From Acidimicrobiales bacterium (GTDB taxonomy: Bacteria > Actinomycetota > Acidimicrobiia > Acidimicrobiales > RAAP-2): a stretch of 42,547 nt of DNA. The notes beneath the pieces were generated by a model. That model was given only the letters and a program-made list of their open reading frames with translations, made no database searches and was not told where the DNA came from. Position numbers and translations under genes: made by a program. The stretch is from contig JANXWA010000019.1 of the NCBI GenBank assembly GCA_025351385.1, positions 1-42,547 of the forward strand. The letters run 5' to 3'. Shown piece by piece: positions 1 to 42,547 of this stretch; positions within the stretch are counted from its first letter, which is position 1, and each line of letters opens with the position of its first letter.

Positions 1-508
1 GCTCCGCGGCGACCAAATACATCGCAAGGATGATCGGGGCCGTCGCGTTGATGGTGAAGTTGACCGAGATCGTGTCGAGGGGCAGGTTGTCGAAGAGCCC
101 GACCATGTCCTCCACGGTGTCGATGGCGACGCCGACGCGCCCGACCTCGGCGTGCGCCAACGGATGCGACGAGTCGTAGCCGAGCTGGGTCGGCAGATCG
201 AAGGCGACGCTTAGCGCCGTCTGTCCCTGGCCGAGAAGGAAGTGGAACCGCTGGTTGGTCTCCTCGGCCGAGCCGAATCCCGCGAACTGGCGCATCGTCC
301 AGAGTTGGCCCCGGTACATCGTCGGATAGGGCCCACGGGTGAACGGGGCGACGCCGGGTTGGCCGAGGCGCTCGGCGAGGGACCTCGGCCCGCCCTCGAT
401 GTCGTCCTCGGTGTAGACCGCTTTGACCTCGATGCCCGAGTCGGTGAACCGCGAGACGATGGCCTCGTGATGCCTCGTGCTCCCCGATGGGGAGGGGGGC
501 GAGTTCAT
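1..508 (-). CDS. Acyl-CoA mutase (methylmalonyl-CoA mutase family), catalytic subunit, N-terminal part
   Basis: This is the first 169 codons of a B12-dependent acyl-CoA mutase catalytic subunit; the rest lies beyond position 1. The family rearranges the carbon skeleton of methylmalonyl-, isobutyryl-, hydroxyisobutyryl- or ethylmalonyl-CoA. Visible family signatures are [17 protein letters not shown] (about residues 65-81), a [14 protein letters not shown] block and a [13 protein letters not shown] block, all from the start of the TIM barrel that binds the acyl-CoA. The ATG at 508 overlaps the stop of the B12-binding subunit gene as ATGA (505-508), so the two are probably translationally coupled. 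The B12 domain is a separate upstream gene, so this is the split-subunit type. Which acyl-CoA is used cannot be read from this fragment. Confidence 0.88.
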
Positions 509-951
509 ACCGGGGCCAGAGCCGTGATCGCCTCGACGAGCGACGCGAGGCTGGTGCCGGTGGGGAAGACCTCGTTGATGCCGATCGTCCGCAACGTCTG
601 CGCGTCGTGATCGGACACGGTTCCCCCCACCACGATCGGGATGGACGAGCATCCCTGACGCTCGCGCTCCGCCACCATCTCGGTCGAGAGGGCGACGTGG
701 GCCCCGGAGAGGATCGAGAGCCCGATCACGTCCACGTCCTCGTGGAGCGCGGCGCGCACGATCTGTTCAGGAGTGCGTCGCATGCCGAGATAGATAACCT
801 CGGCCCCGGCATCACGCAGCGCCATCGCGACGACCTTGACGCCGCGGTCGTGGCCATCGAGACCGGGCTTGGCGAGAAGCACCCGCACCGGACGGGGTCG
901 TCCCGTCGCGACGGACGCCTCAGCAGCCATCTCAGGCGTCCGACCGGCCAC
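505..951 (-). CDS. B12-binding small subunit of split acyl-CoA mutase
   Basis: This gene encodes a 148-residue cobalamin-binding domain protein of the methylmalonyl/isobutyryl-CoA mutase family. The base-off, His-on B12 motif DxHxxG is present as LDGHDRG (about residues 31-37; His34 is the expected cobalt ligand), followed by IGLSILSG and VVGGTVSD, the conserved Ser and Gly-Gly that hold the nucleotide tail. It is about the size of separate small subunits and precedes the catalytic subunit with an ATGA overlap. The ATG at 951 overlaps the end of the M20 gene by 20 nt; an internal ATG at 930, directly after that stop codon, is an equally reasonable start. Neither has a strong Shine-Dalgarno sequence. 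Confidence 0.87.
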
Positions 952-2146
952 CGGTCAGCGCCATCGCCGAGAAGGCGGCGTAGACCTTGGTCGCCTCGAC
1001 GATGTCATCGACCGTCAAGTGCTCGTCGGGGCAGTAGACCGGCGATCCCCCCGGCCCGAAGATGACGGTCGGGACCTTGGCGCCGAAGCTGGCCGTGTCG
1101 CCCAGCCAGTTCTCCGTGACGATTGGCGGCTTCTCGCCGCGGATCGCCTCCACCGCGTCGGACATCAGGCGCACCACGTCGCTGTCGGTCTCGGCCACGT
1201 AGCCCGACTTCACGTCGACGAGTTCGACCGAGGCGACGAGGCGAGGGTCGGCCCGTCGGGCTTCGTCCAGGCAGCGGTCGATCTCGGCGCGGACCTCTTC
1301 GACGCTGACGCCGGGCTGGGGCCGGCAGTCGACGCGGATCACGCACTCGTCGGGGATCATCGACGGCCCGCCGGGGGCAAGGCCGCCGTAGATCCGGCCC
1401 GGCACGATGAAGGTCTCCGGACCGAACAGGTCGACCACCTCGCGAGGCAGGTGGCCCGGCTCGAGCTTGGAACGGTCGAGGGCCAGGACGATCTGCGCGG
1501 CGAGGACGTTCGCGTTGATGGCGAGGGGCTTATGACAGGTGTGGGCTGATCGTCCCAGGGCCGTGACGTCGAAGTAGTAGCGACCACGATGACCAATGCA
1601 CACCTGGTTGTCGGTGAGCTCACCCAGGACGCACAGGTCGGCGTCGAACTCGTCGAAGTAGGCGATCGAGCCGGTCTGGTCGCCCATGTGGTCCGAGACC
1701 GCCGCCATGGCCAATGTCCCGGACTCCACCATCCCGCTTCGCGCCACGGCATCAATCGCCACGATCTGGCAGGCCAGCGCGGCCTTCATGTCCATCACGC
1801 CGTGGCCGTAGACGGCCCCGTCGATGAGGTCACCGGAGAATGGCGAACTCACCTTCCAGCCATGCGAGACCGGCTTGGTGTCCATGTGTCCGGTCATGAC
1901 GATTCGGGGACCGGCCCCGAAGCTGACCTGGCCAATGGCGTTGGGACGGTCGGGCAGGACCTCCTGCAGCCGAACCCCCTCGAAACCCAACGAGGACATC
2001 TGGCTGGCGAGGAACTCGGCCAGCGGGCCCTCTTCGCCCAGGACGCTCGGAATCCGGCACACTTCTCGCACCATTGTGACTGCGCGGTCCAGGTCGAGGT
2101 GCTCGAGGACTCCTTGGACGACTGCGTTCTGGTTCTTGGAACTCAC
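932..2146 (-). CDS. M20-family metallopeptidase/deacylase (ArgE/DapE-like) with unusual metal-site residues
   Basis: This is a 404-residue M20 protein similar in layout to acetylornithine deacetylase and succinyl-diaminopimelate desuccinylase, cytosolic hydrolases of N-acyl or peptide bonds that use a di-metal site. The first ligand motif GHMDTK (H87, D89) and the bridging Asp (VMDMKAA, D119) are present, as is GE (E176) and a dimerisation-domain His (SAHTCHKP). The usual catalytic Glu-Glu pair reads Asp-His (SDHMGD, about 151-156), and the usual late His before PDE reads VYCPDE. The start is a GTG at 2146 with GGAGG 7 nt upstream. It is the first gene of a minus-strand run that continues into the mutase subunits and is divergent from the permease gene. 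The substrate is unknown; the atypical ligands could mean a distinct subfamily. Confidence 0.82.
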   Translation of the reverse strand: MSSKNQNAVVQGVLEHLDLDRAVTMVREVCRIPSVLGEEGPLAEFLASQMSSLGFEGVRLQEVLPDRPNAIGQVSFGAGPRIVMTGHMDTKPVSHGWKVSSPFSGDLIDGAVYGHGVMDMKAALACQIVAIDAVARSGMVESGTLAMAAVSDHMGDQTGSIAYFDEFDADLCVLGELTDNQVCIGHRGRYYFDVTALGRSAHTCHKPLAINANVLAAQIVLALDRSKLEPGHLPREVVDLFGPETFIVPGRIYGGLAPGGPSMIPDECVIRVDCRPQPGVSVEEVRAEIDRCLDEARRADPRLVASVELVDVKSGYVAETDSDVVRLMSDAVEAIRGEKPPIVTENWLGDTASFGAKVPTVIFGPGGSPVYCPDEHLTVDDIVEATKVYAAFSAMALTGGRSDA

Positions 2147-2202
2147 GGGTGGTCCTCCAACTATCGATTCCTGGATCAGGCAGGGTCAAGCTTGAATTGC
2201 AC

Positions 2203-2230
2203 AGTATCGTATCTCATATATGAAGTGCAA
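2203..2230 (-). promoter_or_regulatory. Candidate promoter of the M20-mutase operon
   Basis: On the minus strand TTGCAC (2230-2225) is followed after 16 nt by GATACT (2208-2203), a plausible -35/-10 pair giving a leader of about 50 nt. The -35 hexamer is also one arm of an inverted repeat, TTGCAC at 2197-2202 and GTGCAA at 2225-2230, which spans the promoter and could bind a regulator. The TCATATATGA palindrome at 2214-2223 lies in the spacer. Confidence 0.4.
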
Positions 2231-2312
2231 CCTCCGGTAAGCCGGATCCGTGGTCGAAGGGATGTACTACCAAGAATTCTCTTATTTAGTGGCGATGCAA
2301 CGGGTTGGATAG

Positions 2313-2364
2313 TTGACTCATTGGTCTGAATCATGCTAAAGAGTCCTTATTGAATATCCTATTC
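2313..2364 (+). promoter_or_regulatory. Candidate promoter and operator upstream of the permease
   Basis: TTGACT (2313-2318) with a weak -10-like TAAAGA (2337-2342, 18-nt spacing) could drive the permease-amidohydrolase unit. Just downstream is the inverted repeat GAATA-TCC-TATTC (2352-2364), a size and symmetry that would suit a GntR-family operator; the GntR gene is the third in this direction. These are pattern matches only. Confidence 0.3.
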
Positions 2365-2404
2365 GATATCCAGGATTCTTGACTGGAAGGGATTGAGGGG
2401 GGAA

Positions 2405-3799
2405 ATGCCAGAGTCGTACATCTATGAAGGGGCCCGACCGAGCAAGCACGGGGACATGACTGTCGAGACCCAGGGAATGTCGCCGATCCCCGAAGGGGAG
2501 CGCTACGGAGCTTCCTGGAGGAACTTCACCGTCTGGTTCGCCTCTAACCTCCAGATGTCGGGAGTGTTCACCGGGACCCTGGCCGTCACGCTGGGTCTGG
2601 GATTCTGGCCCGGGTTCCTCGCGATCGTCATCGGCATCGTCCTCGGGGCGCTACCGGTGGCCTATCTCGCCACCTGGGGACCGAAGACCGGAATGGGCCA
2701 ACTGCCTTTCGCCCGTCTCCCCTTCGGCAAGACCATCTCGGTTCCGGCGGCGGTCCAGTGGCTCAGCACCCTGGCGTGGGACGGACTGGTGGGCATCTTC
2801 GGTGGTGAGGCCGCCCAATCCCTGTTGCACATCCCGTTCTACGTGGGCGTCATCCTCGTTCTCGTCCTCGAGGGCGCGGTCGGATTCCTCGGTTACGAGT
2901 TCATCCACCAGCTGCAGAAGTGGGCCTCGTTGGTGCTCGCGATCCTCTTCGTCCTCCTCTCGTGGAAGATCCTCCAGCACGGCACGTTCTCGGCCCACAA
3001 CACCGTCCACGGCTCTCTCGCCGTCGCGATGTTCGTGCTCATGACGACCATCGCCTTCAGCGGGAGCTTCAGTTGGGCCAGTTACGCCTCTGACTACAGC
3101 CGCTATCAGCACAAGGACACCGACTCCAAGCCCATCGCTCTTTGGACTCTCGGAGCGCTCTCGCTCTCGTACATCTGGACCTACGCCATCGGGGCGGCCG
3201 GGGCGAGCATCCTCACCAATCAGACCGCCGAGGGCGTGCGGACCCTGGTCGGAGGTGGATTCATCGGCGTCCTCTCGCTGCTCGCCATCGTGTTGGGCAC
3301 CATCGCGAGCAACTCGATGAACGACTACTCAGGGTCGCTCGCGTTGCAGTCCGGCGGCATCAAGATCCGCCGCCAGTGGAGCGCGATCATCGGGACGTTC
3401 TTCTCGTTCTTCCTGATCATCTGGTTGCATCAGGGCAACGTCTCGGCGAAGTTCCAGAACGTACTGCTGTTCGCCTCGTACTGGATCGCTCCCTTCCTCG
3501 CGATCATCCTGATCGACTGGTACTACCAGAAGTCATCGCTGACCGAAGGGCGCCTGAAGGACCTGATGAACTTCCAGAAGTTGGCTTCGGGCTGGTCGGC
3601 CCTCGTGGCGCTCGTCGCGGGCTTCCTCGCCATGGTGCCCTTCATGGACACCAGCCTGGTCGTCGGGTCCATCTCGAAGAAGCTCGACGGTGCGGACATC
3701 TCGTTCTACGTCGGCTTCGTGGTCGGCGCAGTCGTCTATATGGTGCTGCGTCGCATCGAGCTCAAGTCCCTGCCCAGCGCCGCGAAGGCGGACGGCTAG
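2405..3799 (+). CDS. NCS1-family nucleobase:cation symporter (cytosine/purine permease type)
   Basis: This is a 464-residue integral membrane protein of the nucleobase:cation symporter-1 family, which imports cytosine, purines, allantoin, hydantoins or related heterocycles with H+ or Na+. It has about twelve hydrophobic segments. The family hallmark is visible as SWASYASDYSRY in the middle of the protein (the (S/A)DYSRY motif of CodB-like permeases), followed by a charged loop and the next helix. I chose the ATG at 2405 because the GAGGGGGG run at 2395-2402 provides a ribosome site; the in-frame TTG at 2393 is less likely. The amidohydrolase gene follows 29 nt later, so the pair probably imports and then hydrolyses one compound. 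The exact substrate cannot be told. Confidence 0.88.
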   Translation: MPESYIYEGARPSKHGDMTVETQGMSPIPEGERYGASWRNFTVWFASNLQMSGVFTGTLAVTLGLGFWPGFLAIVIGIVLGALPVAYLATWGPKTGMGQLPFARLPFGKTISVPAAVQWLSTLAWDGLVGIFGGEAAQSLLHIPFYVGVILVLVLEGAVGFLGYEFIHQLQKWASLVLAILFVLLSWKILQHGTFSAHNTVHGSLAVAMFVLMTTIAFSGSFSWASYASDYSRYQHKDTDSKPIALWTLGALSLSYIWTYAIGAAGASILTNQTAEGVRTLVGGGFIGVLSLLAIVLGTIASNSMNDYSGSLALQSGGIKIRRQWSAIIGTFFSFFLIIWLHQGNVSAKFQNVLLFASYWIAPFLAIILIDWYYQKSSLTEGRLKDLMNFQKLASGWSALVALVAGFLAMVPFMDTSLVVGSISKKLDGADISFYVGFVVGAVVYMVLRRIELKSLPSAAKADG

Positions 3800-3828
3800 T
3801 CAATCCGACTCCTTCCAAAGTGCCCCGG

Positions 3829-5280
3829 ATGGCGAACATCGAGGATCAGCGTCGTTCACCACCCGCCGCTGAGGAGCAGGTCGATCTGCTCCTCAGTGGC
3901 GGGTGGGTGCTCACCGTCGATGCGCAGAGGCGCGTGTTCCGTCACGGCGCCGTCGCCATCCGTGGTTCCAAGATCGTCGACGTGGGTGGAGCCGCGGACC
4001 TCACCCGGCGCTACCGGGCGACGCGCACGATCGACACCTCGGGCATGGTCGTCCTTCCCGGACTCATCAACGGCCATCGCCACCTGCTGTGCACCCCCAA
4101 GGGCGCCCAGCCCGACGGCAACACGACCCTGGAGAACCTGCGCGACTTCGTCTACCCGGCGTTCGCCTCGCTCACCGAGGAGGACATGCAGGCCTACACG
4201 GCCCACGCCACGGCCGAGATGATCCGCTTCGGCACCACGACCTTCGAAGAGCCCGGCTGCGTCCACCTGCCGGCCGTCCTCGAAGCGCTCGTCAAGTCGG
4301 GCATGCGCTGTCGCGTCGGACCGTGGACGTGGGATCAGGGCGGCGTCGCCGGCGCTAACTGCCCCGACTGGATTCGGCTCACGACCGCTGAGGCGGTGCA
4401 GCGACTCGAGCAGGGGCTCGAGACCGTGCGGGCCTTCGACCATCCCCTGATCGACGACGCGGTCACGATCGAGGGGGTGGGGACCTGCTCGGACGGGCTC
4501 AACGTCGCCGCGGCGAACCTGGCGCGCGAGGCCGACTCGCTCTTCGTTCTGCACAAGGCCACGAGCGAGCAGGAGGTGCGCCTCGAACGCGAGGCCTTCG
4601 GCCATCGGCCGGTGGAGCACATGTACCGGATCGGGGCGCTCAACGAGCACGTCTTTATGAATCACGTCACTTCGCTCGAGGACTTCGAGGTGTCGATGAT
4701 CGCCGAGAGCGGTGCGCGCATCGGGCAGAACCCGAGCACGGCGCTGAAGCTCTCGAAGGGCACGACCCAGACGGGCAAGTGGCCCGAGCTCTTGCGCGCC
4801 GGCGTCCCCATCGCGCTCGGCACCGACGCCGAGAACGCGTCGAACCACGCGGACCTGTGCCGAGCCATGTACCTGGCGGCACTGCTCCCGCGCGACGCCC
4901 GGCGCGACCCCAGCGCCGTCACCGCTGAGCAGGCGATCGAGATGGCCACGATCGGCGGCGCCACGGCCTTGAGGATGGATGACCGGATCGGGAGTCTGGA
5001 GACCGGCAAGGAGGCCGACGTGACCCTCTTCGCGGCGAGCGACTTCGACTGGCGCCCGCTGCACAATCCGATCTCGAACCTCGTCTACGGCGCGACCGGC
5101 TACTCGGTCGACACCGTCGTGATCGCCGGCCAGATCGTCCTCGAGCATGGCGTGCACACGAGGATCGACCTCGAGGAGACGCGGGCCCGGGCCGAGGCCT
5201 CCGATCGTCGGGTGCTCCGTGACCTGGGAGTCGATCCGGCGCCGCTGTCCTGGCCGATCGTCGATGGTCCAGATGACTAG
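3829..5280 (+). CDS. Amidohydrolase-superfamily deaminase/hydrolase (TRZ/ATZ/SAH-deaminase type)
   Basis: This is a 483-residue metal-dependent hydrolase of the amidohydrolase superfamily, the branch that includes guanine deaminase, S-adenosylhomocysteine/methylthioadenosine deaminase and triazine hydrolases. The barrel is flanked by the usual small beta domain (DLLLSGGWVLTVD near the N-terminus; KEADVTLFAASDFDW and VIAGQIVLEHG at the C-terminus). Metal and catalytic residues are HxH in NGHRHL, the His of MNHVTSLED, and the Asp of GTDAENAS. The ATG at 3829 has no strong ribosome site; a GTG at 3820 in the same frame is possible. A 24-bp-arm palindrome occupies codons 11-26. Together with the NCS1 permease before it and the GntR gene after it, this suggests a heterocycle catabolic unit. 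No specific substrate can be assigned. Confidence 0.83.
   Translation: MANIEDQRRSPPAAEEQVDLLLSGGWVLTVDAQRRVFRHGAVAIRGSKIVDVGGAADLTRRYRATRTIDTSGMVVLPGLINGHRHLLCTPKGAQPDGNTTLENLRDFVYPAFASLTEEDMQAYTAHATAEMIRFGTTTFEEPGCVHLPAVLEALVKSGMRCRVGPWTWDQGGVAGANCPDWIRLTTAEAVQRLEQGLETVRAFDHPLIDDAVTIEGVGTCSDGLNVAAANLAREADSLFVLHKATSEQEVRLEREAFGHRPVEHMYRIGALNEHVFMNHVTSLEDFEVSMIAESGARIGQNPSTALKLSKGTTQTGKWPELLRAGVPIALGTDAENASNHADLCRAMYLAALLPRDARRDPSAVTAEQAIEMATIGGATALRMDDRIGSLETGKEADVTLFAASDFDWRPLHNPISNLVYGATGYSVDTVVIAGQIVLEHGVHTRIDLEETRARAEASDRRVLRDLGVDPAPLSWPIVDGPDD
3859..3906 (+). repeat. 48-nt near-perfect palindrome inside the amidohydrolase start
   Basis: The arms 3859-3882 and 3883-3906 match each other's reverse complement at 22 of 24 positions by hand alignment. 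The two exceptions (3868/3897 and 3880/3885) are G opposite T on the plus strand, so both become G-U pairs in the sense mRNA but C-A mismatches in the antisense strand. The hairpin would begin 30 nt after the ATG, and both arms are translated (residues 11-26). No U-tract follows, so it is not an ordinary intrinsic terminator. Confidence 0.85.
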
Positions 5281-5366
5281 GCCCGTCGCTCCCGGAAGGT
5301 CAACCTCCGAGTGGGGCGAGGGTCGGACGATGTCGATGACCGACCGCGGAACCCTGCATCGAGGAG

Positions 5367-5384
5367 GGGCCCGTACAGTGGCCC
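5367..5384 (+). promoter_or_regulatory. Candidate promoter of the GntR gene within an inverted repeat
   Basis: TACAGT (5374-5379) is a good -10 hexamer about 48 nt before the GTG start. It is framed by GGGCC (5367-5371) and GGCCC (5380-5384), an inverted repeat that covers the -10 and could be an autoregulatory operator. The rest of the 5281-5426 gap holds nothing I recognise. Confidence 0.35.
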
Positions 5385-5426
5385 ACGGGGACGCCGTCGA
5401 GGTTGGACCGAGGAAGGGATCGCAAC

Positions 5427-6149
5427 GTGGAAGCATCACCTAGGACCGACGGAGTCCTGCAGCCCGTCATCAGTCCCGGTGGCGGCCGACAGAAGCTGAC
5501 CGACTGGGCGTACGAGGAGTTGAAGTCCGCGATCCTCGACCTGCGCCTGGCCCCCGGACAGGCGTTGCGCGAGAACGCCATCGCCGAAAGCCTCGGCATA
5601 TCCAAGACGCCCGTGCGCGAGGCGCTCGCCTGGCTCGAGCGTGACGGCTTCGTCACGACCGAGGTCTTCAAGGGCGCGGTGGTGTCGGGCTACTCGCGCC
5701 AGGACCTCGAGGAGATCTACGAGCTGCGCGAACTCTTGGAGGTCGCGGCGGCCCGTATCGCCGCGGCCAGCCTCAACGAGGACGTCGGCCGCCAGCTCCA
5801 GGACGTCGCCTACGAGTCGAGGCGGGCCGTTCGGCTCGGTCATACCAAGCGGCTCGCCGCCTTCGTGAGCGAGTTCGACACCGTGCTGTTCGACTACCTG
5901 CCCAACAGTCGGATGCGCGACCTGATCGCGAACCTCCGTGACCACCTCACCCGCATCGGGCATCTCGCGGTGGGCATTCCCGGCCGGCTCGAGAAGTCCG
6001 TGGAGGAGCACGACCAGATCATCACCGCCATCGTGAGCCGCGACGAGACGCGCGCCGGAGAGATGATGCGGGCGCACATAGTGAGCGTGAAGGCCGACCA
6101 GCTCGCCCAGTTCGAAGCGGTCGAAACGACGCTGCTGCACGAGGGCTGA
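5427..6149 (+). CDS. GntR-family transcriptional regulator with FCD domain
   Basis: This is a 240-residue FadR-type regulator. An N-terminal winged helix-turn-helix (about residues 24-85) carries the family pattern LRENAIAESLGISKTPVREALAWLERDGFV. A helical FCD ligand-binding domain follows (about 95-225) with a conserved EEHDQIITAI segment whose His usually helps hold a metal. The start is the GTG at 5427, preceded by AGGAAGGG at 8-nt spacing. The gene lies 146 nt downstream of the amidohydrolase in the same direction, so it is a natural candidate to control the permease-amidohydrolase unit and perhaps the divergent M20 gene. The effector is unknown; FCD regulators usually bind small organic acids or the pathway substrate. 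Confidence 0.92.
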   Translation: MEASPRTDGVLQPVISPGGGRQKLTDWAYEELKSAILDLRLAPGQALRENAIAESLGISKTPVREALAWLERDGFVTTEVFKGAVVSGYSRQDLEEIYELRELLEVAAARIAAASLNEDVGRQLQDVAYESRRAVRLGHTKRLAAFVSEFDTVLFDYLPNSRMRDLIANLRDHLTRIGHLAVGIPGRLEKSVEEHDQIITAIVSRDETRAGEMMRAHIVSVKADQLAQFEAVETTLLHEG

Positions 6150-6193
6150 CGAAGTCTCGGTCGCTCGTCGATCGCCGCTCCGGTTCCGGGCTC

Positions 6194-6961
6194 TCAGATC
6201 GCCAGGCGGACGGTGGTGACGGCGCCCGCGGCGATGACGAGGACCCGCACGATCGTCGGTGAGAGCCGCCGGATCACGAGCGTCCCGAGCCAGCCCCCGA
6301 TCAACGTCCCCAGGAGGAGCATGTAGACGGCGTCGAGCGCCACGTGGCCGCGGATGACGTAGACCACCGCGGCGAGCAGGTTGATGACGAGTGAGAGCAC
6401 GTTGCGCAGTCCCTGCAGCTCGTGGATGCTCAACGGCAACGAGATGGCCATGACGGCAAGGAGCAGGATCCCGAGCCCGGCGCCGAAGTAGCTGCCGTAG
6501 GCCGAGGCGACGAAGATCCCGACGAGGAGCGACCACCGTCGGCCCGGGTGCGTCCGTTCGATGTGCGACAGGCGACCGGTGATCCATGGAGCGAGCGCGA
6601 AGAGCACGGTGGCGGCGCCGACCATCCACGGCACCACCGACTGGAAGGTACCCGGCGAGCTCGTCAGCAGTAGCGCGCAGCCCGCCGCCGCCCCGAGCAG
6701 GCACGAGGGCATGAGTGAGCCGACGAGGTCGCGGTGCCCACGCAGCTCGTCGCGGAAACCCCGGATACCACCGAGGAAGCTCGGTACCACCCCGACGGTC
6801 GCGGTCATGTTGGCCTGCAGGGCGGGGATGCCCGTGGCGAGCAAGGTGGGGAACGAGATGAAGGTTCCGCCGCCAGCGATGCCGTTCGCGACGCCGGCCC
6901 CCACTCCGGCGAGGAGGAAGATGGAGAGGCGAAGCAAAAGGGGGATCGTCGCTACGAACAT
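6194..6961 (-). CDS. TSUP-family (TauE/SafE) membrane transporter
   Basis: This is a membrane protein of about 255 residues belonging to the TauE/SafE sulfite/organosulfonate exporter family, also called TSUP. It has about eight hydrophobic segments in two similar halves. The family pattern is clear near the N-terminus: GAGVANGIAGGGTFISFPTL followed by GIPALQANMTATVGV, and the second half repeats it more loosely (ASAYGSYFGAGLGILLLAV, then LQGLRNVLSLVIN). The start at 6961 is chosen because a TACGCT -10 ends 7 nt before this ATG, giving a leaderless transcript; an in-frame ATG at 7027 would add 22 residues. Members move sulfite, sulfonates or other anions; the substrate is not predictable here. 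The gene is divergent from the Nudix gene. Confidence 0.85.
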   Translation of the reverse strand: MFVATIPLLLRLSIFLLAGVGAGVANGIAGGGTFISFPTLLATGIPALQANMTATVGVVPSFLGGIRGFRDELRGHRDLVGSLMPSCLLGAAAGCALLLTSSPGTFQSVVPWMVGAATVLFALAPWITGRLSHIERTHPGRRWSLLVGIFVASAYGSYFGAGLGILLLAVMAISLPLSIHELQGLRNVLSLVINLLAAVVYVIRGHVALDAVYMLLLGTLIGGWLGTLVIRRLSPTIVRVLVIAAGAVTTVRLAI

Positions 6962-6968
6962 AGAAACT

Positions 6969-6974
6969 AGCGTA
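6969..6974 (-). promoter_or_regulatory. Leaderless -10 element for the TSUP gene
   Basis: TACGCT on the minus strand, 7 nt before the ATG at 6961, so transcription would begin at or next to the start codon. Confidence 0.5.
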
Positions 6975-7035
6975 GGCAAAGTGAAATCTTGGCGAACTGG
7001 CTCGTTGAATGCCGGGACCTCGCACATTGTTCATC

Positions 7036-7041
7036 TACCGT
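7036..7041 (+). promoter_or_regulatory. Leaderless -10 element for the Nudix gene
   Basis: TACCGT ends 7 nt before the GTG at 7049. This spacing is the reason for preferring that GTG to the ATG at 7058. Confidence 0.45.
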
Positions 7042-7048
7042 TGGCGAC

Positions 7049-7513
7049 GTGTACCTCATGACCGGCGAGTTGATAATCCCGAGGGACGCGCCGAATGACC
7101 TCATTCGAGCGGCCGGAGGTATCGTGACCCGCTTCGTCGCCGGTGGTCGCGTCGAGGTCGCCTGCATCTTTCGCGAGTCTCGTGGCGACTGGACCTTCCC
7201 CAAGGGCAAGCTCGACGAGGGCGAGACCTTCGAACAGGCCGCGCTACGCGAAGTGCACGAGGAGACGGGCATGCGCTGCGACGTGGTGCGCTTCGTCGGC
7301 ACGACCAACTACACCCACCGCAAGGGCAAGCCCAAGATCGTCGCTTACTACCTCATGTCGGTCGACCGCGGCGAGTTCGCGCCGACCGAGGAGGTCGACG
7401 AGTTGGTCTGGCTGCCGCTCGAACAGGTGCGCGCCCATCTCACTTGGGACCGTGACCAGGAACTGTTCGACGTCGTCGCACTGCTGCCCGAGATTCGCGC
7501 GCAGGCCTCCTAG
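7049..7513 (+). CDS. Nudix hydrolase
   Basis: This is a 154-residue Nudix enzyme that would cleave a nucleoside diphosphate linked to another group, with Mg2+. The complete Nudix box is GKLDEGETFEQAALREVHEETGM, matching GX5EX7REUXEEXGU, and sits about residues 51-73. A FPKGK sequence directly before the box and the short length resemble MutT/diadenosine-polyphosphate hydrolase relatives, but the family is too promiscuous for a substrate call. The GTG start follows a leaderless -10. Its stop TAG shares the palindrome CTAG (7510-7513) with the stop of the convergent ABC ATPase gene. Confidence 0.9.
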   Translation: MYLMTGELIIPRDAPNDLIRAAGGIVTRFVAGGRVEVACIFRESRGDWTFPKGKLDEGETFEQAALREVHEETGMRCDVVRFVGTTNYTHRKGKPKIVAYYLMSVDRGEFAPTEEVDELVWLPLEQVRAHLTWDRDQELFDVVALLPEIRAQAS

Positions 7514-8241
7514 CGAACCCGATCGAGGAACGTTCGCGTCGCCTCGTGCCGGGGGCTCACGAATATCTGCTCCGGCGTTCCCTGCTCGACGAGGACCCCG
7601 TGATCGAGGTAGGCGACCTGATGGGCGACGTCGCGAGCGAAGTTCATCTCGTGAGTCGCTATCAGCATGGTCGTGCCGCTACGTGCCAGGTCGCGCAGTA
7701 GGTCGAGCACCTCGCCCACCAGCGTCGGGTCGAGCGCGCTGGTCACCTCGTCGAGCAACAACAGCGACGGTCGCATCGCGAGGGCTCGCACGATCGCCAC
7801 GCGCTGCTGCTGGCCGCCCGACAGTCGGTCGGGGAAGTCGTCGGCGCGATCGCGCAGTCCAATCCGCTCCAAGAGCGCCAGCGCCTCCTCGCGCACCTCG
7901 TCACCGTCGCGCTTCAGGGCGTGCAACGGTCCGATCAGGATGTTCTCGAGGACGCTGAGGTGGGGGAAGAGGTTGAACGACTGGAAGACCATCCCGATGT
8001 GGCGGCGAACGAGGTCGGGATCGATGTGCGGGCTGAGCAGGGACTGCCCGAAGAGCGAGATCGACCCTTCGTCGACCGTCTCGAGAAGATTGGCGCATCG
8101 CAGCAACGTGGACTTCCCCGATCCCGACGCCCCGATCAGGCACACGACCTCATGACGATGCAGCGACAGCGAGACGCCTCGCAGCACCTCGTTGTCGCCG
8201 AATCGCTTTACGACGGCGTTCAACTCGAGGACAGTTTCCAT
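7510..8241 (-). CDS. Polar amino-acid ABC transporter ATPase (GlnQ/HisP type)
   Basis: This is a 243-residue ABC ATPase of the polar amino-acid uptake class. All nucleotide-binding motifs are present: Walker A GASGSGKS (37-44), Q-loop in VFQSFNLFPH (Q87), signature LSGGQQQR (140-147), Walker B LLLLDE (about 160-165) and the H-loop His in ATHEM (H197). The order and spacing are those of GlnQ. The gene is the last of three: binding protein, permease, ATPase. Its ATG overlaps the permease stop by one base (TGATG at 8243-8239), so translation is coupled. It energises import of an amino acid whose identity cannot be determined from sequence. Confidence 0.94.
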   Translation of the reverse strand: METVLELNAVVKRFGDNEVLRGVSLSLHRHEVVCLIGASGSGKSTLLRCANLLETVDEGSISLFGQSLLSPHIDPDLVRRHIGMVFQSFNLFPHLSVLENILIGPLHALKRDGDEVREEALALLERIGLRDRADDFPDRLSGGQQQRVAIVRALAMRPSLLLLDEVTSALDPTLVGEVLDLLRDLARSGTTMLIATHEMNFARDVAHQVAYLDHGVLVEQGTPEQIFVSPRHEATRTFLDRVR

Positions 8242-9131
8242 CAGGCAGCCGCCAGTCGAAGGGAGCGGTCGCGAGCGATGAGATGGTCGGTGTAACGGGT
8301 CATGGGGATCGTGAGGATGAGAAAGAGCAGCGCGGCCACGACGTAGCCGCTGAAGTTGAACTCCGTCGAGGCGTAGATCCCGGCGGCGCGAACGGCTTCG
8401 ATGGCTCCGAAGATCGACAACAGTGCCGTGTCCTTCTGCAATGAGATGAAGTCGTTCAAGAGCGGCGGGATCACTGTGCGGACCGCTTGGGGGAGGATGA
8501 CCCGGCGCATGGTGGCGTAGTGGGTGAGACCGAGTGATCGCGCGGCCAGCGTCTGGCCGTGGGGAACCGAGTTGATGCCCGCGCGGTACACCTCGGCGAC
8601 GTAGGCGCTGTAGGTGATGGTGAGCGACATGCATCCGTAGACCGCAGGCGACTGGTTGGAGAGGAAGCCCAACTGCAACGCCGGCAGGCCGTCACCGACC
8701 AGGAAGAACACGAGCAGGATTGGGATCCCGCGAAAGACGTCCGTGTACGTCGTGGACAGGATCCGAAACGGGAGGAGCACCGGTGACTGGCTCATGCGAG
8801 TCCAGGCGATGATGAGACCGAAGAAGAGCACGAGCACCTCGCACACGAGGAAGATCCAGATGTTGACGATCAGGCCACGTCCGACCGAGCTGAGCCCCTG
8901 ACGGGGATCGCCGATAAACGAGTGCCACATGTGGTGCGGATTGAAGAAGAAGAACCTCACCGAGGCGCCCCCGGGCGCGAGATAGAAGACCGCGACGAGG
9001 CCGCCGAGGACCAGGAGGGTCGACAGCGTGCTCGCGACCAGACCACGCCGTCCGATGAGCAGTTGTCGTCGCCGAGGAAGGAAGAGCCGAGGGGGAGTCT
9101 GGAGAGCGTCGGCCTCCTGCTCTAGCGACAC
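8241..9131 (-). CDS. Polar amino-acid ABC transporter permease (HisM/GlnP type)
   Basis: This is a 296-residue inner-membrane permease of the HisM/GlnP class. An N-terminal hydrophobic segment (about 31-51) is followed, after an extracytoplasmic stretch, by about five more helices. The ATPase-contacting EAA loop is visible as EVYRAGINSVPHGQTLAARSLG with the following RRVILPQAVR. The start is GTG at 9131, only 5 nt after the binding-protein stop, and the end overlaps the ATPase start. It is longer at the N-terminus than simple GlnP proteins, as in permeases with an extra leading helix. A single permease gene suggests a homodimer. Confidence 0.93.
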   Translation of the reverse strand: MSLEQEADALQTPPRLFLPRRRQLLIGRRGLVASTLSTLLVLGGLVAVFYLAPGGASVRFFFFNPHHMWHSFIGDPRQGLSSVGRGLIVNIWIFLVCEVLVLFFGLIIAWTRMSQSPVLLPFRILSTTYTDVFRGIPILLVFFLVGDGLPALQLGFLSNQSPAVYGCMSLTITYSAYVAEVYRAGINSVPHGQTLAARSLGLTHYATMRRVILPQAVRTVIPPLLNDFISLQKDTALLSIFGAIEAVRAAGIYASTEFNFSGYVVAALLFLILTIPMTRYTDHLIARDRSLRLAAA

Positions 9132-9136
9132 GACTC

Positions 9137-10012
9137 TTACGGCTTAATGACCGGCACGCTGGTATAGATGTTCAGCCACTTGTTCTGCAGCTTCGTCAGC
9201 GTCCCGTCCGTCTTCAGCGCCGCGAGGGCGACGTTGACGCAACCGGCGAGCGGACTGTTCTTTTGGAACAAGAGCCCGTAGTGCTCGCCGACGCTGGGGA
9301 ACTGGCCGACCTGGGTGGCGATGAGCTTCTTGTTCTTGTCCGTGATCTGAGCAGACGCCATGTACTGGCCCGTCGGCGTGTCGATCACCAGCGCGTCGAT
9401 CCGGCCGTTCTGCAGCTGCGCCACCGCCTGGTCGAGGGTCGAATAGACGCGCGCGGCCTTGGTGGGCTTGATGAAGCTGTTGATGAAGGAGAGCCCCGTC
9501 GTGCCGATCTGGTCACCGTACTGGTAGGTCTTGAGGTCGGCGCGCGTGTGGTGCTTCACGATCCTGTTGGTCTTCAGCGCCACGATCGACTGCTGGACGT
9601 CGTAGTAGCTGTTGGAGAACGTCACGACCATGGCGCGCGCCGCCGTGTAGGAGATCTCGTTGATGTCGAAGTCGAACTTCTTCGTGCCCGGGGTGTAACT
9701 GCTGTCGAACGGCTCAGTGACCCAGTTGACGTTCGACGTGGACACCCCGAGGGTCTTGGCGATCGCGTAGACGAGGGCCGATTCGTAGCCCTTTCCGTTG
9801 GTGGGCTTGTTGTTGACGAACCAGGGCGTGTACACGGGATTGTCGGTCGCGACCGTGAGCTTGCCCTTGGCGTATTCCTGGGCGGCGATCGTGGTCTTGC
9901 ACGTGGCGAGCGAGTAGGAACTGGCGTTCGCGGCGAGGCCCGACGAGAGCGTCGCGACGCCGATCGTGGAGACGCCCACGAGGCCAGCCAGGGCGATTCG
10001 GAGGTTGCGCAT
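9137..10012 (-). CDS. ABC transporter substrate-binding protein, family 3 (amino acid)
   Basis: This is a 291-residue secreted solute-binding protein of the SBP_bac_3 family, the receptor for the permease and ATPase that follow. A signal peptide is clear: MRNLR, a hydrophobic core to about residue 25, then a likely signal peptidase I site after LAANA. There is no lipobox cysteine at the cleavage site, so it may be released or anchored only by the permease, unlike the lipoproteins common in Gram-positives. The mature part shows the family pattern GKLTVATDNPVYTPWF and, near the hinge, DALVIDTPTGQYM. The start ATG has an AAGGGA ribosome site a few bases upstream. The ligand is unknown. Confidence 0.92.
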   Translation of the reverse strand: MRNLRIALAGLVGVSTIGVATLSSGLAANASSYSLATCKTTIAAQEYAKGKLTVATDNPVYTPWFVNNKPTNGKGYESALVYAIAKTLGVSTSNVNWVTEPFDSSYTPGTKKFDFDINEISYTAARAMVVTFSNSYYDVQQSIVALKTNRIVKHHTRADLKTYQYGDQIGTTGLSFINSFIKPTKAARVYSTLDQAVAQLQNGRIDALVIDTPTGQYMASAQITDKNKKLIATQVGQFPSVGEHYGLLFQKNSPLAGCVNVALAALKTDGTLTKLQNKWLNIYTSVPVIKP

Positions 10013-10053
10013 GTGAATCCCTTCTGATGAGTAGCCACAAAGTGGTGACCGTC

Positions 10054-10059
10054 AGTGTA
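10054..10059 (-). promoter_or_regulatory. Candidate -10 for the amino-acid ABC operon
   Basis: TACACT on the minus strand about 40 nt before the binding-protein ATG. No convincing -35 is seen at the usual distance. Confidence 0.35.
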
Positions 10060-10121
10060 ACGCTCGCATTTGGCGCGATTCGGGGTTCGGTCGGCAGGGT
10101 CGGCGCCCGATCGGAGGGGCA

Positions 10122-10152
10122 GCCCGGGATATGGGAATTTCATTTCCCGGGC
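10122..10152. repeat. Inverted repeat between the ABC operon promoter and tRNA-Ser
   Basis: GCCCGGG (10122-10128) and CCCGGGC (10146-10152) are perfect 7-bp arms around 17 nt. An alternative inner pairing, GGGAA (10133-10137) with TTCCC (10144-10148), is also possible. It sits just upstream of the tRNA promoter and on the far side of the ABC operon promoter, so it may be a regulator site or a barrier between the two. Confidence 0.5.
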
Positions 10153-10165
10153 GACCTCACTTCAC

Positions 10166-10171
10166 TAGGAT
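10166..10171 (+). promoter_or_regulatory. -10 element of tRNA-Ser
   Basis: TAGGAT lies 10 nt before the first base of the mature tRNA, which would put the transcript start about 3-4 nt upstream of it. Confidence 0.5.
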
Positions 10172-10181
10172 GGAGCGGCTG

Positions 10182-10275
10182 GGAGAGGTGGGTGAGTTCG
10201 GTTTAAACCACATTCCTGCTAAGAATGCGGCCTGCGAAAGTGGGCCCGAGGGTTCAAATCCCTCCCTCTCCGCCA
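10182..10275 (+). tRNA. tRNA-Ser (anticodon GCU)
   Basis: The acceptor stem pairs GGAGAGG (10182-10188) with CCTCTCC (10265-10271), followed by discriminator G and an encoded CCA (10273-10275). The anticodon arm is CATTC-CTGCTAA-GAATG, giving anticodon GCT, which reads AGC and AGU serine codons. A long variable arm pairs GGCC with GGCC around TGCGAAAGTG, as expected for a class II tRNA, and the T arm is GAGGG-TTCAAAT-CCCTC. The 94-nt length including CCA is typical for serine tRNAs. Confidence 0.96.
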
Positions 10276-10277
10276 TT

Positions 10278-10304
10278 ACCACCGAGCGCAGTGCGCTCGG
10301 TGGT
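10278..10304 (+). terminator. Terminator-like hairpin after tRNA-Ser
   Basis: A perfect 12-bp stem (10278-10289 with 10293-10304, ACCACCGAGCGC and its complement) has a 3-nt loop AGT and begins two bases after the encoded CCA. There is no U-run after it, which is common for actinobacterial terminators. It also lies 15 nt before the rimO start, so it may separate the tRNA transcript from rimO or act on rimO expression. Confidence 0.7.
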
Positions 10305-10319
10305 GCCATTCATGAGGAG

Positions 10320-11627
10320 ATGTTTCTGAGGTACTGGATCGAGACGCTTGGGTGCCCGAAGAACCACGTGGACTCCGACAAGCTGGCGGGACTCCTCGTG
10401 TCCCAGGGCTACGCGCCGGCCGAGTCGCCCGAGGGGGCCGACCTGGTCGTCGCCAACACCTGCGCGTTCATCGAGGCCGCCCGCGAGGAGTCCATCGAGA
10501 CGGTGCTCGAACTGGCCGATCGCAAGCAGCAGCAGGCCCGACTCGTCGTGACCGGCTGCATGGCTGAGCGTTACGGCGAGGAGCTGGCGTCCGCGCTGCC
10601 CGAGGTCGACCTCGTCGCCGGCTTCGGTGTGAGCCTCGTCGAGACTGCCCCGACCCCGGTCGCCCTGCGCCGACGCCCCGTCCCGTCCTTCGACCTGCTC
10701 AACCTTCCGCGTCCGAAGTCCGCGACGCCCTGGGCCTACGTGAAGATCGCTGAGGGCTGCGACCGTCGCTGCGGCTTCTGCGCCATCCCGACCTTTCGCG
10801 GCGACCAGCGGTCGCGCTCCACCGAGGAGATCCTCGCCGAGGCTCGCTCGCTGGTTGAAGGTGGAGTGCGCGAACTGGTGCTCATCGCCCAGGACCTCGC
10901 CAGCTGGGGTCACGACCGTCGTCGGGCCGGCCGGGGCGAGCCGGTCGAGGTGCTCGACGAGGGCGGCACCCAGCCTTTGATCGACTTGACCAAGACGTTG
11001 AGCGGCGAGGTCGATCGGGTCCGCCTGCTCTACCTGTACCCGTCCGGACTCACGAGCGGACTCATCGAGACGATCCTCGAGACGGGCGTCCCCTACTTCG
11101 ACCTCTCGCTCCAACACGCCTCTCGTCCGATGCTGCGCGCGATGCGGCGCTGGGGCGACGGAAACAGATTCCTCGAACGAATCGCGGCCATCCGCGCCGC
11201 CGAGCCCGACGCCACCTTCCGGTCGTCGTTCATCCTCGGCTACCCCGGCGAGACCGAGGACGACCAGCGCGAACTGATCGAGTTCATCGAGGAGGCGCAG
11301 CTCGACTGGGCCGGCTTCTTCACGTTCTCGTCCGAGGAGGGCACGCCGGCCAACGCCATGGATCGCCAGGTCCCCCACGAGCTGGCCCTCGAACGGCTGC
11401 GCGAGGTGAGCGAGATCCAGGACTCGATCACCGCCCGGCGCCGTGACGCTCTGGTCGGCACTCGCCAAAGACTCCTCATCGACTCGCCCGGCGTCGGGCG
11501 CAGTGTCCGAGAATGCCCCGAGATTGATGGCATTGTGATGGTTGAGCAATCACTGTCGGTGGGGACACTTGTTGACTGTGAGATCGTGGCGAGTCACGGA
11601 ACGGATCTGGAGGCGGTGCAGGTATGA
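10320..11627 (+). CDS. rimO: Ribosomal protein S12 methylthiotransferase RimO
   Basis: This is a 435-residue radical-SAM enzyme that adds a methylthio group to a conserved aspartate of ribosomal protein S12. The N-terminal UPF0004 domain contributes three cluster cysteines (C12 in ETLGCPKN, C48 in NTCAF, C80 in VTGCMAERY). The radical-SAM triad is C147, C151 and C154 in CDRRCGFCAIP. A TRAM domain ends the protein. GCPKNHVDSD is the form typical of RimO rather than MiaB. The start is uncertain: the ATG at 10320 has GAGGAG directly against it with no spacer, so CTG at 10326 with proper spacing is a possible alternative. It is coupled to pgsA by an ATGA overlap, the usual actinobacterial order. 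Confidence 0.94.
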   Translation: MFLRYWIETLGCPKNHVDSDKLAGLLVSQGYAPAESPEGADLVVANTCAFIEAAREESIETVLELADRKQQQARLVVTGCMAERYGEELASALPEVDLVAGFGVSLVETAPTPVALRRRPVPSFDLLNLPRPKSATPWAYVKIAEGCDRRCGFCAIPTFRGDQRSRSTEEILAEARSLVEGGVRELVLIAQDLASWGHDRRRAGRGEPVEVLDEGGTQPLIDLTKTLSGEVDRVRLLYLYPSGLTSGLIETILETGVPYFDLSLQHASRPMLRAMRRWGDGNRFLERIAAIRAAEPDATFRSSFILGYPGETEDDQRELIEFIEEAQLDWAGFFTFSSEEGTPANAMDRQVPHELALERLREVSEIQDSITARRRDALVGTRQRLLIDSPGVGRSVRECPEIDGIVMVEQSLSVGTLVDCEIVASHGTDLEAVQV

Positions 11628-12187
11628 CAACCGGGCCCACCTACGGCGAGACCGCCCTCATGACGCCGGCCAACCTTTTGACGACGATCCGCCTGCTCGT
11701 CGCGCCGGTGTTCATCTACATGATCATCGCCAACCGCATCTCGTGGTGGACGTCGCTCGTCGGGTTCCTCGCGGCCCTCACCGACTACTTCGACGGCGTC
11801 GTGGCCCGCCGCCACGGCACGACGAGGTCAGGCGCGTTCCTCGACCCGCTGGCCGACAAGGTCATCGTCCTTGGCGCGCTGTACGCGATCATCCTGGCGC
11901 GACCGCATGGGTTGACCGGCTTCATCGCCCCGGCCGCCATCATCACGCTGCGCGAGATCTGGATGAGCGTGTACCGCTCGAGGGCCTCCAAGCGGGGCCT
12001 CTCGATCCCGGCGAGCCAGCTCGCCAAGTGGAAGACCTTCGTGCAGGACTGGGCCATCGCCTTTTGTGTCCTGCCCCTCACCGGTCACCACGCGTGGATC
12101 GGGATCACCACGATCTGGATCGCCACGGCCCTGACGCTCTACACGGGATGGCGGTACTACGTCGACGGCAAGCAGGTTGCTCCGTGA
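11624..12187 (+). CDS. pgsA: CDP-diacylglycerol-glycerol-3-phosphate 3-phosphatidyltransferase
   Basis: This is a 187-residue membrane enzyme of the CDP-alcohol phosphatidyltransferase family that makes phosphatidylglycerol phosphate, the first committed step to phosphatidylglycerol and cardiolipin. The signature D-x2-DG-x2-AR-x8-G-x3-D-x3-D is complete: it begins TDYFDGVVARR and continues through GAFLDPLADK (about residues 49-75). Several hydrophobic helices follow. The ATG at 11624 overlaps the rimO stop; the end overlaps the cinA GTG start as GTGA. An internal ATG at 11660 would remove 12 residues. The rimO-pgsA-cinA order argues for PgsA rather than another member of the family. Confidence 0.92.
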   Translation: MTTGPTYGETALMTPANLLTTIRLLVAPVFIYMIIANRISWWTSLVGFLAALTDYFDGVVARRHGTTRSGAFLDPLADKVIVLGALYAIILARPHGLTGFIAPAAIITLREIWMSVYRSRASKRGLSIPASQLAKWKTFVQDWAIAFCVLPLTGHHAWIGITTIWIATALTLYTGWRYYVDGKQVAP

Positions 12188-13443
12188 AAGTTGAGATCGT
12201 CGCGGTCGGCACGGAGCTGCTGCTCGGCCAGATCCCCGACACGAACTCGCAGTGGCTCGGCGAGCAGCTCGCGGCGAACGGGATCGGCTCGCACTTCCAC
12301 CAGCACGTTGGCGACAATCACGAGCGCATCGTGCTCGCGTTTCGCACCGCGCTCGCTCGCAGCGACGCGGTCATCGTTTGCGGCGGACTGGGGCCGACCC
12401 AGGACGACATCACCCGCGCCGCGCTCGCCGAGGTCATGAACGTCCCGCTCGACCGAGACGAGGAGATCGTCGCGAAGATCCGCGCGATGTTCGGGTCGCG
12501 CGGACGCGCGATGCCCGAGAACAACCTGTTACAGGCCGACGTTCCCCGCGGCGCCGCGATCATCCCCCAGACCCGGGGCACGGCGCCGGGGCTGATCTGC
12601 GCGGTGGGCCTAAAGGTCGTCTACGCCGTGCCCGGAGTGCCCTACGAGATGACCGACATGTTCGAAAGGGCGATCCTGCCGGACCTCTTGGCCCGTCAGC
12701 GTGACGCGGGGGAGACCTCCGTGATCACGAGTCGGGTGTTGCGGACGTGGGGGGCGAGCGAATCCGGTCTCGCCGAGGCAGTGGGCGAGCGTTTCGAGGC
12801 GCTGGCGGGCGACGGGCGCGTGACGATCGCCTTCCTGGCCTCGGGCATCGAGGGCATCAAGGTCCGGCTCACCGCACGTGGCGACGACGCCGCGCACGCG
12901 ACGAGTCTGCTGGTCGACGAGGAGTCCCTCGTCCGCACCCTCATCGAAGAGAAGCTCGGCGACATCATCTTCGGGGTCGACGACGAGACCATGGAGGACG
13001 CGATCGCCACCCGGATGCTCGCCCGCCACGAGACGCTGGCGGTCGCCGAGTCGATCACCGGTGGGCTGATCGCGAGTCGGCTGGTGAACATCGCGGGGGC
13101 GTCGACATGGTTCCGGGGCGGCGTCGTGAGCTACGCCTCCGAGGTGAAGTTCGACCTTCTGGGCGTGCCGCGCGGACCGGTCGTCAGTGCCGAGGCCGCC
13201 GAGACGATGGCGAGCGGAGTCCGGGCGCTGCTGAAGTCCGACGTGGGTCTCAGCGTCACCGGGGTGGCCGGGCCGGAGGAGCAGGACGGCCAGCCGGCCG
13301 GCACGGTCTTCGTCGGCGTGGCCGTCGGCGACGTCGTCGAGCACGTGGCCCTCCGTCTGCCGGGCGATCGCCCGCGCATCCGTTCGTACAGTGCGATCAG
13401 TGCGCTCGACGCCCTTCGCCGCACACTCGACCGGTTGGGCTGA
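12184..13443 (+). CDS. cinA: CinA-family protein (ADP-ribose pyrophosphatase/NMN deamidase)
   Basis: This is a 419-residue two-domain CinA. The N-terminal molybdopterin-binding-like (COG1058) domain begins VKVEIVAVGTELLLGQIPD and contains CGGLGPTQDD. The C-terminal PncC-type domain has AESITGGLIASRL, the catalytic Ser region, then SYASEVKFDLLGV and SVTGVAGPEEQDGQPAGTVF. The family recycles NAD by-products by deamidating nicotinamide mononucleotide and cleaving ADP-ribose; the name comes from competence induction in streptococci. The GTG start at 12184 overlaps the pgsA stop. In many bacteria cinA is followed directly by recA; here a serine hydrolase gene lies between them. Confidence 0.94.
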   Translation: MKVEIVAVGTELLLGQIPDTNSQWLGEQLAANGIGSHFHQHVGDNHERIVLAFRTALARSDAVIVCGGLGPTQDDITRAALAEVMNVPLDRDEEIVAKIRAMFGSRGRAMPENNLLQADVPRGAAIIPQTRGTAPGLICAVGLKVVYAVPGVPYEMTDMFERAILPDLLARQRDAGETSVITSRVLRTWGASESGLAEAVGERFEALAGDGRVTIAFLASGIEGIKVRLTARGDDAAHATSLLVDEESLVRTLIEEKLGDIIFGVDDETMEDAIATRMLARHETLAVAESITGGLIASRLVNIAGASTWFRGGVVSYASEVKFDLLGVPRGPVVSAEAAETMASGVRALLKSDVGLSVTGVAGPEEQDGQPAGTVFVGVAVGDVVEHVALRLPGDRPRIRSYSAISALDALRRTLDRLG

Positions 13444-13491
13444 AGGGCGCTGCGGCTGGTTTAGTCTCGTCGTAGACCACTGGAGGTGCGC

Positions 13492-14721
13492 GTGTCGAGC
13501 CTTGAGATCAGAGTTGACCCGTCGGCCATGGGCTTGGACGTCCAGCGCCTCGAACGGATCAAGCCGCACTTCGACGCGTACGTCGACGACCGTCGTCTGC
13601 CCGGTTGGCTGGCTACCGTCTCGAGGGGGGGCGAGCTGGTGTGGACCGGCAAGGGCGGGCACCGTGACCGCGAGCAGGGCCTCGACGTGACCGACGACAC
13701 GATCTGGCGCATCTACTCCATGACCAAGCCGATCACGTCGATTGTGGCGATGATTCTCTACGAGGAGGGTCGCTTCGACCTGAACGACGACGCGGGCCAG
13801 TGGATCGAGGAACTGGCCGAACCGCGTGTCTGGGCCGGGGGCACGGCGATCAAGCCGGTGACCGTCCCGGCGGTCGAGCCGGTCCGGGTCCACCACCTCT
13901 TGAGCCACACGAGCGGCCTCACGTACAACTTCCAAAACCGCCACCCGGTCGACGAGATCTACCGCGCCAAGGGCTACGGCTTCCACGCGTTTCCGAGCGA
14001 CGACCTCGCTCGAGCGGTGCACGACTACTGCTCCACCCCGCTGCTGTTCCAACCGGGCAGTCGGTGGAACTACTCGGAGTCGACGGCGGTCCTCGGGCGA
14101 TTGATCGAAATCTGGACCGGCCAGGCCCTCGACGTCGTCTTTCGCGAACGCGTCTTCGAACCGCTCGGGATGCACGACACTGACTGGTGGTGCCCGCCCG
14201 AGAAGCAGGACCGTCTGGCGATGCTCTACGTCCCTCTGCACGGTGAGTCGTTCCCGTTCGTCGACCTCGCCAAGCAGGTGCTCGAGCCACACCTAATGCA
14301 CGATGGCGGCGGCGGCCTGCTCTCGACGGCGCACGACTACCACCAGTTCATGACCATGCTGTTGCGCGGCGGCGAGCTGAACGGCACGCGCCTCGTCTCG
14401 AGCCGGACCCTCGAACTGATGACCGAGAACCACCTGCCCAACGACGTCGACCTTCAGGGGTTTGCGACCGGGCTCTTCGCCGACGTCGAGGACGCGGGCC
14501 TCGGCTTCGGCCTCGGCTTCTCGGTCGTCGTCGATCGGCGCAAGAACAAGAGCCTCGTCTCTGAGGGAACGTTCGGCTGGGGAGGCGCGGCGTCGACGGT
14601 CTTCTGGGTCGATCCCACCGAGGACCTGACGGTGAGCTTCTACACCCAGCTGCTGCCGAGCTCGACCTACCCGATCCGGCGAGAACTTCAGCAGCTGGTG
14701 TATCAGTCACTCGTCGATTAG
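13492..14721 (+). CDS. Serine hydrolase of the beta-lactamase/class C (EstB-like) family
   Basis: This is a 409-residue beta-lactamase-fold serine hydrolase, the family of class C lactamases, D-peptidases and EstB-type esterases. The catalytic S-x-x-K is SMTK (in WRIYSMTKPITS), the second motif is the Tyr of WNYSEST, and the third motif region reads FGWGGAAST, where esterase-like members have GWGG in place of the lactamase KTG. No signal peptide is seen, so a cytosolic esterase or hydrolase is more likely than a resistance enzyme. I chose the GTG at 13492 because GGAGG lies 5 nt before it; a GTG at 13486 is also in frame. The gene sits between cinA and recA. Confidence 0.85.
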   Translation: MSSLEIRVDPSAMGLDVQRLERIKPHFDAYVDDRRLPGWLATVSRGGELVWTGKGGHRDREQGLDVTDDTIWRIYSMTKPITSIVAMILYEEGRFDLNDDAGQWIEELAEPRVWAGGTAIKPVTVPAVEPVRVHHLLSHTSGLTYNFQNRHPVDEIYRAKGYGFHAFPSDDLARAVHDYCSTPLLFQPGSRWNYSESTAVLGRLIEIWTGQALDVVFRERVFEPLGMHDTDWWCPPEKQDRLAMLYVPLHGESFPFVDLAKQVLEPHLMHDGGGGLLSTAHDYHQFMTMLLRGGELNGTRLVSSRTLELMTENHLPNDVDLQGFATGLFADVEDAGLGFGLGFSVVVDRRKNKSLVSEGTFGWGGAASTVFWVDPTEDLTVSFYTQLLPSSTYPIRRELQQLVYQSLVD

Positions 14722-14797
14722 GCCCAGTTTCATTGAAATGTCTGTTCATCCTCGTCCGCGTCAGGCATGATTGGGAGGTTGTCGGGAAATCCTCTTT

Positions 14798-14813
14798 ACG
14801 AACACTTGTTCGT
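14798..14813 (+). promoter_or_regulatory. LexA (SOS) box upstream of recA
   Basis: ACGAAC-ACTT-GTTCGT is a perfect palindrome whose core CGAAC-N4-GTTCG is the SOS box known from actinobacteria. It is 85 nt before the recA ATG in an otherwise geneless leader (14722-14898), exactly where a LexA operator for recA is expected. Confidence 0.85.
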
Positions 14814-14898
14814 AGTACCGTGAATGGAGGGTGGAGACCGACCGATGTCACAAGAGGTTCGTAGCGTCCCTCTCTTGACGAAGAACAAGGAGATACCA

Positions 14899-17040
14899 AT
14901 GGCAACCGACGACCGTGCGAAGGCCCTGGAAGCCGCACTCGGCCAGATCGAGAAGCAGTTCGGCAAGGGTTCGATCATGCGCATGGGTGAGAACCTGCAC
15001 ATGAATATTGAGTCGATCCCCACTGGAGCCCTCGCCCTCGACATGGCCCTGGGCATCGGCGGGCTGCCCCGCGGACGCATCGTCGAGCTCTACGGTCCCG
15101 AGTCCTCGGGCAAGTCGACCCTCGCGATGCACGTCGTCGCCGAGGCTCAGCGCAATGGCGGCGTATGCGCCTACATCGATGCCGAGCACGCAATGGACCC
15201 GGTCTACGCCCGCGCCATCGGCGTCAATGTCGACGATCTTCTGATCAGCCAGCCTGACACCGGCGAGCAGGCCCTCGAGATCTGCGACGTGCTGATCCGC
15301 TCGGGCGCGCTCGACGTGATCATCATCGACTCCGTCGCTGCCCTGACGCCCCGGGCCGAGATCGAAGGTGACATGGGCGACACCCACGTCGGCCTTCAGG
15401 CGCGACTGATGAGCCAGGCTCTACGCAAGTTGACGGGTGGTCTTTCCAAGTCGAACACCGTCGCGGTGTTCATCAACCAGTTGCGCGAGAAGATCGGCGT
15501 GATCTACGGATGCTTTCAGTACAGCGCTCGGGTAGTCCTCGCCGATGGGAGCACGGAGAAGATCGGGAAGATCGTGAATCAACGCCTACCGGTGGAGGTT
15601 CTCTCCTATGACGCGACGACGGGGGTGATGGTTCCCAAGCGAGTGGTGAACTGGTTCGACAATGGCACAACCGAAGAATTTCTGCAGATTACGGTGGCCA
15701 AGCCTTGGAAGAATGGACGAGCGCAGATCGCCTGCACTGCCAACCACTTGATTCGCACCCCTGGCGGGTGGACTGAGGCGGGGCAACTGAAAGTGGGGGA
15801 CCGCGTTCTCGAGGCTCTTCCACATTTTCTTTCAGAATTCCAGAGCGCAGTACTGAAGGGAACGCTGATGGGCGATGGGGCGATCTCGCTGTCGCGCAGC
15901 GGGAACGGCGCGCGGCTCCGCTACAGCCACTGCGAGCGACAGACCGACTACGCGGAATGGAAGGCGTCGCTGTTCGCCAACATTGGCTCGAGCCGGAACG
16001 TTCGTGCCGACGGAGTTGTCACGTATGACTTCCAGCCCCTTCCAGAGTTGGCAGCCTTGCGGCATGCGGTCTACGTCGATCGCAAGAAGGTGTTCGACGA
16101 CGACTACCTCAAGACGCTGACACCACTGTCGTTGGCGTTGTGGTACATGGATGACGCAGACTTCCAGATCCGATCGGAGGGGAAGCAGGCGAGGACGGCC
16201 AACCTCTCTGGTCGAGCGGTCATCTGTGTGGAGGCCATGGAGCCAGATACTCGCCGCCGCCTGGTTGAGTACCTCGCAGACACGTGGGGTATCCACGCCA
16301 CACTAACGTCGAGCGGATCGAAGAAGAAGGCCAATCTCGTCTTCGCGACCTCGGAGACCGCCAAGCTTCACGCTCTCATCGCACCGTTCGTGCACCCGAG
16401 CATGGACTACAAACTCCTTCCCGTGTATCGCGGGCGATTTGACGTCACGCCGGTGTTCTCACCCGATCGGCGAGAGCTAGTGGCGATGCCCGTCACCGAT
16501 GTGAAGGTGAAGCCGAGGACGCGTTCGATGAAGCGATTCGACATCGAGGTCGAAGATAGTCACAACTACCTTGTTGATGACGTCGTCGTGCACAACTCGC
16601 CCGAGGTGACCCCCGGTGGACGAGCGCTCAAGTTTTACGCGTCGGTCCGCCTGGACATCCGTCGCATCGAGTCGATCAAGGACGGCACCGACGTGGTCGG
16701 GAACCGTACCCGTGTGAAGGTCGTGAAGAACAAGTGCGCGGCACCCTTCAAGCAGGCCGAGTTCGACATCATGTACGGCCAAGGCATCAGCCGGGAGGGC
16801 TCGGTGCTTGATGTCGCCGTCGAGTTGGGCTTTGTGAAGAAGGCCGGCGCCTGGTTCACCTACGAGGGCGAGCAGATGGGCCAGGGACGAGAGAACGTGA
16901 AGGCCTTCCTGCGTGAGAACCCTCAGACGATGGCGGAGATTGACGCGCGCGTCCGAGAACACATGGCCAACGCCCTGCTGCCCGACGTCGTCGGCACCGG
17001 CAGCGAGATTGACATCGACGCTCCGATCTCGCTGGACTGA
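14899..17040 (+). CDS. recA: RecA recombinase precursor, interrupted by an intein
   Basis: The 713-codon frame encodes RecA, the ATP-dependent strand-exchange protein and LexA co-protease, as a precursor with an intein. The N-extein is 204 residues with Walker [10 protein letters not shown] (66-74), the DAEHAMDP block and the Walker B strand [10 protein letters not shown]. The C-extein is 147 residues and starts [20 protein letters not shown]. Joined they give 351 residues, normal for RecA. The intein lies at the C-terminal end of the DNA-binding L2 loop, between IGVIYG and SPEVT, so activity requires splicing. The ATG has AAGGAG 6 nt upstream. An SOS box precedes the gene. No recX follows; the next gene is an acyltransferase. 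Confidence 0.98.
15511..16596 (+). mobile_element. RecA intein with LAGLIDADG homing endonuclease
   Basis: This is a 362-residue in-frame intein. Splicing residues are all present: Cys1 (TGC at 15511), block B T-x-N-H (CTANHL, His codon 15745), and the C-terminal HN before Ser+1 (VVVHN ending at 16596). The endonuclease motifs are [12 protein letters not shown] (Asp codon 15874) and [11 protein letters not shown] (Asp codons 16150 and 16153); the second has Ala where Gly is usual after DD. From memory it has the same site and strong similarity to the Mycobacterium leprae-type RecA intein, not the M. tuberculosis one. Hand counts of three 60-nt lines give 98/180 GC against 82/120 in two extein lines, which suits horizontal arrival. 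Confidence 0.95.
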
Positions 17041-17061
17041 ACAACACCGTTCGTGAGGTGG

Positions 17062-17090
17062 CCCGGCGTCGCTCGGCCGAGAGGACCGGG
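17062..17090 (+). terminator. Possible recA terminator
   Basis: CCCGG (17062-17066) and CCGGG (17086-17090) enclose the perfect palindrome CTCGGCCGAG (17072-17081), 20 nt after the recA stop. There is no U-run, so the role is uncertain. Confidence 0.35.
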
Positions 17091-17112
17091 TCGGAATGCG
17101 CTGACGTGGCTG

Positions 17113-17118
17113 TAGTGT
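17113..17118 (+). promoter_or_regulatory. Leaderless -10 element for the acyltransferase gene
   Basis: TAGTGT ends 7 nt before the GTG at 17126 and decides that start over the in-frame GTG at 17117, which overlaps the hexamer itself. Confidence 0.5.
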
Positions 17119-17125
17119 GACGCCA

Positions 17126-17767
17126 GTGAATTTTCGACTTCGGTTCCGTCACTTCCTCGGCGCACGAGTGCGCGCGTCACGTCGATTCCTCAACGAGGTC
17201 GCGACGGTGGGCCCGGACGATCCCTACGCCCGCCAGTTCCACTACTTCGGAAGTCGCGCCGCCCTCATGGCGCCTCAGGGCGTTATCTACAACGAGCGGT
17301 ACCTTTCGATCGGTGACGAGACGCTCATCGGCCCCAACGTCTGCTTGACGGCGGGCATTAGCGCCGATCAGACAATGCTGAGCACGCCCGTGGTGTCCAT
17401 CGGACGCAAGTGCATCATCGGACGGGGCTCGCACATCATCGGTCACTGGTCGATCCAGCTGGGCGACGAGATCCAGACGGGTCCCTACGTGTACATTACC
17501 GACCAGAACCACTCGTACTCGGACCCTGACGAGCCCGTCGGCTGGCAGACGCCGACCGAGGCCGCGGTGCGCATCGGCTCGGGCAGCTGGCTCGGAGCCA
17601 ACGTGGTGATACTGCCGGGGACGATCCTTGGCCGGAACACGGTCGTGGCCGCTGGCGCGGTTGTGCGCGGTGAGTTCCCGGACCACGTTGTGCTCGGGGG
17701 CGTTCCGGCGAGGGTGCTGCGCCACTACAGCCCGGAGGGTGGGTGGCAGTCCGGAGCGGGGGAGTGA
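17126..17767 (+). CDS. Hexapeptide-repeat acyltransferase (left-handed beta-helix)
   Basis: This is a 213-residue acetyl/acyl transferase of the left-handed beta-helix (LbH) family. Repeating hexads are seen from about residue 60 on (LSIGDETLIGPNVCL, VSIGRKCIIGRGSHIIG, VRIGSGSWLGANVVILPG, TILGRNTVVAAGAVV), with the catalytic-type His in TDQNHSYSDP and the closing GGVPARVLRHY that is typical of MaaA/NodL/CapH-like enzymes. These trimeric enzymes acetylate sugars or cell-surface glycans. It overlaps the MFS gene by GTGA (17764-17767), so the two are coupled; an exporter plus acyltransferase would suit modification or export of a small product. The acceptor is unknown. Confidence 0.88.
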   Translation: MNFRLRFRHFLGARVRASRRFLNEVATVGPDDPYARQFHYFGSRAALMAPQGVIYNERYLSIGDETLIGPNVCLTAGISADQTMLSTPVVSIGRKCIIGRGSHIIGHWSIQLGDEIQTGPYVYITDQNHSYSDPDEPVGWQTPTEAAVRIGSGSWLGANVVILPGTILGRNTVVAAGAVVRGEFPDHVVLGGVPARVLRHYSPEGGWQSGAGE

Positions 17768-19047
17768 AGGGACGGAAGCTCGGCGTCGACCTCACGCCAC
17801 TGCGGGTCTCCAAGCAGTACCGGCGGCTCTACGTCGCGGGATTCATCACCTCGCTCGGTAGCCAAGCGACCTACGTCGCAGTTCCTTTTCAGCTGCGCAA
17901 TCTCACGCACTCGACTCTGGCCGTTGGGTCATTGGGCTTGGCCGAGTTGCTCCCATTGGTCGCCTTCGGGCTCTACGGCGGCGTCCTCGCCGACCGCCTC
18001 AACCGGCGTCGCCTCATCATCTCCATGGAGGTGGTGCTGATGCTCTCCACCGTCGTGCTCGTCGTGAACGCACTGCTGGCCCACCCGGCCGCGTGGGTCC
18101 TGTACGCCGACGCCTTCGTCGTCGCCGGGGCGTCCAGCCTCCAGCGGCCGAGCATCGACGCACTTAACCAGGTCTTCGTGCGCCACGACCTGCAGCGCTC
18201 GGCGGCGGCACTCGCCAACATCCGCTACACGACGGCGTCGATAATTGGGCCGGCCCTAGGCGGTCTCGCCGCCGTGGCGTTGGGCCCCGCTAGCGTCTAC
18301 GTCGCGAACCTCGTGACCTTCTCGATCTCGCTGGTGTTGCTCTCCACTCTGCGGGCCACCACGCCGGCCTCTGCGCCACACGAGAGCCAGTACGCGGCCC
18401 TCACGTCGGGTCTGCGCTACGCGATGTCGCGACCCGATATCCTCGGCACCTACCTCGTGGACATGCTCGCGATGGTCCTCGCCTTCCCAGTAGTGATGCT
18501 GCCATTCGTGGCGGCCCGTTTCCACGAGACCTACGCACTCTCGTTGCTCTACTGCGGGTTGCCCGCGGGGGCGCTCGTGGCGACGCTGACCTCGGCCTGG
18601 ACCCGACGGGTCCATCGTTACGGTCGGGCGATCGCCTACTCCGCCGCCGTGTGGGGTCTGGGTATCGCCCTGTTCGGCTACTCCTCGTCGCTTTGGATGG
18701 TGCTATTTGGCCTGGCGATCGGCGGAGGCGCCGACGCGGTCAGCGGGATCTTCCGCTCGACGATGTGGAACGAGTCGATACCACCCCTCGTTCGCGGGCG
18801 CATGGCCGGCATCGAGATGATCTCGTACTCCCTCGGACCGACGGCCGGACAGTTTCGCGCCGGGGTGATGGCGGCGTGGACGACACTTCGCATCTCTCTC
18901 ACGTTCGGCGGCCTCGCCTGCACCGGGTCGGTGGCGGGTGTCGTGGTGGCCCTGCCGAGGCTATGGAGCTTCGACGCGCGCACCGACGTCCACGTGGCCG
19001 AGGTGCGAGAGTTGCGGGTCCGCGAGGACCGCGAACCGACCGACTGA
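17764..19047 (+). CDS. MFS transporter (MFS_3/EntS-like)
   Basis: This is a 427-residue major facilitator with about twelve hydrophobic segments. The loop between helices 2 and 3 has the MFS motif A in the form GGVLADRLNRRRLI, and the N-terminal RRLYVAGFITSLGSQATYVAVPFQLRNLT is typical of the enterobactin-exporter-like MFS_3 group. The GTG start overlaps the acyltransferase stop and has a GGAG-rich stretch just before it. Such proteins export drugs, siderophores or small secondary products. The coupling to an acyltransferase is the only hint to its job. Confidence 0.9.
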   Translation: MKGRKLGVDLTPLRVSKQYRRLYVAGFITSLGSQATYVAVPFQLRNLTHSTLAVGSLGLAELLPLVAFGLYGGVLADRLNRRRLIISMEVVLMLSTVVLVVNALLAHPAAWVLYADAFVVAGASSLQRPSIDALNQVFVRHDLQRSAAALANIRYTTASIIGPALGGLAAVALGPASVYVANLVTFSISLVLLSTLRATTPASAPHESQYAALTSGLRYAMSRPDILGTYLVDMLAMVLAFPVVMLPFVAARFHETYALSLLYCGLPAGALVATLTSAWTRRVHRYGRAIAYSAAVWGLGIALFGYSSSLWMVLFGLAIGGGADAVSGIFRSTMWNESIPPLVRGRMAGIEMISYSLGPTAGQFRAGVMAAWTTLRISLTFGGLACTGSVAGVVVALPRLWSFDARTDVHVAEVRELRVREDREPTD

Positions 19048-19062
19048 TCGCGCGTCACGCCT

Positions 19063-19068
19063 TACGAT
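19063..19068 (+). promoter_or_regulatory. Leaderless -10 element for serB
   Basis: TACGAT ends 6 nt before the ATG at 19075. The five-G run between them touches the start codon and is too close to act as a normal ribosome site. Confidence 0.5.
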
Positions 19069-19074
19069 TGGGGG

Positions 19075-20253
19075 ATGACCGCATCGACATATCTCGTGAC
19101 CGTGAGCGGCCCGGACCGTGTCGGGGTCGGAAGGGAGCTCTTCGCGGCCCTCACCTCACTGAGTGATCGGGGCGTGGAGATCTCCGACGTCGCGCAGATC
19201 ACGATTCGCGGCGCCCTGGTTCTGTGCGCCGAGGTCGTCTCGTCGGGGCCGGCGCGCTCGGAGATCGAGGCGGCCCTCGCGGGTCGGAACATCCGTGGCG
19301 AGGGCATCACCGCGACGGTCGAGGAGGTGACGCCGAGCGAGATGGGCGAGGGCCATCGACTGCTGGTCACGTTTCTCGCCCCGAGGATCACCGCTGGCCA
19401 ACTGGAGGACCTCTTCGCGGCGATCGCCCGTACCGGCTCGACGTGCGAGAGGATCGTCCACCTCGCGAGCTACCCCGTCGACTGCTACGAGCTGGTGGTG
19501 CGCGGTGCGGATCACGCGGCACTTCGTGAGGGCCTGACGATCGTCGCCAAGGCCGACGGTCTCGACCTCGCGGTCCAGCGCGCGGGACTGCACCGCCGGT
19601 CCAAGCACCTCGTGGTGATGGACGCCGACTCGACGCTCCTCCAGGACGAGGTCATTGACCTGCTGGCCGACGAGTGCGGCTGCGCCGGGGACGTCTCGGC
19701 GATCACCGAGTTGGCGATGGCCGGAGAGATCGACTTCGCCGAGTCGCTGCGTCGGCGTGTCGCGCTCCTGGAGGGGCTGCCCGCCACCGTCCTCGACGAC
19801 GTGCGCGCCCGGCTTCGTCTCACCCCGGGCGCACGCACGCTGCTGCGCACCCTGCGGCGGCTTGGCTACGTTCCGGCCGTCGTGTCGGGCGGTTTCGTCG
19901 AGGTCCTCGAGCCCCTGATGGCCGAGCTCGGCGTTGACTACCTCGAGGCCAACCACCTCGAGATCGTGGACGGCCGGCTCACTGGGGGCCTGGTGGGCGA
20001 GATCGTGGACCGGGCCGGCAAGGCCGGGGCGCTTCGGCGCTTCGCCGAGGAGGTCGGCGTCCCCCTCGAGCAGACCGTGGCGGTCGGCGACGGCGCCAAC
20101 GACATCGACATGCTCTCCGTGGCGGGGCTCGGCATCGCCTTCAACGCCAAGCCGGTCGTGCAGGACCACGCCGACACCGCCCTGTCCGTGCCCTACCTCG
20201 ACGCGGTCCTCTACTTCCTCGGCATCAGCCGCGAGGAGATCGAGGCGGAGTAG
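19075..20253 (+). CDS. serB: Phosphoserine phosphatase SerB with N-terminal ACT domains
   Basis: This is a 392-residue HAD-family phosphatase that makes L-serine from phosphoserine, the last step of serine synthesis. The N-terminal half holds two ACT-like regulatory domains (about 5-80 and 92-165), as in mycobacterial SerB, which bind serine or another amino acid. The catalytic half has motif I DADST (nucleophile D183, acid D185), motif II VSGGF (about 270) and motif III/IV GDGANDIDM (about 339-347). It stands alone with its own leaderless promoter and is followed by the ferredoxin-P450 group. Confidence 0.96.
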   Translation: MTASTYLVTVSGPDRVGVGRELFAALTSLSDRGVEISDVAQITIRGALVLCAEVVSSGPARSEIEAALAGRNIRGEGITATVEEVTPSEMGEGHRLLVTFLAPRITAGQLEDLFAAIARTGSTCERIVHLASYPVDCYELVVRGADHAALREGLTIVAKADGLDLAVQRAGLHRRSKHLVVMDADSTLLQDEVIDLLADECGCAGDVSAITELAMAGEIDFAESLRRRVALLEGLPATVLDDVRARLRLTPGARTLLRTLRRLGYVPAVVSGGFVEVLEPLMAELGVDYLEANHLEIVDGRLTGGLVGEIVDRAGKAGALRRFAEEVGVPLEQTVAVGDGANDIDMLSVAGLGIAFNAKPVVQDHADTALSVPYLDAVLYFLGISREEIEAE

Positions 20254-20359
20254 CGCCACTCGAGCAGCGGGCAGTGTCGTGAATCAGACCGTGGGGCCCG
20301 TACGATTCGGGTGTTACCGCATAGTAAGGTCACCACAAGCCGGATTTGGGGGGATACCC

Positions 20360-20554
20360 GTGAAAGTAAGAATCGACCCTGAGCTTTGCCAGGGACAGGG
20401 GCGGTGTTTCTCGATCGCCCCGAGCATCTTCGACTTCGACGACCTGGGCAACGGCGTCGTCATCGGCGACGGCACGCTCGATGACGACACCATGAAGCTC
20501 GCCCAACTGGCCCAGTCCAACTGCCCCGAGCACGCGATCTTCATCGAGGAGTGA
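20360..20554 (+). CDS. [3Fe-4S] ferredoxin, P450-associated
   Basis: This is a 64-residue ferredoxin with exactly three cysteines: C10 and C16 (CQGQGRC) and C55 followed by Pro (NCPEHAI). A three-cysteine CxxxxxC...CP pattern is that of the actinobacterial [3Fe-4S] ferredoxins that hand electrons to cytochromes P450. The middle APSIFDFDDLGNG block is also characteristic. The GTG start at 20360 has GGGGGGA 6 nt upstream, and the preceding 20254-20359 gap holds a possible -10 (TAAGGT). The P450 gene begins 2 nt after the stop codon. A ferredoxin reductase is not in the window. Confidence 0.95.
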   Translation: MKVRIDPELCQGQGRCFSIAPSIFDFDDLGNGVVIGDGTLDDDTMKLAQLAQSNCPEHAIFIEE

Positions 20555-20556
20555 CA

Positions 20557-21765
20557 ATGACCGACAAGCCCCTCGTCAAGGACTTCGCCACGGAGTGGGA
20601 CCACGCCGATCCCCAGTGGGTGGCCGACCCCTACCCGATCTGGGAGGACCTGCGTCAGCGCTGCCCGGTGGCGCACACCGACCGCTACGGCGGTGGTTGG
20701 TTCCCGGCGACCCACGCCGGCGTGTCGGCGATCGCCAAGGACACCAAGAACTTCACCAGTCGCACCGTCATCATCGGCAACGGCCGTCCCACGGAGCTGG
20801 ACCTCCCGGCGCCGATCGGCGTGGCGCCGCCGATCACCTCCGACCCTCCGTTCCACGCGATCGCGCGAAAGCTCATCCTCCCGGCCTTCGCCCCGGGGCC
20901 GATCAACGCCCTCGAGCCGATGATCCGCGCCCTGTGCGCGAAGCTGATCGACGGGCTCGAGGGCGATGTCGTCAACGCGGGGATGGCCTACGCGAAGTAC
21001 ATCCCGCCCAGCGTCATCCGCACGATGCTCGGCTTCCCCGAGGACGACATCGAGCGATTCATCGAATTCATCGACATCGTGCTCGAGGGGATCGACCATC
21101 CACTCGAGCAGCGAATCGAGGAGTTCGCGCCGGTCGAGGAGTACTTCGTCGCCCAGATGGAAGACCACCTGGCTAACCCCCGCGACGACCTCACGAGTTA
21201 CCTGCTGAACGTCGAGATCGAGGGACAGAAGCTCCAGCCCGAGCACGTGTTCGGCACGATGGTGCTCGTGCTCATCGCCGGCATCGACACGACATGGTCG
21301 GCGATCGGTTCGTCGCTGTGGCACTTGGCGAGCCACCCCGACGACCTGGCGCGCTTGGTCAACGAGCCTGACCTGATGCCCGTGGCGATCGAGGAGTTCC
21401 TGCGCTACTACGCCCCGGTGACGATGGCGCGTCTCGTCAAGCACGACATGGAGTACCTGGGCTGTTCGATGAAGGAGGACGACTGGATCCTGCTGGGCTT
21501 CCCGGCGGCCAATCGCGACCCCGCGATGTTCAAGGACGCCGACCAGTTCATCATCGACCGGGAGGAGAATCGCCACGTGGCCTTCGGACTCGGAATCCAC
21601 CGTTGCGCGGGATCCAACCTCGCCCGTCTCGAGCTGCGCGTGGCGATCGAGGAGTTCATCAAGCGCTTCCCCCGTTTCGAGCTGGCCGACCCCGACGCCG
21701 TCACCTGGGCGTCGGGCCAGATCCGTGGTCCGCGGAACCTGCCGATCCGTATTCTTCAGCAATAG
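20557..21765 (+). CDS. Cytochrome P450 (first of tandem pair)
   Basis: This is a 402-residue soluble bacterial P450 monooxygenase. The I-helix oxygen-activation motif is AGIDTTWSA, with the acid-alcohol pair Asp-Thr. The ExxR helix is EEFLRYY. The heme-binding loop is FGLGIHRCAGSNLAR with thiolate ligand C350. I start at the ATG 20557, with GAGGAG 5 nt upstream at the ferredoxin 3' end, so the two proteins are co-translated. The second P450 gene is very similar across its whole length and has the same number of residues. The substrate is not predictable; hydrophobic compounds such as terpenoids, fatty acids or steroids are usual for actinobacterial P450s with dedicated ferredoxins. Confidence 0.96.
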   Translation: MTDKPLVKDFATEWDHADPQWVADPYPIWEDLRQRCPVAHTDRYGGGWFPATHAGVSAIAKDTKNFTSRTVIIGNGRPTELDLPAPIGVAPPITSDPPFHAIARKLILPAFAPGPINALEPMIRALCAKLIDGLEGDVVNAGMAYAKYIPPSVIRTMLGFPEDDIERFIEFIDIVLEGIDHPLEQRIEEFAPVEEYFVAQMEDHLANPRDDLTSYLLNVEIEGQKLQPEHVFGTMVLVLIAGIDTTWSAIGSSLWHLASHPDDLARLVNEPDLMPVAIEEFLRYYAPVTMARLVKHDMEYLGCSMKEDDWILLGFPAANRDPAMFKDADQFIIDREENRHVAFGLGIHRCAGSNLARLELRVAIEEFIKRFPRFELADPDAVTWASGQIRGPRNLPIRILQQ

Positions 21766-21804
21766 GGTTACCGAGAGGGGTACGTGGTTGCAGGGGGGAG
21801 CTAC

Positions 21805-23013
21805 ATGACGATCAAGCCGCCGGTGGAGGACTTCGCCACGGACTGGGACCACACGGACCCTCAGTGGGTGCACGACCCCTACCCAATCTGGGAGGACCTG
21901 CGCGAGCGCTGCCCGGTTGCCCACACCAACCGCTACGGCGGCGGCTGGTTCCCCACCACCCACGAGATGGTGTCGGCGGTCGCGAACGACAACGTGCACT
22001 TCACCAGTCGCGTGGTCGTCATCACCAACAATAAGTTTCCGGCCGGCGCGCCGCCGGCGCCGATCGGTAGCGCGCCGCCGATCACCTCGGACCCGCCCTT
22101 CCACCAGATCGCCCGGCGGATCATGCTGCCGGCCCTCGCCCCCGGACCGGTCAACGCGCTCGAGCCCCAGGTGCGCGACCTCTGCCTGCAACACCTCGAC
22201 GAGCTCGCCGGGAAGGAGACCTTCGACGCGGGCGCGGAGTACGCGCAGTTCATCTCGCCCGGCGTGATCTCGCGCATGCTGGGCTTCCCTCCCGAGGATG
22301 AGAACCTCTTCCGCGAGTACGTCCACTTCGTCCTCGACCTCGTGGACCTACCGCCCGAGGAGCGCGCCGCGGCGGGCGAGCCGATGGTCGAGTACTTCAA
22401 TCGCCAGATCCAGGACCACATCGACCACCCCCGCGACGACTTCACGAGCTACCTCTTGAACGTCGAGGTCGCGGGGAAGAAATTGGCCCCCGAACACGTC
22501 CGAGGCACGATGGCGCTCACGCTCATCGCCGGCATCGACACGACGTGGTCGGCGATCGGCGCGGCGATCTGGCACCTGGCGACGCACCCCGGCGACCTCA
22601 GCCGACTCGTGAACGAACCCGACCTGATGCCGCTCGCCGTTGAGGAGTTCCTGCGCTACTACGCGCCCGTGACGATGGCGCGAACGGTGAAGGACGACTT
22701 TGAGTTCTTCGGCAGCACCTTGAAGAAGGACGACTGGGTGCTCCTCGGCTTCCCGGCGGCCAACCGTGACCCGGCCGCTTTCGACGACGCCGACAAGTTC
22801 ATCATCGACCGCGCGGTCAACCGCCACGCGGCCTTCGGGCTCGGCATCCACCGCTGCGCCGGGTCGAACCTCGCGCGCATGGAGCTGCGCGTCGCCGTCG
22901 AAGAGTTCATCAAGCGCTTCCCCAGGTTCGAGCTGGTCGAAAACGACGACGTGACGTGGGCCCAGGGCCAGGTCCGCGGTCCGCGCCACATCCCACTGCG
23001 CGTGACGGCCTAG
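21805..23013 (+). CDS. Cytochrome P450 (second of tandem pair)
   Basis: This is a 402-residue P450 paralogous to the one before it. It has the same motifs: AGIDTTWSA in helix I, EEFLRYY for ExxR, and FGLGIHRCAGSNLAR with heme ligand C351. By eye about two residues in three agree with the first copy. Differences concentrate in the segment after SRVVVITNN (the B-C loop), in the F-G region around residues 165-200 and near the C-terminus, which in P450s shape the substrate pocket. The ATG at 21805 has GGGGGAG 5 nt upstream and lies 39 nt after the first P450. Shared dependence on the single ferredoxin is likely. Confidence 0.96.
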   Translation: MTIKPPVEDFATDWDHTDPQWVHDPYPIWEDLRERCPVAHTNRYGGGWFPTTHEMVSAVANDNVHFTSRVVVITNNKFPAGAPPAPIGSAPPITSDPPFHQIARRIMLPALAPGPVNALEPQVRDLCLQHLDELAGKETFDAGAEYAQFISPGVISRMLGFPPEDENLFREYVHFVLDLVDLPPEERAAAGEPMVEYFNRQIQDHIDHPRDDFTSYLLNVEVAGKKLAPEHVRGTMALTLIAGIDTTWSAIGAAIWHLATHPGDLSRLVNEPDLMPLAVEEFLRYYAPVTMARTVKDDFEFFGSTLKKDDWVLLGFPAANRDPAAFDDADKFIIDRAVNRHAAFGLGIHRCAGSNLARMELRVAVEEFIKRFPRFELVENDDVTWAQGQVRGPRHIPLRVTA

Positions 23014-23021
23014 CGGCCCCG

Positions 23022-24515
23022 TCAGAACCCGAGATCGGTCGGGCCCTGGGCCCAGATGGCGGCCATCCACGCCTCGACCTCGTCCGCCCCGCGCGGCAGT
23101 GCCGCGGAGAGGTTCCGGGAGCCGGTCGCGGTCACGAGGACGTCGTCCTCAATCCGCACCCCGATGCCGCGATACTCCTCGGGCACGGTCAGGTCGTTCG
23201 CCTGGAAGTAGAGGCCCGGCTCGACCGTGAGGACGTAGCCCTCGCGCAGGTCGCCGTGATAGGTCTCGTTGCGGGCGTTGGCGCAGTCGTGCACGTCGAT
23301 GCCGAGCATGTGGCTGACCCCGTGCAACGTGTAGCGGCGGTAGAGCTGGCGGTCGCGGCGTAGCGCCGTCGCCGGCTCCTCGGTCAGGATGCCGAGGTCG
23401 AACAGTCCCTGGGCGAGCACCTTCATCGCGGCGTCGTTGGGGGCCATGAAGGGCACGCCCGGCTTGACGGTGGCGAGGCCGGCCTCCTGGGCAGCGAGGA
23501 CCAGCTCGTAGATGCGGCGTTGGGCCGGTGAGAACGTGCCGTTCACGGGCATCGTGCGCGTCACGTCGGCGGTATAGAGGTTGTGGCACTCGACGCCGGC
23601 GTCGAGCAGCAACATCTCTCCCCGTCGCACGGCGCCGTCGTTCCTCGTCCAGTGCAGGATCGTCGCGTTCGAGCCGCTGGCGGCGATGGTGTCGTAACCG
23701 ACGTCGTTGCCCTCCACTCGCGCGCGCAGGTTGAATATCCCCTCGATGACCCGCTCGCCTCGACCCTCGGCGCTCGGCAGGGCCCGCACGACGTCCTCGA
23801 AGGCCTTGACGGTGTAGTCGATCGCCAGTTGGAGCTGGGCGACCTCGAAGTCGTCCTTGACGAGACGCTGCTCGGCGAGCGCCGTCGCGAACGTCCCGTC
23901 CTCGCCGCTCGGCGCGACGAGGGCGTCGACCGCTGCGTCGAAGCCGCGCAGCGTCAGGACGTCGGTCGCGGCCACTGACGCGAGGTCCTTCTCGAGGTGT
24001 TCGAGCGGTGCCGTGTCGATCTCGTAGTAGAGCGCCGCCTCGGTGACGCCCCGGCGCGGTCCCACCCACAACTCCCCGTAGCGAGCGTCGGTGAAGAACT
24101 CGTGGGTCTGGTGGTCGCGCCGCTCGGGCACGTAGAGCGTCGCGCGCGGTCCACTCGAGCTCGGCGCGATTACGAGCACCGCGTCGGGCTCGACGCAGCC
24201 CGTCAAGTAGAAGAAGTCCGATCCGGCTCGGAAGCGGTAGTCGGTGTCGTTGGCGCGCACCTTGGGATTGCCCGTCGGGACCACGAGAGTCTTTCCCGCG
24301 AAGCGCTCGGCCAGGCGGCCGCGTCGCTCGGCGGCGACGGTCGCCGCGGGATGGACCTCACGACTGGGCTCGGCGATCTCCCAGTTGCTCGTCATGTGCT
24401 CGAAGAGAAGACGCGGTACTGGTGGGCGATGGGGGCCGACCCACACCCAGTTCTCGGAGATCGGGCGCTCGGCGGAGACGTCGGGCTCTGGCGCGGTGGG
24501 AGTGGTGTCGCTCAC
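23022..24515 (-). CDS. pepP: Xaa-Pro aminopeptidase (M24B, aminopeptidase P)
   Basis: This is a 497-residue M24B metallopeptidase that removes an N-terminal residue preceding proline. The pita-bread domain carries all five metal ligands: Asp in LLLDAGVE, Asp in YTADVTRTMP, His in HGVSHMLGIDVHD, Glu in TVEPGLY and Glu in VRIEDDV. An AMP_N domain precedes it (FRAGSDFFYLTGCVEPDAVLV). The N-terminal 40 or so residues are an extra low-complexity lead without a recognisable signal peptide. Translation starts at GTG 24515, 6 nt after a TAAGTT -10. It is convergent with the second P450 (8-nt gap) and divergent from the crotonase gene. Confidence 0.94.
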   Translation of the reverse strand: MSDTTPTAPEPDVSAERPISENWVWVGPHRPPVPRLLFEHMTSNWEIAEPSREVHPAATVAAERRGRLAERFAGKTLVVPTGNPKVRANDTDYRFRAGSDFFYLTGCVEPDAVLVIAPSSSGPRATLYVPERRDHQTHEFFTDARYGELWVGPRRGVTEAALYYEIDTAPLEHLEKDLASVAATDVLTLRGFDAAVDALVAPSGEDGTFATALAEQRLVKDDFEVAQLQLAIDYTVKAFEDVVRALPSAEGRGERVIEGIFNLRARVEGNDVGYDTIAASGSNATILHWTRNDGAVRRGEMLLLDAGVECHNLYTADVTRTMPVNGTFSPAQRRIYELVLAAQEAGLATVKPGVPFMAPNDAAMKVLAQGLFDLGILTEEPATALRRDRQLYRRYTLHGVSHMLGIDVHDCANARNETYHGDLREGYVLTVEPGLYFQANDLTVPEEYRGIGVRIEDDVLVTATGSRNLSAALPRGADEVEAWMAAIWAQGPTDLGF

Positions 24516-24521
24516 GGCACA

Positions 24522-24555
24522 AACTTACTCGCCGATTCGGCGTGCGCCATAGGCT
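24522..24555. promoter_or_regulatory. Divergent leaderless promoters around a central palindrome (pepP / crotonase gene)
   Basis: On the minus strand TAAGTT (24527-24522) is 6 nt before the pepP GTG; on the plus strand TAGGCT (24550-24555) is 6 nt before the crotonase ATG. Between them CGCCGA-T-TCGGCG (24530-24542) is a perfect 13-nt inverted repeat lying in the spacer of both promoters, a natural place for a shared operator. Confidence 0.55.
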
Positions 24556-24561
24556 CCACCC

Positions 24562-25224
24562 ATGGATATCTCCGTCGCCCAGCAAGGTCCCGTCGCTGTC
24601 ATCACCTGGAACGAGGGGGAGAATCGTATCAACCTCGACTCCCTCACGCGGATCAACGTCATCCTCGACGAGCTCGAGACCATCGACGGTGCGCTGTCGG
24701 TGGTTTTCACCGGAAGCGGCAAGTTCTTCTCCAATGGACTGGACCTCGAGCGCTTCGGCGCCGTGCCCGACGAGTTGGCGGCGACGCTGCACGAGCTCGA
24801 GCGCACCATCGGGCGCCTGCTCGTCTTTCCCGCCTACACCGTCGCTGCCTTGAACGGCCACGCCTTCGCTGGAGGTGCGCTCATCTCGTGTGCGTTCGAC
24901 TACCGGGTCATGCGCGAGGACCGGGGGTTCTGGTGCATGAACGAGGCGGAGATCGGTCTGGCCCTCGACGAGCGTCTCTGGTCGATCCTCACGAACCGAC
25001 TGCCCAAGGCGACCGCGGTCGTCGCGGCGACGACTGCGCGCCGGTTCCCGGCGCCCGACGCGTTGCGCTTCGGGATCATCGAGGCGATGGCCAGCGAGGG
25101 CGAGGTCCTCACTCACGCGATCGACGTCGCCGAGAAGATGTCGTCGCTCGACCGCGCCACGCTCCGACGGCACAAGTGGCTGGCTCACGGCGCGCAGGCG
25201 GCGGTGCTGGGATTCACGAAGTAG
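24562..25224 (+). CDS. Enoyl-CoA hydratase/isomerase family protein
   Basis: This is a 220-residue crotonase-fold protein, shorter than typical enoyl-CoA hydratases (about 255-260). The oxyanion-hole segments are SNGLDL (about 54-59) and GHAFAGGALIS (about 97-107). The segment WCMNEAEIGLAL places a Glu where delta3,delta2-enoyl-CoA isomerases have their single catalytic Glu, and the length also fits that group, so isomerisation of unsaturated acyl-CoAs in beta-oxidation is more likely than hydration. It is a single gene with its own leaderless promoter. Confidence 0.82.
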   Translation: MDISVAQQGPVAVITWNEGENRINLDSLTRINVILDELETIDGALSVVFTGSGKFFSNGLDLERFGAVPDELAATLHELERTIGRLLVFPAYTVAALNGHAFAGGALISCAFDYRVMREDRGFWCMNEAEIGLALDERLWSILTNRLPKATAVVAATTARRFPAPDALRFGIIEAMASEGEVLTHAIDVAEKMSSLDRATLRRHKWLAHGAQAAVLGFTK

Positions 25225-25290
25225 GTCCGTGGGCCGTCGACGTTGACGGGGATTTGTCCTCGTGCGCGGGCGCTCGTCGACCGCTGTCGG

Positions 25291-25296
25291 TATCGT
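25291..25296 (+). promoter_or_regulatory. -10 element for the small membrane protein gene
   Basis: TATCGT ends 7 nt before the GTG at 25304. A GGGGAG stretch also lies just before the GTG. Confidence 0.45.
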
Positions 25297-25303
25297 TGGG
25301 GAG

Positions 25304-25603
25304 GTGAAGCTCGACGTCTACCGGAGTTGCACGTGGCGAGAGAAGCGCGACGTGCTCAACGCCTTCTGGCGCCCGAACGTCGACCCGACACCGCGAATCA
25401 GCGAGGCGGCACTGCAGTACGGCTACTACGCCGTGATCTGCATGACGGTCATCGTCGCCGAGGTGGCGCTGGTGATCGCCGTCTCGATCGGCCACGAGGT
25501 CGTGTTCGTGGTGGTCGGAGCGGTCGTCGAGGTCTTCATGCTCTGGTGGACCCGCTGGGCGATCCTTCGCTACCGAACCCTGAGGGTTGCGTCGGCGGGC
25601 TAG
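25304..25603 (+). CDS. Small two-helix membrane protein, unknown function
   Basis: This is a 99-residue protein that I do not recognise. The first 40 residues are soluble and rich in Arg and Trp (TWREKRDVLNAFWRP). Two hydrophobic helices follow, about residues 42-60 and 64-80, with a short link, and the C-terminus is basic (RWAILRYRTLR), which predicts cytoplasmic ends. The start is GTG 25304. It ends 15 nt before the convergent rmlA stop. The frame and codon bias match neighbouring genes, so I consider it real but of unknown role. Confidence 0.65.
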   Translation: MKLDVYRSCTWREKRDVLNAFWRPNVDPTPRISEAALQYGYYAVICMTVIVAEVALVIAVSIGHEVVFVVVGAVVEVFMLWWTRWAILRYRTLRVASAG

Positions 25604-25618
25604 CCGTCGGATCGACGT

Positions 25619-26401
25619 CTAGATCCAGCCCTGTTCGCGACCGATCTGCTCCACGTCGCCGATTCGTAGCCCGGTGCGGTGCTGCAGGGTGCGGATGAGT
25701 CCGCCGGCCTCGTAGAGCGACTCGTGGGTCCCGGTGTCGAGCCAGGTTGTGGCGCGCGACAGCACCTCCACGCGCAACTCGCCGCGCTCGAGGTACGCGG
25801 TGTTGAGCGCCGTGATCTCCAACTCCCCGCGAGCGCTCGGCTCCAGCTCATGGGCCAGTCGCGAGGCCTTCTCGTCGTAGAAGTAGATCCCGGGCACGGC
25901 GTAGTTGCTGCGGGGCATCGCCGGCTTCTCCTCAATCGAGAGCACCTTGCCGGACTCGTCGAACTCGACGACGCCGTAGGCGGAGGGGTCGCTCACCTGG
26001 TAGGCGAAGATGAGCGCGCCCTCGACCGAGGTGTTCTGGCGCAGGTGCGTGCCGAGTCCCGGTCCATAGAAGAGATTGTCACCAAGGATCAGCGCGCACT
26101 TGTCACCGTTGAGGAACTCCTCACCGAGGATGAGCGCCTGGGCGAGGCCGTTGGGCTCCTCTTGCACGACGTAGGAGATATCGAGTCCCAACTGCGAGCC
26201 GTCGCCGAGCAGTCGACGGAACGCGTCCTGGTCGTGGGGGGTCGTGATGAGCAGGATCTCGCGAAGACCGGTCAACATCAGGGTGCTGAGCGGGTAGTAG
26301 ATCATGGGCTTGTCGTAGATCGGCAGGAGCTGCTTGGACACCGCACGGGTGATCGGATGGAGGCGCGTGCCGCTGCCACCAGCCAGAACGATTCCCTTCA
26401 C
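25619..26401 (-). CDS. rmlA: Glucose-1-phosphate thymidylyltransferase RmlA (short form)
   Basis: This is a 260-residue nucleotidyltransferase that makes dTDP-glucose, the first step of the dTDP-rhamnose and dTDP-deoxysugar pathway. The N-terminal signature [25 protein letters not shown] is complete, with [15 protein letters not shown] and [10 protein letters not shown], and [20 protein letters not shown] for sugar binding. The usual RmlA is about 290 residues; this one stops after IGREQGWI and lacks the last 30 or so residues, which are helical in other RmlAs. There is no sign of a remnant downstream, since the next gene ends 15 nt away. The GTG start follows a strong TATACT -10. It is divergent from rmlB. 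Confidence 0.94.
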
Positions 26402-26407
26402 TCCATT

Positions 26408-26413
26408 AGTATA
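26408..26413 (-). promoter_or_regulatory. Leaderless -10 element for rmlA
   Basis: TATACT on the minus strand ends 6 nt before the GTG at 26401. On the plus strand the overlapping TAGTAT (26407-26412) could serve rmlB, whose ATG is 41 nt away. Confidence 0.55.
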
Positions 26414-26452
26414 GAAGTCGATCTACCCCTTCCCAAAGGCCGAGGAACCACC

Positions 26453-27430
26453 ATGCGCGTAGTGATCACCGGGGCGGCGGGGTTCATCGGTTCGCGGTTC
26501 ACCGAACTGCTCCTCGCTGAGGCTGAGCGCCTGGACTACGGCGAGGTGGTGCTGCTCGACGCACTGACCTACTCGGGGCGACGAGAGAACATGGACGACG
26601 CACTGCGCGACGCGCGCGCGACCTTCGTCGAGGGCTCGATCAACGACGCCACCGTGACCGACGAGGTGCTTCGTGGCGCTCAGGCCGTCGTCCATTTCGC
26701 CGCCGAGAGTCACGTCGACCGCTCGATCACCGGCGCGCGGACCTTCTTCGAGACCAACGTGCTCGGCACCCAGCAGATGCTCGAGAGTGCTCGACGCAGC
26801 GGGGTGGAGAGATTCGTCCACGTCTCGACCGACGAGGTCTACGGTTCGATCCCGGAGGGCTCGTGGCGCGAGGACCATCTCCTCGAACCCAATTCGCCCT
26901 ACTCCTCGAGCAAGGCCGGATCGGACCTGGCGGCACTGGCGTACCACCGGACCTACGGGCTCGGCGTCTCGGTGACCCGGTGCTCGAACAACTACGGACC
27001 GCGTCAGTTCCCCGAGAAGGTCATCCCGCTGTTCGTGACGAACCTCATGGACGGACGCAAGGTCCCCCTCTACGGCGACGGCCTCAACGTTCGTGACTGG
27101 CTGCACGTCGACGACCACTGTCGCGGGGTGCTGGCGGTGCTCGAGGGCGGCCGGGCCGGCGAGGTGTACAACATCGGCGGCGGCACGGAACTGACCAACG
27201 TCGAGCTGACCCGACGTCTCCTCGCGCTCTGCGGCCACGACCAGTCCATGGTCGAGCCGGTCGAGGACCGCCTCGGTCACGACCGGCGCTACAGCGTCGA
27301 CTGGTCGAAGATCCGCGACGAGCTCGGCTACGAGCCCCGGATCGGCTTCGACGAGGGACTGGCGGCGACGGTGCAGTGGTACCACGAGCACGAGTCGTGG
27401 TGGCGACCGCTGAAGAGCGAGGCGACGTGA
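26453..27430 (+). CDS. rmlB: dTDP-glucose 4,6-dehydratase RmlB
   Basis: This is a 325-residue extended short-chain dehydrogenase that converts dTDP-glucose to dTDP-4-keto-6-deoxyglucose with bound NAD+. The Rossmann motif is GAAGFIG (residues 7-13). The catalytic set is STDEVYG (Thr, Asp and Glu typical of 4,6-dehydratases) and the YxxxK of PYSSSK. FAAESHVDRSI and NNYGPRQFPEKVIP are RmlB family signatures. The ATG at 26453 has CGAGGA upstream. It overlaps rmlC by GTGA and is divergent from rmlA. Confidence 0.95.
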   Translation: MRVVITGAAGFIGSRFTELLLAEAERLDYGEVVLLDALTYSGRRENMDDALRDARATFVEGSINDATVTDEVLRGAQAVVHFAAESHVDRSITGARTFFETNVLGTQQMLESARRSGVERFVHVSTDEVYGSIPEGSWREDHLLEPNSPYSSSKAGSDLAALAYHRTYGLGVSVTRCSNNYGPRQFPEKVIPLFVTNLMDGRKVPLYGDGLNVRDWLHVDDHCRGVLAVLEGGRAGEVYNIGGGTELTNVELTRRLLALCGHDQSMVEPVEDRLGHDRRYSVDWSKIRDELGYEPRIGFDEGLAATVQWYHEHESWWRPLKSEAT

Positions 27431-27990
27431 GGCTGACCGAGCTCTCGATCCCCGGGCTGATGGTGCTGGAGTCGCCAGTGTGGGCCGACGACCGGGGCTA
27501 CTTTCGCGAGTGGTTCAAGCTCGATGACTTCGAAGCGAACGGCGTTGGCTTCCACGCACGCCAGGCGAACCTCTCGATGTCCCAGCGCAACGTCGTGCGG
27601 GGACTCCACTACTCGCTCGCCCCCGAGGGACAGGCGAAGGTCGTGACCTGCGTGTACGGCGAGCTCGACGACGTCATCGTCGACGTGCGCGTCGGTTCGC
27701 CGTCGTTCGGTCACGTCGAGGTCGTCCACTTGGCGGCCGACCAACCTCGTTCAGTCCTACTGCCCGTCGGAGTGGCCCACGGCTTCTGCGTGACCAGCGA
27801 GTTGGCGGCACTTTCGTACCTGCTGTCCTCACCCTTCAATGCGCCCTTCGAACTCGAGATCGACCCGTTCGACGAGGAGATCGCGGTCCCGTGGACCGTC
27901 ACCGGCGAGCCGATCGTGAGTTCCAAGGACGCCGCCGCACCCTCACTCGCGCAACGTCGGTCGGCGCACGAACTCCCGACCTTCGCCTGA
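27427..27990 (+). CDS. rmlC: dTDP-4-dehydrorhamnose 3,5-epimerase RmlC
   Basis: This is a 187-residue cupin-type epimerase that inverts C3 and C5 of dTDP-4-keto-6-deoxyglucose. The catalytic His lies in NVVRGLHYSLAPEGQAK, the partner region in LDDVIVDVRVGSPSFG, and the Tyr/His segment in LLPVGVAHGFCV. The family length is about 180-200. The GTG at 27427 overlaps the rmlB stop. No RmlD reductase follows: the next gene belongs to nucleoside salvage, so the pathway is completed elsewhere or the keto-sugar feeds another branch. Confidence 0.94.
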   Translation: MRLTELSIPGLMVLESPVWADDRGYFREWFKLDDFEANGVGFHARQANLSMSQRNVVRGLHYSLAPEGQAKVVTCVYGELDDVIVDVRVGSPSFGHVEVVHLAADQPRSVLLPVGVAHGFCVTSELAALSYLLSSPFNAPFELEIDPFDEEIAVPWTVTGEPIVSSKDAAAPSLAQRRSAHELPTFA

Positions 27991-28022
27991 CGATCTCGTT
28001 TGGGATTGAACGGCATCGTTGC

Positions 28023-28028
28023 TAGCGT
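28023..28028 (+). promoter_or_regulatory. Leaderless -10 element for the deoC operon
   Basis: TAGCGT ends 7 nt before GTG 28036 and would drive the five tightly linked genes up to 33813. Confidence 0.5.
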
Positions 28029-28035
28029 TGCGAAG

Positions 28036-29025
28036 GTGAGCACCCCGCTTCGCCTCGTCGGCGCGCAAGATCGCAACGTGAGGATCCCGCTGGCGAGTTC
28101 GGTGCCGGCCGTCGAGAACGAAGCACAGCTGCGAGCACTGCTGGCCAGCCTCTCGGGTGTCGACGCGGTCGGTGCCGAGGCTCGCGCCGCCAAGCTCGCC
28201 ACTCGCTCGATCAAGAAGTCGACCAAGCTGACGGTCCTGGACCTCGCCATCTCCATGGTCGACCTCACGACGCTCGAAGGCGCCGACACGCCCGGGCGGG
28301 TGACGTCGCTCTGCACCAAGGCAATGCGCCCGGACCCGCGCGACCCCACCGTGCCGTCGGTCGCCGCCGTGTGCGTCTACCCCGACCTCGTGGCCCACGC
28401 TCGATCGGTGCTGGGCGACTCGAGTGTCGCCGTCGCCTCGGTGGCGACGTCGTTCCCCTCGGGACGCGCCTCGCTCAAGGTCAAGCTCCTCGACGTGGCA
28501 GAGGCCGTCGCCGCCGGCGCGGATGAGATTGACATGGTGATCGATCGCGGAGCCTTCCTCTCAGGACGGATCGGCCAGGTCTTCGACGAGATCGTCGCGG
28601 TCACGGAGGCGTGCGGCGATGCGCACCTGAAGGTGATCCTCGAGACCGGTGAGCTCGTCACTTACGACAACGTGCGCCGGGCCAGCTGGATCGCGATGCT
28701 CGGCGGCGCGGACTTCATCAAGACCTCCACCGGCAAGGTCACCGTCTCGGCCACGACGCCGACGGCGCTCGTGATGCTCGAGGCGGTGCGCGATTTCGCT
28801 GAGACGACCGGTCGCGTCGTCGGGGTGAAGGTGGCGGGCGGGATCCGTACCTCGAAGGACGCGATCCGCTACCTGGTCCTCGTGAACGAGACCGTCGGGG
28901 CCACGTGGCTCAGCGCGGAACTCTTCCGCTTCGGCGCGTCGTCACTGTTGAACGACCTCTTGATGCAGCGACTCAAGCAACGACGCGGCGCGTACGTTCG
29001 CTCCGACGAATTCAGTGGAGACTGA
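28036..29025 (+). CDS. deoC: Deoxyribose-phosphate aldolase DeoC (long, eukaryote-like form)
   Basis: This is a 329-residue class I aldolase that splits 2-deoxyribose-5-phosphate into glyceraldehyde-3-phosphate and acetaldehyde. The Schiff-base lysine is in DFIKTSTGK and the second active-site lysine in GVKVAGGIR. The N-terminal DLTTLEGADTPGRVTSLCTKA and the length (short bacterial forms are about 220-260) match the longer clade that includes human DERA. GTG 28036 is chosen because of the leaderless -10. It heads an operon with an aldehyde dehydrogenase, a shortened ALDH, a purine nucleoside phosphorylase and a phosphosugar mutase. Confidence 0.95.
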   Translation: MSTPLRLVGAQDRNVRIPLASSVPAVENEAQLRALLASLSGVDAVGAEARAAKLATRSIKKSTKLTVLDLAISMVDLTTLEGADTPGRVTSLCTKAMRPDPRDPTVPSVAAVCVYPDLVAHARSVLGDSSVAVASVATSFPSGRASLKVKLLDVAEAVAAGADEIDMVIDRGAFLSGRIGQVFDEIVAVTEACGDAHLKVILETGELVTYDNVRRASWIAMLGGADFIKTSTGKVTVSATTPTALVMLEAVRDFAETTGRVVGVKVAGGIRTSKDAIRYLVLVNETVGATWLSAELFRFGASSLLNDLLMQRLKQRRGAYVRSDEFSGD

Positions 29026-29026
29026 C

Positions 29027-30493
29027 ATGACCGAGAGGCAACTAGCGAACTCCCAGTTGGGCTTCCTCGACTACGACCCCGCGCCCGAGTCGGCCACCAT
29101 CGCGCGCCTGCAGCCCAGCTACGGGCTCTTCATCGACGGGAAGTTCACCGACCCCGCCGGCCACGAGCAGTTCGCGTCGGAGAACCCCGCCAACGAGTCC
29201 GTGCTGGCGACCGTCGCTCAGGCCAGTGTCGATGACGTCGACCGGGCCGTCGCCTCGGCCCGTCGCGCTTATACGAAGGTGTGGTCCAAGACGACCGGCA
29301 CCGAGCGGGCCAAGTACCTGTACCGCATCGCGCGCATCATCCAAGAGAGGGCCCGTGAACTGGCCGTCGTCGAGACCCTGGACAACGGCAAGCCGATCCG
29401 CGAGTCGCGCGACGTCGACATCCCGTTGGCGGCCGCCCACTTCTTTTACTACGCCGGGTGGGCCGACAAACTGGACCACGCCGGCTTCGGCGCCGATCCA
29501 CGCCCCCTCGGCGTCGCCGGGCAGATCATCCCCTGGAACTTCCCACTGCTGATGGCCGCCTGGAAGCTGGCCCCCGCGCTGGCGGCCGGCAACACCTGCG
29601 TGCTGAAGCCCGCCGAGACGACGCCGCTCAGCGCGCTGGTGCTCGCCGAGATCCTCCAACAGGCCGAACTGCCCGACGGCGTGGTGAACATCGTGACCGG
29701 CGACGGGGCGACCGGTGCGGCCCTGGTCGCGCACCCCGACGTCGACAAGATCGCCTTCACCGGCTCGACGGAGGTGGGACGCCTGATCCAGCGCAGCGTC
29801 GCCACGGGCGACAAGCGCCTCACCCTCGAGCTCGGGGGCAAGGGGGCCAACATCGTCTTCGACGACGCGCCAATCGACGAGATGATCGAGGGCATCATCG
29901 ACGGTATCTTCTTCAATCAGGGGCACGTGTGCTGCGCCGGGTCTCGCCTACTGGTCCAAGAGACGGTGGCCGACGAGGTACTGCGCCGGCTGGTACGACG
30001 CGTCGAGCAGTTGCGCGTGGGCGACCCGATTGACAAGAACACCGACGTCGGGGCGATCAACTCCGCCGCCCAGCTCGCACGGATCCAAGAGCTCAGCGCC
30101 TTCGGCGAGAGCGAGGGCGCGACCCGCTACACCAGCTCGTGCGTGCTGCCCGAGAAGGGCTACTGGTTCGCCCCCACCGTCTTCGCCGACGTCGCACAGT
30201 CGCACCGCATCGCGCGCGACGAGATCTTCGGGCCGGTGCTGTCGGTGCTGACCTTTCGCACGCCCGAAGAGGCCGTCGCGAAGGCCAACAACACGAACTA
30301 CGGGTTGGCGTGCGGGGTGTGGAGCGAGAAGGGGAGCCGCACGCTCTGGGTCGCGGAACGACTCCGGGCCGGCGTCATCTGGGCCAACACCTATAACCGG
30401 TTCGACCCGACGAGTCCCTTTGGCGGCATGCGCGAATCGGGCTTCGGTCGCGAGGGCGGCCGCCACGGACTGGAGGCGTACCTCAATGTCTGA
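29027..30493 (+). CDS. NAD(P)-dependent aldehyde dehydrogenase
   Basis: This is a 488-residue aldehyde dehydrogenase. The oxyanion Asn lies in IIPWNFP, the cofactor-binding Lys in CVLKPAETTP, the general-base Glu in LELGGKGANIV and the catalytic Cys in NQGHVCCAGSR; the motif FTGSTEVGR completes the NAD site. The ATG at 29027 has GTGGAG 6 nt upstream and lies one base after the deoC stop. Placed directly after DeoC, the natural role is oxidation of the acetaldehyde released from deoxyribose-5-phosphate; this is inferred from context. The end overlaps the next gene by 8 nt. Confidence 0.94.
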   Translation: MTERQLANSQLGFLDYDPAPESATIARLQPSYGLFIDGKFTDPAGHEQFASENPANESVLATVAQASVDDVDRAVASARRAYTKVWSKTTGTERAKYLYRIARIIQERARELAVVETLDNGKPIRESRDVDIPLAAAHFFYYAGWADKLDHAGFGADPRPLGVAGQIIPWNFPLLMAAWKLAPALAAGNTCVLKPAETTPLSALVLAEILQQAELPDGVVNIVTGDGATGAALVAHPDVDKIAFTGSTEVGRLIQRSVATGDKRLTLELGGKGANIVFDDAPIDEMIEGIIDGIFFNQGHVCCAGSRLLVQETVADEVLRRLVRRVEQLRVGDPIDKNTDVGAINSAAQLARIQELSAFGESEGATRYTSSCVLPEKGYWFAPTVFADVAQSHRIARDEIFGPVLSVLTFRTPEEAVAKANNTNYGLACGVWSEKGSRTLWVAERLRAGVIWANTYNRFDPTSPFGGMRESGFGREGGRHGLEAYLNV

Positions 30494-31340
30494 CCGGCTC
30501 GACGTCCGAAAGACCTACAAGCTCCTCATCAACGGCGCGTTCCTGCGCTCGGAGTCGGGCCGCAGCTACGAAGTCACGACAGCGAAGGGCGCCTTCCTCG
30601 CCAACGTCGCCCAGGGGTCGAGGAAGGACCTGCGCGATGCGGTCGTCGCCGCGCGCGCAGCCCAACCCAAGTGGTGGGGCGCCACGGCCTACAACCGCGG
30701 CCAGGTGCTGTACCGCCTCGCCGAGATGGCCGAGTCGCGCCGCGACGAGCTCGCCGATCACGTGGCCCAGTGCGAGGGGCTCGCCGCGAAGGCGGCCCGA
30801 GCGACGGTGTCGCGCTCGATTGACCGGATCGTTTGGTACGCGGGCTGGACGGACAAGGTCGCCCAGGTCCTCGGTGGCACGAACCCGGTCGCGGGGCCCT
30901 TCTTCAACTTCTCGGTACCGGTGCCCAGCGGCGTCGTCGCGGTGATCTGCGATCAGGACTCCTCGCTCGAGGCTTTCGTCGACGCCGTGGCGGCACCGCT
31001 GTGCGTTGGCAACGCCGTGATCGCCGTCGCGAGCCAATGTCGCCCGACACCGGCGGTCCTGCTCGGTGAGATGACGGCCACGTCGGACTTTCCCGGAGGG
31101 GTCCTTAACATCGTCACGGGCCTCACCGACGAGCTGGCGCCCATCCTCGCGTCCCACGAGGACGTCGACGGCATCGACCTGGGCGGCGTCGCGCCCGGGG
31201 AGGCGAGCGAGCTCTCCGCCGCGGCCGCCGGCTCGATCAAGCGGGTGCTTCGTCCCGACGGACGCGACCTCTCGACCTCGCTGCGACGACTACGTGCCTT
31301 CGTCGAGACGTCCACCGTATGGCACACGATCGGACAGTGA
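30486..31340 (+). CDS. Shortened aldehyde dehydrogenase-like protein without catalytic residues
   Basis: This is a 284-residue paralogue of the N-terminal NAD-binding part of aldehyde dehydrogenases, about 200 residues shorter than usual. The fold is recognisable (KLLINGAFLRSESGRSYEV, DRIVWYAGWTDKVAQVLGG, PGGVLNIVTG), but the IPWNFP Asn site reads VICDQDS, the KPAE Lys site reads VASQCRPTP, the FTGSTEVG loop reads IDLGGVAPGE, and the catalytic Glu and Cys segments are missing altogether. It starts inside the end of the true ALDH gene (8-nt overlap) and ends in the PNP start (TGATG), so both borders are clean and no degraded tail is present. It could be a scaffold or partner subunit of the ALDH. 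An enzymatic role as an aldehyde dehydrogenase is unlikely. Confidence 0.85.
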   Translation: MSDRLDVRKTYKLLINGAFLRSESGRSYEVTTAKGAFLANVAQGSRKDLRDAVVAARAAQPKWWGATAYNRGQVLYRLAEMAESRRDELADHVAQCEGLAAKAARATVSRSIDRIVWYAGWTDKVAQVLGGTNPVAGPFFNFSVPVPSGVVAVICDQDSSLEAFVDAVAAPLCVGNAVIAVASQCRPTPAVLLGEMTATSDFPGGVLNIVTGLTDELAPILASHEDVDGIDLGGVAPGEASELSAAAAGSIKRVLRPDGRDLSTSLRRLRAFVETSTVWHTIGQ

Positions 31341-32158
31341 TGAAGAACCCCTACAAGCTCGCTCGTCGCGCCGCCGACGAACTGCGCGAGAAGAGCGGCG
31401 TCGACCACTACCACGTCGCCATCGTGCTGGGTTCGGGCTGGCGTGAGGGCGCCGTCGCGCTAGGCACTCCCACCAGCCAGGTCGCGACGACGTCGCTCTC
31501 CGGCTTCGTCGCACCGACCGTCGCGGGCCACAGTGGACAGATCCTTTCGCTCGAGGTGGCCGACCTCCATGTGGCGCTGGTTGCCGGTCGGGTGCACCTC
31601 TACGAGGGCAACACCGCCGACCAGGTCGTCCATCCGGTGCGCACTGTCATCGCCGCCGGCGCGACCAAGGTCGTACTGACCAACGCTGCCGGCAGCATCG
31701 ACCCCGAGTGGAGTCCCGGTCGCGTCATCATCATTCGCGACCATCTCAACCTGACCGCGACCTCGCCGATGGAGGGCGCCGCTCCGCCCAAGGGCTACGG
31801 CGCGCGCTTCGTCGACCTCACCGACCTCTACAGCCTTCGATTGCGCACGGCCGGGCACCGCGCGGTGCCCGACCTAAGCGAGGGCGTCTACGCCGGCTTT
31901 CGCGGGCCCCACTACGAGACTCCCGCCGAGATAGCGATGGCGCGCACGATGGGCGCGAGCCTCGCCGGGATGTCGACGGTGCTCGAGGCAATCGCCGCGC
32001 GACACCTCGGCGCCGAAGTGCTGGGTCTCAGCCTCGTCTCCAACGCCGCGGCCGGCGTGTCGAAGGGCCCGCTGGACCACCGAGAGGTCCTCGAAGCCGG
32101 ACAGTCGGCGGCGGCCTCGCTCGGGGCGCTGCTGGCCCACATCATCCCGGTCCTGTGA
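31340..32158 (+). CDS. punA: Purine nucleoside phosphorylase (trimeric, 6-oxopurine type)
   Basis: This is a 272-residue family-2 purine nucleoside phosphorylase that cleaves inosine, guanosine and their deoxy forms with phosphate to base and (deoxy)ribose-1-phosphate. Signatures are the phosphate loop VLGSGW, GRVHLYEGN, TNAAGSID, the base-site Glu in FRGPHYETPAE, GMSTVLEAIAARH and SLVSNAAAG with the Asn that favours 6-oxopurines. The ATG at 31340 shares one base with the preceding stop (TGATG); a GTG at 31337 or an ATG at 31319 are alternatives. The end overlaps the mutase start as GTGA. Confidence 0.94.
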   Translation: MKNPYKLARRAADELREKSGVDHYHVAIVLGSGWREGAVALGTPTSQVATTSLSGFVAPTVAGHSGQILSLEVADLHVALVAGRVHLYEGNTADQVVHPVRTVIAAGATKVVLTNAAGSIDPEWSPGRVIIIRDHLNLTATSPMEGAAPPKGYGARFVDLTDLYSLRLRTAGHRAVPDLSEGVYAGFRGPHYETPAEIAMARTMGASLAGMSTVLEAIAARHLGAEVLGLSLVSNAAAGVSKGPLDHREVLEAGQSAAASLGALLAHIIPVL

Positions 32159-33813
32159 ACCCGGCGCTCGCCGAGCAGGTGTCGGCGTGGATCGCCCACG
32201 ACCCCGACGACGACGACCGCGCCGAGCTCCAGGCGCTGCTCGACGCCGGTGACGAGGCGCAACTCGTACGGCGGTTCGCCGCGCCGCTGACCTTCGGCAC
32301 GGCTGGTCTGCGCGGTCCGGTGATGGCGGGGCCGGCCGGGATGAATCGTCTCACGGTTCGCCGCGCGACCCAGGGAGTCGTCGCGTGGCTCACCGAGATC
32401 GGCGCTGACGCCACTCGGGGCGTCGTCGTCGGACGTGACGCGCGACGGGGATCGGAGGCCTTCAACGACGAGGTCGTCGGCGTCTTGCTGGGTGCGGGCG
32501 TCGAGGTCTTCGAGATGCCCGGTCCCCTCCCCACCCCGCTGGTGGCGTACTGCGTCAAGGCCCTCGGTGCGGCGGCGGGCATCATGGTCACCGCGAGCCA
32601 CAACCCGCCCCTCGACAACGGCTACAAGCTCTACGCGAGTGATGGTGCCCAGATCATCCCCCCGAACGATGAGATCGTCGAGCGTCACGCCCGGTCCGCA
32701 CCCACCCCGACGCTGGCGGACCGAGCCAGTCCACTCCACCACCGCGTGCCCGACGAGCTGCTCGCCCGGTACCGGGCGCACTTCGCCGAGCGTTTCGGCG
32801 CGACCGACGGGAAAGGTCTTCGAATCGCCTACACGCCGCTGCACGGCGTCGGCGGGGCGTTCATGATGAGACTCTTCGCCCAGGCCGGCTTCGGTTCGGT
32901 GACCGCGGTCGCCGAACAGTTCGCACCGGACGGGACCTTCCCCACCCTGCCGTTCCCCAACCCCGAAGAGCCCGGCGCCCTGGACTTGGCGATGGCCTGC
33001 GCCGACGGAATCGGATCCGACCTGGTGATCGCCAACGACCCCGACGCTGACCGTCTCGGTGCGGCCGTGCGCGGTCCGACGGGGTGGCACCTCCTGCGGG
33101 GCGACGAGATCGGGTGGCTGCTCGCGTCGTCGCTGCTGCGCACGATGGCCGACCCCCATGACGTCGTGGCGACGACGATCGTGTCCTCGACCCTGCTCGA
33201 AGAGATGGCCCGCGAGGCGGGGGTCAGCTTCGCCCGGACTCTCACCGGCTTCAAGTGGATATCGCGGGCCGCCGGGGAGGGCGTGCTGCGCTTCGGCTAC
33301 GAGGAGGCGCTCGGCTACGCGGTCGACCCGGCGGTCGCTGACAAGGACGGGATGTCGGCCGGTCTGGCGTTAGCGCGCCTGGCCCACGACCTCGCGCGCG
33401 AGGGCCGGACACTGCTCGACCGGCTCGACGAGATCGAGTCGCGGTTCGGCGTCCACGCTATTTCGCAGCTCTCGATACGGGCCAGCGGTCCCGGAGGCAG
33501 CCACGCGATTAAAGAGACCGTGGCGGCGTTGCGAGAGCGACCACCGACGGCCCTCGGTGGCGTCGACGTCAGCGAAGTCGTCGATCTCGCGCGCGGCCAC
33601 GCCGGACTGGCGCCGACCGACGGGGTTCTGTTGGTGCTCGGCACGTCGGGGAGGGTCGTCGTTCGCCCTTCGGGCACCGAGGCGAAGTTGAAGGCCTACA
33701 TCGAGGTCACGACGTCGCCGACGGACGTGTCGTCGCTCGAGAGCCAACGGGCGCAGGCGGCGGGGTTGGTCTCGCTGATCCGCGCGGACCTCGAGGGTCT
33801 GTTGGCCTTCTAG
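32155..33813 (+). CDS. Phosphohexomutase-family phosphosugar mutase (PGM2/PMM-like, likely phosphopentomutase)
   Basis: This is a 552-residue alpha-D-phosphohexomutase. The phosphoserine loop is VTASHNP (S148), the metal loop is DPDADR, the sugar-specificity loop is GYEEALGY and the phosphate-binding loop is RPSGTEAKLK. The early FGTAGLRGPVMAGP and the 550-residue length are those of the PGM2-like group, whose human member acts as phosphopentomutase. In this operon, between the nucleoside phosphorylase and DeoC, conversion of (deoxy)ribose-1-phosphate to the 5-phosphate is the missing step; that assignment is by context. The GTG start overlaps PNP, and the TAG stop shares CTAG (33810-33813) with the convergent add gene. 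Confidence 0.93.
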   Translation: MNPALAEQVSAWIAHDPDDDDRAELQALLDAGDEAQLVRRFAAPLTFGTAGLRGPVMAGPAGMNRLTVRRATQGVVAWLTEIGADATRGVVVGRDARRGSEAFNDEVVGVLLGAGVEVFEMPGPLPTPLVAYCVKALGAAAGIMVTASHNPPLDNGYKLYASDGAQIIPPNDEIVERHARSAPTPTLADRASPLHHRVPDELLARYRAHFAERFGATDGKGLRIAYTPLHGVGGAFMMRLFAQAGFGSVTAVAEQFAPDGTFPTLPFPNPEEPGALDLAMACADGIGSDLVIANDPDADRLGAAVRGPTGWHLLRGDEIGWLLASSLLRTMADPHDVVATTIVSSTLLEEMAREAGVSFARTLTGFKWISRAAGEGVLRFGYEEALGYAVDPAVADKDGMSAGLALARLAHDLAREGRTLLDRLDEIESRFGVHAISQLSIRASGPGGSHAIKETVAALRERPPTALGGVDVSEVVDLARGHAGLAPTDGVLLVLGTSGRVVVRPSGTEAKLKAYIEVTTSPTDVSSLESQRAQAAGLVSLIRADLEGLLAF

Positions 33814-34901
33814 GCCGAACGCAGCGCGGCGTAGCCGGGCTTGATCACCGAGTTGATCATCGCGAGGCGGGTGTCGAACTCGTAGAACGCGCTCTTCGCG
33901 GCGTTCAGCGTGAGCCACTCCATGTCGTCGAGTGTCCATCCGAACGTCGTGGCGCACGACTCGAACTCACTCGAAAGAGTGATGCCGCTCATCAGGCGGT
34001 TGTCGGTGTTGAGCGTCACGCGAAAGCGCAGCCTTCGCAACAGCTCGATCGGGTGGGCGGCGATCGATGCGGCGGCGCCGGTGTGCACGTTGGAGGTCGG
34101 GCAGACCTCGAGGGGGATGCGCCGGTCGCGGATGTAGTTGGCCAGTCGACCGAGACGGTACACGCCGTCGACCTCGGCGATGTCGTCGACGATCCGCACG
34201 CCGTGGCCGAGACGCTCGGCGTTGCAGAACTGCACGGCCTCCCAGATCGAGGGCAGCCCGAACGCCTCGCCGGCGTGGATCGTCATGTGGAAGTCCTCGC
34301 GTTGGACGAGGTGGAACGCCCTCAGGTGGTGGGTCGGCGGGAAGCCGTCCTCCGGTCCGGCGATGTCGAAGCCGCAGACGCCCTGGTCGCGGAACTCGAC
34401 CGCGAGCTCGGCGATGGTCTCGCTCAGGTTCGCTTGGCGCATCGCCGACAGGATCGTGCGCACGATGACGTGGTGCCCCTCTCGGGCCGCCGTGGCGGTG
34501 CCGTGTGCGAAGCCGTCGAGTACGGCGCGCACGACCTCGTGGAGGGTGAGTCCGCCGATGAGGTGCAGCTCGGGGGCGAATCGGATCTCGGCGTAGACGA
34601 CGCCGTCGCGCGCGAGGTCGAGGGCGGTCTCGCTGGCGACGCGCTCGAGCTGGTCCTTCGTCTGCATGACCGCGACGGTGTGGGCGAATCCCTCGAGGTA
34701 ACGAACGAGGTCGCTGCCGGGAGTGTCGGCGATGAACCACCGGCCCAACTCGTCGGGGTCGTTGGTGGGCAGTCCCGTGTAGCGGTTCTCGTGGGCCAGT
34801 TCGAGCACGGTGGCGGGGCGCAGGCCCCCGTCGAGGTGGTCGTGGAGCAGCACCTTCGGCGCCCGTTCGATCAGATCACGGGTGAGGCGTGTCGACGACA
34901 T
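33810..34901 (-). CDS. add: Adenosine deaminase
   Basis: This is a 363-residue zinc enzyme that converts adenosine and deoxyadenosine to inosine forms, which PNP can then cleave. Zinc and catalytic motifs are HDHLDGG (H20, H22), TIHAGEAFG (zinc His and catalytic Glu), the His of AERLGHGVRI, and VTLNTDNRLMS (zinc Asp). The length is typical of actinobacterial Add. The ATG at 34901 lies 6 nt after a TAGCCT -10, so it has its own promoter although deoA ends only 29 nt upstream in the same direction. Confidence 0.95.
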   Translation of the reverse strand: MSSTRLTRDLIERAPKVLLHDHLDGGLRPATVLELAHENRYTGLPTNDPDELGRWFIADTPGSDLVRYLEGFAHTVAVMQTKDQLERVASETALDLARDGVVYAEIRFAPELHLIGGLTLHEVVRAVLDGFAHGTATAAREGHHVIVRTILSAMRQANLSETIAELAVEFRDQGVCGFDIAGPEDGFPPTHHLRAFHLVQREDFHMTIHAGEAFGLPSIWEAVQFCNAERLGHGVRIVDDIAEVDGVYRLGRLANYIRDRRIPLEVCPTSNVHTGAAASIAAHPIELLRRLRFRVTLNTDNRLMSGITLSSEFESCATTFGWTLDDMEWLTLNAAKSAFYEFDTRLAMINSVIKPGYAALRSA

Positions 34902-34907
34902 GCGTCA

Positions 34908-34913
34908 AGGCTA
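34908..34913 (-). promoter_or_regulatory. Leaderless -10 element for add
   Basis: TAGCCT on the minus strand ends 6 nt before the add ATG, in the short gap after deoA. Confidence 0.5.
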
Positions 34914-34930
34914 GTCAACAGGCTTGTGCG

Positions 34931-36211
34931 TTACTTGGTGATTCGCTCTATCAACAACTGCTCGGAGTTCACCAACTGTTCATCTAGGACGACGGCGTTC
35001 TCGATGGCGGCCTTGCCCTGTTGGAGATGCGCGTCGTCGTCGGCGTGCAGTTCGAAGAGCGGCTGTCCCGCCACGATCGCCTCGCCTTCACGTACCAGAC
35101 ACATAACGCCGGCGGCCGCACTCACGGGGTCCTCCTTGCGTGCGCGGCCGGCGCCGAGTCGCCACGCCGAGACCCCGACGGCCAGTGCGTCGATCGACTG
35201 CACAATCCCGTCGCGTGCCGAGACCACGAACTCGCGAATCGCGGCGGTCGGGAGCGTCGCGTCGGGGTCGCCCCCCTGGGCCCGGATCATCTGGCGGTAG
35301 ACGTCGTAGGCCGAGCCGTCGTCGAGCTTCTCGGCGGGATCCACGTTGATGCCCACGAGCCCGACCATGACGCTCGCGAGGGCGAGGGTCAGCTCTCGGA
35401 CGTCCGAAGGGCCCCGTCCCTGCAAGACCTCGACCGACTCGGTGACCTCGAGGGCGTTGCCGACGGCCCGGCCGAGCGGCGCGTTCATCGCGGTAAGTTG
35501 GGCAACCGTCGCGACCCCGTGGTCGGTGCCGAGTCCGACCATCGTGGTCGCCAGTTCGCGGGCCCGCTCGAGAGTCTTGATGAACGCGCCCCGACCGACT
35601 TTCACGTCGAGCACCAGGGCGTGAGTGCCCTCGGCGATCTTCTTGGACATGATCGACGACGAGATCAGCGGGATCGACTCGACCGTCGCGGTCACGTCGC
35701 GCAGCGAATAGAGCTTGCGGTCCACCGGGGCGAGCCCCTGGCCGGCGGCGCAGATGACCGCTCCCACCGTCTCAAGCTGGTCGCGCACCTCGTCGTTGGA
35801 GAGGAAGGCACACCATCCCGGGATCGACTCGAGCTTGTCAAGCGTCCCGCCGGTGTGACCGAGGCCGCGGCCCGACAGTTGGGGCACCGCGGCGCCGCAC
35901 GCGGCGACGAGCGGCGCGAGAATGAGCGAGATCTTGTCCCCGACGCCGCCGGTCGAATGCTTGTCCACCGTCGGTCGCGACAAGCCCTTCAGGTCGAGTC
36001 GCTCGCCCGACGCGATCATCTGGTCGGTCCAGGTGTTCAGCTCTGCGTGAGAGAGGCCGTTGAAGAAGATCGCCATCAGCAGCGCGGACATCTGCTCCTC
36101 GGCCACCTCGCCGCGGTCGTAGGCGGCGAGGATCCATGTGATCGCCTCGTCACTCAACACGCCGCCGTCTCTCTTCGCGGTGATCACGTCGACGGCCGAG
36201 AAGTAGCTCAC
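34931..36211 (-). CDS. deoA: Thymidine/pyrimidine-nucleoside phosphorylase
   Basis: This is a 426-residue pyrimidine nucleoside phosphorylase releasing uracil or thymine and (deoxy)ribose-1-phosphate. The family signature is SGRGLGHTGGTLDKLESIPG, preceded by the phosphate-binding KHSTGGVGDKISL and followed by KKIAEGTHALVLDVKVGRGAF. The GTG start at 36211 overlaps the cdd stop as GTGA, so deaminated cytidine would pass directly to this enzyme. It could use uridine, thymidine or both. Confidence 0.95.
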   Translation of the reverse strand: MSYFSAVDVITAKRDGGVLSDEAITWILAAYDRGEVAEEQMSALLMAIFFNGLSHAELNTWTDQMIASGERLDLKGLSRPTVDKHSTGGVGDKISLILAPLVAACGAAVPQLSGRGLGHTGGTLDKLESIPGWCAFLSNDEVRDQLETVGAVICAAGQGLAPVDRKLYSLRDVTATVESIPLISSSIMSKKIAEGTHALVLDVKVGRGAFIKTLERARELATTMVGLGTDHGVATVAQLTAMNAPLGRAVGNALEVTESVEVLQGRGPSDVRELTLALASVMVGLVGINVDPAEKLDDGSAYDVYRQMIRAQGGDPDATLPTAAIREFVVSARDGIVQSIDALAVGVSAWRLGAGRARKEDPVSAAAGVMCLVREGEAIVAGQPLFELHADDDAHLQQGKAAIENAVVLDEQLVNSEQLLIERITK

Positions 36212-36627
36212 GGGCTCTTCCGTACGCCGAGGTCGTCGGGGCCGAACGCGTCGGGCAGCAGGTAACCGACGGTCGTCGGTTCAATGCCCTCACCGGAGTC
36301 GATGAGCAGCTCATTGCCGCCGTGCTCGAACAGGAGTTGGCGGCACCGTCCGCACGGGGCGATCGGCGCGCCGTCGCCTGCGACGATCGAGACGGCGACC
36401 AGTCGGCCACCGCCCTGGCGCGCGAGGTCGCTGACGAGCGAGCACTCGGCGCAGAGCGTCAATCCGTAGCTGGCGTTCTCGACGTTGGAGCCTTCCACGA
36501 ACCGACCGTCCGACGTGGTGGCACAGGCGCCAACCGTCACCCGCGAGTACGGAGCGTAGGAGTTCGACGTCGCGCGACGGGCCCGTGCGCGCAACTCATC
36601 CCAAGGGATGTCATCATGAGAACTCAC
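36208..36627 (-). CDS. cdd: Cytidine deaminase
   Basis: This is a 139-residue zinc-dependent cytidine deaminase of the small tetrameric type. The zinc and proton-shuttle motifs are TLCAECSL (Cys and catalytic Glu) and APCGRCRQLL (two Cys), and the substrate-binding GRFVEGSNVENASYG precedes them. GTG 36627 is chosen because a TACTGT -10 ends 6 nt before it. It is the first gene of the cdd-deoA unit and is divergent from psuG. Confidence 0.95.
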   Translation of the reverse strand: MSSHDDIPWDELRARARRATSNSYAPYSRVTVGACATTSDGRFVEGSNVENASYGLTLCAECSLVSDLARQGGGRLVAVSIVAGDGAPIAPCGRCRQLLFEHGGNELLIDSGEGIEPTTVGYLLPDAFGPDDLGVRKSP

Positions 36628-36633
36628 GTCCAA

Positions 36634-36643
36634 ACAGTACACT
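36634..36643. promoter_or_regulatory. Overlapping divergent -10 elements of cdd and psuG
   Basis: TACTGT for cdd (minus, 36639-36634) and TACACT for psuG (plus, 36638-36643) share two base pairs. They lie 6 nt and 9 nt from the respective GTG starts. Polymerase could not occupy both at once, so the two directions should compete. Confidence 0.45.
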
Positions 36644-36652
36644 TCGCCTTGC

Positions 36653-37582
36653 GTGAACAACTTCTCGAACCCCGCAGTCGTCGTGAGCGACGAGGTCGCC
36701 TCGGCACTCGAAGACGGACGAGGGGTGGTCGCGCTCGAGACGACGATCGTGGTGCACGGGCTACCTGAGCCGGTCAACCTCGAGGTCGCCGAAGCGTGCG
36801 AGGCGGCGGTTCGCGCGAGCGGATCGATCCCCGCGACCATTGGACTGCTCGACGGTCGGGTCGTTGTCGGACTCACGTCGAACGAGGTGGCGCAACTGGC
36901 CGACGAGGAGCGTCACGCGGCGAAGCTGTCGGCGCGCGACCTCGGCGTCGCGATTGCTGCCGGGCGCGACGGGGCGACCACCGTCGCCGGCACCATCGCC
37001 GTCGCCCGTCGGTCGGGCATCGACGTCATGGCCACGGGTGGACTCGGAGGGGTGCACCGTGACGCGCAGTTGAGCTTCGACGAGTCGGCCGACCTCGTCG
37101 CACTGGCTCGTTATCAGGTCCTCGTCGTCGCCTCGGGGGTGAAGTCGATCCTCGACATCGGCGCCACTTTGGAGCGCCTCGACACGCTCGGCGTTCCCGT
37201 GGTCGGTCTGGGGACCAACCGGTTCCCCGGCTTCTACCGCCGTGACAGCGGTCACGAGCTCGACTGGTCGGTCCTCAACGCCCGAGAGGCGGCGCGGGCG
37301 TTTCTGGCCCATCGCCTGTTCTCCTCGACGGGAATGCTCGTCGCCAATCCGATCGACGCCGAGAGGGAGCTCTCGAGTGATCTGCACGACCGGGCGCTGG
37401 CCGATGCGCTCGAGAAGGCTCGGGTCCTCGGTGTGAGGGGCAAAGACGTCACACCGGTGCTGCTCGCCGAGTTCGCCCGCTCCACTGCGGGGGTCAGCGT
37501 CCAGGTCAATCGCGACCTCGTCGTCGCCAACGCCGCGCTCGCGGGCGAGGTCGCGCGGTCGATCGCCCACGAGCGGTCGTGA
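36653..37582 (+). CDS. psuG: Pseudouridine-5'-phosphate glycosidase
   Basis: This is a 309-residue PsuG, which breaks the C-glycosidic bond of pseudouridine 5'-phosphate to give uracil and ribose-5-phosphate. Family motifs are VVALETTIVVHGLPEPVN, AARDGATTVAGTIA in slightly varied form (AAGRDGATTVAGTIAVA), ATGGLGGVHR, and VVGLGTNRFPGFYRR. GTG 36653 is used; no ribosome site is visible. It overlaps psuK by GTGA. Together the pair forms the standard pseudouridine degradation pathway, of value for recycling tRNA- and rRNA-derived nucleosides. Confidence 0.94.
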   Translation: MNNFSNPAVVVSDEVASALEDGRGVVALETTIVVHGLPEPVNLEVAEACEAAVRASGSIPATIGLLDGRVVVGLTSNEVAQLADEERHAAKLSARDLGVAIAAGRDGATTVAGTIAVARRSGIDVMATGGLGGVHRDAQLSFDESADLVALARYQVLVVASGVKSILDIGATLERLDTLGVPVVGLGTNRFPGFYRRDSGHELDWSVLNAREAARAFLAHRLFSSTGMLVANPIDAERELSSDLHDRALADALEKARVLGVRGKDVTPVLLAEFARSTAGVSVQVNRDLVVANAALAGEVARSIAHERS

Positions 37583-38460
37583 CCGGTCGGCGTGTTGTCG
37601 TCGTCGGCGACGTGATGCTCGACGTGCTGGTCAAGCCAACCGCGCCGATCGCTCCGACCAGTGACACGCCTTCGCGAGTGCGGATCGGCCGCGGTGGTTC
37701 GGGAGCCAATCTCGCGGCGTCGCTGGCCGCTTTCGGTCACGACGTGGTCTACGTCGGTGCCTGCGGCGATGACGTCGTTCGGCAGGTCTTCGTCGACGGA
37801 CTGCGCGACAGTGGCGTCGCGGCCGCGCTCCAGGTGACAGGGACCGCGACGGGCGTGGTGGTCGCCCTCGTCGGCGACGACGGACAGCGCACGATGCTGA
37901 CCGACCGGGGGGCCAACTCGTTGCTCGACGAGTCGTTCGTGCTCGCGCAGCTGGCAGAGCCGTTCGACCATCTCCACGTCTCGGGCTACACCCTGCTCGA
38001 CGCCTCGACTCGCGGTACCGGGGCGGCCGCACTTCGTCGGGCCCGCGAGTCGGGGCGCTCGTCCTCGGTGGACGTGTGTTCGGTCGGCCCCCTCGTCGAG
38101 ATCACGCCCGAGGTCTTCCTCGTCGCGGCTCGTGAGGCCTCCATGCTGTTTGCGAACGAGGAGGAGGCGTTGACGCTCAGCGGTGCGGGCGACGTCGACG
38201 GTGCGCTGGAGAAGCTCTCCCGAGCCTTCGGCGAAGTCGTGATCACGCGCGGGCCTCTCGGCGCCGTGGCCAGGCACGCCCGCGACGGGGCAGTGGTTGA
38301 CGCACAGAGTGATGTGGTGGTCGATACGACGGGCGCGGGCGACGCCGCCACCGGCGCCTACCTTGGCGCGCGGCTCAACGGCGAGGCACTCGAGGTATCT
38401 CTGACGCGCGCGATGGCGGCCAGCGCCACGGTGGTCCGCGGTCTGGGGTCGCGCGGCTAG
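37579..38460 (+). CDS. psuK: PfkB-family kinase, probable pseudouridine kinase
   Basis: This is a 293-residue ribokinase-like (PfkB) kinase. The N-terminal signature is RIGRGGSGANLAASLAAFG and the C-terminal catalytic signature is VVDTTGAGDAATGAYLG with the base Asp. The role as pseudouridine kinase rests on its GTGA overlap with psuG, the usual partner; PfkB proteins alone are not specific. The protein lacks the extra N-terminal DNA-binding domain found in some PsuK proteins. Its TAG stop shares CTAG (38457-38460) with the convergent ABC permease gene. Confidence 0.87.
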   Translation: MTGRRVVVVGDVMLDVLVKPTAPIAPTSDTPSRVRIGRGGSGANLAASLAAFGHDVVYVGACGDDVVRQVFVDGLRDSGVAAALQVTGTATGVVVALVGDDGQRTMLTDRGANSLLDESFVLAQLAEPFDHLHVSGYTLLDASTRGTGAAALRRARESGRSSSVDVCSVGPLVEITPEVFLVAAREASMLFANEEEALTLSGAGDVDGALEKLSRAFGEVVITRGPLGAVARHARDGAVVDAQSDVVVDTTGAGDAATGAYLGARLNGEALEVSLTRAMAASATVVRGLGSRG

Positions 38461-39755
38461 TCGCGGTGGTAGGGCAGGCCGTCGGCGGCCGGGGGGCGGA
38501 CCCGACCGATCAGGCCCGAGACGACGGCGATCGTGATGAGATAGGGGAACATCCCCAGGATTTCGGTCGACACTGGGATCTGGTAGGTCTGGAGGTTCTG
38601 GGCCAGGTAAACCGAGATGCCGAAGAGTACGGAGGCGACGACGGCGCCCGAAGGGCGCCAGCGTCCGAAGATCATCCCCGCCAGCGCGACGTAGCCGAGT
38701 CCCGAGGTGTAGCCCGGCTGGAACTGGCCCTGGACCGACATGAAGGCGACGCCCCCGACGCCCGCGATGGCGCCGCCGAGCACGACGTTGATGTAGCGCA
38801 CGCGGATTACGTTGATGCCCACCGACGAAGCGGCTTGGGGGTGCTCGCCCACGGCCCGGACGCGTAGGCCCCAACGGGTCTTGAACAGCCCGAAGCTCAC
38901 GGTGGCGACGAGCAGCATCATCAGGTAGAAGAAGCCCGTCTGGTTGAAGAAGACCGGCCCGAGAATCGGGATCTTCGAGAGCACCGGAATGGGGAGGTTG
39001 GGCGCGAGGTTGCCCAAGTTGTACTGCGGGTAGGGGCTCAGCACCTGCAGGTTGAGGTATGACGAGAGCCCCGACATCATGGTCACGAGCACGACGCCGA
39101 CGATGATCTGGTCCGACATGTAGCGCAGCGCCAGGAACGCGAGTATCCAACCCAGGCCGCCACCGATCACGGCGCCGCCGGCGGCCGCGATGAAGAAGCT
39201 GTGCGTCGTCGAGGCGAGGACGGTGCCCACGAGGGCCCCACCGATGAACTGACCCTCGATCGCGATGTTCACGACACCCGATCGCTCGCACATCACGCCG
39301 GAAAGGGTGCCGTAGACCAACACCATGGCAACGCCCGCACTGCCGATGAGGATGGCCGTGAAATTGATGAAGAGAGGCTGGGAGGGGCCGAAGGTGCGCC
39401 CCGCCCACAAGATGAGCGCGAAGAGGAACACGACGCCGGCGAAGCCAAATCGCACCATCACTCCACGCAGTGGGCGGCGCACGACGACCTCGGTGCCCAA
39501 TGCGAGCAGGATCACGCCGAGTACCACGCAGGTCACCTGGGTGGGCACGGTCAGGGTGCCGATGTGCCACGTCGCGGCGCTCAGGTTCACCGGTTGGAAC
39601 GTGACCGACGTGCGGGCCTTGGACAACGATCCGAAGCCGAACACGATCGCGATGAAGAGCCCGATGGCCCCGATGAGCGTCCCGATGACCCGAGTGCGGC
39701 CAGTCTTGTGGCGTACGGCCGAGACTACGGCCTCGGGTGCGGCGGTGATCGTCAC
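38457..39755 (-). CDS. Nucleoside ABC transporter permease, second (NupQ/YufQ-like)
   Basis: This is a 432-residue membrane protein of the BPD_transp_2 (LivM/RbsC-like) permease family, with ten or more hydrophobic segments. The segment ERSGVVNIAIEGQFIGGALVG is characteristic of the nucleoside/BMP-type permeases, and RVRAVGEHPQAASSVGINVIRVR is the cytoplasmic loop that contacts the ATPase. Its N-terminal region (about 1-110) carries extra helices before the conserved core. The GTG start overlaps the stop of the first permease as GTGA. In B. subtilis and streptococci such pairs import nucleosides, and the surrounding salvage genes support that here. Confidence 0.9.
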   Translation of the reverse strand: MTITAAPEAVVSAVRHKTGRTRVIGTLIGAIGLFIAIVFGFGSLSKARTSVTFQPVNLSAATWHIGTLTVPTQVTCVVLGVILLALGTEVVVRRPLRGVMVRFGFAGVVFLFALILWAGRTFGPSQPLFINFTAILIGSAGVAMVLVYGTLSGVMCERSGVVNIAIEGQFIGGALVGTVLASTTHSFFIAAAGGAVIGGGLGWILAFLALRYMSDQIIVGVVLVTMMSGLSSYLNLQVLSPYPQYNLGNLAPNLPIPVLSKIPILGPVFFNQTGFFYLMMLLVATVSFGLFKTRWGLRVRAVGEHPQAASSVGINVIRVRYINVVLGGAIAGVGGVAFMSVQGQFQPGYTSGLGYVALAGMIFGRWRPSGAVVASVLFGISVYLAQNLQTYQIPVSTEILGMFPYLITIAVVSGLIGRVRPPAADGLPYHRD

Positions 39756-41008
39756 GATCCCCAGCCCTTCGTGGCCAGTTCGAGGGCCGGACCTCCGGTC
39801 GAGCGAAGACGGAAGATCTCCTTGATCAGCACGGGCGTCGCTACGAACAGCACGATCGCCGACTGGATTACCGTCGACAGGTCGAGGGGAATGCCGGTGG
39901 CCGCCTGCATCGCCCGTCCGCCAACGCCGAGCGCGGCGAAGAGGAGCGATCCCCAGACAATGCCCATGGGACGATTGCGACCGAGCAACGCGACCGTGAT
40001 CGCCGTGAAGCCGATGCCGGCGCTGCCGATGAGGAAGCCTCCGTCGATGAAGTGGGTCGTCCCGGCCTCTTGGACGATGCCCGCGAGGCCGGCCAGACCG
40101 CCCGAGACGAGAAAGACCATGACCACCACGACCCGTGAGTTGATGCCCGACGCCCTGGCGGCATTGGGGTTCGCCCCGGTGACGCGAAAGTCAAATCCCA
40201 GTGACGAGCGGTCGAGGAACCACCAGGCGAAGATCACGACGCCAGCGGCCACGAACAGACCCCAGTTCACGCGAAGTCCGGTCGACGCGCCAAAGAGTGG
40301 TGCGAGCTGCGCTGACGGGTCGAGCGATCGTGAGATGACGTTCTGCTGGTTCGGCAGTTGCAGGGACGTGGAAAGGAGCACGTAGATGAGGAACGCGTAG
40401 ATCACGTAGTTGAACATGATCGTGACGATGACCTCGTGTGCGCCGGTGTAGGCCTTGAGGATGCCCGGCACCGCTCCGGCGACCATCCCACCGACGATGC
40501 CGGCGATGAGCGTGAGCGGCAGGTGGACGAAGGTCGGGCAGTGGATCATCGAGCCAACAGTTGCTCCGAGGATGCCGCCGAGCACGGCCTGACCGTTCGC
40601 GCCGATGTTGAAGATGCCGGTCTGGAACGCGATGCCGACCCCGATGCTCGCGATGATCAGCGGGGTCGCGTAGGTGAGGGTCTCGGAGAGCGGCGTCAGC
40701 GAGAGTGACCAATTCTGCCCGGTGGTGACGGAGTGCCAGAACTGCGGAGGGTCGACAATCGATCCGGTGAACATGGAGCGGTACGCGGCGCCCACGTTGT
40801 CGAAGGTGACCTTCAGCGCGTGACCCGGTCCGCCCCAACTGTGGAAGACGCCGCGCCACGAGTCGAGGACGGGGGGCGTCGTGATGATGATGACGAGCGC
40901 GCCGACGAACAAGCCCAACAACAACGCGAAGAACGTGACGACGAGTGGACTGCGCGACGTGATGCGCGACCACGCCTTCAGTGGCGCGAACGGTTGGGCA
41001 TTAAGCAT
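39752..41008 (-). CDS. Nucleoside ABC transporter permease, first (NupP/YufP-like)
   Basis: This is a 418-residue BPD_transp_2 permease, the partner of the following gene. Conserved sections are ETLTYATPLIIASIGVGIAFQTGIFNIGANGQAVLGG and the ATPase-facing loop FRVTGANPNAARASGINSR. A single N-terminal helix (about 23-45) and a 60-residue extracytoplasmic stretch precede the core. The ATG at 41008 lies inside the end of the ATPase gene (8-nt overlap). The three genes form one unit reading toward lower coordinates. Confidence 0.9.
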   Translation of the reverse strand: MLNAQPFAPLKAWSRITSRSPLVVTFFALLLGLFVGALVIIITTPPVLDSWRGVFHSWGGPGHALKVTFDNVGAAYRSMFTGSIVDPPQFWHSVTTGQNWSLSLTPLSETLTYATPLIIASIGVGIAFQTGIFNIGANGQAVLGGILGATVGSMIHCPTFVHLPLTLIAGIVGGMVAGAVPGILKAYTGAHEVIVTIMFNYVIYAFLIYVLLSTSLQLPNQQNVISRSLDPSAQLAPLFGASTGLRVNWGLFVAAGVVIFAWWFLDRSSLGFDFRVTGANPNAARASGINSRVVVVMVFLVSGGLAGLAGIVQEAGTTHFIDGGFLIGSAGIGFTAITVALLGRNRPMGIVWGSLLFAALGVGGRAMQAATGIPLDLSTVIQSAIVLFVATPVLIKEIFRLRSTGGPALELATKGWGS

Positions 41009-42512
41009 GGGCTTCCTCGACCACGCCGGCCATCAACAAGCCGATTGACTCACGCGAAGTGCCGGGATCGACCACGCCGGTGATCTTGCCCTGGTGCATG
41101 ACCGCGATCCGGTCGCCGAGGGACAGCACCTCATCGAGTTCGGACGAGACGATCATGACGCCGATTCCCTCGTCGCGCTGGCGAACGATTTGCTTGTGGA
41201 CGTATTCAATCGAGCCCACGTCGAGACCTCGGGTCGGCTGTGAGGCGACGAAAAGAGAGAGGGGTCGTGAGAGCTCTCGCGCGACGATGACCTTCTGCTG
41301 GTTCCCACCGGAGAGCGAGCTGACGATTTCGCCAATGGAGGTCGCCCTGATGTCGAAGTTCTTAACCACCGTGTCGGCGTTCTCGCGCACGGCGGCGAGA
41401 TTTCGCGTACCTCGACTGGCGAAGGGCGCGCGGCGAGGAGTATTCAATACGAGATTGTCGGCCACCGACATCGATAGGACCAATCCGTTGCGCTGGCGGT
41501 CCTCGGGGACGTGGCCGAGTCCGGCGTCGAGGATCTGGCGCGGGGACTTGTTGGTGATGTCCTGTCCGCGAAGCTTGATGGTGCCCGACTCCACCGGTCG
41601 CATGCCGGCGAGGGCTTCGACGAGCTCAGTCTGGCCATTGCCCTGCACGCCGGCCAACGCCAGGATCTCGCCGGCCCGGACCTCGAGCGAGACACCGTTA
41701 ACGGCGGGCAGCCCCCGGTCGTCGCGTACCACCAGGTCGCGGATCTCCAGGACGTCATCGCCCGGTTCGCGCGGACTCTTGTCGACGGTAAGGATCACTT
41801 CGCGACCGACCATGAGCGACGCCAGGGACTCCTCGGAGTCGGAGGGTTGGGCGGTCCCGACGACCCGTCCCTGACGGATCACGGTGATGACGTCGGCGAC
41901 CTCCTTCACCTCTTTCAACTTGTGGGTGATGAAGAGTATCGACTTGCCGGAGTCAGCGAGGGAGCGCATGATGGCCATGAGTGCGTCGATCTCCTGAGGG
42001 GTCAAGACCGCGGTCGGCTCATCGAGAATCAGCAGCTCCGCCTCATGGTCGAGGGCCTTCAGGATCTCCACGCGCTGCTGGAGGCCCACGGGCAGTTCCT
42101 CGACGATGGCGTCCGGGTCGACCTCGAGGCCGAACTCCTTCGACACTCGTCGAATGTCATCGCGGGCCTTGGTGTAGTCGAGTCGATCGAAGGACTTGGT
42201 GGGCTCGAAGCCGAGGACCACGTTCTCGGCCACCGAAAAGACGGGGACGAGCATGAAGTGCTGGTGCACCATGCCGATGCCGCGCCGCACGGCCTCGCCG
42301 GAGTTGGAGAACCAGACGGGCTCCCCGTCGATGATCATCTGCCCCTCGTCAGGACGGAGCAGACCGAAGATGAGGTTCATCAAGGTCGACTTGCCCGCAC
42401 CGTTCTCGCCGAGCAGGCAGTGGATCTGACCCGGCTCGACCACCAGGTCGATGGCGTCGTTGGCCGTCAGTGTGTCAAATCGCTTGGTCACACCTCGGAG
42501 CTCTAATCGCAT
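41001..42512 (-). CDS. Nucleoside ABC transporter ATPase with two ABC domains (NupO/YufO-like)
   Basis: This is a 503-residue ATPase with two fused ABC domains, as in RbsA, MglA and YufO. The first domain has a full Walker A GENGAGKST (34-42), HQHFMLVPVFSVAENV after the Q-loop, and Walker B LLILDEPTAVL. The second has the degenerate P-loop GVQGNGQTELV but a clear signature LSGGNQQKV. MVHQHFMLVP is a mark of the BMP/nucleoside branch. The ATG at 42512 follows a TACGAT -10 by 8 nt. The BMP-type substrate-binding lipoprotein that normally goes with this system is not in the window. Confidence 0.93.
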   Translation of the reverse strand: MRLELRGVTKRFDTLTANDAIDLVVEPGQIHCLLGENGAGKSTLMNLIFGLLRPDEGQMIIDGEPVWFSNSGEAVRRGIGMVHQHFMLVPVFSVAENVVLGFEPTKSFDRLDYTKARDDIRRVSKEFGLEVDPDAIVEELPVGLQQRVEILKALDHEAELLILDEPTAVLTPQEIDALMAIMRSLADSGKSILFITHKLKEVKEVADVITVIRQGRVVGTAQPSDSEESLASLMVGREVILTVDKSPREPGDDVLEIRDLVVRDDRGLPAVNGVSLEVRAGEILALAGVQGNGQTELVEALAGMRPVESGTIKLRGQDITNKSPRQILDAGLGHVPEDRQRNGLVLSMSVADNLVLNTPRRAPFASRGTRNLAAVRENADTVVKNFDIRATSIGEIVSSLSGGNQQKVIVARELSRPLSLFVASQPTRGLDVGSIEYVHKQIVRQRDEGIGVMIVSSELDEVLSLGDRIAVMHQGKITGVVDPGTSRESIGLLMAGVVEEAHA

Positions 42513-42520
42513 CAGGGTTT

Positions 42521-42526
42521 ATCGTA
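42521..42526 (-). promoter_or_regulatory. -10 element for the nucleoside ABC operon
   Basis: TACGAT on the minus strand ends 8 nt before the ATG at 42512, so the operon may begin here with almost no leader rather than with genes beyond the window. Confidence 0.45.
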
Positions 42527-42547
42527 GTCAGCACGAAGGCCCGAGTC

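Follow-up and report, generated by a model that had tools for sequence, protein, structure and literature searches.

A stand-alone gene for the C-terminal pseudo-aldehyde dehydrogenase domain of ALDH16 in an actinobacterial deoC operon

Bacterial ALDH16, as described by Liu and Tanner in 2019, reportedly has three domains, with the protruding beta-flap carried on the C-terminal domain and not on the N-terminal part. In the Loktanella enzyme LsALDH16 (PDB entries 6mvr, 6mvs, 6mvt and 6mvu), one polypeptide carries first a catalytic aldehyde dehydrogenase (ALDH) part and then a C-terminal domain whose cofactor fold is non-functional. In two reviews, two ALDH16 subunits are described as mimicking the classical four-subunit ALDH assembly, the C-terminal domain being a non-functional cofactor domain (PMC8160307), and this domain is credited with assembly and possibly regulatory roles, while no known substrate is listed for the human protein (PMC8160307, PMC10650815). 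Human ALDH16A1 is presented there as a gout-linked pseudoenzyme that works through protein interactions and is reported to be missing the catalytic residues altogether (PMC10650815). A parallel from further afield is the TbPRMT1 ENZ/PRO heterotetramer, in which the active partner is completed by a paralogue that is cofactor-dead and whose Rossmann fold is altered (PMC10211241).

The window considered here, the whole 42,547-nucleotide stretch of DNA that was analysed, resembles the Loktanella system in that a catalytic ALDH part precedes a C-terminal domain whose cofactor fold does not function. However, it encodes these in two genes that overlap by 8 nucleotides. Human ALDH16A1, which belongs to the same family by name and was compared by description only, differs in that it lacks the catalytic residues whereas the catalytic part in the window is intact; the likeness to TbPRMT1 is an enzyme-pseudoenzyme analogy only, the enzyme family being unrelated. 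The ALDH16 family is thus already known, but no description of a split ALDH16 with a separately encoded C-terminal domain, or of a link between ALDH16 and deoC, here seen in two phyla, was found among the papers listed from the open-licence literature, covered by titles and the openings of abstracts and exclusive of the primary ALDH16 paper.

The deoC operon and its short gene

Deoxynucleosides are broken down by a phosphorylase, a mutase and the deoxyribose-phosphate aldolase DeoC, which releases glyceraldehyde-3-phosphate and acetaldehyde, the latter being disposed of by an ALDH. The gene row in the window matches this biochemistry and can therefore be read as a deoxynucleoside-degrading set. 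It begins with a long-form deoC (28000..29025, + strand; 341 aa, start codon uncertain), identified by Pfam DeoC and by TIGR00126 at 175.6 bits against a cut-off of 117.3. This is followed on the same strand by a catalytically complete ALDH (29027..30493, +), hereafter N; by the short open reading frame whose product we call C (30486..31340, +); by a purine nucleoside phosphorylase (31319..32158, +; NF006054, 291 bits against a cut-off of 218); and by a phosphohexomutase-family enzyme (32155..33813, +) that matches Pfam PGM_PMM I-IV, scores below the glmM and pgm cut-offs and is likely to act as the phosphopentomutase of the pathway. An adenosine deaminase gene (33810..34901, − strand; NF006847, 552 bits against a cut-off of 412) is convergent with the row. 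Neither N nor C received an NCBIfam name, since the best matches among those listed all fell under their cut-offs.

The frame of C is open throughout, from ATG to TGA, and encodes 284 aa. It starts within the last codons of the N gene, and the 8 nt common to the N stop and the C start are ATGTCTGA (30486..30493, +), a junction of −8 being the commonest one (78 of 192 distinct pairs). GGAGG, 9 nt 5′ of the ATG and inside the N gene (30472..30476, +), is the likely ribosome-binding site of C. At the other end the phosphorylase gene has two possible starts, ATG 31340, which lies in the C stop codon (TGATG), or ATG 31319, and overlaps C in both cases. The original prediction of a fully open frame coupled by overlaps on both sides thus stands.

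The short gene product as the C-terminal domain of ALDH16

Among all PDB sequences, the best match of C was to residues 500-739 of Loktanella ALDH16 (6mvr), at 113.5 bits, and the next protein reached 89.6 bits; the whole 6mvr chain gave 139.4 bits, a higher value because the N-terminal part of ALDH16 also matches C weakly. N, searched by phmmer, likewise found its best PDB match in this chain, with 496.1 bits for residues 10-475 and 552.9 for the full length; the second-ranking protein had 417.2. A profile of 24 C proteins aligned with 6mvr residues 500-766 at 203.2 bits over profile positions 8-287, whereas the runner-up, at 154 bits, covered positions 3-256 only, so that among the best hits the tail of C is matched by ALDH16 alone. 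The predicted structure of C (mean pLDDT 91.4, pTM 0.89) retrieved three ALDH16 entries at the top of a Foldseek search (query TM 0.89-0.90, E 5e-25 to 2e-24; next entry TM 0.81, E 1e-22). With VIA-align, however, the ALDH16 entries ranked 26-28, with Z of 35.7-35.8 against a best of 36.6, which is a tie with ordinary ALDHs. Since this superposition does not discriminate between ALDH16 and the other ALDHs, C is identified by its sequence, profile and tree.

In a tree of the NAD-binding part, which included the ordinary ALDHs of the window genome with one of the seven left out, all 17 of 17 C domains formed one clade with 100/100 support, two of them cut from fused proteobacterial proteins; the 17 N domains also formed one clade, with modest support (84/64). 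The two proteobacterial rows stood apart from the actinobacterial rows in both clades alike, which indicates that N and C diverged before those lineages did. A very long C branch was seen for one genus with genomes of roughly 1 Mb.

Four features place the pair with ALDH16: C is homologous over its whole length to the ALDH16 C-terminal domain, it is devoid of the catalytic residues, it bears the protruding beta-flap instead of the N part, and N is of the ALDH16 type with the catalytic Cys, as in bacteria (present in 193/193 split and 7/7 fused N parts). The short gene of the window is therefore a separate gene for the ALDH16 C-terminal pseudo-ALDH domain, and N and C together are a split, two-gene ALDH16. 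What had been taken for a subunit of an undescribed kind is, in this respect, a familiar domain. The two parts do not share one polypeptide, being encoded by two genes in the window and in 192/192 distinct actinobacterial-type pairs, and for this reason the pair is classed as a split relative of ALDH16 rather than as a canonical member.

C is not an ordinary full-length ALDH with complete NAD-binding and catalytic domains, its match to Pfam Aldedh (PF00171) being confined to model positions 5-232 of 461. Alignment of the two window proteins bears out the reported loss of Asn, Lys, Glu and Cys from C. Asn171 of N is aligned to Asp158 of C (30957..30959, +) and Lys194, the catalytic or cofactor Lys, to Val181 (31026..31028, +); Glu268 is opposite a Pro of C in one alignment and a gap in the other, and Cys302 is without a counterpart in either. 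When identical sequences were taken once and incomplete ones excluded, the four residues were present in all 193 distinct split N proteins and all seven fused N parts, and absent from all 195 distinct split C proteins and all seven fused C parts. Other positions are retained: a Glu at the position of ALDH Glu197 is found in 124 of the 195 C proteins, and Arg-Lys-Asp at C residues 46-48 (30621..30629, +) is invariant in 21 aligned split and fused C domains and absent from the window N.

The anatomy of the two proteins is complementary. From Asp-Lys to the next Pro-x-Gly-Val there are 11 residues in N (165 of 172 matched, of 193) and 22 in C (164 of 185 matched, of 195). The longer segment corresponds to the oligomerisation beta-flap, C residues 125-147 (30858..30926, +), with strands at 131-134 and 139-147 in the model; in the model of N, helix 131-152 is followed by strand 163-167 with no intervening strand of at least three residues. 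Measured from Tyr(AGW) to Trp(NFP), the flap region of N is 28 residues long in 184/193 proteins, against 32, 35, 36 and 38 in ordinary ALDHs of the same genome, a control of only four out of seven, the other three not having been recovered. These lengths were counted from alignments because the flap regular expression matched 0/3 ordinary ALDHs. The window N ends in LEAYLNV, before the C-terminal oligomerisation strand, whereas ordinary ALDHs of the genome continue into this last strand (e.g., FLNIKSVW, FTNIKSYY); as N tails vary between 11 and 67 residues past GFGxE, the missing strand was judged from the tails as read and not counted. C, on the other hand, ends with the last-strand pattern (..TVWH..), found in 194/195 C proteins, and its modelled C-terminal strand, residues 273-281 (31302..31328, +), superposes on the C-terminal end of ordinary ALDHs, of which it represents the last strand.

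With N short of the flap and last strand, and C having both without a catalytic domain, the two proteins divide one ALDH architecture between them. The earlier description of C as only the NAD-binding part was right as to the missing catalytic domain, but the beta-flap and the C-terminal oligomerisation strand are also kept: C consists of a Rossmann fold and the oligomerisation parts, and it is the catalytic domain that it has lost. When N was modelled alone, from a shallow alignment of 22 rows and without a control, pLDDT was low at 299-304, a segment containing Cys302, and at 455-477, which would fit with a need for a partner.

Distribution, gene order and fused counterparts

Of the 198 class genomes surveyed, 72 contained C (E <= 1e-30) and 70 contained N (E <= 1e-165). 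The two occurred together in 68 and were both missing from 124; four genomes had C alone and two had N alone, all six of these being cut by contig ends. These counts are not independent, since 40 of the 72 C-bearing genomes come from the genus with genomes of roughly 1 Mb. Among 61 relatives, N was detected in 33 and a C relative (E < 1e-70) in 34, some of these being fragments on contig ends and the extra one itself lying at a contig end, and C was present in 71 of 296 genomes of the phylum. Long-form deoC (E <= 1e-80, plus one fragment) follows the same pattern: it occurred in 69/198 class genomes, all of them among the 74 with N or C, and in the five of these 74 that were without it N or C lay at a contig end. 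The 19 genomes that had only a distant deoC contained neither N nor C.

The succession of deoC, ALDH and short ALDH gene recurs in other actinobacteria, being found in 80/80 named loci (the best 80 of 591 relatives; deoC 2.2 kb off in one), in 20/20 phylum regions (in two of which deoC and N lie 1.9 and 2.6 kb apart) and in 17/17 further loci with upstream sequence (three of 20 cut). In the class regions deoC preceded N in 14 of the 15 with upstream sequence, C being cut off in two and five of 20 regions being cut before deoC; in the fifteenth, G178, deoC lay about 4.3 kb upstream. The named loci include Streptomyces, Blastococcus, Geodermatophilus, Amycolatopsis, Knoellia and Microbacterium. 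Orthologues with the same kind of truncation were thus plentiful: none of the 192 distinct complete actinobacterial-type pairs is fused, 160 overlap, C ranges from 265 to 317 aa, and a full-length catalytic copy was seen at the position of C in none of them. N and C starts in other genomes were set by rule, and individual overlap lengths may be off.

Within contigs, in the regions read, no frameshifted or missing C was seen beside an intact N. Four congeneric genomes, 93-97% complete (G013, G016, G026, G214), contained no long-form deoC, N or C, and G021 had deoC and part of N, cut by a contig end. In another congeneric genome, G028 (96%), 141 deoC residues are fused in one open frame to the final 43 residues of C; N has disappeared and the flanking genes remain, so that either a single deletion or a misassembly removed most of the deoC-N-C module at once.

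The fused form was met on proteobacterial plasmids, where, in 10 of the 12 loci read, a single open frame immediately behind deoC covers both N and C. Seven of these are annotated coding sequences of 772-799 aa (Sinorhizobium, two Paracoccus, Caballeronia, Phyllobacterium, Nitratireductor and Pseudochrobactrum) and three lie in unannotated records (Rhizobium, Shinella and a second Caballeronia). The Ponticoccus locus is cut by the record start, and the copy of a second Phyllobacterium looks frameshifted, its N part being spread across two frames. Nonomuraea, an actinomycete in the same collection, has the split form after deoC. The fused proteins share with the window the deoC neighbour and the same two domains, with the same residues lost from the C domain in the seven aligned, and differ in being single open reading frames; in the four aligned for identity (Sinorhizobium, Paracoccus, Ponticoccus and Phyllobacterium) the C domain is 38-39% identical to the window C.

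Probable role of the catalytically dead subunit

Collectively these results are probably best explained by a split ALDH16 in which C is an obligate structural subunit that docks on N, the pair oxidising acetaldehyde derived from DeoC; the complex, its stoichiometry, the need of N for C and the substrate are what we infer from the gene and protein comparisons. Given that the two proteins are anatomically complementary, C most likely docks on N as one protomer of a classical ALDH dimer does on the other, where it would complete the N fold and the active-site loops. If C sits as it does in the fused protein, an N-C heterodimer would result, and two heterodimers would make a tetramer-like N2C2. 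Translational coupling through the overlapping stop and start would hold the N:C ratio near 1:1, and the pair would probably turn the acetaldehyde released by DeoC into acetate during deoxynucleoside catabolism. The original prediction had left the choice between a structural and a regulatory partner; it is the structural partner of the neighbouring ALDH that accounts best for the data, and a regulatory or scaffold role is now a rival to it.

That C might be no more than a decaying tandem duplicate, kept in frame by operon position and overlap alone, was denied by the original prediction and is scarcely credible. It is true that every catalytic residue has gone and that the evolutionary rate of C is about double that of N: in pairwise comparisons of 37 close relatives (NG86), dN/dS of C had a median of 0.229 (range 0.090-0.543; 488 of 666 pairs, dS < 1.5) against 0.119 for N (0.048-0.303; 467 of 666), and was higher for C in 428/428 common pairs. 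Maximum likelihood was applied to the eight closest pairs, with several dS values saturated. However, even the maximum for C is well short of the value near 1 expected under relaxed selection. C is constrained, though less than the catalytic subunit, as would be expected for a structural partner. Decay is likewise contradicted by the recurrence of the same truncation and length across the phylum and by retention of the pair in genomes of about 1 Mb, and the fused proteobacterial form shows that the residue losses are older than the lineages. A decaying gene was thus ruled out by dN/dS, conserved length and co-retention with N, and the possibility that a full-length copy was truncated recently was dismissed, since the domain in the proteobacterial fusions spans the same extent and shows the same losses.

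Two further readings accept that C is functional. C could be a regulatory or scaffold subunit that, for example, tethers DeoC to the ALDH for acetaldehyde channelling and is dispensable for ALDH folding and activity. The product of DeoC is a toxic, volatile aldehyde, and both this and the co-occurrence of deoC, N and C in fixed order are what such a scaffold would lead one to expect. Yet the fusion partner of C in the proteobacterial loci read is N and not DeoC, C keeps those oligomerisation parts that are missing from N, and no DeoC contact site is indicated, so we regard a scaffold as unlikely. More improbable still is a homo-oligomer of C with an unrelated role, such as NAD(P) or nucleotide sensing, whose place in the operon would be historical. 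An intact Rossmann fold in the model and the frequent retention of the Glu at the Glu197 position speak for it, but the cofactor-site Lys is absent from every C protein, co-occurrence and adjacency with N are near-perfect, and in other organisms C is fused to N. As to the suggestion in the original prediction that C may hold DeoC-derived acetaldehyde near the active ALDH, the presence of the oligomerisation parts in C points to completion of the ALDH quaternary structure rather than to binding of substrate.

The structural-subunit reading leads to a broader proposition, to which we give about an even chance, namely that ALDH16 occurs in two forms, one fused and the other an obligate N2C2 heterotetramer of two proteins, whose catalytic subunit has lost its entire oligomerisation domain and obtains it from a catalytically dead partner that is translated separately. 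If so, what is tertiary structure in proteobacteria is quaternary structure in actinobacteria, and the link to deoC in both groups would make disposal of deoxyribose-derived acetaldehyde the ancestral job of ALDH16. The split and fused forms make a clean fission/fusion pair in which the passage from quaternary to tertiary contacts can be studied, and the deoC link in two phyla provides a concrete substrate hypothesis for ALDH16. Moreover, with the dead domain naturally encoded apart, it can be left out, restored or exchanged while every protein stays whole, which allows a simple reconstitution test of its role. In Streptomyces, where a transcriptome study gives deoC as SCO4914 and purine nucleoside phosphorylase as SCO4917 (PMC6302529), the N and C genes should adjoin SCO4914.

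Deoxynucleoside genes downstream of the pair

The split ALDH16 genes, encoding a catalytically complete ALDH (N) and a short pseudo-ALDH (C), are followed in the window on their 3′ side by genes for a purine nucleoside phosphorylase, a phosphohexomutase-family enzyme and an adenosine deaminase (31319-34901). The phosphohexomutase-family enzyme scores under the cut-offs for both glmM and pgm. Together with deoC, the phosphorylase, the mutase-family enzyme and the deaminase would make up a near-complete route of deoxynucleoside degradation. Elsewhere, the window carries a tRNA-Ser (gct) at 10182-10275.

In a genome of the same genus (G028), contig C21 joins 141 deoC residues, within one reading frame, to the 43 residues that end C (extracted region L251, 1522-2175); N is absent, and the phosphorylase and mutase are intact. 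Either loss of the module by deletion or an assembly error would account for this.

deoC types

In the survey of the window's class (198 genomes), a long type of deoC is confined to genomes with the ALDH16 pair. A distant type is confined to genomes lacking it. Genomes bearing on the two types include G042 and G078 in the class survey and G059 among the relatives. Two deoC matches each contain one in-frame stop, TAA in G009 (contig C77, 6342-7349) and TGA in G031 (contig C28, 47536-48549); the stops perhaps lie upstream of the true start or are assembly errors.

Unusual ALDH16 loci

Actinobacterial-type deoC-N-C operons occur in two MAGs labelled as other phyla, Rubrivirga NP52 (locus L159) and Acidobacteria G2_35 (L174), which may reflect mis-binned contigs or horizontal transfer. 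The widest gap seen between N and C, 1.4 kb, is at locus L233. One genus with genomes of about 1 Mb (loci L199-L206) has kept the pair even though an initial survey gave these genomes just 1-4 ALDH-like candidates apiece; its C forms a very long branch in the tree. On a Phyllobacterium plasmid, a fused ALDH16 (L098, 4486-5865) has its N part split over two frames and no annotated CDS, and looks frameshifted; the same record holds a second matching place.
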